A DNA stretch of 64,000 nucleotides from Diphasiastrum complanatum (Eukaryota; Streptophyta; Lycopodiopsida; Lycopodiales; Lycopodiaceae), in contig CM055095.1 of assembly GCA_029204225.1 (NCBI GenBank), positions 12,424,399 through 12,488,398 on the forward strand, written 5' to 3'. Of the stretch, positions 1 through 64,000 are shown in pieces (the first letter of the stretch is position 1; every line of letters begins with the position of its first letter). A program made the position numbers and the translations under genes. The notes under the pieces were generated by a model. It did not search any database and was not told the DNA's origin. It was given only the letters and a program-made list of their open reading frames with translations.

Positions 1-192
1 ATGGTGACCCCATAAATCCAAGTGATTAACATACTATCGTGATTGGACACGTCATCGCAAAGTTGTATGGCACAATTTTATAGTCAGTTGTGACCACCAA
101 AGCTGAGACCAGGAGACCACATGCATTGGATCAGGTAGGATTCAGGTCTCATTACTCCACTACATATCACATCTTCACTCTTCGGGCTCTCA

Positions 193-560
193 TTGAGGGA
201 GTGGGTCTACTATTGTTTCATCGATTTCAAGAAAGAATTTAACTTTGTTCCACATTCCTTACTCATCCATCAATCACGAAACCTTGGCTTCCCTTCAAAC
301 ACGAGCCTAGCGGTTATGGCATCATATGAGAGAGTTCTCAGTTGTTTCAGGAGCAATCCAGGTATTTCAAAGCAAATATGGAGCACCAAAGGGGTCCCCG
401 AGCAATGTTCCCTCTCCCCTACGCTTTTTAGATTGATATTGATGAGCTCTAGAGAAGGTAGTTGAGTAATGCGGCATGCAAGATGTAGATTTGGTGACAT
501 ATTGATTGCCATACTACTTCATGCAGATGATGTGGTTCTAGTCTCCCCAACTAGAGAGAA
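193..560 (+). mobile_element. LINE reverse-transcriptase fragment, degenerate
   Basis: The plus strand translates into a piece of a non-LTR retrotransposon reverse transcriptase. It has a FIDFKKEFNFVP block, then LAVMASYERVLSCF, GISKQI and a decayed substrate-binding motif (GVPEQCSLSPTLF). After a frame change, HADDVVLVSPTRE at about 520-558 is the catalytic A-D-D box. It matches the longer minus-strand LINE at 29.3-30.6 kb almost block for block ([32 protein letters not shown]), so the two belong to one family. Stops and frameshifts show it is dead. Confidence 0.7.
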
Positions 561-1127
561 TGACTACAGAGATAGTTAGACAGCCTTGCTTAGATTAATC
601 GTGGTTCTGAACCGGGTCCCTTCAAAGGAATCGGCCAAAAAAATTATTTTGCATTTTTTAGATATAATGCTAAAAAATATCTAATGTAATATGTATAATG
701 TTTACAATGTGTATAAAATCTTATAGATGTTAGATTGCTATTGAAACTATACATGTCAAAGTTCATTGTGGCTGGTAGAGAGCTGAAGACTAAAAGCATA
801 TTACAATTCAGCGTTCACAGAGTCACAAGTGCACACGACAATGTTGAATGGACACACTTCAAACTTCACAAACTAGAGTGCATGCTCCAACATCCACTTA
901 ACATTGTAATCTATGGTTTATTCATGATCCATCATCAAACATATATCACACAATATACTAGGTAAACATTTGAATACAAATCGAAACATGGGAAAAGCAA
1001 AACAAAGAATTGTTATGCCACAATCAAAGAACCGATTTTTTTTTAATAATTGGTGGATATGTTGAGACAAGAGCACAAAACCCAACCTCTCCTTGCTACA
1101 CTAGAATAATAGAACAAATTTAAAAAA
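561..1127. other. AT-rich non-coding stretch
   Basis: No coding signal, RNA gene or clear repeat was recognised here. It is probably decayed transposon or intergenic DNA. Confidence 0.4.
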
Positions 1128-1502
1128 TTGGAAGACAAAATCAAGAAGTATAAAGAAGAAGCTCTTTCTTGGGTGACGGTTCTCAAAACAGGTGGTAAAC
1201 CAAGTGCCCCTATCTCTTCAGTTATTTTAGCTACTCTTTCAGAAGAGAAATTTAGGGAGCATAAAGGACTCGATATTAGAGTACAAGGCAATGAGGATAC
1301 TCAAAATGCTCTTGAAGAAGCAAAAAGTTTCCTTGAAACCACACTCGACTTCCCACATCACAACTCGCTAGAAGTGCACTCTTCCTTCCTTACTATAGCA
1401 CTCCATACCTCTACTGCAGTAGCCTTTCCTTCCATACCTCATAATAACAAAAACAAATCTACTAGCCAAATACATAGGTCTCTTGTACACACTAAAGCAT
1501 GA
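1128..1502 (+). CDS. Unrecognised 124-codon ORF
   Basis: This open frame of 124 codons has a lysine/glutamate-rich start (MEDKIKKYKEEALSW). Its first 75 residues look more protein-like than the Ser/Thr/His-rich remainder. I recognise no domain. No promoter or splice signals support it, and it lies among transposon relics. It may be a fragment of a transposon gag or a captured gene exon, or it may be chance. Confidence 0.2.
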   Translation: MEDKIKKYKEEALSWVTVLKTGGKPSAPISSVILATLSEEKFREHKGLDIRVQGNEDTQNALEEAKSFLETTLDFPHHNSLEVHSSFLTIALHTSTAVAFPSIPHNNKNKSTSQIHRSLVHTKA

Positions 1503-3318
1503 AGAGAATGAGATCTCAGATATATGGAACTTCAATAAGTTCTCAACAATGAATAAGAAAAGAGTACAAAGAAGAAGGGGGTTTGGGGGGTCTGGATGGA
1601 CTACATGCTACATCAGGGGTAAATCTAAGAAGATGTATTAATGGTTAAAGAGGATAAACATAAGTAGCTTATGTGGCTGGAAATAAAGCAGGTCAAAATA
1701 GTAAGACATGTTACTTGAATCTCATCAATCTCTTGTACAAAAATAGTAAACTCTCATGCAATGAGCGATTCTTTCACCTTGTAAAAGATATGGAGCAAAT
1801 TTTCAAGGAAGGTATATCATTTTAGAAGTAACCATAATCGAGCAAAAGTGGTTGATTACCCTATCACTCACTTCAAGATTACTCACTTGACACATGACTT
1901 GACGTGAAATTAGAAATTTTGAAGGCAATATCGTGGCCGAAAGATTGGGGAGACCTGACCAGGACAATAGCAATTTTGAGAAATATAGCATCCAAATGTA
2001 AGCAATAGCTGGTTTAAGGAGGAAAGTAAGGAACAACGGAAAAATAAAATTAAGAAGAAAGAACCAGCAAAATAAAGAGAATATAAGGAAATGTAGCAAG
2101 GACAAGAAAAAGGGCATTTTTTAAATAAAACAGGATTTGAATGCAAAAACACTCGAAAGGTAGAGGTGAAATGGAAATATATTGCAACACATATAAAGGG
2201 ATCTCAGTTGCATCGAAACGTCGTTCTAGGGCCTTGCGTTCCGGAACGTCAGAACCTGGGAAAAAAAACAAAAAAACAAGAACCAAAAAAAAAACTTCAA
2301 TTTGTTTTTTTTTAGCTATTGAAACCTAAGTAGGCGGCCCACAAACTAGGAGCAATAGTAGGTTTCAAAATCTACAGAGTTCTATTGCACGCAACGCATC
2401 TATTCCAATTTAGCAACTTCTTGCCATGCCCTCTCAATGATACCAATATCAAAAGACAAAGCTTGCATGTTAGAAACCTAGAGTGTTGAGGAAGGAATGC
2501 TACCAAGAGAGGAAATCAAACCTCATGAGCATCAACTTTTGTCACTTTGAAGTTGGAATTTAAGTTTGCTTCAATTACCAATAATTGCTCGTTCTATATG
2601 TGTTAAAGAACACAGTACCTCGCATGCATGCAACAAGGTAGTCTCGGTAGAAGAGTTCCCAATGGGACTTGAAGATCTATCAAAACATCTTCCAGGTGCA
2701 TGGATACTAGTCCCATAACCATTAATGTAACTTTCAATAAGATACATGAGAGAGAGAAGACACTAAGAGAGAGGTGTCCGGGGTCCCTTCATATTTGGTA
2801 CATAGGACTTTTTCCAACTGTTACTAGACCTTATTTGAACTTATAAATCAGTTTAAGCCCTAGAGCCTATTTATTATTTTGATCATTATAGGACCATACC
2901 CTTGTGCCAATGAAATTGGCGTTACAACATTTAGTGATTCTAACACCCCTTCTTAATGACAACGTTGTTGAAGTTCTTAATGACATGTTGTAAAACAGCC
3001 GGACACTTTTTCTAGGCAATTGGATACAATTTAATCCACTTTTTGTGTCTTTAGATCTATGCATCTTCATGTACTTAATGTAAGCGTTGACAAATGGTTG
3101 CACTACGTCGGCTAGCATAAGCCTACAAGTGATGGAAACCACCGGATTTAACAGTTTCAGCGCTGCTGCTGTGACACCTTAGTAACGTTATTCAAAGAAC
3201 GCATTTACGGAAAAACATCTAGTACGAGCTAAGATTGACGCATCAAATATGAAATGAGAAGAAACTCAATTGTCTTCATATGAAGAAAGTAAGCTTCGAG
3301 CAGTCGTCAAGTCGTCAC
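1503..3318. other. AT-rich non-coding DNA, possibly NEDD1-like intron 2
   Basis: No exon of the neighbouring NEDD1-like gene was found here on the minus strand, and no intact ORF. If that gene is whole, this is part of its second intron and the next exon lies beyond the left edge. A poly-A/T-rich patch lies near 2,260-2,310. Confidence 0.35.
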
Positions 3319-3931
3319 CTCAACGATATCTGGAGCTTCATCGCTGGAAGGGATGGTTCCTAGAGGCCGCCCGCTCTTTAACCATAAGCTTATTTTTTTA
3401 TCTTCTCCTGCACTTGCCACCACCAAATCTGCACCAACAGCTTTCATATATAAGCAAGCCCAAGTATGCAAACACAGTCTTAATAAAAAATTCAAAAACA
3501 CAGCAAGGACACATGATCTCAGGAATGGGACTATTGGCAACAAACACAACCTAAAACCTAACGCAGCAGCCGTTCCAACAACTCTCACATAAATCAAGCA
3601 AGTGTCAAAAGCATTTTCCTACTAAAAAATAACAAACAAAACAAAGCAAAGGATATAAGATCTTAAAGATGAGACCACTGGCAACAAAACAAACTAAAAC
3701 CTAAAGGAGGAGCTGTAGCAGCAGCAGCAACAACAGACATTATTGAAAAGCATTCAGCAAAGTTAGAAAAGGGAGAGTGATATGACTGAATAGAACGTAC
3801 TAGTGTGATTCCAGCGAGCACAATTGATGTGTAGAGCTGGCGAGGGCGTGTATTGCAATTTGCATGGGTATCCCGTCTCCACAGATACGTCGAACAGCTT
3901 GATCGTGTCGCCACCGGAGGCAGCAAGCAAC

Positions 3932-3936
<5 letters not shown>
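3319..3936 (-). CDS. NEDD1: NEDD1-like WD40 protein, first two coding exons
   Basis: NEDD1 recruits the gamma-tubulin ring complex to microtubules and, in plants, acts with augmin in spindle and phragmoplast assembly. Exon 1 (3,936 down to 3,801, 136 nt) begins [20 protein letters not shown] and ends in WNHT. Exon 2 (3,428 down to 3,319, 110 nt) reads [19 protein letters not shown]. The junction is clean: donor A|GTACGT, acceptor TTGGTGCAG|AT, giving WNHTNLVVAS as in plant NEDD1. Together they give 82 residues, the first WD40 blade, and end in phase 0 at GAG|GTGACG. The remaining WD repeats and the C-terminal gamma-tubulin-binding region are not visible in the 3.3 kb to the left edge. Either the next intron is long, as in the SDR gene of this window, or this is a truncated copy. 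An 18-unit GA repeat lies directly before the ATG. Confidence 0.72.

Positions 3937-3972
<36 letters not shown>
3937..3972. repeat. (CT)18 microsatellite in the NEDD1-like 5' UTR
   Basis: Eighteen CT units on the plus strand read as (GA)18 on the coding strand, ending at the base before the NEDD1-like ATG. GA/CT repeats are common in plant 5' UTRs and can bind BPC (GAGA-binding) factors, so it may have regulatory weight. Confidence 0.9.
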
Positions 3973-3975
<3 letters not shown>

Positions 3976-6000
3976 AAATTTTGTAAAAGAAAGGGCCTTA
4001 TAAGTTCGTGATAGCACCCAGGGCGGGCCCTTACTTTCCTTGGTAGTGGGTAGGGTGATAGCCTTGGTTTGGAAGGACACATGAACAAGTTTGGAGGCTC
4101 CAATGCAATGCACTTTTCGCAGGCCTTACGTCATGCTTTCACCTGGCCGAATGGGTCACCCATTCTCGTCACCACCTATTTTAGAAATTTACAAACACTC
4201 ACTCTCTTGTTATTCCACCCACTGAGTTAGTGATTTACGTCAAGCAGTTGGTTTTGAGTAATTACTTAACTATTTTAAGTTTTACTTAGCTTTTGATTAG
4301 CTTTTCATTTTTGACGTTCTGAGGTATCATTTTATATACTTTAATCTTCTTGTATGGTCATGGGTTTTCCCATCATTTTCTAATAAAAGCAGGGGTAATT
4401 ATACATTGAGAAACATCCCCATGCCGAGTTGAAATGGGTCGCATGGAAAGAGGCCTTAATGTGCCTTTCACATAAAGGCAACAAAAAAATTTGAAAATGT
4501 CTTTTGAAGGTCATTCTTTAAACTTTCCTTTCGAGTTATTCAAACTATAAACTATCTTTCTATCTTTCAAACTACATATGAGAGGAGAGCATTTTAGCAA
4601 TGGGAAATTGATCAGTTAATTGGACGTGTTATCCATAGCATTTATAAAACAACTTAGTCTTATTCAAATTGAACTCTTCGATGTGTCTTTTTTTCACCAC
4701 CGCCCAATATTTGAGCTCATTTTAGCTCTAGTTTACAGCAAGGAACATTGTAGTCTAATGTCACTACAATTTCGAAAGGTAAAGTATTAAATAACTTTCT
4801 AAAAGAGTTGGAACAGATGGATGTTGGCTCTAGCCCATGAGACTACTAACACAAGCCTAAAGCACACCTCAATCAAAGGTTATGATGGTAAGGGGGGAAG
4901 GGGAGAAGACATAACAAGGAAACTGCAACCTAGACCCACCCTTTCTAAAATTAACATGAAAATTGTTTTCACACATTCACACTTTTCAATTGCATGACAA
5001 TCGCTGGTTGGATTAGCACATCAATTTGAATGTTAAAACAAAATCACAACTTTCATTTGAAAATGCGTATATGCCTCTCGAATTCCACAAGCCTGCACTA
5101 CACGAATGATTCATCCATATCCTTTTATGTTGTTTTCTAGTGTGTGTGTTGTTGAGATTCGCATCATCATGCTCTCTCTCCATAGGCTTGCCTCCCTTCA
5201 TTGTTGAAGTTTGAGCCTGGTTTTGCAACCAAAGCTCATTAAAAAATGCTCACCGTTGAAGGTTGAATAATCTCCTATAAAATGTCATTTTGAAAAGTGG
5301 ACTTGGAAAGATTCAAGAGTTCTAATGGTAAGATTTTGTACATTGTAAAAAATTATAAATCCTAAGTCAAGGCACTCAATAGTGGACCGCCGTTTAAATC
5401 AAAGAAACAATTATATCTTAGTTTTGTGTTGAAATTTTCCTTGTGGGCCATATTGTCAATTAAAAGTAAGTATTAACAGTTCAATTGCATCATTGCATTT
5501 CATATCATTTGGGCATATAATGCAAGGAGGCTAAAGTAACCTCTATGTTGGAATAAAATTCTTGTTGACACAAGTGAGTTGGGATGCAATATTTCTATAA
5601 ACGACCACAAGTCAAATAGAAAGGTGCTTAATCTATTGCATGGAAGATCTTTCTTCTACTAAGTGCCTTGTGCATCTCTTGGCAACGATTGTTGCCTAAA
5701 TCACTATTTTAAATAACTTGAGCAAGAGGATTCCACTCTTTTTTATCCTCTCAAATAGGTTAACCGTAGATTAAGATCTTTATACAAAAGTGCAATAGAA
5801 AGAGACAATTTATAAAAAAGCAACTAATCTGGCAACCTCTTTAAAAAAATGAGGGGGAAGATGGAAAAATACACTCAAACCAAATGTTCATATAGATATC
5901 ACTCTCAGACATTGTAAAAAATAATTAGCTTGAGAATCAGCAAAACGTTATCATTAAGCAACATATCAAAGTGGCTAAGTGTTTTAAGCCTAAAATGGAA
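3973..6000. other. Upstream flank of the NEDD1-like gene, mostly AT-rich
   Basis: The first few hundred bases are the likely promoter and 5' UTR of the minus-strand NEDD1-like gene. Beyond about 4.3 kb the sequence is AT-rich with no supported ORF, RNA gene or terminal repeat. Confidence 0.35.
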
Positions 6001-6009
6001 TTTTGCAAT

Positions 6010-7250
6010 GAAAAGATCATTGAGTGATTCGTGATTCCCAAAGAATCACATCCTCATCTAAAACATTTCATTTAGAGCATACATGGACGACATTAGCTTT
6101 ATATTTGGAGCAAACAGACCGAGATTGTTGTATTATTTCAAGAAAGAAAATTTTGAGCTTGGCTAGCTCAATCTTGCTTGTACAAAGGAATCTAGCTTTC
6201 CGGATAGATGGAGTCAATAGTATTCCACCTAGAGTTGAACCCAAAAACAATGAAATTAGGTTTTTTCATGGCAATAAACACGGATGCGTTGGAGATTCTC
6301 CTAGAGTTCCCACAAGCTTTGAATAGCCATTTGGCATTGCAAACATCAAAAGAGGACATTGAGAGCTTACTAGGATCACAATGGGAAGAGGCATGAGATA
6401 TGAAATTAGCCTTTAGGTCAATAAGACCAAGTTTTGGTTTGAGATTCTCGAGACTAAGCACATAGGCATAGTTCATGATGTGTTCCCTAAAAATGTATAT
6501 TTTCCATGAAAGGCTTTTGCATAGTCTTTTATCAATATGCTCAAGAATTTTGGAGTTGATGGTAATAATCTTGGAAAACCAAAGAAGCTCATGTGGAAAA
6601 ATGGAGCTACCTCCAGTCCAGTGATTTGAGGTATCATAATCAACAAAATGTACAAGGGAGGAAGAGATTCAAAACCAAAAAATGAGTAACATAGGAAAAA
6701 AGTAATAGGCTTGAGGATGATAAGGTGAGCTAGGAAAAAAAGTTTCGCCTACGAATTTGGTTAGAATGAGGGAAACAATTCGGGGTTAAATGATCACAGG
6801 TGGACAAAGAGGTGTCTAAAAGAAAGCCAAGATATTTAAAAACGATACTATGAGAAAGTGCATTGAGGACAAGATTAGAACACTAAGCTAGAGGGCATTA
6901 TGGGAGAAGACAAGGATGTCGTACTTTTTGAAGTAAGGAAAAAATTCATAAAATCTACAAAAATGGGAGATTACTTTAGTAATAAGAGAAGTCGAGAATT
7001 TATGTAGCTTATAAATACAAACAAGGTCATCAAAAAACATTTGAGGACCGATTGAGATATTGTGGAAGATAAAAGAATGAAAATCATGAGAGTGATGAAC
7101 TCTCAATAGGTGAAAAATGAGAGGTTTAGTGGCTATGTGTTGGACCCTTTCAATGCCTCCCTCATCGTCATGATCAAGAGGGCAAAGTCGGGCTTGGATC
7201 TCCAACTGGGTGAGTATCGATGTAGTAGTGAGATTTGATCCTATGGGGAG
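6010..7250 (-). mobile_element. L1-like LINE reverse transcriptase, degenerate
   Basis: On the minus strand from about 7,205 downward the translation shows IGPQMFFDDLVC, a decayed F-A-D-D box. It is followed by a region like the L1 RT thumb and then FPHELLWFSKIITI and LCKSLSWKIYIF, with many stops and frameshifts. The order and spacing fit the C-terminal half of a plant L1-type ORF2. Endonuclease and N-terminal RT are not seen. The assignment rests on weak, broken similarity. Confidence 0.5.
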
Positions 7251-7259
7251 GGGGTTAAA

Positions 7260-8090
7260 CTACGGATTTAGACAGGATCTAAGCCTATCAAGGGTGTATG
7301 TATATTAGAAAGCAATATAGAAGATTTGGAAAGTTTTGGTCACTGGAAAATTTGGCAAGAGCTCCGCTAGCACAAGTGAGAAATGAAATCGAATTCTACC
7401 CTCTTATAGGCTGATTTGGAGGGTCCATTAGACAATGTACTAGTTTGGCTGCTCAGTTCTGGACAAAAATTTGCAAGCATGTTCAGTACTATGCAACTAG
7501 GTTGTAAAAATCTTAGCGAAGGTTTCTGAGGTACTGAACTGATCCGACGAAGGCTTCCAAGATCTAGCGAAGGTGCATCCTTCACTAAGGACATCATTCA
7601 CCCAGGTATTGTAATAAATGCAAATTTTGATTATCTAGCCCTTTGCCCAATCTAATTTTGGCATTTTGAATCCATTTGTTAGGTCGGCAAAGGTTAATAA
7701 GGATTGTAAGATGCTCGACAAAGGTTCCCAAAATGGTAAGTTTCAGAACATTCGCCTAACTAAAAAACATGTATCAACTCTAGAAAGGAACCTTCGCGCA
7801 ACTCAGTATAGAGAAGTTTGAGGTGGATGTATGATCTGAAATCTTGGTGAAGATTTGTGAGTCTATTTGTGCAAAATAAGACCCAAAAAGTGAGTTTTAA
7901 GTCATTTTTCATCAAAAATTATCTTCTGAAAATACTTTCCTTCCTCTTTTTTCCACTCTAATGACTTTTCTGACTTTTGCTCATCATTCTCTTCATTTTT
8001 TTTTGTCTTTTTCTAAAAAAAAGAATATATCACCAAGTAATAAAAAAAAAGAAAATTTTAAAACAATTAAAATAAAACTGACAAGGTGTT
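7260..8090 (-). mobile_element. Probable decayed LTR and 3' end of the adjacent Gypsy relic
   Basis: This stretch lies just 3' (minus strand) of the pol relic that ends at 8,097. It has scattered variants of a GCGAAGGT/GACAAAGGT word (about 7,510-7,740), as decayed LTRs often do. No partner LTR or exact boundary was found, so this is positional inference. Confidence 0.3.
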
Positions 8091-8096
8091 GGATCA

Positions 8097-9990
8097 TTAT
8101 GGTTGAACTGGTTGATCTGGCTGCCAAAACTTGCATAGTCGCCTATCATTCATCGAAGTGTCGGATCTTTTTCCATCCAAATGTTCTAAAATGACCGCTC
8201 CATAGTCCAATATTTCTTTCACTCTATATGGTCCTTCACCTCTGAACTTCAATTTGCCTTTAATCAGTTTTGTCTTATACATTAGTGCTATTCCTTCAGA
8301 TCTTTTTTGTGTAATTGGCGATCGTGCCATGCCTTGCGACGAGCTTTTTTTTTTTTTTTTCTCTGCTGCTAATGCATGAACTGCCATCAATATGGTCTCA
8401 CAAAGTTTTTGTAAAGCCTCATGACGCATCTGGAAGAATTTCTCATCATCCAACCGTTCCATTGCTGCTATGCGTAGAGATGGTATCAAAAATTCAATTG
8501 GCATAACTGCATCTTGTCCATAAACAAGCTGAAATGGCATTTGATTTGTACTACCTTCGTAAGCTATTCTGAATGCCCATAAAGCCGAATAAAGCTTATG
8601 TTCCCAATTAGAACGACTTGCTTCTACTGTTTTTGTCATAATGTTGTAGGAAGATTCAGCTTGGCCATTACCCCTTGGATAATATGGAGTACTAAACCGA
8701 TGAATAACGAAAAAGTCTTTCCAACAGACACTTTATTGTTTCATTCACAAAATGTGTTCTACGATCACTAATGATCTCGATAGGACATCCAAATCTAGTA
8801 ATAACATTTTCATAGAGAAACTTAGTCGTTGATTTTGCATCTGCAACTCGAACCACTTTCGCTTCAACCCATTTGGCCATATAATCAGTTGCAACAATGA
8901 TATATCTGGCCTAAGATCGTGTTGCCGCAGGATGATTAGGACCGACATAATCAAGGCTCCATTTCTCGAACGGTGCTTGCGATAAAACTGGATGTAAAGG
9001 TTCATAATTCTGTCGAGTAGGACGACGTGCTCGTTGACAAACATCGCATGACTAAATATAATTTTATGTATCTTTGTGAAGTATAGGCCACCAACATCCT
9101 GATTGTAAAAGTTTGCGAATAGTGATATCTATTGAAAAATGTCCTCTGCCCATGCCATCATGAGAAAACATGATAAGTTTAGGTATTTCATGCGGCAAAA
9201 CACATCTTCGTAAAATATCATAAGGTTGAGCCTTATGAATTAATTGTCTCTTCTGTACTTTTGTCAAGGAGTCATTGGGTTGGCCAAGCATAAGATTCAA
9301 TAATATCTATTGCCCACTCAGGTACCGCTTCTACATAAAATAATGCAGCATCTGGTAGTTCATCATCCACTTCAATATTAATAGGCGCAGATTCAATCCT
9401 TGAAAAATGGTCAGCTAGATAATGTTGTTTACCCTTTTGAACCACAACGCGAAAATCAAATTCGGTCAATAATAGTAACCATCTTGCAATACGTCCTATG
9501 CTACATGTCTTGTTCACCAAATAAAGGAACGGCTGATGATCAGTATATAATGCAAAATGCGTTGCCAATAGATAATGTCGAAACTTTTTAACAGAAAAAA
9601 TCATGGCCAATGCTTCGCGTTCAGTTGTCGAATAATTCTTCTTAGGATCAGTAAGTTGTCTGCTTGCAAACCTGATAGGATAATCCTTCTTGTATTCACT
9701 TGGCTGCGTCAAAATTGATCCAATGGCATATTTCGATGCATAAGTGTGAACGTGAAACTCAATTGTCCAAATTGGAGCTCGTAGTATTGGTGCAGAAGCT
9801 AAAGCTTTCTTCAATTTCTCAAATGCTTCCAATGTCTCTACTATCCAAATTGATACAATGGTCAATTTATATATAGGTCTTGCTAAATCCTCAAAGAATA
9901 GGATGGATATTCGATAATAATTTGCGTGACCCATAAAAACATAGACGCCTCGAATTGTTCCTGGCGGTGGTAACTCAATAATGACTTTGA
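8097..9990 (-). mobile_element. Ty3/Gypsy pol relic: RNase H and integrase
   Basis: Reading the minus strand from 9,934, the end of RT (MGHANYYR) and the RT-RNase H connection are followed by an RNase H domain with FHVHTYASKYAIGSILTQ (catalytic Asp decayed), FASRQLTDPKKNYSTTEREALA and LYTDHQPFLYLVNK. The integrase follows, with a core piece at 8,880-8,692 (MAKWVEAKVV, ISDRRTHFVNETI). A C-terminal part at 8,639-8,097 contains GEGPYRVKEILDYGAVILEHLDGK. No chromodomain follows, which fits the non-chromovirus Athila/Tat branch. Gag, protease and most of RT are missing. Frameshifts separate the pieces. Confidence 0.8.
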
Positions 9991-9999
9991 TTTTGGAAT

Positions 10000-11040
10000 A
10001 ATCCGTAGCAATGCCATGTCTTGATATTACATGTCCAAGGACCCCATGAGTGACTCAATTTTGACATTTTTATGGATTTAAAGAGATAGATAACTAAGCC
10101 CAAAACCAATTTTTTCACCCCAATAGTTGTTGGCTCCAAAGGCTTGGAGGCACACAACCCTTTCGGGCTCAACATTACCCCAGTTGATCATTATTGTATT
10201 ATAAAATTTCCTCATAGTCTGTTTTTTTTTTCTATGCCTCTCTATACCACTTAACGAGAATGTGAGCCAAAACCCCTCCCCCCCTAGATAATAATATGAA
10301 GATGATAAAGAAGGTGATCAATATATCACCATAAGCCTTGTGAAGGTAGTCAAATCGTTCATAGAAGAAAAAAACAAAGATTACATTGTAGAAGAATTAA
10401 AAAGTTAAAAAAACTCATTCTAATTCTCAATGAATAACACCTAATTTTTAACAAATTATCACAATAGCTTAAGGCTAACGCGACAAAGCTAAATAATAAT
10501 CTTGACGGTACATGCGATGTCACTACATGTGATGTCACTGGAGTGATACACTCTTGAGTGACAGACACAGCCTATGTAGGTATGTTAGGCCCTAATGGGG
10601 CCATATGATCACATCCAAAAACATAGAAGATTATGTATATTGTGACCATAGAAAAAAAATGCTCATCCATTTGACACTACACTGCCTGACAAGTCAGAAA
10701 TTCAAAATAGAGCTCTCCCATTGGTCCAGGGAGAAAATGGGCCCCCCACCCTTTCACATTGGCAGATAACATGACGAGGACTCACTGCCACGTAGGGGCA
10801 ACTCAAAGCCATTTTTTGGGCCAGGAAATGTCCCCTGACATGTTGAGTTGCCCTTGACATGCTGACACTCCATATTAAAATCTTCCCAACCTTTCAATGA
10901 AATGCAATCCAAGTTAAAAATTGATTGCTTAAAAAAAACCTTATAGCACCCTTCAACGTTTTAACATGAAAATTTTCATACTTGCCTTTCAAAACACAAC
11001 ACCTTAAATAAAATAAACCAATCGTATGTCAAGATTCAAA
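10000..11040. other. Non-coding stretch between Gypsy relic and SDR upstream region
   Basis: No supported gene. The first 180 bases may be a further decayed piece of the Gypsy RT. The rest is AT-rich with short C-runs. Confidence 0.35.
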
Positions 11041-11041
11041 T

Positions 11042-11246
11042 GGGTCAATCATATTGTGACCTTTTATTTAACACTTACCAATAAAATGTGAAACATGGAT
11101 TTGGTTGTTAACTCACTCGCCAAGATTTAAAAAACGGGTGACATTGGGTCAATCATATTGTGACCCTTTATTTAACACTAGCAATAAAATGTGAAACATG
11201 GATTTGATTGTTAACTCACTTGCCAAGATTTAAAAAACTGGTGGCA
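11042..11246. repeat. Tandem duplication, about 104-bp unit, two copies
   Basis: The block starting GGGTCAATCATATTGTGACC at 11,042 recurs at 11,146 with a few changes, through a shared TTAACTCAC(T/C)(T/C)GCCAAGATTT segment. It is a simple local duplication about 0.9 kb upstream of the SDR start codon. Confidence 0.85.
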
Positions 11247-11312
11247 AGTGAAAGGTCACAGCGATGTCCATTGCTTGTCAGCTCAAGTTTGTCAACTCAT
11301 TTGTCAAGATTC

Positions 11313-11322
11313 TATATATAAG
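11313..11322 (+). promoter_or_regulatory. Possible TATA box far upstream of the SDR gene
   Basis: TATATATAAG is a good TATA match but lies about 760 bp before the SDR ATG. It would require a long 5' UTR or an upstream non-coding exon. Confidence 0.25.
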
Positions 11323-11639
11323 TGACAAGCTAAAGGCGAGACAAAAGGGACTTGTTATAGAAAAAAAAAAAGGAGGACTTGAGAGCAGTGTGAAACTAGA
11401 TTGGAGCAAGAATATCTACTCTCCTCCCCTCGTATCTTACTGGCATGCGATATTTGACCCCGCCTCAGTTCCACTCCCGACACGCGTCCCAGGTGTCCCA
11501 AAGCTGCTGCTCGCCCAGTCTGCCCGCCCTACACTGGCCCCCTCGTGGCAGGCATATCGCAGATTATCCCATAACCACTTGAGAAAAATTATATTCATAG
11601 CATATATAGTGAAACTGCTCATAGACTCTCACATGCGTG

Positions 11640-11975
11640 CGTGGGCCTGGATGCGTGTGTGCTCAAAGCTTGGCTGTGGCGCCGGGACCACCGGTGCCCA
11701 GTGGCGCCAGAAATCGGCGCCGGGATCGGGACAAGTGGCGCTGGTTGTCCCGGTGCCGGCCGTGTGAGACCAGTGACGCTAAGCGATCTCGGTGGCGGCC
11801 GTGCCCACGTGGCGCGCCGGCGCCCGTGGTCCCGGCACCAGTGCAGTGCCAGGCCGTCGCCCGGCGCCCCTCTCCGGAGAATCGTACGGCAAGACTTATT
11901 GTCCCCTCCCCGGACTCCACATGTCACAGGCTTATTGGACCGGGGCCAAAGCTTTCTCCCAGCTGTCCCCGTGCC
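11640..11975 (+). promoter_or_regulatory. GC-rich promoter/5' region of the SDR gene
   Basis: This block of about 330 bp is sharply GC- and CpG-rich compared with its AT-rich surroundings, and it ends about 100 bp before the SDR start codon. The overlapping ORFs inside it on both strands (Arg, Pro and Gly-rich) are composition artefacts. It may be the core promoter and leader, or a GC-rich transposon end placed there. No paired terminus was found. Confidence 0.45.
11806..11813 (+). promoter_or_regulatory. G-box / ABRE-type element CACGTGGC
   Basis: A perfect CACGTGGC lies 266 bp upstream of the SDR ATG. This is the core bound by plant bZIP (ABF/ABI5) and bHLH factors. A single site is only suggestive of stress or abscisic-acid control. 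Confidence 0.4.
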
Positions 11976-12000
11976 AATAAGCGACAACGTGAGCTATCTT

Positions 12001-12032
12001 GCTCCCTCCTATTCTTCTTCTTCTTTTTTCTT
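12001..12032 (+). promoter_or_regulatory. Pyrimidine patch before the SDR start codon
   Basis: A CT-rich run (TTCTTCTTCTTTTTTC core) 47-78 bp before the ATG resembles the Y-patch of plant core promoters or leaders. An in-frame TAA within it excludes an upstream extension of exon 1. Confidence 0.35.
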
Positions 12033-12078
12033 TTAATTATTATCTGCTGCTTATGCCAGAGTTCAGATCAGCATCAAC

Positions 12079-12191
12079 ATGTCAGAATTTGGTGTAGGGC
12101 GCAGGCTAAATGGCAAGGTAGCATTTGTGACCGGAGCAACGGAGGATGTGGGCTTGAATTTGGCCTTGAGCTTCGCCAATCAAGGCTGCAG
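12079..12191 (+). CDS. SDR exon 1: N-terminus and cofactor loop
   Basis: This exon encodes residues 1-37, including [16 protein letters not shown] and LSFANQGC. The donor is TGCAG|GTGACA. Position 23, normally Gly in TGxxxGxG, is Asp (GAT), one base from GGT. It should weaken nucleotide binding. Confidence 0.8.
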
Positions 12192-15100
12192 GTGACAGAC
12201 CCACATTCTTCCCTTCCCTCCTCCTGCCCCTAGTTCAATCAGCCTTACACCATGCATGAATCAATTTCAGTTTCTCTATTGCAAAGATATTGAGCTCTTC
12301 AATCTCTGAAATACGCACTGGCATTCAATACTGCACGTTGATGCCCATCCAATCTAAAGCCTATGGACTACCTAGTGAAAGGTCTCTTCAATGCATGTGC
12401 CTTATCTCCTGGCAAGCATCAAAGGACAAATTTTGACTGCATTTTGATTCATTTTAAATCCTCATTTGTCCCCCTTTTTCTTGTAAAAATCTTCGTTCTT
12501 TTCCTTTTAGTTCTACTCTCTATTATCACCCAGTCGCTTGCTTTTGGAATGCGAGTAACATATGCTTGGCTTTGGAAAATATGCTTACATTCAAATAAAG
12601 AAACCAGATATTTTCTTGTCTCGTATCATATCTTCTTACATCTGCTGTCTGTCCATAAGTGCATCAAGTGCACAAGTTTGTCGGGCCTTTTCATATACAA
12701 GTATAGACTGAATGATGGGCACTAGACTAATATTTGGGTGTATTACCAGACTTGTCTTGACAGGTGATCCCGCCAAACTAGCTGCTGTTACAGAGGAGAT
12801 CAAACTTTCTGCAAGCGTACGTGGAGGCTCAAATGAAGTTGTTGGCATAGAAGCAGTTGATTTAGATGTGACCGCAGGGGAGCAAAGTGTTGACGCTGCG
12901 GTGCATAAGGCTTGGCTTGTGTTTGGTCACATTGATGTTCTTCTCAATTGTGCTAACTACTCAGGTATATAGTTACTGGGGATGTATCTTTCAGGCTTCT
13001 AGAGTTTATGCCTGTATCCAATGAAGAGGATTATGTTTCCCATCATATGTTTCATTTGCTCGTTTTCAGTTTTATGTTGATAGTTAAATAAAATGAGCAG
13101 TTTGGATTTGAATTGTCTACCTAGGTTTTAGCATGGCAGGAGACACAGTTATATGCATATTATAAGCCATTTACAACTTCTGGTATGGATTTTCTAGCAT
13201 TATTTTTAGCACATCATGTACCCTTTCATTTACATCTCAGTAGAATGGATATTTTAATGAATAGTCCATCAAGTATTCTATCTAGTTAGGACCTTTCAAG
13301 CAACTTGAAGTGATAAAATTGACATGTAGTGTCTTTTTAGTATTCTATGAGGAAAGTGGGGACTTGCTTGATTGGCTATGCTCTAAGTGCTAGCCTTTAT
13401 GATGAACAAGCATGTTTTTCAATTATGGAGAATTAATAGAAACTCAATATTCTTTGTACAAATCTAAGGAAGCGGGGGCTGGACGCAGACGAGCGTCCGG
13501 ATGCAAGTCCACGAGCGTCCGGATGCAGGTCCGCGTCCGGACGCGGACGCGTCCCCCATTTTTAAATTCTTTTTTTCAAAAAAAAAAAAAAAAATAGGCC
13601 CTTGCCCTCGTTGTCCCACATCCCCAAAGCGAAATAAAAACAATTTATGACCCCTGCCCCCCCCCCCAGAATTAATTATCAGAGGGTGTCTGGCAACCAC
13701 CTGCCCCCTCCTGTTAAAAAATAGGAAAACGGTACCCAAAAAAATTTGCAAAAGAATTTGCAACAAACCTAACCACTGCCCCCATGCCTCCCATGTCTGA
13801 TATCTACAGAATCGGACACGAAAGAGCAACGATATATTTTTTGAGTCTCCAAAACTCTGTCTCGTGCCCTCGCTATCTCTCTCTCCCTGACGAATCTATA
13901 TTATACTATTATATAAATACAGGTAAACGATGCGCTCCCCGGATGAACCTCAACAACTTACTAATTACTTATGCTCCACAATGTCATTCAACACAGGGAA
14001 GTTCAAGACCTACACAGTACCATGGCCTATGTGATAAGATAGGTTTAGGGTTTTGGGAGGTACAACGTCACATGGGCAACAAATCCGGGCAGGTACAATG
14101 TCACATGGGCACTGTGGGGGAGCAGACCATGGGCCCAATCGGAGTGCAACACGTGGGGGAGCTACACATGGGGGCAAGTACAGTAGCACATGGGCACTGT
14201 GGGGGAGCAGGCCATGGAGGGATCATGAACAACTGCACATGGGAAAACAGGCTGTGGTGTTAAATAGGCACTTACAAGGCTATTGTGAGAGGCTGTGAGA
14301 GAGCAGGAAGCTCGAGGAAGATGTCTGACGGCACAACGAAAGGCATCGAAAGTTCGAGGTGGAATTTGCAGAGATGCAGCGACAGGCTCGGCAGAGAAAT
14401 CCGGAACCGGAGCCACCTGCCCCAGCTGTCGAGCTGGATTTGGATGAACTTCACACGACGACAACTCATCATGGTCAGGGAAAGGGCGGCCCGCCGTCGG
14501 GCTAACCAGGAGGCAGCTCGGGCTAACCGGAAGGCAGAGCGAGAGCGACAAAACAATGCACCTGACAAGGGTGAGGAGTCAGTGGAGGATACATCTGATG
14601 AATTAATGTACAGTGTGTTTTTTGTGCAACGCGTGCCTGGTGTATTGCAATGTAATGTATGTGTTTATGAAATGCTATCAGGGGGGTGTATTTTTGTGAA
14701 GTGCATCTGCTATCAATCTGCTCTCAATTTTTGTGTAACTGTGTATGATGATTATGGCTGTGGGGTTTACTGTTTAGGGTTCAATGATTGGACATGATGC
14801 ATATGATCTGAGAGACATGAAGATGCGCTTGTGTACCACAATAGCTCAAGCATTTATAGTTTCCATACCACGTCCGCTCTCGCTCTCTCTCACTCTGTCC
14901 CTCTCTCTCTCTCTCTCTCTCTCATCTTGTGTTACGAGCTCGTAACCAGTGCCGAACCCTAGAGAACACAGATAGGTCAGATACCACAGTCAGGGTCGTG
15001 TCCAACGTACATGACCAACAGGGCAAGACAGTGTGAGTAGTGTGCCCCAGCACGGTCCATAGCCATGGCGGGCCTAACACAGCCTAGGGACCCTGTCAGC

Positions 15101-18100
15101 AGGATAGGACCCCCAGTTGGGTCCCGACGTGCAGTCCGCCACGTCAGTGCCACGTGGCCGACACTTGGCAGTTGCATGCTACCAGTCCTCACACTGGGCT
15201 AGGAGGGGCTTACTCTATATCAGGGAGTAGGCAAGGTTGGGTGGATCAGTTAGTGTTTGCCCTACTGTGGTGTTAGGATCTATTACACTGGTATCAGAGC
15301 CATCTCCATCCTAGGGAGTTCAGGAGCAGCAGTAGAGAAAGCTATCAGAAGATAGGAAAGATCTCTGAGTTTCTCAGAAAAGATTAGAGGAGGAGAATCG
15401 ATGTAGGAGCAGCCTTCAAACTTCTGATTTTCACTGAGAAATCACAATAGAAGGAATCAGATTCTTTGTAGAGGTAACTCGCTGGATAGACAGCTGTTTT
15501 TTTCCAGATTTCAGAGGGTTCTCTACGGATTTCCCAGTGGAAATAGAGTAGGATTTAGTCAGTAGATCCATCGCTGTACATACAGGGATCTATCTCTGAT
15601 TTCAAAAGGGGATTTCAGTAAATCTGAGTGGAGTTTAATCTGAAAATTCCCAACAGGGCCAGCGCTGGACAGGGAGGTGAAAAATAGGTTTTTCATCACT
15701 GTTTTTGAGGATTTTTCAGTAGTTTGAACATCAAACCAGATTGCCACAGACCAGCGACCTAAAGAAGCTTTCCTAAGAGAATTTCTACTAGAAAATGAAC
15801 TTGATAGAGCCTAAGAAGCCTGGGAAAGAACAGCAATGGACAAGTCCCTCATCCAATATATCTCGCAGTATCGAGAAGCAATTTTAAAGATTAAAAATAT
15901 GGATGATTATCAGAAAATCAGGGGATTTGTCCGTGGCCTCAAAGATGAATATAAAGTAGAGGTCCAGAGAAACTCGCCTACTACCCTTGAGCAAGCTCTC
16001 AAATATGCTCAAATCTATGATGATTCAGTGGGTAGGAAGAGGGCGAGACAGCAGCCACTTTCTGAGCAGCCTCCTCAGAAAGACTTTCAATTTAAAAAGA
16101 AATTTTAAAAAAGAAAGAATCAAGATTAATTTAAAGGTGAAGCTCCTCGAAACGCCCTTCACTCATACAGCCCTTAAAACCAGATGATTTTGAGAAAGCC
16201 AAACAAGAACGTTTGTGCTTTGTGTGTATGGGCAAGGGACACACAGTCAGACAGTGTCCCAAGGGGCCTTTCACTAAAAAAGATAAGAAAGATAAAAAAC
16301 AAGTTCATCTTGTTCAGACTGTATGTTTCTTCAGTGACTCGGCAGCTTCCGAGATCAAAGTGTATCATGAAGATCATGAACACTGTTGCCAGCTGACCTC
16401 TGCAATGCTAGCGAGACCCTTCAGCTTTGGGCCGCATGACCTAGTACGTATGCATGGGAAAGTTGGTAACCAGTCAGTAAGAGTTATGGTTGATGATGGG
16501 GCAACCCATAATTTCATCAACTACACCCTGGTTAAAAAGCTTAAACTATCAGAAGTACCTAGTCAGCATGGGTACATAGTTTCATTAGCTAAGGGTGAAG
16601 ATAAAAAAATATGGGAAACTATGGTAAGTAACTTGAATCTTGGTATTCAGGGGTACCAAGATGAAATAAACTTTCAGATAATGCACCTGGATCGTACAGA
16701 CATTGTTTTCGGGAGAGATTGGCTCTACAGTTTAGGACCTTCCCTCAACAGAAACTATCAGGAGAACACCCTCAGCTTTCAGCATAAAGGCCGAGAGATC
16801 CAGTTGCATGGGGAGCATGATGTTCCCAACAGTCCTATGGTCTGCAGTTCAGAGCTCTGTCAGCTAATCGAAGACGAAGACCATCAGGTATTCTTATGTG
16901 ACTTTCAGTTTATTCCTGAAGTTTCTATTTCCAGTTCTATTCAGCAGAAAATCAGTAAATTAGAAACTTTATTGTCTAAATTTAAAGATGTTTTTCCTGA
17001 AGATTTGCCACATGGTTTACCACCTAGCAGAGAGGTAGATCATGTAATAAACCTAGTACCAGGTACAGCACCTGTTTCTAAACCTCCGTATCGGGTCAGC
17101 CGAACAGAGGATGAAGAAATAACTAGGCAGTTAACAGATTATCTTGGGAAAGGCCAAATTTAGACCAATAGTTCACCATGGGCCTCACCAGTCCTATTGG
17201 TGAAAAAGAAAGAGGGGTCTATGCGTCTTTGCGTAGATTACAGAGCCCTCAATAAAGTCACAATTAAGAATAAATACCCTATGCCTCGGGCAGACGAGTT
17301 GTTTGACCAACTCGACGGGGCTAAGTTTTTCAGCAAAATAGACCTCAGATCGGGATATCATCAAGTCCGTATAAAATCGGAAGGTGTCTCGAAAACAGCT
17401 TTTAGGACTCGTCACGGTCATTATGAGTTTAAGGTGATGCCTTTTGGGCTCACAAATGCTCCAGCTACCTTTATGACCTTGATGAACAGTGTCCTCAGAC
17501 CATACTTGGGTAAGTTTGTAGTCGTATTTTTAGATGACATCCTCGTCTACAGTAAAACAAGGAAGGAGCATCTAAAACACCTCAGAAAGGTGTTTCGACT
17601 GCTCAGAAAGCATAAGCTTTATGCTAAACAATCCAAGTGTGAATTCTTCGTTGAAGAAGTAGCATATTTGGGTCACATTATCTCTTCAGATGGGATTAAG
17701 ATGGACCCAAATAAGGTTAAAAGCCATACTCAGTTGGCTGAGACCTCAGAATATTTTGGAACTTCAGATCTTTCTTGGTGTGGCGGGATATTATAGACGA
17801 TTTGTCAAGGAATATGCTCAGATAGCAGTTCCCATGACAAATCTTCTTAAGGGGAAGGGAAAGGAGTTCATTTGGGAGTCCGCACAGCAGGAGAGCTTTG
17901 ATGCTCTCAAAACAGCCTTAGCTACAGCACCAGTTTTAAAGGTCGTCAACCCCAATCAGCCATTTGTGGTCGAAACAGATGCTAGCGACTTTGCAGTAGG
18001 TGCTGTGCTAACTCAGGGTGGACGACCAGTTGCGTTCGAGAGTAAAAAACTCGAGTCAGCTCAGACTAGGTACAGTGCCTATGAAAAGGAACTCTTTTCT

Positions 18101-21100
18101 ATAGTTCATGCCCTTAAGACTTGGAGGCATTATTTGTATGGTGCCAACTTTGAGGTCCTGACAGACCATGAGAGTTTCAAATACCTTTGCAATCAAGCTG
18201 AGCTTAGAGGTCGGAAAGCTCGTTGGGCAGAGTGGATGCAAGAGTTTGACATGTCTATCAGATATAGACGTGGAAAATTCAATACAGTAGCAGATGCCCT
18301 TAGCAGAATGCCTATGATAAACGAGCTGAGTTTTACTGAGATTCGTAATGAGTTACTCTTGTCCTTGAGAGGGAAATGCCAGCATGATGCATTCTTCTCT
18401 ACTATCTGGAACTCAGTCCAGAGCAGACAGTTACAGACTCCAGAACCAGTTCTCGGAGCTGGTGCCAGTTCATCCAAGAATACGGCAGCTTCCGTTGAGG
18501 ATGATGATGAGTCCGAGTATACGTTGTCAGATGACGTTGAGGATTCTGAGCCTGTATTACCCAAGCAAACGCCAGTGGTTGAGGGTCAGTTGACTCAAGG
18601 ATTCAAATGGAAACAATATTCCATTCAGGATGAGTACTTGCTCTATAGAGATAGAGTATGTGTCCCCAATTCAGAGGATTATAGGCAGCAGGTCCTATAT
18701 GAATGTCATGACAATCCCAGTGCGGGACACCCAGGCATATAGAAGACCTATGAGCTTCTTCGTAGGCAATTTTTCTGGCCCAGTATGAAAAAGGACGTCC
18801 ACCAGTATTTAACCAGTTGCCAGAAATGTCAAGTAAACAAAGCAGAGCGTTTAAAGGCAGGAGGGTTGTTGCATCCCTTAGAAATACCAACTGGTAAATG
18901 GGAGAGTATCTCCATGGATTTTATAGTAGGCCTGCCTAAAACCCAAAAGGGTAATGACGCTATATGGGTCACAGTTGACCGTCTGACCAAAATGGCTCAT
19001 TTCACTCCGACCAAAACAACCGTTAGAGCTCCAGAGTTAGCGAGGTTGTTTGTAGACGGGCTATTTAAATTGTACGATCTACCTTCTGGCATAGTAAGCG
19101 ACCGGGACAGTAAGTTTACTGGGAATTTTTGGAGGGCAGTATTCCATCATCTCCATACTAAACTTAATATGAGTACCACAGACCATCCACAGACGGAATA
19201 CGTCAACAAGAAGTAGACTAATTGGGAGGAGTATCTCTCGATATTAAGGTTTGCTTACAATAGTACCAAACATTCAGCTACGGGATACAGCCCATTTTTC
19301 AGCCACGCTCACCCACAACTGTAGGGTTTAAACAAGAAAAAGTTGAAGCAGCCAGAAAATTTTTAGAGGACCTAAACCAGATGATAGAACATGCTAAGCG
19401 TAGCATTAGGCAGTCCCAGGATCGAGCCAGGCATTATGCAGACCCACACAGACGGGATGTGCAGTTCTCCACTGGTGAGAAAGTCTACTTGAGAGTCCCA
19501 GTTGACTCTAAAACCCTCAAATCAGGAGTGTGTGCTAAGTTTCTCCAAGGTATTGTGGGCCCTTTACCATCAGTAGGAGACTAGGCGAGGTCACCTATGA
19601 ACTAGAACTCCCACACAGCAGTAAGGTTTTCCAGTCTTTCATGTAAGTCAGTTACGAAAAGCCTTAACCAGATCAGACAATCTGGTAGGGGACAGTGTTC
19701 TAGTTCTCCCATTGGATCCTCAGCAACCTCCACATGAACCAGAGGAGATTCTTGACAGTAGAGAGATGTAGACTCGTCATACTCTATACCGAGAATATCT
19801 GGTTAAGTGGAATGATCAGCCTGTTGAGAATGCCACTTGGGAAAGAGGGAGCGTCCTTCGCAAGATTTTTCCAAACTTTGTCTTAGAGGACCAAGACGGT
19901 TCTTAAGGGGGAGGGAGTGTTACGAGCTCGTAACCAGTGCCGAACCCTAGAGAACACAGATAGGTCAGATACCACAGTCAGGGTCGTGTCCAGCGTACAC
20001 GACCAACAGGGCAAGACAGTGTGAGTAGTGTGCCCCAGCACGGTCCATAGCCATGGCGGGCCTAACACAGCCTAGGGACCTTGTTAGCAGGATAGGGCCC
20101 CCAGTTGGGTCCCGACGTGCAGTCGGCCACGTCAGTGCCACGTGGCCGACACTTGGCAGTTGCATGCTACCAGTCCTCACACTGGGCTAGGAGGGGCTTA
20201 CTCTATATCAGGGAGTAGGCAAGGTTGGGTGGATCAGTTAGTGTTTGCCCTACTGTGGTGTTAGGATCTATTACATCTTGCACAGAGCAAACCATTTCTA
20301 ACTAACCATTCAAATTTCACAGAGCTAACCATTTGTTAGCAATCATGATAAACTAGCCATGACACGAATAAACCGTAAAAAAATATATACATCTCATCTG
20401 ATGCCAGTATACATGATAGTTTGTGTGTATTAAAATCTACAAGTCTGTGCTAAAAAAATCATCCCTCTGTGTGCCAGATGCATCCTCAGGGGTGTCAAAT
20501 ACAAAGTATGGCTGGGAGTCTGGAGGCATCTGGGACTCCTCCAAGTCTGGGCCAACGCCTGCCAAGAGACGACTAGAAAAATCATCGGTGCGTCCCCTCT
20601 TGGCTGGCCTGCCTCTGGGTCTGCCAGAAGGAACCCTCTGTGGTACACTCCTGCCTGGGGGTCTTGTTGGAATATCAATCCACACTCTAGAGAGAACTAT
20701 CAAACAGGGCGGATAGCTCAGTGGTAGAGCATCCCATCCGGTATGAGGGAGGTCCTGGGTTCGAATCCTAGTCTGTCCATCCATATTATGATTTATGGAT
20801 TTCTAACATGGTATCAGAGCCAACTTAGACCTAACAGTTCATGGTGTCAAAGCCATGGTTAGGTGGCCCAAGTTGTGGGGCAGGTGACAGTTAGGACCCT
20901 AACCAAGTGTGGCTTGAGGGGGGGGTGTTGGAATATCAATCCACACTCTAGAGAGAACTATCAAACAGGGCGGATAGCTCAGTGGTAGAGCATCCCATCC
21001 GGTATGAGGGAGGTCCTGGGTTCAAATCCTAGTCTGTCCATCCATATCATGATTTATGGATTTCTAACAGGTCTCCCTCTGCCACGAGGGGGTCTCTGAG

Positions 21101-22452
21101 AAGAACCGACTGCCTGTGATGCTCTGAATCGTCTCTGCGCAATTTGTCTTTGGGCGGCAGCCTCTGTCTCCCTCGCAAACTCTGACCAGCCATCATCTGA
21201 AAGGGGGCGTGATGCGGGAGTACTGGGTGGGGCACGTGGACCATCCCCTGCAAGGTCGACCGTCTCGTCTTGGGCTCATCATCAGAGGAGGGCAGTGGAA
21301 CGTCAGCAGGAAGGGGGGTGGTCTCATCGGTATCAGCATCATCCTCGGGATCACCTCGCAGAGCACGCCGAGCGGCCTCGTCTGGATCAACCTCTGGCTC
21401 TGCCTCACGATCGGCCGCTGCAACCAGGCACTCAGAAGTGAATCATTCGTGAGAATAGCCGAAGCAACCGTGAGGGCATTAAACTGAATGTCTTAAACTA
21501 ATACGAAAGCAAACGATAGAGCATAGACATATACCTGCAAGAGTAGGGAGCCTACGCCTCCTGCCCTCATGCTGTCCGTGATGCGTCGAACCACTCTGGT
21601 GTTGGTGTTGCAGTACACCAAGTCATTGCATCGCTCAGTCGTTAGACGGTTCCGCCTGTTCGTGTGAACAAGGCTGAACACTGACCAGTTCCGCTCGCAC
21701 ACGCAAGCAGAACAGTCCTGCATTAATTGGCAACCACTCGAGTGAGTACCGACCTTGTAGAGAAAATGCGAAAACTGGTTGGATGAATGAGATTAGATAA
21801 CATTCCTGTGAAAGGACTGCGAGCGTCCTCAGGTCTAGCTGTCCAGCGCCGTAGCTCTCCCACCATGATACAGGCAAGAGCCTGTTCTCTCGGACATGTG
21901 CAAGGTTGTTGCCGAACAGCCCCAGACAGTGCTTGCAGTTGAGCAGCGATGTGCGTGAGTACACTTGAGCCCGCGCAGGGAAATTGAGCGAACGACAGCA
22001 TACGACTCCTCGAGCCTAATGCGGATATCAGTGTCGTTGCTGAGGAGGCGGATGTATGAGAACCAATCCACACGCAGCTCTGCATCGTCATACTGCCTCT
22101 CGCTCTGAAACAGCGGATGCAGTATGTGGGCCACACTGTGATGGGCCGGTGAAACTTATCCCATCGTCGCCGCCACAACCGCCTGATAGGCTCCAACCTG
22201 TGGACCATACCATGTGGAGGCAACAATTACATACCATTGTGTTGCGGCAACAAGACGAAACAGAGTGCGAAATGGAAGAAAGGATGGTGAGACGCAAACG
22301 CTGATCCCGTAGCGCCCCCCCGTGGGTCAGACTCGCAATCCCCCAAATGTGCTCGAACCCGAGAGGCGTTCCCTGTGAACTGCTTTCGACAAAAAGGGCA
22401 ACGCCACTTTTTGTCGGGCATCAACTCCACCTTATCCCAAATGGGACGAGCG

Positions 22453-22516
<64 letters not shown>

Positions 22517-22827
22517 GCACGCAAATCTAATATCTCTCTCTCTCTCTCTCTTCTCCTAAACCCCAAACCCAAGCACGTAGACCCTAAACCCTAAACTCAC
22601 ACACACACACCATGTCTCGTACACGCGCGCACACACACACAAATCCTCTCTCTCTCTGTCTCTCACACTCTCTGTCTCTTCCTCTCTCTCTCTCTCACAC
22701 ACACAAATCACCACACACACACACATTTGTGCATACACAAATCAACTAACCCACACACACACACACACACAAAAATCGTCACACACACATAAATCATCAG
22801 ACACACACACACACACCATAACCCTCA

Positions 22828-22894
<67 letters not shown>

Positions 22895-25800
22895 GCCCTC
22901 TTTCTCTCCTCTCTCTCTCTCTCTCCTTCTCGGGCTTCTGCGAATTGTTCCTCTGCCCGCACGCCCTTTTTTTTTTTTTTTTTTTTTTTCTAAAATAAAA
23001 AAACGCTTCCGGGGCCCGGACGTGTCCAGAAAAAAATTTTAATTTTTTTTTTGGGATGCGTCCGACCCCGCGTCCGAGGGTCGTATGGGTCCGGGTCCGG
23101 GCGTCGGACGCGGACGCCAAAAGCCTGCGTCCGCCCCGAACCCTCATGTCTGGTACAAGTATATGAATCCCAATGTTATAAGCACATTAACATATATTGG
23201 TATCAAATGAAGCATAAGACAACAAAGAGCATCTACAAAGCATTTTCCAACTAAGAATACTGAATGAATATCAATGGACGTCTATGAGAATGACTAAGAT
23301 CTCCAAAAATGTGTAGCACCCCTACAAGAAACTCAAAACTCCAAATCATCAAAATTGCAAATTGAATAGCCTTAGTGGCTATTTATATTAAACAAAAGCT
23401 ACCTCCCTCCAATTTAGTTATAGGGAAATATGAGATTAAAAAGTAAGAGCCCAGATTAGGAACCATGTAAAATGGCATTATGGGGCTTGTCAAATGTAAT
23501 AAAAAATGTTTAGAGCAATTGAACGATTTTGTTGATGTTCTTGCGCATTCTGCTTGGATGTTCTTATGGTGATATGTAAGCTAATTCTATGCAATACGAT
23601 CATTAGAGGTATTAGAGCATCATAATTGTTACGAGACCGTAACAATACCGACCCAACAGTACTTCTAGGTGCAGCTAACCATCGGAGGCAGAGGATAGTG
23701 TGAGTCAGTGGCATGCATGCATACCATGCAGTAGGTATGGGGGCGAGTAATGCCCATGCAGACACATACATGACAGTAGGGGGCCATGTAGTCCTTCAAC
23801 AATGGACCGGGACTCCGCATGCAACAGTAACCCATGCATGCAACATGAACAGTGGGTGTCAGCAGCACCTACCACCTACCGCAAAACTCACACTGGGCTA
23901 GGAGGGGCATTCTATAAGAGAGTGCATTGGCTGGGTGGATTAGACTAGCTTTGCCTTCCCTCTGACTATGGTGTTCCTAACACTGTTATTAGAGCCATAG
24001 CCATCCTTGCCTACAGTGTGTCAGTTTCATTGCTCACAGGATCAAGCAATTGGAGTAACAAGATTGAGTAAGAGGGGTGCCTTCCTTGGTGGAATTTCAG
24101 TTTGGGATGTTTGACACAGAGGAATTTGTGTCTAAAGAACAGTATGAACAGCTACAAACTGAAGTGACCAATTTAAAACAGACTTTAGCCAGCATGCAAA
24201 CTAAACAAGATAAATCGTTTGCTGAACTTAAAGGTTTGTATGCTAATGTAGTACCTCCTACTCCTTCAGTTCCAGTTTCAGCTCCTAGTACGTCTCAGTT
24301 GTTAGTACCTCCCGCAGTTCCCGCTAACTCATTTTTCCACAGTTTGGAATACAGTCCAGAGTAGGAATTTACAGATTTCTAAGCCAGTTCATCCAAGTAT
24401 ACAACAATTTTTGTTGAGGACGAAGAGTCCAAGCATACGTCTGATGACGTTGAGGATACAGAGTCTGTAAAACTACCCAAGTATACCAACAATGGTCAGT
24501 GTTGACAAGGATTCAAATGGAAACAATATTCCATCAGTACATATTCCACAAAAATAGAGTATGTGTCCCTTTATCAACTTTAAATTGTTGCAGAAGCTAA
24601 AGGTGGAAACAAGGCAAAGTGACCATCGGTACGTGGTCAAGCTGGCCACATGAGCAGAGAGCCAAGTTTGAGACCGGATAGTCCCATGTCTTCCTTTGCA
24701 AATTCAGGGATATAAAGGTAGATTAGATTTCCATGTAATGAATTTGGTCAAAGTAGACATTATACTTGGTAAAGAGTGGTTTTATGAGAAGAATGAGTCG
24801 CTAAAGAAAAACTATGTAACTCATAGTTTATCATTCTTGGATAACGGCTCATGCATAGAACTTAATGGAAATGTGGATATTTCTTCTCTTTGTATGCTTT
24901 AATTTTGGAAACGGTTGACTACGTCAATGTTTCATCGAAATGCGTTTGAAACGCTAAGGAGCAAGACCTTAAACTTAGATTCCCAGATTTCCTTCCTTAG
25001 AAGAAAAGTCTTTTAAGGGGGAGGGAATGTTAGGGACCCGACCCCTCGGGTCCCGAACCTAACTTGAAACCGGATGTTGGATTGGGCCTATGGACTTGAT
25101 GGACCACATGTGCACCACTTGTCGGGATTCGGGACGTGTACTAGGCATGCTCCCATTTTCAGGGTACAGAAGGGGAGGAGCTCTCAGTTACCATTCATTC
25201 GATCTACCTAGGAGTTGTGGATGGTAGTGCGCTAGTGCATAGCCAGGATGGTGCTAGCAAAGAGGCCAAGCGTTCTAATGGCGGTATGGGACGTCGTTAG
25301 GGCAAGAGGCTAGATCCCGCTTGTCTTCAAGCCATAGGCCTTGGCACAGAGGGTGGACCAAGATTAGGTCCTACGGCGGGGTGGATCGTGAGCGTTCGGT
25401 TTCTTGTGCTAATCGGCACCTAGCGGTTTAGGGTTTAGTAAGCATGTAACACTTCCTAGAGTCGTTGAGGTGGAAATGTAAGCATGATGCCTTTTTTTCA
25501 GAGATTTGGAGAGCAGTCAAGCAAAGGGAAAATGCCTAGAAGTATACTTACTTAAGAGCACACTAGCTGTTGAGTGTAAGATCTCCAAAAGTACACATGT
25601 TATTGAATCATGCTGAAGACAAAGTGTCCCTAACACCCAAGGATACACTTGTTGAGGGTGAAATATCCGAAGGTACATGTGATGTTGAGGATGAGGCTTC
25701 CAAAAGTGCACTTGAGAAAGGTGTTGAGGATGCAACTTGAATTGAAGATCTCCAAGGAAGTGGAAGAAGTTCACTATCAACAATTGGTACTTGCTCTACA

Positions 25801-28800
25801 AAGGTTGAGTATGTGTCCAGCTCATGTACCTTCTCTTTTTGTGATCTTACTCTTATTGATGCTCGTCTGAGACCCATGCATCAACATAAATGGGCTATAT
25901 CTCGTATAGGAATGCTTGGCACTATTAAGAGAAACCTCCAGACTTGTTAGATACTCTTCCCAATTGGTTTGCTTCTTAAGCATATCTTCTTGACCTAATT
26001 GATCCTCTATGTTTGGCTATCTGACTATGGATGCTTTGTTGTGCTCATACTCAACTTGGTGTCCAACACAACCCTCCAAAAGTGACTAGCACTTGTTCTC
26101 CTTGTCACTAACAATATCAACTAGCAGCCCATAAAGCCTGAAATCTATTCATAAATGCTCTGCCTCATTCAGTTGACACTTCTAGCATGTGATCACATAT
26201 TTTTGGATGTCCTTTTTCATACCAAACCAAAGGAAGTACAAGTCTTTCTGAATTCTTGAATGTCCAACACAGGGACTATCATGACACTCATAAAGGATTT
26301 GGCGCCTAGTGTAGTTACGAGCAAATTTATAGCAGATCAATAGCTAAGCTAAGAAAGCAGCACATAAGCAAGAACTAACCCTATAAAGCGGTAGAATTTT
26401 TTTTTAAGGAGACTAAAGAGAGAGATCAATATCATCAGCTATGATGAATGACAATAGGTCCTACTTATACCCACAAGGAGGCCCTAAAATGGAACCTTCG
26501 TGGAGCCTTCCAGAGGATAAGATAATGTCAGTGAACCTAATCAAAATGATAAGGAGGGATAATAGTGCACCCTCTTACAAGAGGGGCCCCACTCCGATAT
26601 CATATGGCCAAGTACCTAATAAATGAGTAAATGGTGCCAAAGGCTAGTACATGAATAAAAAGGGCCTAGGGGCTTGGTTATGCATAACAGTAAAGTAATA
26701 AAGAAGGGCGCGGTGAATGTAATGAGTTGAGTCCTAACTCTCCCCCGCGACATAACAAAGCCCCTCGGGCTAAAGGAAGTTGCAACATATAATCATGGAA
26801 CAACAAGCTCTGGTGGATCAGCAACTGTATCAGATGTAGATGACTGAACAACCACAGCTAGAGCACGAGCCTGATTTGCAAGTAACGGTTTATGATAAAA
26901 AAAACATCTGAACCAGAAACTGAATCTACTGTCAGCGTCGACTATGCTGAAGCGAACCTGAAGTATAGTAGCTGGTAATAAAGGAAATAGCTATGGATCA
27001 CTAGGAAATGAGCATCACGAGGAGCCTCATCCTCAATAGCAGCACGTCACAGACTAACGTGGAATATAGCACATGCACGTGTAGTAGGCAATAGTTGTAA
27101 ACGATAAGTCTCTAGACTGAGACACTCCAAAATGCGATAAGGCCCATAGTAGCATGGTGCAAGCTTTTCAGTAGAAGCGTGGCCTTGAACAAAATGATGT
27201 CGTGCAAAGTGAAGCCGAAGATAAGCCATATCACCAAGCTGAAATTGAACATGGCGGTCTACACAAGTCTGGTAACGCTGTTGAACATGTTGTAAAGTTG
27301 TTCTAGCTCGAGTAATAAGCTCGCGGGCACTTGATAAGATTGAAGCAAGGGTAACAGGTGTATCATAAAATGCAATAGGTACCGCTTAGAAAATCTGCCG
27401 AAAGAAGATAGCGAAACAAATTTATAGTAGATCAATAGCTAAGCTAAGAAAGCAGCTCATAAGCAAGAACTAACCCTAGAAAGCAGCAAAGAGAATGCTT
27501 AAGGAGACTAAAGAGAGAGATGAATATCATTAGCTATGAAATGAATGACAATAGGTCCTACTTATACCCACAAGGAAGCCCTAATATGGAACCTTCCAGA
27601 GGATAAGATAATGTTACTGAACTTAATCAAAATGGATAAGGAGGGCTTACGACTCCTCGAGTTAGGGCCACGATGGGTGTTGACAAAACCCATGGGGGGC
27701 TAATAGGGGGACAAGTGACATGGGAGGAGCGCCACACAATTGCCCCAATAGTTATACAAGGAAATGTATTCTAGGTTTAACGGGTGCTCTAATATGTGTG
27801 GGATCTCCTTCCACAAGCTATCATCATTACAAGCGCATGGTTGGAGTTGTAGGAGCACATGGCTGGATGATTAGAGTATCTCAGGCTCCTTGAGCTTTCC
27901 GAAGATCCTAACAACCAACAAGATTTGAAATTTTGGCTTTCCATTGTAGGTCCACTGCAAGTAACATTTTAAAAAATGAGTTGAAATTGCAAATTGTGGA
28001 ATAGAAAAGTAGTTTTCACAATAAATTTTGAATAGATTTTTCCAAGCAGTTTTTTTGCTTTCATGTGCTTGTTACCTTCATAATTTTTTACTCATGGGTG
28101 TGTACAATGTGATACTTGGCAGGTAGTCTAAAATCCTCGCTAGAAACAAGTGAAGGAGAGTGGATGAAAATATTCAATGTCAATCTAAATGGTGCTTGGC
28201 TTGTTACCAAGGCCGTAACCAAGCGTATGCGAGATTCTAGCATTGGAGGCTCTATTATATTTGTGACGTCAATTGTTGGCACTGAGCGTGGACTTCCACC
28301 TGGAGCTAGTGCCTATGCTACTTCAATGGCAGCAGTAAATCACTTGACAAAGGTATGTTAGGTTCTGGCCCCTTCATTACAGTGACTATGAGCATTGGCA
28401 AATGTGTATGTACACCGAATAAAGAAGATGTGTTTTGGTAAAGCTATGTGAACATGTATATGATTCAAATCTTTATGTTTGTCTCTATATGGTTTTGGTG
28501 AAGAATATGAACTTTGTAGGTAAATATGATTTGTAGTATTTTCTTTGATCGTGAATGCGAATTTTTTGTGTTTTTATCTAAGATATTTCTTGACCTTTGG
28601 TAGGAATGTTCCAATTGGACCATGATCAACCAAGCACATCATAAATGATTTTAGCAAGTGTCATTCAATTTCTTTGAAGGTATATTCTTCATGGTGTTCG
28701 CATGTATTCACATTATTTGAGTTTTCTTGTTAATTCTGGTATCATAGATTTTTTCCACTTGCCAAAATTTTGGAAATCGAGGTCAAGGGACAAAACTTGG

Positions 28801-31800
28801 AGTTGAAACCAACGTCACATTTCAAAGTAAACCTTGAAGAGTTCTCAATGTTCCACGTTAGGTACTCTTTATAACATTTCAACTAGCACTTGATTGCGAG
28901 AATAGATTTTTTGGAACATAGACTATCTCATCACTCATCCATGAGATGACTAGTTGTTGATCATTGATCTATGGATCTTACGTCAGATTGTCATGTAATA
29001 TAGCCAAGGTCGATCCTCTAGAGAATGAGAGTTAACGACAACCAAGTGGATGTAGCATCATGTAAAAAATAGTCCTATGTAATTTGACCCTCAACTCTTG
29101 CATTTCACAATGAAATTGAGCAAGATCGATGCAAATAAAAAAAATAGATAGATAGTGGATTCGTGCAACAACAACAAGAAATGGTGAACAAGTACCAGTG
29201 GTAACTAAACCATAAAGGGATAAAACAAGAAATAGCTATGTATAATGGTAGCAAGCCTCAAATCACGTCCTGGAGGCGATGGCGATACTACTACTACTGT
29301 TATCGCTGCTATTGAAGAAAGATGTAATACGAGCTGTAGTGAGGAGTGAAACTGAGATCTGCTGTCGACTTCGAATGTGAGAGGGACGTCTTCTCGTGGT
29401 TGGACAAATAAGTCTGGCTGTAGGGTAACGCTGGGAGGTGCACCGTCTCTGATCTCTATGAGAAGTCATGTGAGTTTGGGTCTGGTCGTGATCGCCGTCT
29501 GGAGAAAAAAGAGGTAATCTGAAATTGTGTCTGGAGTACTCTGACGCAAAGGCTGGGGATCTCGTCGAAATAGAAGCATCTCTCGTATAATCAATGCAAC
29601 ATAGCGTGGATCCTACCACAGGACGGTGACTTAGCCATTTCACTTTCTTACAAAAGTACATTTGTAAAAACGGTAAACAACTAGGACAGGGAGTAAGCTG
29701 TAACAACTGGATTAGGGCATCAAGGTACATGGGCGGGACTACAAACTTAGCAAGGATGATCTGGAACTGAAGGCTTAGCCTAGATCGTATGTGAAAGCAT
29801 AGTGATCTGTAATCGCGAGATACTGGCCTAGTCAGATGAGGTAAGACTAGTGTACCATGCAGCTGATGCATATAGGTTTGTAGGGAAACAATGGTGTCAA
29901 AAAGCCGACACTTACTCGAGGCATCTTGAATAGACTTACGAAAGTAGAATCTCTCCATCTGGGCAAGGGAAGCATGACCCTTCCCAAGCCTACTAGAAGC
30001 TGTCTGTATCATACTAAATATAGGACCAGCAAAAAGTGCTCCTAAGTAAGTGTAGGATGGAACAATCTCCAGCGGCCGATTGTCAAAAAGGAGCTCTTGT
30101 CTCAACATAAAGCTCCTAGAAGTGTTGAAGATCATCACTTTGGTCTTTCCAATTTTCAGCCCTAGGCCCCATCTGGAACAGAAATCATGAAGGTAATCAA
30201 TCTGCCTTTGTAACCCCTCCCTGGTAGGTGAAAGTAGAACCACATCATCTGCATAAAGAAGAATAGCGATCAAAGATGTCTCCAAGTCTGCAACCAGATC
30301 CACCACACTGCTCAATAACCCTCTCCAACTCATCAATATATAGTCCAAAAAGTGCAAGGAACATCCCTGCTTCACCCCAATAGTGCTCATGATTTGCTTG
30401 GAGATACCTCTGTCACTCTGAAAACATCCCAATACTTTCTCATAGAGTGCCATCACTGCTAGCACTCTGTCATTAGAAAAACCAAGGTCTCGTATCCGCT
30501 GGATGAGGAAGGAGCTTGGGATAGAGTCGAAGGCTTCCCGAAGTCAACGAAGCAACAATAAACTTGCTATGGTTGGTGCCAAGCTTCCTCAATGGATAGT
30601 AAATCAGCTGCATGGATCAATAGCTCAAATTCAAGATCATCAATATCTCTGGCTTTACTGGTGTTTAGTCTCTTGATGTCGTTATGTACCATATCAACAG
30701 TGAAGAAGGTGAACTTAGAAGGTCTAGGGGAGATGGAAATAAGTGTGTCAATATCAATGGTAGATAAGGAAGTGGCCTAATCAGTCCATATGCACAAGTC
30801 ATCGAGGAGGGGAGTGGGAGCACGGGGAATGAACTCACGCCAGAATGCGCCTATTGAAGAACTGTAGAGATGTCCAATAAGTTGTCTCTCTTCCAAACTA
30901 TCATAGGCCCGTTTCTTACAACGAAGTAAGCGGGTAAAGAGACGATGCGTGGATCGTAAGAGATGAGAGGTGTGTATGCGAGCATGTGTGACGAGATGAT
31001 GACACCATGACAATGAATACATAATCATGTCACTTTTTGGTGCTCCAGCACCATTGGATGAGGGTGGGGCCTTACCTTCATCCTCAGTGCTGTTGATTTT
31101 TTGCGAAGGCAAAAAGGCGAAAAAAACAAAAGTTTTGCTACTGCGATCTGAAATTTCCAGCAAACAGAGCGCTCAACAACTCAATATCCTCTACTTTCTA
31201 ATCGTAGAACTTAAATCTACTGCATGCTGGGATCTAAGGGGGTGTTAGCTATTGTCCACTATGATACTATGTTAAGAGAGATGTGACAAAATCCAAGGCC
31301 TAGCTATGGAGTATCATAACAACATAGTGAGCACACTATGAAAGCTTGAGAAAACCAGTTATGGAGTAGAAGACCAAAGCAAGAGAGAGAGGAGTTCAAA
31401 GCTCACACAACTTGAATGATTATCAAAGGAGTAGTAGGGTGTGGAAACCCCTCCAAACAAAGGGCCACATATAGCATGCAAATTACAATGTATAGAGGTG
31501 GTGTCATACTAATTCTAGCTCTAGACCCCACATGGGTCCTCAACCTACTTGTTATTACTTGCCTAATTAGCACAAGTGGGGTGTACTATGTACATAAATG
31601 TTTTACCCCCATGTCTTATGCACAACTTACAAGTTACAATTATACAAGCCTTAAGGGGCAAAATAGCCATTTATTTCAACAGGCCCCCCTCAATGGCTAT
31701 TTTGTTCATACCAACACCTAGCATGCTACGAAATTTTTCAAATTTTTCTCTACTAAGTGCCTTAGTAAAGATATCTGCTGCTTGTTCGTTGGTATCACAG

Positions 31801-34800
31801 TTCTCGAGCTGAATTTCTCCACTTTGTATCTTCTCTCGTAAGAAGTGCTGGTCCACCTCAATATGCTTCATACGAGCATGGTACACAGGATTTTTGGCAA
31901 GCTGGATGCAACTCTGGCTATCACAATAAAGAACAGTAGGACCATCCTGTGGGATCTGCACCTCCCCAAGAAGTCTCCTAAGCCATATCGCCTTGCAGGT
32001 AGCTTTCGCCGCTGCCCTGTACTCAGCCTCTGTTGATGATAAGGTAACGGTGGGCTGTTTCTTGCTGCACCAAGAATTGGCCCCAGAACCAAGGTTGAAA
32101 GTGTAACCTGTGGTCGACTTTCGATCATCCCTATCACCTGCCCAATCCGAATCGGTAAATCCTCCAAGCTGAAGCTTCCCGTCATCTGTGTACTCAATCC
32201 CATAACAGGTTGTCCCTTTGACATACCTCAAAACCCTTTTAGCTGCTTTCCAATGGGCTTCAGTTGGAGAACTCATGAATTGGCTTGCTACACCAACCAC
32301 ATACGAAATGTCTGGTCTCGTAGTGGTGAGATAAATCAGGCTACCTACAAGCTGCATATAAAGAGTCTCGTCCACAAAAGGAGTGCCATCATCTCTAGAT
32401 GGCTTTACTGCTTTGGCCATCAAAGCATCATATTCCTCCTTCATGGCAAGGTGCCATTCCTTCGAGTTGAGTTTATCATATACATCCTTCGGCTCCTCAT
32501 GAGAAATAAAATAAGCACAATCAGTGGAGTTGATGTCCACTTGCTTGTCTCTATCTTCAGAGGTAAGCCTTCTAGGCTCGGATCTTTCTCTTTGAGATCT
32601 CCTTGATGAAAAGATTCGAGGTGACTCCTCCTCAATTCTCGGCCCCATCTCTCCATGATAGTCTTCAAGGGTGATGATTGGAGTATCTTTCTCTTGATGG
32701 AAGCTTTACAGGTACTATGCCCTTTCCCTTGACCTTGTGTGTTGAGTTGTCACCTAGGCACACCTCTTGTCCATTACAAATCCCCACAAAGGTATCAAAC
32801 CAATCCTATGAGGGGTTATGTGCTTTGAAGCACCTGAGTCAATGTACCAACCACTTGTTGTAGCTTGTGAGGCCAATGCAACAGAAAATAACTCAGCTTG
32901 CCTTATGTCACTTTGCTCCTCTCTTGCAACACTCTCAACAACATTTCCTTCTTGCTTCTTTGTGCCCTTCTTTTGCTCCGCAAGCTTCTTCCTGCACTCA
33001 AAAGCAAAGTGTCCATATTTACCACAGTAATTGCAATTCTCTTTCCTTCGAGGTGCGGAAGAAGTACTCGAGGAGGATTTTGCTTCTGACATTTGCAAGT
33101 TCTCCATTCCTTGCTCAAGTGTTTGTGGTGCTCCTTTGTTCTTGTCTTTTCCTTTCTTCTTGTCCTTGGCTGGATTTTGCTTCTTCTTAGAAGCAAAGGC
33201 ATGCTCTTGGAAATCTTCCCTCTTGGAGAGATTAACTCTCCTCATCTCCTCTTGTAACAAGAGATCATATACCTCTTCATAGGTAGGGATTTCCTCCCTC
33301 ACAGATATCATCATCACAAAGTTCTGATAAACATATGACAAGCTATTCAGAACTATTGGCACCAAGTCTTTGTCAGCAATAGCCTCTCCAAGCACAGAAA
33401 GTTGATATCTAAGATCTTGAATCTTAGTAAGATGATCAGTAATTGTCTCCCCTGTCTCCATTCTGAGAGTATACAACTTGTTCTTCAAGTAAAGAAGCCT
33501 AGTTGTACTTGCTGTCTCATACAATTCACAAAGAATGTGCCATGCATCTACAGGCCCTTTGACTGCTAACCTGATTAGAGGAATCACATTATCCCTCACT
33601 GACATGTTGATGATCCCGTGTGCCTTTTCCCCTCTCTTGATATAGTCCTTGAGTTCAAGTTCAGATGTTGGAACAGGCTCGTCACCTGTCACAAGCTTCC
33701 AACATCCTTTATCTTCAAGAATGTTCTTGATCTTGAATTTCCAAATGCTAAAGTTAGTGCCATCAAGTCGGCTGGCTTCACTCAACATGCTCTCTGCAAG
33801 ACTAGACATAGCTGGATAGAAATAAGACACAAAAGGTAAACTGGGGTTTTACCCAATTAGGGTATGCAACCACTTGCTCAATAACCCTCAGCTTCTGGAT
33901 TTGAAACTATCCCCCTGTATGGCTGTCCTAGCCCTTGTCCAAGATCCACTCAAAACTTTCACTGAAGTCCCCATTGTAGAAAGCGCCCTCTTACAGTCCT
34001 AGCTGTCCAAAAAGACTCATAATTTTTTCTCCCTAATTAGAAAGTTTTTGGATTACAGTGCTCCCCTTGCCAACAGTACTCCAAGCATGCAGATAGCATA
34101 GAGATCAGATGCCCCTACAGAAAGTGCGCCCTCCTCAAAGATAAGCTGCTCTCCAGGAATGGCAGGAATCTGATTAAAAGAGGTCCAAGCTTTCACCACA
34201 CCACAAGCAACATAACCTGCTCTGATACCATGACAAAATCCAAAGGCCTAGCTATGGAGTATCATAACAACATAGTAAGCACACTATGAAAGTTTGAAAA
34301 AACCAGCTATGGAGTAGAAGACCAAAGCAAGAGATAGAGGACTTCAAAGCTCACACAACTTGAATGATTATCACAAGAGTAGTAGAGCGTGGAAACCCCT
34401 CCAAACAAAGGGCCACATATAGCAGGTAATGTAGGAAATAGAAGCCTAAGGATCCAGAATCTTAACTATTCAATCACACAAAGCATTCTCAAAAGAAAGA
34501 GAGAGATGGCTAGAAACCCTCTTGTAGAAACTTGTGGACAGCCAAGGAGAATAGTCAGTATTGCTTACAAAAGTGTCTCATACAAATGGGATGCACACAC
34601 ATATATAGTCCAAGATGACTATCTAACTTCATGACTATTGGCTATCCAACTACTTGAGTATTGGCTATCCAACTACTTGACTATTGACTATCCAACTTTC
34701 TATAAGTTACATAGAAAGAATAAGGTACCTCCAATATGTCAAGTTGGGGTACTTAATGTCACAATTAGGCCTAGTGGACCCATGAGTCCCTACCAAGTTA

Positions 34801-36625
34801 ATTTCATACTAACTTAGCTAACTCTAAGTTTAGTAGGCCTAATATAATAAATGACCATGGTTACACAACTCTTGACCTTTTGGGTCAAAGTAACCTATGG
34901 TAATGTAAGCAATTCCATTTATATTCCAACACCCTCCGTAAATGGAAATGCATAACATAACATGAAGTAACTTCTCGAAAGAGAAAAATGCAACTTGTTG
35001 TCCGAACTTCATGTCGCCAAATAAACTTCGCACCGAAGTAGTCGAAATCTCATCCCCAATCATGTCCAACATATAAAAGGAAAAGAATGCGTAATAATGA
35101 AGCATCAAGTCGAAGGGTGAGGATTTGCATGCTCCATCCGAAGTAGGGAACCAACATAAACTCGGCAATAAGTCGAAACATGGACTTGTTACCATAAGGA
35201 CAATAAAAAAGAGTACCAAACTCTTTGGGCATCACATCCTCCCGAACCTTACCATCAATGACTTGCTCACATAGAATAGGCGATGTACCAACATCATGAT
35301 GAAGAGTAAGTGTAGAACCAAAAAAATCAGCAAAAGGTACTGATTTTAAAGAGGCATGTGCCTTCCTTTCGTAGTAAGATATTTCTTTGCTGTCCTGCAA
35401 AGTCTCCAATAGCCGACAAGGAACTGTTATGGGCTGTTCAACACTTTGCTGCCCAAAGTGTTCCCAACATGGACCATGTTGTCCATAATCTTCCACAGGC
35501 TGTTCCTGAAGCATAATGGACTGCTCATGATGTAAAATGGGCTGTAAATGACCAAAAGAAGATGAATGAACCTGTTGTCCAACATCTTCATCATAAAAAT
35601 TTAGCAAACTATCAAGAGATGCATCAACGATGGCGTCATCAAAGCTGTCCCTCGAAGAGGCATGGGATGACATAGAAGATTTTTCAAATAATGAAAAATT
35701 CTCTCCAAACAAATGCTCACTCTTAACACTTTGAACAAAAGTACTAATTGACACATGTTGACTCCCTCCTCGATTAGTACAAAAAGGTTCCAAAGAGTGC
35801 TTGAATTTTTCAGCCTTTGCTAAAACATCAAATTGAAAAGGTTTCGCATGAAACTTTTCACTAATGTATCCATCATATGCATCAACTTGCGGTGACTTGA
35901 AAAAAGAAGATTGTTTCAACATCTGCTCAATGTATTGTTGTTGAGAGATGAAGGTTCTAGCCCCATGTGGAAGATCAACAAGAACCCAAGTGTGGTTCTT
36001 CATGAGTGAGTTGTACTCCTCTTGCATCGCATCCTCCCAACATTTTACTCCTCTGGCCTGCTCATAAAACAGGTTCTACTGCACCATCCTTAATAGAAGT
36101 TAGAGCAAAATCAGAAAAATCAGCAAATTTTACTGATTTAGTAGAGGCACGAGTCTTCCCTTCATAGAAATGATCCACTTTGCTGTCCTGCAAAGTATGC
36201 AACAAGCATTTAGGGACTGGTTTGGGCTGTCCAACAGCCTTACCTTTGTCAACACTTTGCTGTCCAAAGTGTTCTGAACTTGGACCTTGCTGTCCAATGT
36301 CTTCAACAGGCTGCTCTTCACCATAAATAGGTTCTTCTTGATGAACTATGGGCTGCAAAATTGAAGAAGTAGTGGGCTGTCCACTAGAAGTAGATGGCAG
36401 TCCCTTCTCTTCATGATTAGATGGCAAAACCAAATCTGGAAATATTTCAAGATATGCATAATGGGGGAAGTCCCCTTTCATGACATGAGTGGGCGCAACA
36501 TCATAGGAGGTCTTTTCATCAAAATGAACATCACGACTCACTATGATTTTATTAGTATCCATATTAAACAACCTATAGCCCTTTCTTTCGCTACTATAGC
36601 CAACAAATATGCATTTAACTCCTTT

Positions 36626-36690
<65 letters not shown>

Positions 36691-37412
36691 AGGCCCCAGG
36701 CGCTACAGGGATACTAGAGCAGGCAGGAGAGAAGGGACGAGAGGCAGCAGCAGCGAGGGAGGCCGGGGCAGAGGAGAGCCAGGGATGGTGTGGAGCTAGC
36801 GGGGAGGGAGAGAGAGAGAGAGAGAGAGAGCCCGTGTTATGTGGTCCATACCCTTTGCTAGACACTTGTCATTCTGGCCTTAAGAAAAACAATGCATGGC
36901 CACATGTCAGGTTGCCTGAAAAAAAATTTCGACACGTGTCGTGCAACATGTGTTTAGACGTGTTGATGTGGCATGACACATCGTGCACATACTCACTGGT
37001 GGTATGGATACGGTCTCCGTGTTGAGCACGAATTGGTCGACTAAACTTTTTTTCAAAATAGTAGGAACATATTAGCACTTTGGGCCCTTCAGTTATATAT
37101 TTATATTGAGTACATTTCGAGTATGTTTGAGTATGTTCAATAGCATTAATAAATAACCAACTTACAAAAATGTAATTATCTAAGCACATGTGGTTAACTA
37201 CCACAACTGCAATTATTCTAACTGCTGATGTGTTAAGATGCCATCACAAATGGATCATGGATTCTAAGTCATATCTCCAACAAGAAAGTGTAGAAAATCA
37301 GAAACTAACCGTGCGCAAGTTCTAGCTACAATCAGGAGACCAAAAGTAGTTACAAACCATAAATGCACAGAAATGCGTTTCGGAAAACGCGTTTCTCCTC
37401 CCAGAATCGTAC

Positions 37413-37463
<51 letters not shown>

Positions 37464-40400
37464 TAGGTCCCGCGGTACTGGGTACCGCGGATCCCGGTAC
37501 CGCGGGACCATACTGGTACCGCGGTACCACAATATAATAATATATTTATTATTTAATATTTTTTAAATTTTTTTTTACCTAAACCTACCCGCCCCCCTTG
37601 CATTTCCTCTGAAATTTTTTTGCGCCCTCTCCGCCCTGCCATCGCTGCTGGTTTTTCTTGCCTGCCTTTGATTCCTTGCGTCGCCCATCGCCCACGCAAC
37701 GCCCTGCCTTGCATCTGATTTCCTTTGCCCTGCATTCGCCCATTTTCAGCGTCTCTCCAACAGTGAACCTTGCTATTTTTTTTCCAGCAATCCATGCCTC
37801 ATTTCATCTGCAACGGTGCAATCCGACCTTTCCGGTCTGTGGGACGAGGTAGACATTGTCAGGCGGGTTGCCGACAAGGCCAACAAGACCGGTCAGAAGA
37901 TCGTGCGCTGCCGATACTGTCTCGTCGAGTTTGCTGCATCCCTCACTCGCCTTAAAGGCCATCTGCTCGGTGCACGCGCCAAAAATGGTGCCACCTTGAA
38001 TGCTGCCCCTTGTGGCAGCATGACCGTCCCCGACAGGCAGCGACTACTGGACACCTACGGGCCGCGGCTCGTGGCAGGGGAGAACACCATTTCAGAGGGC
38101 GTTCTCCGATTTTGCACCGCTCCTTATGTGACTAACCCAGAGTTGCTGCCTGCTTGGCTGGCATGCACGAGGATAGGGAGTGCATCCTCCTCCGGTCCCT
38201 TTGCCCCTCAGACAGTTCTGCCTCATGCACCCCCATCTGCTCAGATTCCGGTGGATCCCGTCCCATCGCGTCCGACAGTTGCCACTGCGGTTCCACCACC
38301 ACCCACTGTTGCTCGCACTCCACCAGTCTACGACTTTCTCATGGACTCTCCGCCACCCGAGCAGGCCCAGGATGGTACTGGGCGGGCCTTTGAGGATGTG
38401 GAATTCTTCCTTCCCTTCCCATCCGGATGACCTCCTCAGCCAGCAGTTTTCGTACCCCATGCCAGATGTTGCCCCTCCACCAGTGCACCCCACCTATGCT
38501 GCTGCACCCATCCCTGCCAGTGCATCCCACTCTCCCCATTCCACGTCTCCAGCCGATGCATCCACCAGCGCCCAGCCTGTCGCGTCATCGTCCATTCCCG
38601 TCACGGTTGGTGCACCGTGCTGGAGGTCCACCACCCGTCGTCCACCAGTGAGAGCCCTCGTGCAGCAGACCATTCGCGACGCGCATCAGCCGCACATGGA
38701 CAGAGAGGCCACACAGGCCGTGGCCAGTCTGGTTTACGAGCTGAACCTGCCCTTTGCCATCACCGACTCTGAGCCCTTCAGAAGGGCCTTCCGCCTTGCA
38801 CAGTCTGTCAGCCCTAGCTGGAGAGTCCCTAGTTCAGAGGTTGTCCGCACACACATGCTGAGGGATAGGGTCGAGTCCTTGTCTAGAGAGATGGAGCCTC
38901 TGCGTCGGCACTGGGCCACTTACGGTTGCAGCATCATGTCCGATGGCTGGACTGATGATGTCAGGAGGAGGCCGATCCTCAACATACTGGTCTCCAGCTG
39001 CATGGGCACACAGTTTTTGAGGGCAGTGGATTGCAGCAGGGGGGGGAGAGTCATATCTGCAGAGTTCATGTTTGATGTCATCAGGTCTTCCATCCTAGCC
39101 ATAGGCCCACAGCATGTCGTCACGGTGGTGACGGACAATGCCACGAACTGCATTCAGATGGGTGTACTGCTAGAGGCCGAGTTCCCTCATATTGTTCATA
39201 CCCCCTGTGCAGCCCACGACATAGACCTTCTGATGGGGGACATTGGAGCACTTCCCTGGGTTAGAGCCATCGTCCGGGAGGCCCTCTTCCTGGTGACTTT
39301 TGTCACCAGAAAGAGGCGTGTTCTTGCCATGTTCCGGGTGTTCAGCCATCTGGACCTCCGTAAGCCAGCCCCCACGCGCTTTGCATTCGACTTGGTGGTC
39401 ATCGACCGTTTGATCAGGTGCAGGGCCCAGCTTCTACAGATGGTTGCCAGTGATCTTTGGGGTGCCAGTACATTTCCGCACACTGAGGATGGGGAGCACT
39501 TTCTTCCACGGTGAGGGGAGACCAGTTCTGGAGGGATGCACAGACATTGTCAGGACTGCTTCGACCACTCTACATTGTGCTCCGCATGGCTGACAACGAG
39601 GGGTCGACACTTGGACTGGTGTATGAGCTCATGGACCGGATTGGACAGTTCCTGCAGCTACCCATCTTGCAGCCAGAGAGGTAAGCGGTACAGTGTTGCA
39701 ATTGACCTTTATCTTTCTAGTACTTGCTAGTTTGTTTTTCTGTCAGTGTTGAGCTTTTTCGTAATGCCCTAAACCACATGCCCCTCACCTGCAGGATGAC
39801 AGAGCTGAAGTTCATATGGGAGACGCGGTGGAACTACTTCCACAGGAGTATCCACAGCGTTGCACACATGCTGCATCCCCTCTTCCTCTCTCCGACACAG
39901 ATCGCAGACAGAGAGCTTGAGGCCGATTGGCTTCAGTACATTCACAGGGTGGGTCCACACATAGGTTTGGATCCTATCAGGCTCATGGAGGAGCTCGCTG
40001 CATTTCGTTTCGGCATGGGCACATTCGGCCACCCGGCTGCCAAGGACCCAGAGAGGAGGCAGCTACCCATTACCTGGTGGACCATGTTCGGTAGCACATA
40101 CCCATCTATACAGCGTCTTGCATTGCGTGTCCTTTCTCAGGTATGCATCTCATTTTATCCTCCATTTTTTGTGTTTCGTTGAAGTTTCACCTCTGCCACA
40201 ATGTGCTGAAGTATTTCAGAGCACGCACCACAGGACTGTGCTGCCTCCGTGTGTGAGCGTAATTGGAGCACATGGGCACTGATTCACACGAGGAGAAGGA
40301 ACCGCTTGTCAGTGAGTCAGTTGGAGCGGTTGGTGTTCTGTAGCACCAACGCACGTCTCACCAGGAGGCTTCCGACCATTACGAGCGCATTGCAGGTGAT

Positions 40401-43400
40401 AAGCTAACCTTTCACAGCATGTTGGTTGACTCCTGGTATGTTGGTTTCATTTCTTGATAGAGTTGTTTCTCTGACATGCCAATTTTAAACCTTGCAGACG
40501 AAGATATCCGATTTGGAGCGCCAGGTTGACTTGCCTACGGACAGCACCCATCCCATGCCTGCAGATGACCTGGGCACACAGTTGATGGCAGAGAGAGAGA
40601 GAGGGAGCTTGCCGAGATGAGAGAGAGAGAGCTTGGGCTTGAGCACAGAGAGCCCCCATTGTATGAGGCAGATGAGCCAGTGTCAGAGGATGAGCATGAT
40701 GAGGATGAGCCCATTCAGGTTGTGTTTGCCAGACCAGAGAGGGATGAGGCAGATTATACAGGTGCAGGGCACACGCCACGGGCAGGGGTCACAGGTGCAT
40801 CACGTGGCAGAGGTGGGACACATGGCACATGTTATACCGGCAGACAGGCAGGGCACACAGGGGGGGGCAGTGGCATACCTACCTATGTCGACATGATGGA
40901 GGAGGCTCTTGATAGAGGGCAGAGTGGTTTAGATGCCGGTCCCGCAGATGTTTGAATGCGTGCAGCACAGAGTCATGGCCGTTACTACGACAGCACACCA
41001 GAGGAGGCACCTGATGACTTTCATTGCACAGATTGGGAGGCCATGCAGGGTCTACAGGGTGCACATGATGAGGCACAGGATGAGGCTTGGGTTGATTCAG
41101 GGGTTGGTGCACAGGATGATTCAAAGGTTGGTGCACAGGATGATTTAGAGGCTGGTGCATAGGATGAGTCCCAGAGCCCAGAGCATTTGTATTCGGATGC
41201 CCAGCTGGCCGACTTGGTTGCCACATTGGATTCAGAGGCCCAGTAGATGCCGAGTGTCAGGGCGCCCCCATCATCTCTTGCCAGCATGCCACACACAGAG
41301 TCCCAGCCAGAGCAGCCGCATGAGGTGCCTACAGTTCCTCCAGCTCCTCAGAGGGTGTATGTGCGTCGCACAGCTCCTCCAGTGCCACCGATGCCATTTA
41401 GGCCTGCAGCCCCTCCATCGCCGTCCACTTCTGCAGCACCAGGTCTCCATGGCAGGCCACCATCTGTGCCCAGGTTTTCTCTTGCAGCGCCCACATCCAC
41501 AGTGGCTCCTCCAGTGGCAGCACCCACGTCACATCCTCCTCCTTTGGCAGCACCCAGGATGTACCAGTACCGGCCACCACAGCGCCCCTTTCAGTACATA
41601 TCGCCACTGTACTCGCCTCCTGCACAGCCAGTTCCTCCACCTGCAGCAGCCCCACGGGCACACACTCCACGAGCCCATCCTCCTCGCTCAGTTGCACAGG
41701 GAGTTCCCTCTTTTGCTTCCCTATCCCAGCCGGCCTCAGCTTGGGCCCAGCCTAGCCAGCCAGGTGATTTGCATGGGGGTGACGAGGCATTGACAGCTCC
41801 TCTTGTCCGCAAGAGACCAGGCAGGCCCAAGGGTGCACCGAACAAGAAAGGCAAGGCACAGAAACTGCCAGGGAGGAGAGGACGACCACGCAGGGCTCTA
41901 GGTACAGGTAGAGGTGCAGTATCACAGCTAGTTGGAGCAGGTGTTGTTGGTTTGGCCTGCTTGGGGGCTGATGCGGAGGCTGATTGGGAGGATGAGGATG
42001 ACGAGTCTTCCCCCTCGGATACACAGCCCATGCCAGTTCCAGACAGGCAGAGATATCGGCTGCGAGAGTCAGCTCGGGGCCCTGAGTTGTTTCCAGAGCA
42101 TTCGTCTGAGTCAGAGCCAGAGCATTGATTGTGGCTCCGTTGTTTTAGTTTCAGTAGTTTGTCTCTAGCAGACGGTCTACCATTGTACTCAGATGATTTT
42201 TCACATTATATACAGTGTTTGGCCTACATTATTTGCTGCACATTGTGCGTATGTCGCTCTGTACATGTGATGCTTTATTTTATGTTGAAGAATTCTATGT
42301 GCGTGTCTGAATCCTATTTTCATTTAATTTTGTTTGAAGTGAATGCTAGCTTCACATATATGCACCTACATCATGAGCACAACAATCACCCCTACACCCC
42401 AAACGACATTTCATAAACACATGTAATACATCTGCATTTAAAAAAATTACAGACATTGCATCTTACATGACCAGGCTCGCGTTGCACAAAAAACAACTAT
42501 GTATATATTCAACCGTTGTATCAGGATAACATCACATATACTGTCATTTTTTTAAGCAGCCATCTAGTTATTTGCTGCACCATAAACTGCCGAAAACTAC
42601 ATAGCAACAGTCCGCCACATACGGGTGGACCTCATCTATTCTAAACATCCCTCACTGATCCTCCACCAACTCCTCGCCCTCGTCTGGTGCATTGTTTTGT
42701 CGCTCTTGCTCTGCCTCCCGGTTAGCCCGAGCTGCCTCCTGGTTAGCCCGACGTCTGGCCGCCCTTTCCCTGACCATGATGAGCTGCCGTCGTGTGAAAT
42801 TCATTCCGATCTGCTCATCCAGATCCAGCTCGACAGCGGGGACAGGATCCACAGCGGGGGCGGGCGGCTCCGGTTCCGGATTTCTCTGTCGAGTCTGTCG
42901 CAGCATCTCTCGGATATTTGCCTCTTGCTTCCGATGCCTCTCGTTGTGCCTTCGGATATCTTCCTCAAGCTTTCTCCTGGCTTCGCCCTCGGGCTTCGGT
43001 GGTATGCGCTCAGCCATCTCGATCGACCTTCTCCTCACAGCACCCTGATCCTTGAACACCCTCTCACAGCACCCTGGCTCTCAAACAGCCTCTCACAGCC
43101 TGTCACCGGCTCTCGCTTGCTCTCTCACTGTCTATCACTAGCCCTCTCACAGCCTCTGAAAATGCCGACCACAATGGCATTGTGAGTGCCTATTTATCCC
43201 CACAGCCTGATCGGCCATGTGGATCCCCATCATCCCTCCATGTGCCTCTGTACCTGCCCCCATGTGATGCTCCCCCCTGTGTTGGTCTCCCATTGGGCCC
43301 ATGGTCTGCTCACCCACAATGCCCATGTGCCTCTGTACTTGCCCCCATGTGATGCTACCCCCCTGTGTTGGTCTCCCATTGGCCCCTCGGTCTGCTCACT

Positions 43401-43644
43401 CGCAGTGCCCATGTGCCATTGCAACAGTCCCTTGCATCATGTACTGTACCCTCTTTTTTTACTTTTTTTTGTCCTTTTTTGGTAGTTAATATGCAAAAAA
43501 AAATTACTAAAAATATATTAAAAAATAAAAAAAATTATTAAAAATGGTACCGCCCTGGTACCGCGGATCCCAGGGCGGTACCGTACCGGCGGTACCACTG
43601 ATATGGTACCGGCGGTACCATACCAGCGGTACCAGAGGCTACTA

Positions 43645-43706
<62 letters not shown>

Positions 43707-45353
43707 TGGAAAAATAGCTTATGGCTGAATTTTTTTTTTTTTTGGGGATCAATGGTCAAACCAGCGTTTTGCCTCTCAGAAGTGCAGTAGATGGGGGCAC
43801 AAACAGATCTTATTTTCAACAACTATTTGGTTGTTATTTGCTCTGGTTTTCAATAAATGCTTAGGGGGTTCTGGGGTGGGTAGCCCCCTGGTGGGGGTTT
43901 TGGGGGGCAACGCCCCCCAACGGCTGGGTTCGGGGGCTGCCGGTAGACCCCGGCCCCGACGGTAAGGCCTCTTTCTGATTTGGCCTTCCAACTCCCTGAG
44001 CGAAAACACACTTATTGGGACCATCTGTGATCGTAACAAACATGCTAGAGGTTAGTTTTGAATTTTTATCCTTGACAGAACCCAACATGGATTAATGCAC
44101 CTGAACTGGACCATCCTGCACCCGAAACAGTCGACAAACTACACAGTAATAATGCTCTTAATTAGAGCTTTCATCTGATACTAAGGGCCTTGCGCCATCC
44201 ACCCTCGTCCAGATGACTGAAATGGACCCGTGTTGCCACCCATATTGCCAAAAAAAAAACCAAAAAAAGAAATTAAAAAAAAAACGTTTCTGGAATTTTT
44301 TTGAAATTTTCAGAAACGCGTTTCTGAACCGCGTTTCTGACCGCAATTCTGAAACGCGTTTCAGAAACACAGTGCATCTATGTTACAAACATCATTAAAT
44401 CTAGAGAAGCACAACCATTTTCATAATTTACTAGTTTTACATGCCAGGAACTTCAATCAAGTAAGATTCAGAAGCAAGCTAGGATTTATTCATCTGCACA
44501 TAATGAAATTTAGTGTGTAAAACCTAGTTCCCATGACAATGGTATGAAATATCATAATAACGAGGTCTCCACATCACCATACTTTAGTCAAGCCAACATG
44601 GCCTGAGAATATATATGTAGTAAACATTTATTTCCATGTATTGAGGTTTGGCCAAGTGAACTACATTCTATACAAAATAAGCATGAAATGCCATGGTAAA
44701 ACCCCGCCTACTTGATTACATCATTTGTTTATATGGCTCAGTCATGAAGTTGTGGGACTTTTCCAATGTTTTTTAACAGACATGTGTATATTTATAGTGA
44801 TTGCCAGGTGCCGTCCTTGCATTGTGTTTTCTCATGCACTGTTCCTGTAAGTCACCTTGCACCTAAATGAGAAGAAGATAGAATTATTCTGAAAGCAAAC
44901 AGAGGAAAGCTCATATTCCATGCAAGCATGGTTACTGCATCTTTAAGTTGTCACGATTTATTCATTTGGAAGGTGACAAATTTGTACCAATGTCTCTAGG
45001 CTCTGCCAAATTTATTTTGATTGCGACCTTTTGGAAGTAGTGAATCCAGTTTGGAATCTGCTTTGTGGTTACAGACCCTGGCCTTGGATTTTGGAAAGTA
45101 CAATATTCGAGTAAATGCAATTGCAAGGGGACTTTCAGATTCTGACTCCCTTTATCGTTCAATGATTACTGACACAAATGGGAAACCTGAGAAAGAAGCA
45201 TTGCCTTTAGGACGCTGGGCTGATGTGTCAAAGGACTTTTCTTCAACCATTGTTTATCTTGCTGGAGATTCTTCCGCATTTTTGACAGGGACCATAATTG
45301 TGATTGATGGAGGGCAATCTCTGGTCAGGGCTCGTATGCGTTCATACATCTAA
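12079..45353 (+). CDS. Short-chain dehydrogenase/reductase-like protein, four exons, likely pseudoenzyme
   Basis: Exons are 12,079-12,191, 12,750-12,964, 28,123-28,352 and 45,075-45,353. They join in frame to 837 nt, 278 residues plus stop, the usual length of plant classical SDRs that reduce or oxidise small molecules with NAD(P)H. All junctions are GT-AG with phases 2, 1 and 0. The order of motifs is that of the family, but signature residues are changed. The Rossmann TGxxxGxG reads TGATEDVG (Asp23 for Gly), NNAG reads NCAN (104-107), the active-site YxxxK reads YATSM (Tyr174, Met178), and the PG after strand 6 reads RG (Arg204). Ser159, Tyr174 and Asn130 of the catalytic tetrad remain. Losing the Lys normally abolishes catalysis. 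The open frame across 33 kb argues against a simple pseudogene. I recall similar plant SDRs of the At3g55290 type, but the substrate is unknown. Confidence 0.82.
12192..12749 (+). other. SDR intron 1 (558 bp)
   Basis: This is an AT-rich, GT-AG intron. The acceptor used is TATTACCAG at 12,741-12,749. A second AG at 12,771-12,772 would bring TGA into frame, so the upstream acceptor is the productive one. Confidence 0.75.
12750..12964 (+). CDS. SDR exon 2: second Rossmann half and NNAG region
   Basis: This exon encodes residues 38-109 with [17 protein letters not shown], the acidic strand-4 turn VDLDVT and the helix [20 protein letters not shown]. The NNAG motif that stabilises the central sheet is NCAN here. 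The donor is ACTCAG|GTATAT in phase 1. Confidence 0.8.
13471..13560. repeat. hAT-A left-end palindromic array
   Basis: Several CGTCCG/CGGACG words occur within 90 bp, including the perfect 20-bp palindrome GTCCGCGTCCGGACGCGGAC at 13,529-13,548. Clustered subterminal repeats are the usual transposase-binding sites of hAT elements. Confidence 0.7.
14070..14226 (+). repeat. hAT-A tandem repeat upstream of second gene
   Basis: CACATGGGCACTGTGGGGGA occurs at about 14,101 and again at about 14,188, with related CACATGGG words around them. The same repeat, in two units, precedes the second gene of hAT-B (43,228-43,430 on the minus strand). It is therefore a conserved promoter-region feature of this hAT group. 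Confidence 0.7.
14285..14610 (+). pseudogene. hAT-A second gene (basic helical protein), broken copy
   Basis: The plus strand reads [20 protein letters not shown] and [20 protein letters not shown]. After a roughly 12-bp deletion and frame change it reads [20 protein letters not shown] and [20 protein letters not shown]. This is collinear with the intact second gene of hAT-B (43,059-42,652 minus), about 90% identical at the DNA level in the best part. The core NQEAARANR resembles the N-x2-A-A-x2-S-R signature of bZIP basic regions. An in-frame stop and the frameshift show this copy is dead. It lies convergent to the transposase remains, as in hAT-B. Confidence 0.65.
14876..14924. repeat. CT-rich microsatellite, Gypsy insertion site
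   Basis: CT repeats end just before the target duplication TCTTG (14,925-14,929) of the chromovirus, so that element landed at the edge of a microsatellite inside hAT-A. Confidence 0.8.
14930..15287 (+). repeat. Chromovirus 5' LTR (358 bp)
   Basis: The LTR starts TGTTACGAGCTCGTAACC, a small palindrome (GTTACGAGCTCGTAAC), and ends GATCTATTACA. The segment CACACTGGGCTAGGAGGGGC is shared with the related LTR at 23,627. Confidence 0.92.
15289..15302 (+). other. Primer-binding site for initiator tRNA-Met
   Basis: TGGTATCAGAGCC lies one base after the LTR. It is the standard plant retrotransposon site complementary to the 3' end of initiator tRNA-Met. Confidence 0.9.
15836..16275 (+). pseudogene. 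Chromovirus gag end and zinc knuckle
   Basis: The end of gag (15,836-16,108) contains [17 protein letters not shown] and [14 protein letters not shown], typical of the Gypsy gag capsid end. A CCHC knuckle ([14 protein letters not shown], 16,216-16,257) follows in another frame, separated by stops. The N-terminal part of gag in the 15.3-15.8 kb leader is not recognisable. Confidence 0.75.
16213..17163 (+). pseudogene. Chromovirus protease and start of RT
   Basis: This open frame of 316 codons runs from the zinc knuckle through an aspartic protease ([14 protein letters not shown], with D-D-G in place of the usual D-[ST]-G, then IVFGRDWL). It ends in the N-terminal RT leader ([17 protein letters not shown]). 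A TAG at 17,161 ends it. The Ser/Thr to Asp change next to the catalytic Asp may itself disable the protease. Confidence 0.85.
17197..17796 (+). pseudogene. Chromovirus reverse transcriptase
   Basis: The fingers and palm carry [43 protein letters not shown] and the catalytic FLDDILVYS. The thumb follows ([15 protein letters not shown]). A frameshift near 17,750 moves the rest into another frame. Confidence 0.9.
17690..18742 (+). pseudogene. Chromovirus RT end, RNase H and integrase zinc finger
   Basis: After [11 protein letters not shown] the RNase H has [48 protein letters not shown] and [10 protein letters not shown], so the catalytic Asp and Glu residues remain. An acidic linker of about 90 residues leads to the integrase start ([14 protein letters not shown]), cut by TAG at 18,740. 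Confidence 0.9.
18743..19584 (+). pseudogene. Chromovirus integrase core
   Basis: The HHCC finger finishes with [14 protein letters not shown]. The core has [19 protein letters not shown] (first Asp), [15 protein letters not shown] (second Asp) and [12 protein letters not shown], where the third catalytic Glu region is followed by a stop at 19,214. The 19,381-19,584 frame is the C-terminal part, ending in another stop. Confidence 0.88.
19600..19906 (+). pseudogene. Chromovirus integrase C-terminal chromodomain
   Basis: In broken frame, [20 protein letters not shown] is a chromodomain (aromatic Tyr and Trp cage positions visible), followed by [11 protein letters not shown] and a stop before the polypurine tract. 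A chromodomain places the element among plant chromoviruses and suggests targeted integration through histone marks. Confidence 0.82.
19918..20275 (+). repeat. Chromovirus 3' LTR (358 bp)
   Basis: Same length as the 5' LTR with about six substitutions. It is preceded by the polypurine tract at about 19,902-19,917 and followed by TSD TCTTG. Confidence 0.92.
20707..20779 (+). ncRNA. tRNA-like sequence in TRIM 5' LTR
   Basis: This is 73 nt, the length of a real tRNA. The acceptor stem GGGCGGA/TCTGTCC pairs at 7/7 with G-U. The D arm is GCTC..GAGC, the T arm CTGGG-TTCGAAT-CCTAG, the discriminator A. The A box TAGCTCAGTGG (20,714-20,724) and B box GGTTCGAATCC (20,758-20,768) match consensus. The anticodon arm is poor (one mismatch, C at position 33, nominal CGG), so it is unlikely to decode. 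It probably serves as an internal Pol III promoter. Confidence 0.8.
20968..21040 (+). ncRNA. tRNA-like sequence in TRIM 3' LTR
   Basis: Same block as in the 5' LTR. The B box is GGTTCAAATCC, still within consensus, and the A box is identical. Confidence 0.8.
21493..22226 (-). pseudogene. hAT-A transposase dimerisation region
   Basis: From 22,226 downward the minus strand reads [20 protein letters not shown], then [20 protein letters not shown], then [20 protein letters not shown], and after an intron-like gap [20 protein letters not shown] with [20 protein letters not shown]. This matches hAT-B exons 39,795-40,140 and 40,234-40,395 and is the hAT C-terminal dimerisation domain (C-E-R-N-W-S signature). 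The first part follows the BED exon without the DUF659/catalytic core, so the core is deleted. Confidence 0.75.
22227..22457 (-). pseudogene. hAT-A transposase BED zinc finger
   Basis: [20 protein letters not shown] starts at 22,457 and continues [21 protein letters not shown]. The C-x2-C...H pattern is a BED finger, the N-terminal DNA-binding domain of many hAT transposases. Its ATG directly follows a GA repeat. Together with the downstream dimerisation part, this copy would encode DNA binding and dimerisation without catalysis, a repressor-like layout, if expressed. Confidence 0.72.
22458..22514. repeat. (CT)n(CA)n compound microsatellite
   Basis: CT repeats 22,458-22,484 run straight into CA repeats to about 22,514, upstream of the BED exon on the minus strand. 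Confidence 0.92.
22530..22935. repeat. CT- and CA-rich low-complexity block
   Basis: Alternating CT and CA tracts, the longest being a CT run from 22,830 to 22,892. ORFs here on either strand are simple-repeat artefacts. Confidence 0.9.
23055..23145. repeat. hAT-A right-end palindromic array
   Basis: CGTCCG/GTCCGGG/CGGACGC words recur in about 90 bp, the counterpart of the array at the left end. The element end is placed at about 23,152. Confidence 0.65.
23161..23626. other. SDR intron 2, AT-rich spacer
   Basis: No coding or repeat structure was recognised between hAT-A and the next LTR. Confidence 0.4.
23627..23982 (+). mobile_element. Gypsy 5' LTR related to the 14.9-kb chromovirus
   Basis: TGTTACGAGACCGTAACA starts a 356-bp LTR ending CCTAACA. 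It shares CACACTGGGCTAGGAGGGGC with the 358-bp LTRs and is followed by a decayed primer site (CTGTTATTAGAGCC). It is an older or different subfamily. Confidence 0.78.
24077..24902 (+). mobile_element. Gypsy internal fragments: gag N-terminus and protease end
   Basis: 24,077-24,364 encodes a coiled-coil-like start ([20 protein letters not shown]) and a Pro/Ser-rich stretch, probably gag leader. 24,696-24,902 encodes [19 protein letters not shown], the last strand of the retropepsin domain. The rest of gag-pol is deleted. Confidence 0.65.
25010..25451 (+). mobile_element. Gypsy polypurine tract and LTR of a second family
   Basis: TTTTAAGGGGGAGGGAA (25,010-25,027) is followed by a TG...CA block 25,028-25,451 (424 bp) starting TGTTAGGGACCCGACCCCTC and ending GCATGTAACA. 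It differs from the LTR at 23,627, so the region is a mosaic. Confidence 0.6.
25452..25780 (+). mobile_element. Gypsy RNase H-integrase linker fragment
   Basis: [17 protein letters not shown] matches the linker of the chromovirus ([17 protein letters not shown], about 18,380). Repeated acidic phrases follow ([29 protein letters not shown]). Stops are present. Confidence 0.55.
26070..26315 (-). mobile_element. Gypsy integrase fragment, degenerate
   Basis: The minus strand reads [20 protein letters not shown] and [19 protein letters not shown] (HHCC finger), then [17 protein letters not shown] from the integrase core. Stops interrupt it. Confidence 0.65.
26325..26560 (-). repeat. Direct repeat (LTR-like), left copy
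   Basis: This block of about 235 bp starting AAATTTATAGCAGATCAATA is repeated at 27,418-27,648. The left copy is followed by a minus-strand purine tract near 26,740, which fits an LTR of a minus-strand Gypsy element. Confidence 0.65.
26780..27410 (-). mobile_element. Gypsy integrase C-terminus between direct repeats
   Basis: The minus strand reads [34 protein letters not shown] and [10 protein letters not shown], the SH3-like C-terminal part of a Gypsy integrase, preceded by [20 protein letters not shown]. It lies between two direct repeats, so this is the 3' end of a heavily deleted element. Confidence 0.72.
27418..27648 (-). repeat. Direct repeat (LTR-like), right copy
   Basis: It matches the copy at 26,325 through AATGACAATAGGTCCTACTT and CCTTCCAGAGGATAAGATAA, with small indels. 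No primer site adjoins it, so the 5' part of the element was lost. Confidence 0.65.
27650..28122. other. End of SDR intron 2
   Basis: AT-rich, with a T-rich stretch and acceptor TGATACTTGGCAG at the exon 3 border. No gene. Confidence 0.5.
28123..28352 (+). CDS. SDR exon 3: catalytic region with Lys-to-Met change
   Basis: The acceptor CTTGGCAG|GT completes Gly110. Residues 111-186 include [19 protein letters not shown] (Asn130), FVTSIVG (Ser159) and [15 protein letters not shown]. Met178 (ATG) takes the place of the catalytic Lys (AAG), one base away. The donor is ACAAAG|GTATGT in phase 0. Confidence 0.82.
28353..29240. other. Start of SDR intron 3
   Basis: AT-rich intron DNA with donor GTATGT. 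No further element was recognised before the LINE. Confidence 0.45.
29263..31163 (-). mobile_element. LINE with reverse transcriptase, decayed
   Basis: The upper part (31,163-30,777) reads [20 protein letters not shown]. Next comes [20 protein letters not shown] near 30,550 (RT domain with catalytic Asp). The long frame 30,465-29,263 has [52 protein letters not shown] and YTYLGALF, the RT palm and thumb. No retroviral RNase H or LTR is seen. It shares its family with the relic at 193-560. The C-terminal Arg/Ser/His-rich extension is probably out-of-frame readthrough. Clade assignment is not safe. Confidence 0.8.
31284..31681 (-). repeat. Copia-1 3' LTR
   Basis: TGACAAAATCC...TTTCAACA on the plus strand. 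The first roughly 195 bases match the 5' LTR at 34,231 with few changes. Confidence 0.85.
31671..32648 (-). pseudogene. Copia-1 RT end and RNase H
   Basis: This frame of 325 codons begins with an Arg/Ser-rich linker and the RT start ([15 protein letters not shown]). It goes straight to the RT end ([20 protein letters not shown]), then RNase H with [34 protein letters not shown] and [15 protein letters not shown], ending [13 protein letters not shown] and ADIFTKAL. The catalytic Asp and Glu residues of RNase H are present, but the RT Y-x-D-D box is deleted. The stop lies in the polypurine tract, as in intact Copia elements. Confidence 0.87.
32754..33830 (-). pseudogene. Copia-1 gag and protease start
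   Basis: The gag polyprotein of 358 codons has [17 protein letters not shown] (N-terminal gag motif), [40 protein letters not shown] and a Lys-rich stretch. The CCHC knuckle is [14 protein letters not shown] and the protease start [12 protein letters not shown] with catalytic D-S-G. It stops soon after, where the deletion begins. Gag itself appears uninterrupted and could still form particles if expressed. Confidence 0.85.
34231..34425 (-). repeat. Copia-1 5' LTR, truncated
   Basis: It matches the 3' LTR from TGACAAAATCC to CACATATAGCA, then breaks off where Copia-2 begins. Confidence 0.82.
34633..34699. repeat. 23-bp minisatellite, three units, in Copia-2 LTR
   Basis: GACTATTGGCTATCCAACTA CTT repeats at 34,633, 34,656 and 34,679 with single changes. 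Confidence 0.85.
35050..36027 (-). pseudogene. Copia-2 RT start fused to a second linker copy
   Basis: The frame begins [20 protein letters not shown] (RT start) and jumps to [16 protein letters not shown] (a block normally near the RT end). About 190 residues later come [31 protein letters not shown] and [11 protein letters not shown], which parallel the linker at 36,062-36,400 ([40 protein letters not shown]). The roughly 325-codon frame stays open through this chimera. Confidence 0.65.
36062..36628 (-). pseudogene. Copia-2 integrase C-terminus and linker
   Basis: [20 protein letters not shown] is the conserved Copia integrase C-terminal block, followed by [15 protein letters not shown] and a Gln/Glu/Pro-rich linker. 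The N-terminal side runs into the GA repeat and is lost. Confidence 0.8.
36629..36688. repeat. (GA)30 microsatellite
   Basis: Thirty GA units break the Copia-2 integrase. A shorter GA run lies at about 36,807-36,830. Confidence 0.95.
36690..37368. other. Spacer between Copia-2 and the hAT nest
   Basis: GC-rich to about 36,800, then AT-rich. No gene or paired repeat was recognised. Confidence 0.4.
37415..37461. repeat. (TA)n tract left of hAT-B
   Basis: About 23 TA units directly abut the left end of hAT-B. Confidence 0.95.
37476..37530. repeat. hAT-B left-end GGTACC array
   Basis: GGTACC occurs at 37,481, 37,496, 37,515 and 37,523, mostly as GGTACCGCGG. It is probably a transposase-binding array. 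Confidence 0.8.
37790..38430 (+). pseudogene. hAT-B transposase N-terminus with BED-type zinc finger
   Basis: [20 protein letters not shown] leads to a C-x2-C...H finger ([20 protein letters not shown]), the BED-type DNA-binding domain. RLKGHLLGA is also typical of BED fingers in plant hATs. A Pro-rich linker follows and the frame stops at 38,428. The core continues in the next frame, so there is a frameshift or an unrecognised intron near 38,400. The start codon is unclear. An acceptor-like TTTTTCCAG at about 37,787 suggests an upstream exon. Confidence 0.72.
38420..39680 (+). pseudogene. hAT-B transposase catalytic core (DUF659)
   Basis: The core reads [40 protein letters not shown] (first catalytic Asp in SDGWT), [12 protein letters not shown] (second Asp) and [13 protein letters not shown] (C-x2-H). 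It belongs to the hAT RNase H-fold transposases that cut and paste DNA. A one-base shift near 39,505 interrupts it, after which [20 protein letters not shown] continues. The exon ends at PER|GTAAGC (39,680). Confidence 0.83.
39795..40140 (+). pseudogene. hAT-B transposase exon, C-terminal half
   Basis: The junction AG|G completes Arg, followed by [40 protein letters not shown] and [11 protein letters not shown], then donor CTTTCTCAG|GTATGC. It matches the hAT-A piece at 21.8-22.2 kb. Confidence 0.8.
40234..40395 (+). pseudogene. hAT-B transposase dimerisation exon (hATC)
   Basis: After acceptor CACCACAG the phase-0 exon reads [26 protein letters not shown], the diagnostic hAT dimerisation block, and ends SALQ|GTGATA. 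Confidence 0.85.
40498..42128 (+). pseudogene. hAT-B transposase C-terminal tail with AT-hooks
   Basis: The tail is one reading frame of about 540 codons with stops at 40,953, 41,160 and 41,244. It starts [13 protein letters not shown], passes through Glu-rich ([15 protein letters not shown]) and acidic stretches, a long Pro/Ala-rich disordered region and two AT-hook words ([16 protein letters not shown]), and ends in an acidic Ser-rich tail. Most hAT transposases end shortly after the dimerisation domain, so this extension is unusual. hAT-A keeps the same type of tail. Confidence 0.75.
42129..42651. other. 3' intergenic region between the convergent hAT-B genes
   Basis: AT-rich, with no ORF of note. 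It probably holds both 3' ends. Confidence 0.5.
42652..43059 (-). CDS. hAT-B second gene: small basic helical protein with bZIP-like basic core
   Basis: This intact 135-codon ORF lies convergent to the transposase. Reading from the N-terminus it has a charged helix ([20 protein letters not shown]), a Pro/Glu break ([14 protein letters not shown]) and an acidic turn ([10 protein letters not shown]). A strongly basic helix follows ([20 protein letters not shown], then [16 protein letters not shown]), and the tail is acidic. NQEAARANR resembles the bZIP basic-region signature N-x2-A-A-x2-[SC]-R, but no leucine zipper follows. The part that survives in hAT-A keeps this core, which suggests it mattered. 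Most hATs have a single gene. A DNA-binding helper of transposition is a guess. Confidence 0.7.
   Translation of the reverse strand: MFKDQGAVRRRSIEMAERIPPKPEGEARRKLEEDIRRHNERHRKQEANIREMLRQTRQRNPEPEPPAPAVDPVPAVELDLDEQIGMNFTRRQLIMVRERAARRRANQEAARANREAEQERQNNAPDEGEELVEDQ
43228..43430 (-). repeat. hAT-B tandem repeat upstream of second gene, two units of about 100 bp
   Basis: Reading the minus strand, GCACATGGGCA, GTGAGCAGACC, GGGAGACCAACACAGGGGGG and CACATGGGGGCA recur in order twice. Similar units precede the second gene in hAT-A. Confidence 0.8.
43545..43640. repeat. hAT-B right-end GGTACC array
   Basis: Seven GGTACC palindromes lie between 43,546 and 43,633, many as GGCGGTACC. A CCCTGG...CCAGGG inverted repeat encloses the second one. 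Confidence 0.82.
43647..43698. repeat. (TA)n tract right of hAT-B
   Basis: About 26 TA units follow the right end, the partner of the left TA tract. Confidence 0.95.
43860..43960. repeat. G/C-rich hairpin cluster
   Basis: The block includes a perfect 9-bp stem TTGGGGGGC (43,900-43,908) with GCCCCCCAA (43,912-43,920) across a 3-base loop, next to CCCCCTGGTGGGGG. It could form hairpins or G-quadruplexes. It belongs to the outer element's interior. Confidence 0.75.
44373..45074. other. End of SDR intron 3
   Basis: AT-rich intron DNA ending in TTGTGGTTACAG. No further element. Confidence 0.5.
45075..45353 (+). CDS. SDR exon 4: C-terminal substrate region and stop
   Basis: After acceptor GGTTACAG, residues 187-278 run [18 protein letters not shown] to the end. 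The usual IAPG is IARG. Later [12 protein letters not shown] and [12 protein letters not shown] are the conserved C-terminal SDR signatures (V-D-G-G retained). The stop is TAA at 45,351-45,353. Confidence 0.82.
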   Translation, partial: TLALDFGKYNIRVNAIARGLSDSDSLYRSMITDTNGKPEKEALPLGRWADVSKDFSSTIVYLAGDSSAFLTGTIIVIDGGQSLVRARMRSYI

Positions 45354-47300
45354 ATTCTGTAAATGTTTGAAGGTGGCTTAATCAATTTAGTTGTACACAG
45401 TCATTACCACAGGCTAACGCAGTCAGGTGTACTTGTTGAGGGTTAAGCTTATGTGTCGACAAGCATGTGACTGACAGGTTCTCTAGGTAGCTTATTGCTG
45501 ACTTTTCACATTGGTATGAAGGAACTTCAAGGAAGCATGTGTTTGGGCTTGAAGATGTTCTTTAAAAGGATGCCTTTGGATGAAGTTTATGTACTAAAAT
45601 GTTGTCAACAATATGTTATTCAAGTTTTTACTCTGTGTTGAGTGAAGGCCCTCCCCAAACCTTTATGTGGCAGTCTTGTGCTGTGTTCAATATCATTAGG
45701 GATAATACATCTTTGAAGGACATTGTTGATGCCCAGGTGAAATAGCTGCTCAGCCTTATGCTGGTAGGATTTAACATTAGCAATCAGCTCTCTCCTCTAC
45801 TATCTGCTGCTGATTGTCTATCCACTATCATATATTTGAATTCACTTTATACCAGTACTCATCACACACTAGAGCTGTAAGTATGCAAAAAAGGTGGTAT
45901 GAAAAATTAAAGATAAAAGAACAGCGGAAAATTTGAAGCTAACCAATCAAAGCACATGGAAATCCCTGATTAAATGCTCAAAATAACAAGGGAAAAAAGC
46001 TTATATTACCTTTTGCTGGAAAATGTTTAGCTAGGTTTTTTATATGTAAGCAAGGTGGCTGAAGGAAACATCACCATGAAGAGACATTTTGGTTTTGAGA
46101 CATAATATTGCATCTTATTGTGTCACAGAATAAATAGGATACAAAGCTCACCGGGAATTGGAAGAGAAGCAATTATCTGTAGAGAAATTGTGGTCACTTA
46201 TGTAACTGGAAGTTGATTGATTACTCAAATGTTCTTGAATGCTTTGCTCTGGTAGACTGTTATGTAGTAATGCATTGTTTATGCTTGAACTTTGCACATA
46301 TATTGGTCTAAAGTCACTGGTCATTCAGAGCTTTCGTCTTGACTCGCTTGTGATTGATGTAGATGATTGATAGACTTCTTGAACATCTAGATTGTTCTAT
46401 AGTAATACATGCCGATGCTCGAAATTTGAGCTTGTTATGGTCTAAACGTTATTGGTCATTTGAAACTTTTGCCTTGACTTAATTGTGTACAATCAAAACT
46501 AGAATTTCTTGAAGCAAAATGAGTAGCTTTAATTTTCATCGCGAAATGCATGTTCAAGAACATGAATCAGTAATTATGTGTAACTTGACTTTATCGTCAA
46601 ATGGAGATCGCATTGAAGGGAACCTACATAAAGCGTGAAGGCAAGTTAAAGCATTTGGATAGGGAATGAGGAATAAAAAGTAAGTTTTACGGTGAGAGCG
46701 CCACAACCTTTGTGAAGCAATCTAGTGAAAAATAGATGGCTGTGAACTAATGGCATGTTTTCAGATTGAGCAAGCTACTCACAGTAGGCAATTTGGTGGG
46801 AAATAGAAAGTAGTAATCTGATTGTGGAGGACGGAGTTTCATTAGTAATGTTTGTAGCTAGTTGACGTATAAGGATTTGACAAGTAGCTTGAAAGCTGAA
46901 TCATGAATGTGAAAGTAGGCTGTACTTCAAAGATAACCACTTTTGTGGCTCGACACCTAGAAGCATTGAACAATACCATTATCCTTATTGGCCATTGAGT
47001 GTGTTACCTAGAAAAGTATAAAAAGGCACCAAATGTACTATGCCTAGGATAAGCAAAAAAAATCCTTGCCACAAATATTTACTTCACCATAGACCTTGGT
47101 TCGGCAACTAAACAAAGCTATGTGGCCATTTGGGTACACATAGCATAAATATGTTTGGTGGCAAACCCTTAGCTTAGTGTTTGTTTCCACACAAGTAATG
47201 ACCATTGTCGCTGACATGACCATTCAGATGCATTCGTAAACATGTGTAGCAAGACCACCCAATTATGTAGCATTATTATGATACATGACTACATAGAAAT
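45354..47300. other. SDR 3' flank
   Basis: This stretch contains the SDR 3' UTR and intergenic DNA without a supported gene. An imperfect duplication lies at about 46,235-46,490. Confidence 0.45.
46232..46490. repeat. Imperfect tandem duplication, about 142-bp period
   Basis: CTTGAATGCTT...GTAGTAATGCATTGTTTATGC..TATTGGTCTAAAGTCACTGG..TTGACTC is followed by a diverged second copy (CTTGAACATC...TAGTAATACATGCCGATGC..TATGGTCTAAACGTTATTGG..TTGACTT). Confidence 0.7.
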
Positions 47301-47617
47301 TGGCTCAAGAAACTGAATTCACAATAGAGAGATGGGCGAGTTTCCATAGGATATATTTTCTCAGAGAGAGAATATTCCTCCTAGGATCCCCATGCAACCT
47401 ATATTGAGTTATTGACCTCCTATTCTTGCATTAAAGCAGTCATTCACTATGCATGTGCTCCTATGTCCAATTATAGATTTGGGCCCTCATATGATTATTA
47501 ATTATTTGATACAACCACATTCGGAACGACGTAGCATAACTAATAACCACATACAACTGGAATGACCGGCTATCCACGTCAAGAATTATTCCTATTCCCT
47601 TGTACAGGACATGGACA
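47301..47617 (-). repeat. 3' LTR of minus-strand chromovirus, truncated
   Basis: It begins TGGCTCAAGAAACTGAATTC (plus strand) and ends CATGGACA before the polypurine tract. It aligns to 53,895-54,215. Confidence 0.82.
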
Positions 47618-47650
47618 TAAAATTCTTCCCCCCTTAAACCACTTCTATCT

Positions 47651-48190
47651 CTAGAAGTAAAACCTAGGGAAACTCTTCTTTATGCTTTTGACCCGCTCCC
47701 ACGAATCATCATCCTCAGTCTGTCCCTTCCACTTGATAAAGCACTCAGAGATAGAACGATTTCTCAATTGTTTATCTTTGGTTTTGAGTACCTTTTCAGG
47801 TTCCAAAGGAACGCTAAGCGATAAGTCCTCCAAGTGGGTAAGTTCTTCCTCTGAACCAACTACGTCACCTTCATGTAAACTTAATTTTAGACGGCTTACA
47901 TGAAACATAGGGTGAGCTGTAGTCTTGTTCTGAAGATCTAGTTCGTAAGCTAAAGAACCAATTTTCTTTATAATCCGAAACGGTCCACAATATCTCGTAG
48001 ACAATCTATAATGCTTCTCCGTACGCATAGGCTTAGAATCCTTAGGTATTCTAAAATAGTAAAATTTTTGGGAGACCTCTTAAGATCGGCATAGTGCTTA
48101 GCTCTATCCTGAGCACTCCAGATACAATCACGGGCCACTTGCAACATGTCACGCATATTATGCAAGAAATCCGCACTCAATCAAAGGAAC
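47651..48190 (-). pseudogene. Minus chromovirus integrase end and chromodomain
   Basis: RYCGPFRIIKKIGSLAYELD and HPMFHVSRLK are the integrase C-terminal fold. SISECFIKWKGQTEDDDSWE is the chromodomain with its Trp-cage positions. An upstream piece (MLQVARDCIWSAQDRAKHYA DLKR) is in another frame. Confidence 0.85.
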
Positions 48191-49130
48191 GTAATCTTCC
48201 CATTGAGATTGCCTGTGAGACACATGTGTTCTCAACATATCCTCCATAGTCTGATTAGTTCTCTCAGTCTGGCCATCTGATTTAGGATGATCAGAAGAAC
48301 TAAAACCAAGCAAGGTTTCTAGCTTATGGAATCCCCTGTAAATTTAGGATCTCTATCACTAACTATATCACTTGGCAGTCCATAAAGCCTAAATAATCTT
48401 TCCACAAAGATCTGGACTAAATCCGAAGCCTTAGCAGTTGACTTGACAAGTATAAAAGTAGCTAACTTTGTCAACCTGTCCACCACAACTCAAATAGAAT
48501 CATTTTGGCATTGGGTCCTTGGAAGTCCAACCACAAAATCCATAGATATACTTTCCCATCGTTTCTGAGGGATATCTAGGGGATGTAACAACCCTCCAGT
48601 TTTTAAGCGTTCAGCTTTGGCTAATTGACAAGGTCTACATTTAACCACATAAGCCCCGACAAATGACTTAAGTTTCGGCCAATAAAACCCAAAGTCCTGT
48701 GTATACTTGGATGACCTGCACAGGGAACGTCATGACACTCATAAAGAATCCTCTTCTTTAACTCATCATCTGCTAGTACACAAATTTTCCCATTCCGAAA
48801 TAGTAACCCACCTCGGATAGAGAACTGTTCCGCTATCTTCTTATCTTTCCTAGGAACCTGAGACCCCTGTGAATAATCTCTATTCCATTCTCATTTTGTC
48901 CTATCTCCACCATCTTCCAGATGGGACCAAAATGAGAATCCGATTCGAACTTTCCTCTCAGTGAAAGATATAGATTAGTGGAAATCTGGGTAAATGAAAG
49001 TTCATTTAGTTCACCAATTGGACTAAGCGCATTCGCAACTTGGTTAGAGCTGCCCTTGACATATCGGATCTCATGATCAAATTTTTACATAAGCTTAGCC
49101 CAGCGAGCTTTACGATCCCTCAGATCGTTC
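48191..49130 (-). pseudogene. Minus chromovirus integrase core, broken
   Basis: Short minus-strand pieces match the HHCC finger (CHDVPCAGHPSI region near 48,720), the core start (MDFVVGLPRTQ region near 48,530) and the D-S-D region near 48,340, separated by stops and frameshifts. Confidence 0.65.
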
Positions 49131-49133
49131 TTA

Positions 49134-50472
49134 TTACGAAAGTACTTGATCTGTATTCACTATAAACTGACTACCATAAAGGTAATGCCTCCAAGTTTTA
49201 AGTGCATGTATCACAGCAAATAACTCCTTCTCTTGAGTTGTGTAATGCAACTGAGGCCCCGTGAGTTTCTTGCTTTCAAACGCTACCGACCTATCCTCCT
49301 GTAGAAGAACTGCCCCTATCGTCGAATCACTTGCGTCCGTTCTTATGACGTAAGATATATCAGGATTCACGATATGTAAAACAAGAGCTGAAGAAACCAT
49401 TTGCTTGAGTTTCTCAAAGCATTGGTTCAATTCATCATTCCACTCAATAGGCTCACTAGGTTGACCTCTCTTTTTCTTTTTGTTAACTCTGTCTTTTAGT
49501 CAAATTATTTAAAGGTGCTGTCACTTTTGCATGATCTTCAATTGACTTACGAAAGAAAACTGTAAAACCAAGAAAAGATTTAATTTTTCTAACCGTCTTC
49601 GGTATCAGCCACTCAAGCACTGTCTTGACCTTAGTCTCGTCAATCTCCAACCCACTACGGGTGATTTTATGATCGAGGTACCACAGCTCATGCTTAAAGA
49701 ACTCACATTTAGATTCCTTAGCATAAAGTTTCTCTCGCCTGAGAATATCTAAGACAGTCTTAAGATGACTCAAATGCTCCTTCACTGTCCTATTGTAGAT
49801 GAGAATATCATCTAAGAATACAACCGCAAACTTCCCTAGATATGGACGAAAAAGATCGTTCATCATCTATTGGAACGTAGCTGGTGCATTCGTTAACCCA
49901 AAAGGAAGCACGAGAAATTCATAATGACCGCATCTCGTCCAAAAACCAATCTTTTGCACGTCATCCAAATGAATCCTAATCTGATGATATCCAGTTCTAA
50001 GATCTATCTTTGTGAAGTATTTAGCTCCACCTAATCGATCTACCGGATCATCCATACGAGGCAAAGGATATTTATTTTTAATAGTTACCTTATTCAACCC
50101 CTTGTAGTCCACACACAATCTGAAGCCTCCTCCATCTTTCTTCGATTTAAGAAGAACAGGAGCACCCCAAGGCGACTTACTTGGCTGAATATGACCCATC
50201 TTTAGGTAATTTTCAATTTGCTTAGTAATCTCTATCTCTTCTTTCTGAGACAACCTATAAAGTTGTCTAGAGATAGGGTGACTACTTGGAATTAACTCTA
50301 TCTTATGGTCTACCGATCTAGACGGCGGTATGCCATGAGGTAATTCTATTGGAAATACATCTTTGATTTCAGACAATATCTTATTTTTCTCAATCTGCTC
50401 CTGATCTAAGTCTATAGAGTTAAGAATCTTTGACAATTCACAACTACTTAGATGCATTTCAAATAAATCCAA
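49134..50472 (-). pseudogene. Minus chromovirus reverse transcriptase and RNase H
   Basis: 50,472-49,867 carries [55 protein letters not shown] and [11 protein letters not shown]. 49,866-49,483 carries [11 protein letters not shown] and the thumb. 49,430-49,134 carries the RNase H start (YVIRTDASDSTIGAVLLQED, FESKKLTGPQLHYTTQEKEL). Stops and frameshifts separate these frames. Confidence 0.88.
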
Positions 50473-50822
50473 AATTGGCTTAGCAAATTAAGAATAAGCT
50501 TCATACTGCGAATCAAAAATTCCCATTACATTAGCAAATGAACTCATCCTAGATGGATGTACATATTTGTCTCCAAACAATGTAACTATTTCTTTATCGT
50601 TCCTGAAAAGAGAGAACATGCTTCTCGAAATCTATCTCAAGATGTTTATTAAATAACCACTCGTATCCTAGAATTATGTCCATACGCGCTAAATCTAAAA
50701 CATGGAAATCAATTAACTCTCTATAATCTTGGACCTAAACTAGGAGCCTTGGAACTTTAACATACCACATCTCCAACTCTACACCTGAAGCTAGATATAC
50801 ACAATATCTATGGTTACTGGCT

Positions 50823-51935
50823 TCAGTTTTTGAGGCCGAGTTTCTGCACAAGACCAGAGTTAATGAAATTATGAGTAGATCCACTGTCCACTAAAATACT
50901 AACTTCATGTCCATTCACAATGCCTTTCAAACGAAATAAATCATTCGACAAGAATGAAGTAGTACTGAAAGAACAATCGCACTCACAATTAACTTTATTA
51001 ATTTCCAGCTTGAGATTTTCTTTACCTGGCATCTCAATCACTTGAGTTGTGCCTTTCTTTCGCTCAGGGTAGAATTTCATAACATGTCCAGGATGACTAC
51101 AATGGAAACACACTTTGGTCCTTCTCGTCTTTTTTTGGGACAAACGTTTTTTTTTATCTAAACTCAGATGCAGCTTGATCTAGTTCATCAAAATACTTAA
51201 ATTTTTTGTTACCACGAATTCTTTTCTTTCCTTTCTTTTGGCTGGGTCCAGAGGATCTTGGATTACCCTATAATTGCTTCCTAAATGCCACCATTGTGGA
51301 ATCATACGCTTTCGCGACTCGTACGACGTCATCAAAAGTTTAAAGCACATTACGCTTACACTCATTATGATAATCTGCAAGCAGAACTAGGATAAAAAAT
51401 TGCCACAATGCCAATTTTGCATCGAACGAGAGAACTTTATTCCATATATCCATAAAATCTTGTAGGTACGAGTCCAAACTCTGGGTTTTGCAATTAACAA
51501 ATCTTTGGTAGGAATCTGAGTCATCCACAACCACAAACGACCTTCTGAACACTTCCATAAACTCATCCCATGTGATAGGCTTAGGTTGCAAGTCACGCCA
51601 CCACGACGAAGCTTTCCCACGAAAGAACAGAATAACACTCTCAATCTTTTTTTCTTCAGGAATTCCGTGTAGATTAAAATAACCGGTCCATTGGTTAACC
51701 AATCATCCACAACTTCAAGTTTTTTCTCTTTCTTCTCCCCTGAAAAAGATACAGGCTGAAAGCCCAAATTCGGCGAATAAAGTTTTCACTTGATTCAACA
51801 ATACTTCCATTTGTTGATCCCGTAAAGTGTTCTTGTTGTTTATTTCATTAAGCGCTTGGCTTAACGACTGGCAAATTTGCAGATAGGCATTTGCACCTGA
51901 CCATCGAGAGCTACATTTGCATTATCATCTGCCAT
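50823..51935 (-). pseudogene. Minus chromovirus gag, zinc knuckle and protease
   Basis: Gag from about 51,935 includes VNQWTGYFNLHGIPEEKKIE and ASSWWRDLQPKPITWDEFME (conserved Gypsy gag). The knuckle is CFHCSHPGHVMKFYPE, with the last Cys changed to Tyr. The protease has VSILVDSGSTHNFI with the catalytic D-S-G. Stops split the frames. Confidence 0.82.
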
Positions 51936-53713
51936 TGATTTCCTGACATACAAAATTTGCTTAATTAGTCGAGATCCAATCATCAACTAATTGTGAGAAG
52001 TTTAGAACCTTCATAACTGGCCGATATCACTCAGCAAGGTCTTTCACTTATTTAAGCAAAATTTCGCAAAATCATTATCAGACAGAATTAAACAACAACA
52101 ACTTTCTAGGACCAAACTGAAAATTTACAAAAAACTGAAATTTTCGAAATCCGTTCGAAATGGACCAACTGTGAAAATCGATTTTACAAAGTCACAAGCA
52201 CTGTCACAACTCGAAATCATTTTGAAACATCTTGCATGCATCTAACTTGACATGCACTGACTTTTTCGAAAAAACGAAAAAAATTTCGTAAATAGCCTAG
52301 TTAATAGGAAACTTGCTTTTTGATATAGAATTACCAAAAATAGCTACATGCAAGAAATCTACTGATCAAATCACTGATTACGCATGCAACATGCATCCAA
52401 GCATGCATACAGGTCTATCTATACATTTCCATCAGCAGACAAGCACTACACTGAATTACAAGCATGCATGCATCAGAATATTTCCAAAATTTTGCAAATT
52501 TTAGTTAAAAAATTGCCAAACTTCAAACGACCATAACTTTCTCTACATGACACCAAATTGGTCGCTGTAAAACATAGTACGGAGGGAGATGGGTCTACAA
52601 GGCACTTGCCACATCAACCTGCGACCTAGGCTTCACACGTGCGAGATACAAATGGCCAAAAATCAGGTTAGGAGGGCACACTTTGGGAAGGTGGTATCAT
52701 AAAAAATTGCACTCCAGCCCAATAAGCCTTGGATCAGAGGTTACAAGCACTCTACTAAGGTTCATTAGAGAGGCATAGAAGCTTCTAACAGGTCCAACAA
52801 GCAATCATAAGTTCAGATCATGCAAAAAATGCATTTTTGGCCTCTTTCAACAAGCAAAACTTCAATATGATGGTGTCTAATGCACATCTATCCAAATTGG
52901 ATGCATGATGGCTCAAATCAGAGGCAATACATCATATCTTTTAGCTTGTATTAAGAACCAATAGATTTGTACCCCCATTTGAAAGGTATTCATGCCCAAA
53001 GATCACAAAAAATACACTATTTTTTGAGGTTTTGAGCCTTTTAATGGTGTCTAATCCTAACCAAACTTCATGAAAGCCCTATGACAACTTCATTACATCT
53101 CTGAAAATGTGCGTACAAACTATTGGCTGAGAATTTTGAGATCTACCACACAATTAGTCCAAAAATCATCAAAAACCTTGTTTTTTGACCAATTTTGACC
53201 AAAATTTGTGGGATAAAACCACAAATAAGTGCAATCTGATCCTAATACCTATAAATCCCTTGCAAGAAAGCACTAAAAGTTTTGATTCTAGTCAAACATG
53301 GTTTCTATAACCCATTTATGGTCCAAAAACCCCAACTTTTGGTCCAAAATCACTATCTAATCAACCTTTTGACTATTCAAACATCATGCAATCATTAAAT
53401 CCTATAATTAATGACTATAAATCAGCATGTAGAATCTAGCAAACGTACTACACTAGATCCTATGATCAATTCCAAGCAAAAACTATGAATTCTAGGTGAA
53501 AAATTCACTAAATCCATCAAAAAATCTATGATTTTCATCAAAATTCATGGAGCAAATCCACAATTATGATCTTTAGGCTGAAAGTACACCAAGGATATGA
53601 GAAGCCACTTACTTGAAAGTGATTTCCAGCACCTAGAAGAATAAGAAAAGAGATACACCAAAAGAATTACAAAAATCCAAGATCCTCAAGCTCCACCTCC
53701 TGGTAGATGTGAT
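51936..53713 (-). other. Long leader of the minus chromovirus
   Basis: About 1.8 kb between the primer site and gag contains no ORF of note. It holds CATGCATG-type words (around 52,390-52,480) and many TTTTTGACC/CCAAAA phrases. Such leaders carry packaging and translation signals. It may also contain unrecognised insertions. Confidence 0.5.
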
Positions 53714-53729
53714 CCAAGCTCTGATACCA

Positions 53730-54215
53730 CTATAACGATCGCCAAGTGAAGATCTTCAAGAATCCTGTCACATGCAAACCAAAAGGACACCTGTGGAGCA
53801 TGAACCACCCAACCAATATGGAGAGGCTAGTCAATACCCCAACCAATCCACCCCCAAGCCAACAGTGAAGAACACAAGACAGGAGAGGAGAAACTGGCTC
53901 AAGAAACTAAATTCACAATAGGGAGATGGGCGAGTTTCCATAGGATACATTTTCTCCAAGATAGAGAGAATATTTCTCCTAGGATTCCCATGCAACCTAG
54001 ATTGAGCTATTGACCTCCTATTCTTGCATTAAAATAGTCATTCACCATGCATGTGTTCCTATGTCCAATTATAGGTCTGGGCCCTCATATGATTATTAAT
54101 TACTTGATACGACCACATCCGAAACGATGTAGCATAACTAATAACCACATACAATTGGAGTGACCGGCTATCCACGTTAGGAATTATTCCGATTCCCTTG
54201 TACATGACATGAACA
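53730..54215 (-). repeat. 5' LTR of minus-strand chromovirus
   Basis: It adjoins the tRNA-Met primer site (minus TGGTATCAGAGCTTGG). The right 321 bp pair with the other LTR. Confidence 0.78.
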
Positions 54216-54489
54216 TATATGACCAGACTTGTGCAAACTGTGGTATCCTGTCCTACCAACACCTGTCACCTGTAGATCCGTTCCTACACCACTGGTCACC
54301 AAATCAGTTCCTCAACCATGGCCATCACTTGTCACCAAAATGCTCTCACGTCCAAGCATATACATCTACCCAATAGGTCTTGAAAGCTGATCTGCATCCA
54401 TTCCCCATGCTCCAAGCACAAGAGTCTACCAAGGATGTCCCGATAACAAACAAATACAATAAATCTAATTAACTGTACACTAATTACAA

Positions 54490-54984
54490 TATCACATTTA
54501 GAGCTTACATAAAATGAATCAGATCAAAATTGATTTCTAACATGACTTTGAGCAATCTTCCTCTAGAAAATTCATTTTGTGAGCCATTCAAGATTACTTG
54601 TACACGCTCATTATCTTTTATAGGCTCTTCTACGTAAGCAATCTCCTTATTTAGGTCCATAACTATCAACACATATTGATGTCCACTCTCATTCTTTCCT
54701 TGAAAACATTGAAGCACTTGATTCTTTAAGAGAGTTTTCGAAGCCTCTTGGGCCGAGGTGCATGCTCCAACTTTTTTGAGCAATTCATTAGCAACATTCA
54801 TCTTGATACAATGAAGAGCAATGTTGCACCTCTTCTTGTATTTTGTTGCTTCTTGTAGATGGATAGGTTCATCTTCCTCTCCATTCACAATGTCCATTAA
54901 GACTTGGAAAACAATAATGGACTCTATTCTCAACTTTGAAGTTGAGTAATTGGATGAATGAAGCTTATTACTTGACTCCATCAA
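54490..54984 (-). mobile_element. Ty1/Copia gag fragment
   Basis: An open frame of 159 codons begins MMESSNKLHSSNYSTSKLRI ES and continues FQVLMDIVNGEEDEPI, ATKYKKRCNIALHCIKMNVA and ACTSAQEA. This is the N-terminal gag region of Copia elements (K-L-x-G-x-N-Y-x-x-W type start). No LTR or pol adjoins it. Confidence 0.72.
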
Positions 54985-56469
54985 TTATGTAATCGTTGAT
55001 GCCATTTTCAATGAGAAAAACTTGATTTAGAAGTACAAGATAGGATAATAAGATGATCAAATCAAATCAAACATGGTATCCCACTAACTTAGGAATTTGA
55101 AAAGATTTTATGAAGCTCCCCAATAAGATCCACAATGATCTTTAACTTGATCAAAGTTTCAAATCCCATTCTAGCTCAAAACATTCTAGTTGTCAACTCT
55201 CTGATCAACACAATAATGATGTCCATATGACCACATGGCAGTGTATGATTTATACTAAAACACAACAAAATAAATAAACAAATTTGTGTAAATTAAAATA
55301 CTATTTTTATCTTGAGTACAAAAACAAAACTTCACAAAGACAATATTAGACTAACCTTCCATGCACATCCATGAACAAATTCTCATTATGATTCGGTCAC
55401 TTATTTTCTGTTTTTCGATGCTTTTAGCATCGTATCAAAAACCCATTCACGACTGAAAGTAAAGGTTCCAAAGGTGCCTCGTTCTCCAAAGAATGGCTTG
55501 CCACATGAAGTCCAATTTTCCATATGTCCACAATTATATAGAATGAACTTGCCAAAAAAAATTATAATTTAAATGAAAGACTTTTTTTCCTTGTGGTACT
55601 TCACTCTTAACACATAAAACTTGTGTTTACACAAAAGAAAGAAGTTAAACCTTATGATAAAAGTTTTATAAACTTGAAACCTTGTGACTTATGTTCAAAG
55701 GTTAAGATTAAAAGCATAGTTTCTTTTAAACTATTGCTTGTCATAAACTTTTAAATAAAACACAACCTTGACTGGAAAAAAGAGGGAGTAACGATGGAAG
55801 AAGTACATAAGTTGTACTTGCAGGCTTATTTGCGACAAATACAAGCACGTGGGGGTTACCTCTCCATCTCGTTTGCTCTCCTCTTTGGCCTTTTCCATCC
55901 TCCTTGCTATTAACCACGTGCACACACGTAAAATTTACATTACTAGCATTCTCACCACTTTTTGGGAAAAAATTGAACTTTTTTCCTCTACCTCCTCCTC
56001 TTGAACATGCAATTGTACCTTCTCCTCCTCCCAAGCCTAAGGATAAGCCTTAAGGGAGTTCTAGGAGTTTCTTGAGGCCATAAGGCCATGGAGTTAAGGG
56101 AGGTGACTAAAAGTGTGGTGACCAGGTGACCCTTGGGTGAGGTGGCATAGGGAGGGTGGTGGCCATGTGATTTGAGGGTAACTGGCCCCCATAAGGGGTT
56201 GTCACTTGTTCTTGGGGCCATGTGCTTGCTAGGTGGCATCGATAAGGCCCGCCATCCAACAACGCCAAAAGGGCAGGAAAATGGTGTCCACCGTCATTAT
56301 TGAGGAGCTTGTTTTGGCTTAGTCTCCTTGAGTAGAGCTCTCAAGAGTCAGTCTTAAGCCAATTTGTTACCAAGCTCTTGCCAATTTTTTCTTCGAGCCT
56401 TTCTTAGTGTGCCCCATGGACCCCGCTATGTTCTTCACCACCTCCTCCTCTTGAACGAGATATCACACA
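54985..56469. other. Non-coding stretch
   Basis: AT-rich to 55.7 kb, GC-richer with possible LTR-like character at 55.9-56.3 kb. No supported gene. Confidence 0.35.
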
Positions 56470-57110
56470 ACTTGTACAAGCCTCATACTCCCTTCAAAAT
56501 CAAATTTTGGAAATGCAATCTAGGCATGCCACTGCTGAGCAAGAGTGGCGTTCTTGAACACACTTGCAGTCCACCATCTTGTATTCCATGTTCAATTCGG
56601 ATTTTTTTTCAGGAGAAAAGGATGACCAACATCCAAATGTTGTGCTTTCATGGCCAGATTAGTGGAATAGTCATTTTTCCATGCACGACCCACCTGACAG
56701 TACAAAGATTGTATCTGCCCTTATGTTCTTATGCAAGAAGGCATACACATGGTGGCATGATCTGAAGGATAGGGCTGATACCCCTAGCACTTGGGATGAT
56801 TTTTCAAGAAGCCTTTAAAACGGCCTTCCTGTCGTTCTTGGATGATTTTGAGCATTGGTGGCGTTTTGCCATCGTGCAAATGGGTAGTAGGCCGTTAGAC
56901 GCCTACATATAGGAGTTCCAAGAAGTTTTGTCCCGATTCGCTTCGCTAATTGACCTTACTTTAATAAAACTACACTTTATTTTGGGGCTCACAAAAGAAT
57001 TTCAACTGGAAGTGCGGCTCAACCAACCGCAGACAATCTAGGATGCCATTCGCCTTGCGAAGATCTTCGATGACGCCCACATTGGCTCCCACAAGGAGCA
57101 AACTTTTTGA
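56470..57110 (+). mobile_element. Ty3/Gypsy gag fragment, degenerate
   Basis: Plus-strand pieces in changing frames read SALMFLCKKAYTWWHDLKDR (conserved gag A-x-x-W-W), TPSTWDDFSRS, FAIVQMGSRPLDAYI-EFQEV, HFILGLTKEFQLEVRL and AIRLAKIFDDA. Stops interrupt them. Confidence 0.68.
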
Positions 57111-57439
57111 TTGCAAATATCTATGAACTCTTGAAAGCTAGGGTTGGAACATATATGTTCTCAAGGTACTACCATGTCAGGCCCAATACATATCATGTCA
57201 TACATTAGTGAGCGAGCCAATAACAAAAATATAAGAATTTTTTCATGTGCTCCACTTCTTCTTGAGATTGTAAACATTGTTCCTTCAAAAATTTTAGACT
57301 TGGATCCATTGGAGAAATTATTGACTTGCTATCTACCACACTATGCTTCTCCACCAAGTTTGAATATATATCTTAGTTAATTGATAAAAATATGTCTATT
57401 AGTTGAATATCTAAAGGTTCGTATCCCAAGGCACAAATG

Positions 57440-58150
57440 CCTAACTTTAAAAATTTTAGATGATAGTTTTGATCATGTCCAATTAATCTCATTTGGTGTT
57501 TTGTCATTCAGCAACTTGGTTGTACATCAATTTTATATGTAGGTTGTTGTAGTTACTGCTTCTTTCAAAAAATACTTTGGCAATGAGGCATGATTCGACA
57601 TATACTCTTTGCATCCTTATAAGTACATGATCTTACACCCAACAACATCATTGGATTGTGGCGTATAGTTGGTGGTGTACTGCCATTTTATGCCATTGGC
57701 GTTACAACAATCTTTGAATTTAGTTGCAAGGAGCTCTCCCCCGCCATTAGTTTTTAAAGCTTTGACCTTCATTGAAGTTTGAGTTTCAGTTAGTTTAAAT
57801 TGTTGAAATTTTTTGAAAGCTTATGATTTTTGCTTCAAAAAAAATATACGATTGTCCTTTATGAAAAATTGTCAATAAATGTAAGAAAATATTTGGCTCC
57901 CCCTATGGAAGGAGTCTACATGTGTCCACATGTATAACTATGAATAAGATCTAAAAGGCCTTTAGATTTGAAAACAAGATTCGACTTACAAGGAGTCCTG
58001 GCATATTTGCCTATATTATAGCTTTGACAAGTTGTGACTTCCATATTGCGTTCGTAATCCAAATCTTGAACCATCCCCTTCTTTTTTTACATATGTAAAA
58101 TGTTGTTGAAATCTAAATGATCTCGTCTATAATGACATAACATGTTTTAA
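57440..58150 (-). mobile_element. Ty1/Copia integrase fragment, degenerate
   Basis: From 58,150 downward the minus strand reads CQSYNIGKYARTPCKSN and GLLDLIHSYTCGHM (pre-integrase and integrase finger). Later KVKALKTNGGGELLATKFKD and GIKWQYTTNYTPQSNDV match the Copia core K-x-L-R-T-D-x-G-G-E-F and Y-T-P-Q-Q-N-G motifs. The second catalytic Asp is changed to Asn, and stops are present. Confidence 0.65.
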
Positions 58151-59085
58151 CTAATCATAGTAGTAGTTGAAAGAGCTTGAGTATTTGATAAATAGCATTG
58201 ACTAAGCTTCTAAAGATAACATTGTCTTTTTTCAAGTGCAAAACCTTTTTTGCTTTTATCAAGAATTAGATCAACATCTGATTCAAAGAATTCCTATTTT
58301 AATAATTGTGAGTAGAGATGATGATAATGTCCAATATCGCGTAGTACTATTTTCATAGAAATCAAAACAGACAAATTCGTGCATCAAGAAATTACTCTAA
58401 TACCATATTAAAGAATGATAGTTATGGAGACGAACATATTACGACAGTCCCACTCACCACATATACCTACTCTAAGTTGCTATAAAACAATATTCAAAAA
58501 TTGCAAAAATGAAATACAAACTTAGACTTAAGTATTATTCATTAAAATATAGAAGATAGTAGTATGAAATGCACAATGCTCATTGCTTACTAAAAAATAT
58601 GACTTTAGAAAGCATGTACAAACAATTTAACTACTACATCTCCGATTTGCTTATTTGAATCAGCTATCTATAGATTCAACATAAATCATAATCCTACCAT
58701 TAATTATGATTTAGCACCAAAAGCCCTCATTATCATAATTAGTTCAAGGGTCAAGCTAGGCCTTCTACCTCCTTATGGGACATAAATCCAAGGTTAGCCC
58801 ATTCATGGGCTTGACATGTATGTTTCTTAAATATTTCTTGATGGGCTAGAGAGGTTAGTTGCTATTTATCCAAATCATATTGATTTGAGGCTATATCAAC
58901 TCATTCTCTTCTAAATCATGGTCCATGAAAAATCTCAAAAGTTGGTAGCCCTATCTCTATTGGTAGAGCAAGAGTATGCTAACCTTATGGAATATGTTAG
59001 TTGCCCATAATGTTGAGTACATCCTAGTTAGGTATAAAATCATGCGATGGCAAGGGAGCGAAAGAGAGGAGCACAAGTGAGAGAG
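58151..59085. other. AT-rich non-coding stretch
   Basis: No coding signal beyond short chance frames. Confidence 0.35.
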
Positions 59086-59437
59086 AGTGCAGGTTTTTTA
59101 GTTTTTTAGGGTTTTTTAGTTTTAGGATGAATAGCGAGAATGTTCGCAGTGATGGACAACACACGATTCTCGCGTTTTAATTGGGCCACGTGAGCCCTAA
59201 AATTTCATTGATGGGTCGTAGAGCTGTTGACGGGCGATGGTGGATATGTTTTCTAGAATGTTCCAGAAAAGTGTTTTCTAGAAGGTTCGGCCGAGGGAGA
59301 GAGCGCGTGAGGGATTTATATGCATGGTGAGAAACACAAGAGCGCGATCAAGAGAGACAGAGTGTGCGTACTTTTTTTTAATTTTTTAGGGTTAGGGTTT
59401 TTTAAAGGTTTCGGAATGAAGAATAGCGATAATGTGA

Positions 59438-59440
<3 letters not shown>

Positions 59441-59495
<55 letters not shown>
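59441..59495. repeat. (GA)n microsatellite
   Basis: About 27 GA units inside the second unit of the repeat block. Confidence 0.95.
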
Positions 59496-59499
<4 letters not shown>

Positions 59500-60105
59500 T
59501 AGGCTGTTGTGGATAAAAAGTGAATCCTGAGTTTTGATTGGGCCACGTTTGCCCTAGATCCACTTTCAAGAGCACTTGAAAGGCAGTTGAAATGGGTTGA
59601 AGGGCAAACCCGTTGATTTGACAAAGAGAAACGTGCTTTTAGAAAGTTCTAGAAAAAGAACTTTCAAGACAGAGAGCACGCGTGTGATCGATGGATAGAG
59701 AGAGATTGATAAGAGGTGAGTTGAGAGAGAGAGAGGAGAGGTGAGGATTATGAGTGGAATTCGATGGGAAGAATAGCATTAGTGCATTCCAGAGAGATAT
59801 CAAAAATCAGGAGGGAAGAGGGAGTCGGAGGGGGCAACGACATGATGATGGCGCCCACATTGGCAAGAATGACATCCAAAGATTTGGATCGCGCCAGGCA
59901 GTAGCCACAAAGAGAGAGAGAGAGAGAGGGAGAGAGTTGAGAGAGAGAGAGAGCGGTGAAAGAGGAGGGTGAAGGAGAGAGAGTGGGGAAAGAGGAGGGT
60001 GAAGGAGAGAGAGAGAGAGAGAGATGCATGAGAGATAGTTTTCTGGTATTTTAGGGTTAAGGTTATTTTAGGGTTTTGGGATATAAAATAGCCATAATGT
60101 GAGGT

Positions 60106-60109
<4 letters not shown>

Positions 60110-60175
<66 letters not shown>
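60110..60175. repeat. (AG)33 microsatellite
   Basis: About 33 AG units end the repeat block. Confidence 0.95.
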
Positions 60176-60180
<5 letters not shown>

Positions 60181-62318
60181 TCTTTCAAAACATATTCGTT
60201 TCAGCTGTATTTGGTGACACCTATTACACTAATTCTCAAAATATCAAAATGCAAAATTACCAATATACAATAGCATTAAAATTGTAATAGTGAAAGTGTC
60301 AAACCATTCAACGTTTGGAGTTGCAAAAGTTCATTTTGCACTGATATAAAAAAATGTTGTACAGAATCAAACACTCAGCATTATCTAGACAATAAGCATC
60401 ACAATCCACATGTTGTGGCTGTTGGACTACACAAAATACTCATAGTAGGAGTTTCTCCAATTCATTCCATGGTCAAAACGAGTCATGCTCATGAACTTAA
60501 AGACGGATTTATTCATAAATTAGAGCCACTTTAGGCTTTCGTTAGAGCTAAAAATGTGCCACAATGCTGGAACTTGGCAGTAGTTGCAATTCTTTGCAAG
60601 GTTTCCAAGGATGAAAACTTAGAACTTGCATGTAGTGAGTCCAGCTGAGTCGATTTTGACTTGACATGCAAGAGTACACTTGAATCCCAATCCTGTCCTT
60701 TGAGCACACTCGCAAATTTAAGTGAAATCGTCGATATCCCTTTTAACTTATGTCTGCTGAAATGCTCCCAAGCCTACTGTTGCTTTGCTTCTTACAAGTG
60801 CAGCATGCACTGAAGTGCTGAGAGCAGAGAAAAATTGAGAAGATTTCTGATGAAACAACTACTTGCAATACTGTCATCAAGGATGGTGAGTATCAAGGAA
60901 TCACCCTCTCAGCTTAACTGCAGTGCACTACGAACCTCTCTGACTGCCTAATTCATGAATTTTTGGCTGTCAGGGAATTGAAGCACAAACTGGACTAAAC
61001 AGTGGCTTTGTGAAATATCTTGTTAATTATGTTTTGAAGATCAACTTGGACCTTCAAATAATCTTTATATCGTTTGAGCATCGTGAAAGAAGATGATGAT
61101 AGTCCAGAATGATTTTCTTTTTTGCTGTTCCATCTTTCTGCTTTTATGTCTGCAGAGTTTTAACCCTTCAAAAAATTGTTATTTTTTCATGCTGGTGGTC
61201 ATGCTATTTCAGCAGTGAGTAGGGATACTTTCATCGAACAATAAACAATCAATAGGATCCGAAATATGCAGAGAATTCAGGAGGGCTCCAACTGCTCCTG
61301 CATGACCCTCATGCCGTAGAAAAATTGCCTGTCATATAATTCTTCATAAGTTATATCTTAATCGTTCAGAATTATCCTCACATTAATATCTCGAGTGAGA
61401 TAACAAGAGATTTGTTGCAAAAAGCAGAGAACATGCAATGAAGGAGTACTATCTGGTTGGTTCTTGATATCAAACTTTTAAAGATTCAGAGTTTGAACCT
61501 GCATATTGCCCTTTGACCAGAAATCCATCGCCACTGCCAGTAGGCGCATAGCTAACTGCCAACCGATCCCAGCAAAGGATTAGAAACTTGAGTTTATTGA
61601 AACACAACAAAACATTAACGGATTTGATGCTGACAATATCTTCTGGACAGAGATCATCTGTCCTTCTGTAAGCAAATGACAAATGATATGTTGCAAGTTA
61701 TGACAATGAGACCTTCTCAACGTTGAAAACATAAACCCATGAAAATCTGCAGCAGTTGTTCACAAACATGTTTTGAGCAGACTTGAAAAGACATCAGGTT
61801 TTTGCTCCAGAATTGAGCTTGTCAAAGTAGGATACAGCTCTGACATCTAGTGTTCTACTCCAGATATTTTATTTTTTTAAGCGAAGTTTGATTTTTGGGC
61901 ACAACCACATGATACTTTCAAACATCTTCAAATTTTTTGTCAATATCTTATGTCTTGCATTGCTGTAAGTGGATTGGTGAAGGTATAATTCACCCTTGTA
62001 GTTTTTGCACAGCAAACAAGTTCACTTCTCATGGGCCAATAATAGCATCCAAACATCCGATCCATTCTTAAACATCAAAATAACATGGTGAAGGCATGAA
62101 ATCAAGAAAATAGCAAGAAATCAAGACACTAGATAAATTCAAGAAAACTTCACCAAATTAGGCAAAAAAAGGTACAATTCATCATCATTATTGATCATTC
62201 AATACATCAAGCCTAAAACTCGAGCATGATCAAGCTCCCATGTGATTGTGGGCACACAAACCATCCATTGGCAAAAGCCATTGCTCTTAAAGAGGAGCTC
62301 CAAGAACAGATAGAATTC
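60181..62318. other. Non-coding stretch
   Basis: Short frames only. A minus-strand frame at 61,682-61,470 (containing YAPTGSGDGFLVKGQYAG) looks somewhat protein-like but was not recognised. Confidence 0.3.
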
Positions 62319-62424
62319 AAAATTAGACAAAAGTACAATAGCTTCCAAACTTAGCAAGATCTCAATTATTTAAAATTAGACAAAAGTACAATAGCTTCCA
62401 AACTTAGCAAGATCTCAGCTATTT
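62319..62424. repeat. 53-bp tandem duplication
   Basis: AAAATTAGACAAAAGTACAA TAGCTTCCAAACTTAGCAAG ATCTCA occurs at 62,319 and again at 62,372 with almost no change, so it is a recent duplication. Confidence 0.9.
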
Positions 62425-62733
62425 ATAGTCGTGCTTTGTGCCTCTCATATGAGTTTGGAGCCTTATTTGGCTAAATTGGCCTTACAACCATTATTAGAAG
62501 TCTCACTATTCACAAATATAGTGGGGTTGTTCAAGCCAACTCATTAACTATCCCATTGATTGATTCTATTCTAATTTAGCACCATCGCTATATTTAGCAT
62601 TACCATTGTTGAGCACATGGGCTAAATACATGCAAGACATGACACTACCCCTACTTACGAAATTTTGCCCGGAAAAGTGAAGACCATGTGATTCTCCATC
62701 AAGTGTCATGCTCCATGAATCCCTTGGCAGATG

Positions 62734-63322
62734 TTACAAACCTCTGGCTACCTTTAATGTAGGAATAAGTTTCCCGTGTATTGTTCTTGTCGGCAACCAT
62801 TCTCTATTGAACAAGTATTGCCGCTTCAGGTTTTGCTTGCAGCTTACTATCGTAGAGCAAGGTTGTAGCAAGTCTACTGTAGAAAAACTTTTGATCGACA
62901 AATTTGTCCCGACTCCCATATGTTCATGAAGATCACTGAAGAAGAGATTTATGAAATGCAAGATTGCCTTAAGTAGCATCTATTTCTGTATGGGTTGACA
63001 AAATACATGCAAAAAGATACTCAATAGCTCCCTTAGTATCTTTCCTGATGCATCTCTTTTAAACCATGCATCTGGTGTTGTTGCCTTATACATTGCTCCC
63101 CAATATAGGATAATGGTTTCCTTTTGTAGCTCCAATTGATTGATCAAAGCACTGATCTCCTTGGTCATTTGTGCATAGAGAATTTGGAAATATTGAATAA
63201 GTTATCCAATAGACCAAGTATTCCAGTGCAATTCTTGTTTGAAGATCATTATTGCATACAACCTCCACACATAACTTATTTCTTTGACCAACATTCACAA
63301 TGATGTTTCTTTGTTCGATCAC
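62734..63322 (-). other. Cluster of unrecognised minus-strand frames
   Basis: Adjacent frames 63,322-63,086, 63,168-62,980 and 62,979-62,734 (for example KEISALINQLELQKETIILY W) might be a decayed transposon ORF. I see no diagnostic motif. Confidence 0.2.
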
Positions 63323-63566
63323 TCAAAAAGTTTAAAGTAATGTCTCCGCAATCTATCAGGGTTACTACTAGGACTTGCATAGCTTGATACAATAAAAGAA
63401 ACATTCCGTTTCATTGGCTTTCCAAAATATTATGGATGCTTTTGAGGGAAACAAGATATTCCCAAGGATATTTGTCTTGTAAATCCATTTGTGAAGATTT
63501 GGAAAAAATTAAGTATCCATGGAGTAATAGAGTCTCTTCACTATTGAGAACATCTCCATACATTTT

Positions 63567-64000
63567 CTGTTAGAGTCCAGTTGCGACTCTATCGTGACCT
63601 CGGCACGGCCGGTCACCAGAGGGCTTGAGGCCAAGTATTGGCAAGGGCCGGTGACCGAGGAGGACATTTGTCCCAAGTTGGGACCGGTGCGTCACGAGCA
63701 GTGACCCGGTGTGGCCGCCTGACAAGTTGTCAAAGATGCGGTGTGTCTTGACCGTCGGGACCCTAGCCGTCAGTGACGAGATGCTAGCCGACAAGTAGTC
63801 GGGGTGACCAAGAGGGTCAGAGGTCTTTGGCGGGGCACGGGGGTGGTACCCTATGAGTCACTTAGTATTCACAGGTCACAGGGGCCATGCATGCCATATG
63901 GACTGATCACCCACAGATGGATGCCATGTGCCAGCTGACGGGAATAGCCTATGGTTGGGAGCTTCATTCTACACACCGGCTTCTAGGATTCACGAGCTTG
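63567..64000 (+). mobile_element. Probable LTR cut by the right window edge
   Basis: TGTTAGAGTCCAGTTGCGAC opens an abrupt GC-rich block like the other Gypsy LTR starts in this window (TGTTACGAG, TGTTAGGGA). It contains GAGTC/GACTC and several GACCGG..CCGGTC inverted words. Its end and partner are outside the window. Confidence 0.4.

Follow-up and report, generated by a model that had tools for sequence, protein, structure and literature searches.

A dispersed TRIM family of the clubmoss Diphasiastrum complanatum with tRNA-derived sequence, including A and B boxes, in both LTRs

TRIMs with a tRNA-derived sequence in their LTRs were described as Helenus by Kojima in 2024, who placed them together with Cassandra and Ajax in a group named TRIMp3 (PMC10886601). 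In the sections of that paper available to us, Helenus is recorded from fungi, animals and only one plant, Selaginella moellendorffii, whose element Helenus-1_SMo has LTRs of 120 bp, an internal part of 85 bp and 5-bp duplications. The same sections give a size range of 311-1263 bp, report a 5-bp target site duplication (TSD) for plant and fungal Helenus and tandem arrays for the Helenus family LTR-11_DR, and argue that fungal Helenus is mobilised by Copia (PMC10886601); Helenus is also mentioned in the accessible part of PMC12859917. For Cassandra TRIMs, both tandem arrays and conserved Pol III terminators are reported in the available text of PMC7215508. Among the articles listed by a literature search there were no further plant reports of TRIMs with tRNA-containing LTRs and, to our knowledge, the clubmoss family described in the present study is apparently only the second with this architecture to be recorded from a plant.

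The element lies on the plus strand of a 64 kb stretch of D. complanatum DNA, the whole of which was analysed and is referred to here as the window. Its 5' LTR (20665..20808; TG...CA) and 3' LTR (20926..21069) are each 144 nt in length and are identical at 142 of the 144 positions, the two differences falling at LTR positions 99 (G/A, within the B box) and 123 (T/C). Between them is a non-coding internal region of 117 nt (20809..20925), which starts directly after the 5' LTR with the primer-binding site (PBS) TGGTATCAGAGCCA (20809..20822), a sequence that we take to be complementary to initiator-Met tRNA, and ends GGCTTGAGGGGGGGG; the polypurine tract (PPT) region occupies positions 20911..20925 and its end reads GAGGGGGGGG. 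The element is flanked by GGTCT at 20660..20664 and again at 21070..21074, these being the left and right copies of the TSD, to which no strand is assigned. The 144-bp LTRs, primer site, PPT and GGTCT duplication reported in the initial annotation were thus confirmed to the base and, over its total of 405 bp, the longest stop-free stretch of the element is 46 codons.

The clubmoss TRIM resembles Helenus in having two LTRs, a length within the published 311-1263 bp and no coding capacity, in the presence of tRNA-derived sequence with A and B boxes in both LTRs, in the PBS and PPT at the ends of its internal part, in its 5-bp TSD, which is exact in 14 of 18 distinct insertions, and in forming a dispersed multi-copy family. 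It differs from Helenus-1_SMo, with which it was compared by published description only, in its host and in its dimensions (144 and 117 bp for LTR and internal part, against 120 and 85 bp). Like Cassandra, it is a plant TRIM that has no coding capacity and carries a Pol III-type promoter, here a putative one, in its LTRs, whereas it has a tRNA sequence instead of 5S rRNA and, in 17 of the 18 distinct full elements, is without a run of four T residues (T4). Identity with Cassandra itself was ruled out, there being no match to a 5S family in the window by Rfam. Like tRNA-derived SINEs, the element is short and non-coding and has what looks like a tRNA-derived internal promoter, but it is bounded by LTRs and carries a PBS, a PPT and a 5-bp TSD, an anatomy from which we infer movement by LTR-retrotransposon and not LINE machinery. 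The initial annotation had seen in this element a tRNA version of the Cassandra idea, i.e. Pol III transcription of a retroelement reached by another route. This interpretation is partly supported: the anatomy and the genome copies speak for a TRIM with a putative tRNA-derived Pol III-type promoter akin to that of Cassandra, but the implied novelty does not hold, since Helenus and TRIMp3 had been named in 2024 (PMC10886601). The family is a useful second plant case and a modest surprise to the specialist.

Each LTR contains a 73-nt tRNA-like block, as had been noted in the initial annotation, at positions 20707..20779 in the 5' LTR and 20968..21040 in the 3' LTR. In the 64 kb window ARAGORN calls only two tRNA genes, one per LTR and both tRNA-Thr-GGT, and each block scores 49.8 bits against RF00005 (gathering score 29; E about 1e-7 for 64 kb), with no other Rfam family at gathering score in the window. 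The block of the 5' LTR has an A box, TAGCTCAGTGG (20714..20724), and a B box, GGTTCGAATCC (20758..20768), the B box of the 3' LTR being GGTTCAAATCC. Paired A/B-box matches at tRNA spacing occur twice in the window, both within the TRIM LTRs, and did not occur in 60 simulated order-1 Markov windows; as the A/B-box consensus was drawn up after the element had been seen, the Rfam score is the less biased measure. Upstream of the block in the 5' LTR are the TATA-like sequence AATAT (20671..20675; 36 nt 5' of the block) and CAA (20701..20703; 6 nt 5' of it). A TATA-like element upstream and a CAA near the start site are features of plant tRNA genes.

The block does not qualify as a functional tRNA. 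Its acceptor, D and T arms are fully paired, whereas the anticodon arm is defective, with C instead of U at position 33 and A opposite A at 30-40, so that the earlier description of a full-length tRNA-like gene holds for the length but fails for the anticodon arm: the intact arm with U33 that a functional tRNA gene needs was not found. The tRNA-Thr identity call itself depends on this defective anticodon loop. Folded alone, the block forms a cloverleaf, yet not better than shuffled sequences do (z -0.55 and -0.91), and in folds of the entire 144-nt LTR a structure other than the cloverleaf has the lowest energy.

When the LTR was searched against plasmid records, 16 matched, and all ten of the matches listed fall inside LTR positions 43-118, which correspond to the block within 3 bases; the three of these 16 records that were examined are tRNA-Ala-TGC, tRNA-Thr-CGT and tRNA-Thr-GGT genes. 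There was no match to the LTR in the E. coli genomes searched. In addition, the exact block pattern was absent from the viral contigs and genome contigs searched and the PPT/LTR pattern from the viral contigs searched, as is expected for a plant element. Nor were there any candidates in the protein database when the LTR was read in antisense.

We searched the whole 1.74 Gb assembly with the 5' LTR of the window as query. This returned at least 42 matches, of which at least 40 are identical over 144/144 positions, the window's own LTR included; the copy number is a lower bound, because 40 of 1485 first-look candidates were scored. The 39 other loci with an identical LTR, together with the window, make up the set of 40 loci used here and, as they were picked for identity to the window's 5' LTR, any conservation among them is biased upwards. 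Automatic sorting divided them into 22 full-length, seven tandem or complex, two solo LTR and nine partial loci (one of the latter, L028, was so sorted with an LTR end one base short), with an exact 5-bp TSD in 18 of the 22 full-length loci and in one of the two solo LTRs. Four full-length loci with shared flanks were dropped as duplicates, leaving 18 distinct full insertions, the window included. Their TSDs are exact and all different in the 14 cases mentioned above, have one mismatch in three and are absent in one. The PBS TGGTATCAGAGCCA is exact in 15 of these elements and has one change in the other three. In the 16 of 18 LTR pairs that are of equal length, there are 1-4 differences between the two LTRs over 144 sites, 2.25 on average, so that the insertions look young.

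The window TRIM therefore belongs to a mobile multi-copy family and is not a chance capture, given that its copies are dispersed and that 14 of them have exact TSDs, each different; the same observations rule out a chance repeat or an assembly duplicate. A lack of other copies, or copies with a scrambled block, had been named at the outset as the signs of a chance capture. Neither sign was seen: in these 40 loci, picked by LTR identity, ARAGORN makes 71 tRNA-Thr(ggt) calls, with two Ile and one Pro calls besides. This also carries a warning for annotation, as a full copy typically gives two false 'tRNA-Thr-GGT' predictions. A sample of 20 x 10 kb from the genome (200,000 bases, 8942 of them N) contained no copy, which bounds the density loosely.

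Head-to-tail arrays are found among the 40 loci, one of them being L009, where five LTRs alternate with four internal parts (468-1644); in this the clubmoss TRIM is like both LTR-11_DR and Cassandra, as far as the available descriptions of these go. One LTR block of the L009 array is called tRNA-Ile by ARAGORN. Two further loci, L015 (830-952) and L035 (833-955), hold a form of the TRIM in which 7 bp are inserted directly downstream of the PBS, as seen in an alignment of L015, and these two places have about 1.6 kb in common at 99.9%.

Conservation within the block was assessed in 62 LTRs from non-duplicate loci and in 73 LTRs with the duplicates included. C33, A30 and A40 are each present in 62/62 of the former, which implies that the master copy that was amplified already had a tRNA hardly workable in translation. 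Of these 62 LTRs, 53 have an exact A box and 57 a B box that fits GGTTCRANNCC; with duplicates, the counts out of 73 are C33 73, A30 73, A box 62 and B box 67. The block makes up 51% of the LTR and holds 49 of 71 changes in the 62 non-duplicate LTRs (57 of 83 in the 73). The block is thus no poorer in changes than the rest of the LTR, so that these data give no sign of selection on the boxes, and on our reading the young copies display neutral decay after insertion. Of the substitutions in the 73 LTRs, 42 of 70 are G>A or C>T, which we read as the ordinary decay of methylated DNA.

Taken together, this is probably a young, non-autonomous TRIM family of the Helenus or TRIMp3 kind, dispersed in D. 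complanatum, for which a Pol III cycle is the most likely. In such a cycle, the A and B boxes of the 5' LTR would bring in Pol III, which would start just upstream of the block, near 20701-20707 (LTR positions 37-43). The RNA would cross the internal part into the 3' LTR, and the block and LTR tail, present at both of its ends, would form the R region. Enzymes supplied by an autonomous partner, probably a Copia element, would then prime the first strand at the PBS and the second at the PPT, and the product would integrate with the 5-bp target duplication that is observed, like the anatomy, in the copies. The block would be retained as a promoter and not as a tRNA, its anticodon arm being broken in every copy examined. 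The case for Copia as the partner is weak: the PBS and the PPT/LTR start gave short matches to the window's Copia element (TGTTGRAATA, GAGGGGGG; E 0.07 and 0.25), and the window's Gypsy element also matches the PBS region of the TRIM (E 0.07).

The simplest Pol III model has the lack of a T4 terminator argue against it. The window TRIM contains no TTTT, and none follows before 22408, 1338 bp beyond the element; among the 18 distinct full elements, 17 of which have no T4 run, 14 have their next TTTT 24-1338 bp downstream and four have none within the fetched stretch. Another 3'-end signal may therefore be needed. In the LTR tail, folding predicts a hairpin with a 7-bp stem (20779..20800 in the 5' LTR), which runs into TTTCT (z -2.5 and -2.1, a stability reached by 3 and 11 of 200 shuffles), and our guess is that this might serve as a weak end signal. 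As there are many near-identical recent copies, both the Pol III transcription of a TRIMp3 element and the end of its RNA are directly testable in this species.

A different reading is that this is an ordinary Pol II-transcribed TRIM into whose master-copy LTR a tRNA or a tRNA-type SINE had landed, to be carried passively ever since. In its favour are the lack of a T4 run in 17 of the 18 distinct full elements, the undepleted changes in the block and the anticodon arm, which is defective in all LTRs examined. We nevertheless regard it as unlikely, since the A and B boxes are intact at the right spacing while the anticodon arm has been lost, and the TATA-like and CAA sequences are placed as in plant tRNA genes. 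The architecture, moreover, recurs in fungi, animals and a lycophyte, as described in the available text of PMC10886601.

More speculative, and improbable on present evidence, is an extension of the Pol III reading in which tRNA-promoter TRIMs would form an old lycophyte lineage common to Lycopodiaceae and Selaginellaceae, the clubmoss family amplifying without a canonical Pol III terminator and its RNA being ended by some other signal, either the LTR-tail hairpin with TTTCT or tRNA-type processing. If true, the family would be a retroelement transcribed by Pol III whose RNA ends in a non-standard way. Processing might, on yet another account, be the very reason for the tRNA-like fold, an RNase Z cut after the 3'-LTR block setting the 3' end of a terminator-less transcript. 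The full pairing of the acceptor, D and T arms and the 17 of 18 elements without T4 fit this idea, but RNase Z would also cleave after the near-identical block in the 5' LTR, so that the repeated R would be lost, the cloverleaf is not favoured energetically in the whole LTR, and the tail hairpin into TTTCT offers an alternative end signal, so that we hold it to be very unlikely. Finally, a tandem pair of true tRNA-Thr genes, or a capture by chance at a single locus, would agree with the two ARAGORN calls but is next to inconceivable in view of the TSD, PBS and PPT and of the dispersal of the copies, 14 of which have exact TSDs that all differ, and C33 with A30-A40 rules out two genuine tRNA genes.

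The TRIM adjoins, on its right, sequence of about 21075-22226 (minus strand) that is related to another hAT-like gene of the window (37672-42128), the similarity being 33% over 190 residues (E 8e-21). This hAT-like gene has DUF659 in its part 38177-39514 and AT-hook-like motifs at its C-terminus; the frame 21723-22226 next to the TRIM has no Pfam match. When the two flanks are joined as an empty site, one frame has AT-hook-like motifs (RGRP and GRPRGRP) on either side of the join. Each of the three minus-strand frames, however, can be read across it without a stop (200, 66 and 142 codons), indicating a region poor in stops, so that the empty-site frame is weak evidence for insertion. An inverted duplicate of the TRIM locus, L039 (G000:C4:10441100-10442700), lies on the same contig as the window, about 2 Mb away, and shares 1518 bases with it at 99.9%, the TRIM included.

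Other mobile elements are present in the window. A Gypsy element at about 14930-20275 has 300-nt LTR pieces that are 98% identical, aspartyl protease and RT/RNase H frames, an initiator-Met-type PBS and, by eye, an apparent TCTTG duplication; among named proteins, its nearest relatives come from the fern Adiantum nelumboides. The Copia element, at about 31280-34430 on the minus strand, has LTR pieces that are 92% identical and a gag domain, and its 3' LTR starts TGTTGAAATA after GAGGGGGGCC, similar in type to the TRIM. In addition, pieces of an inverted repeat, 118-154 nt in length and with 80-90% complementarity, lie 28-29 kb apart at 14076-14590 and 42658-43355, which suggests a further dispersed element.
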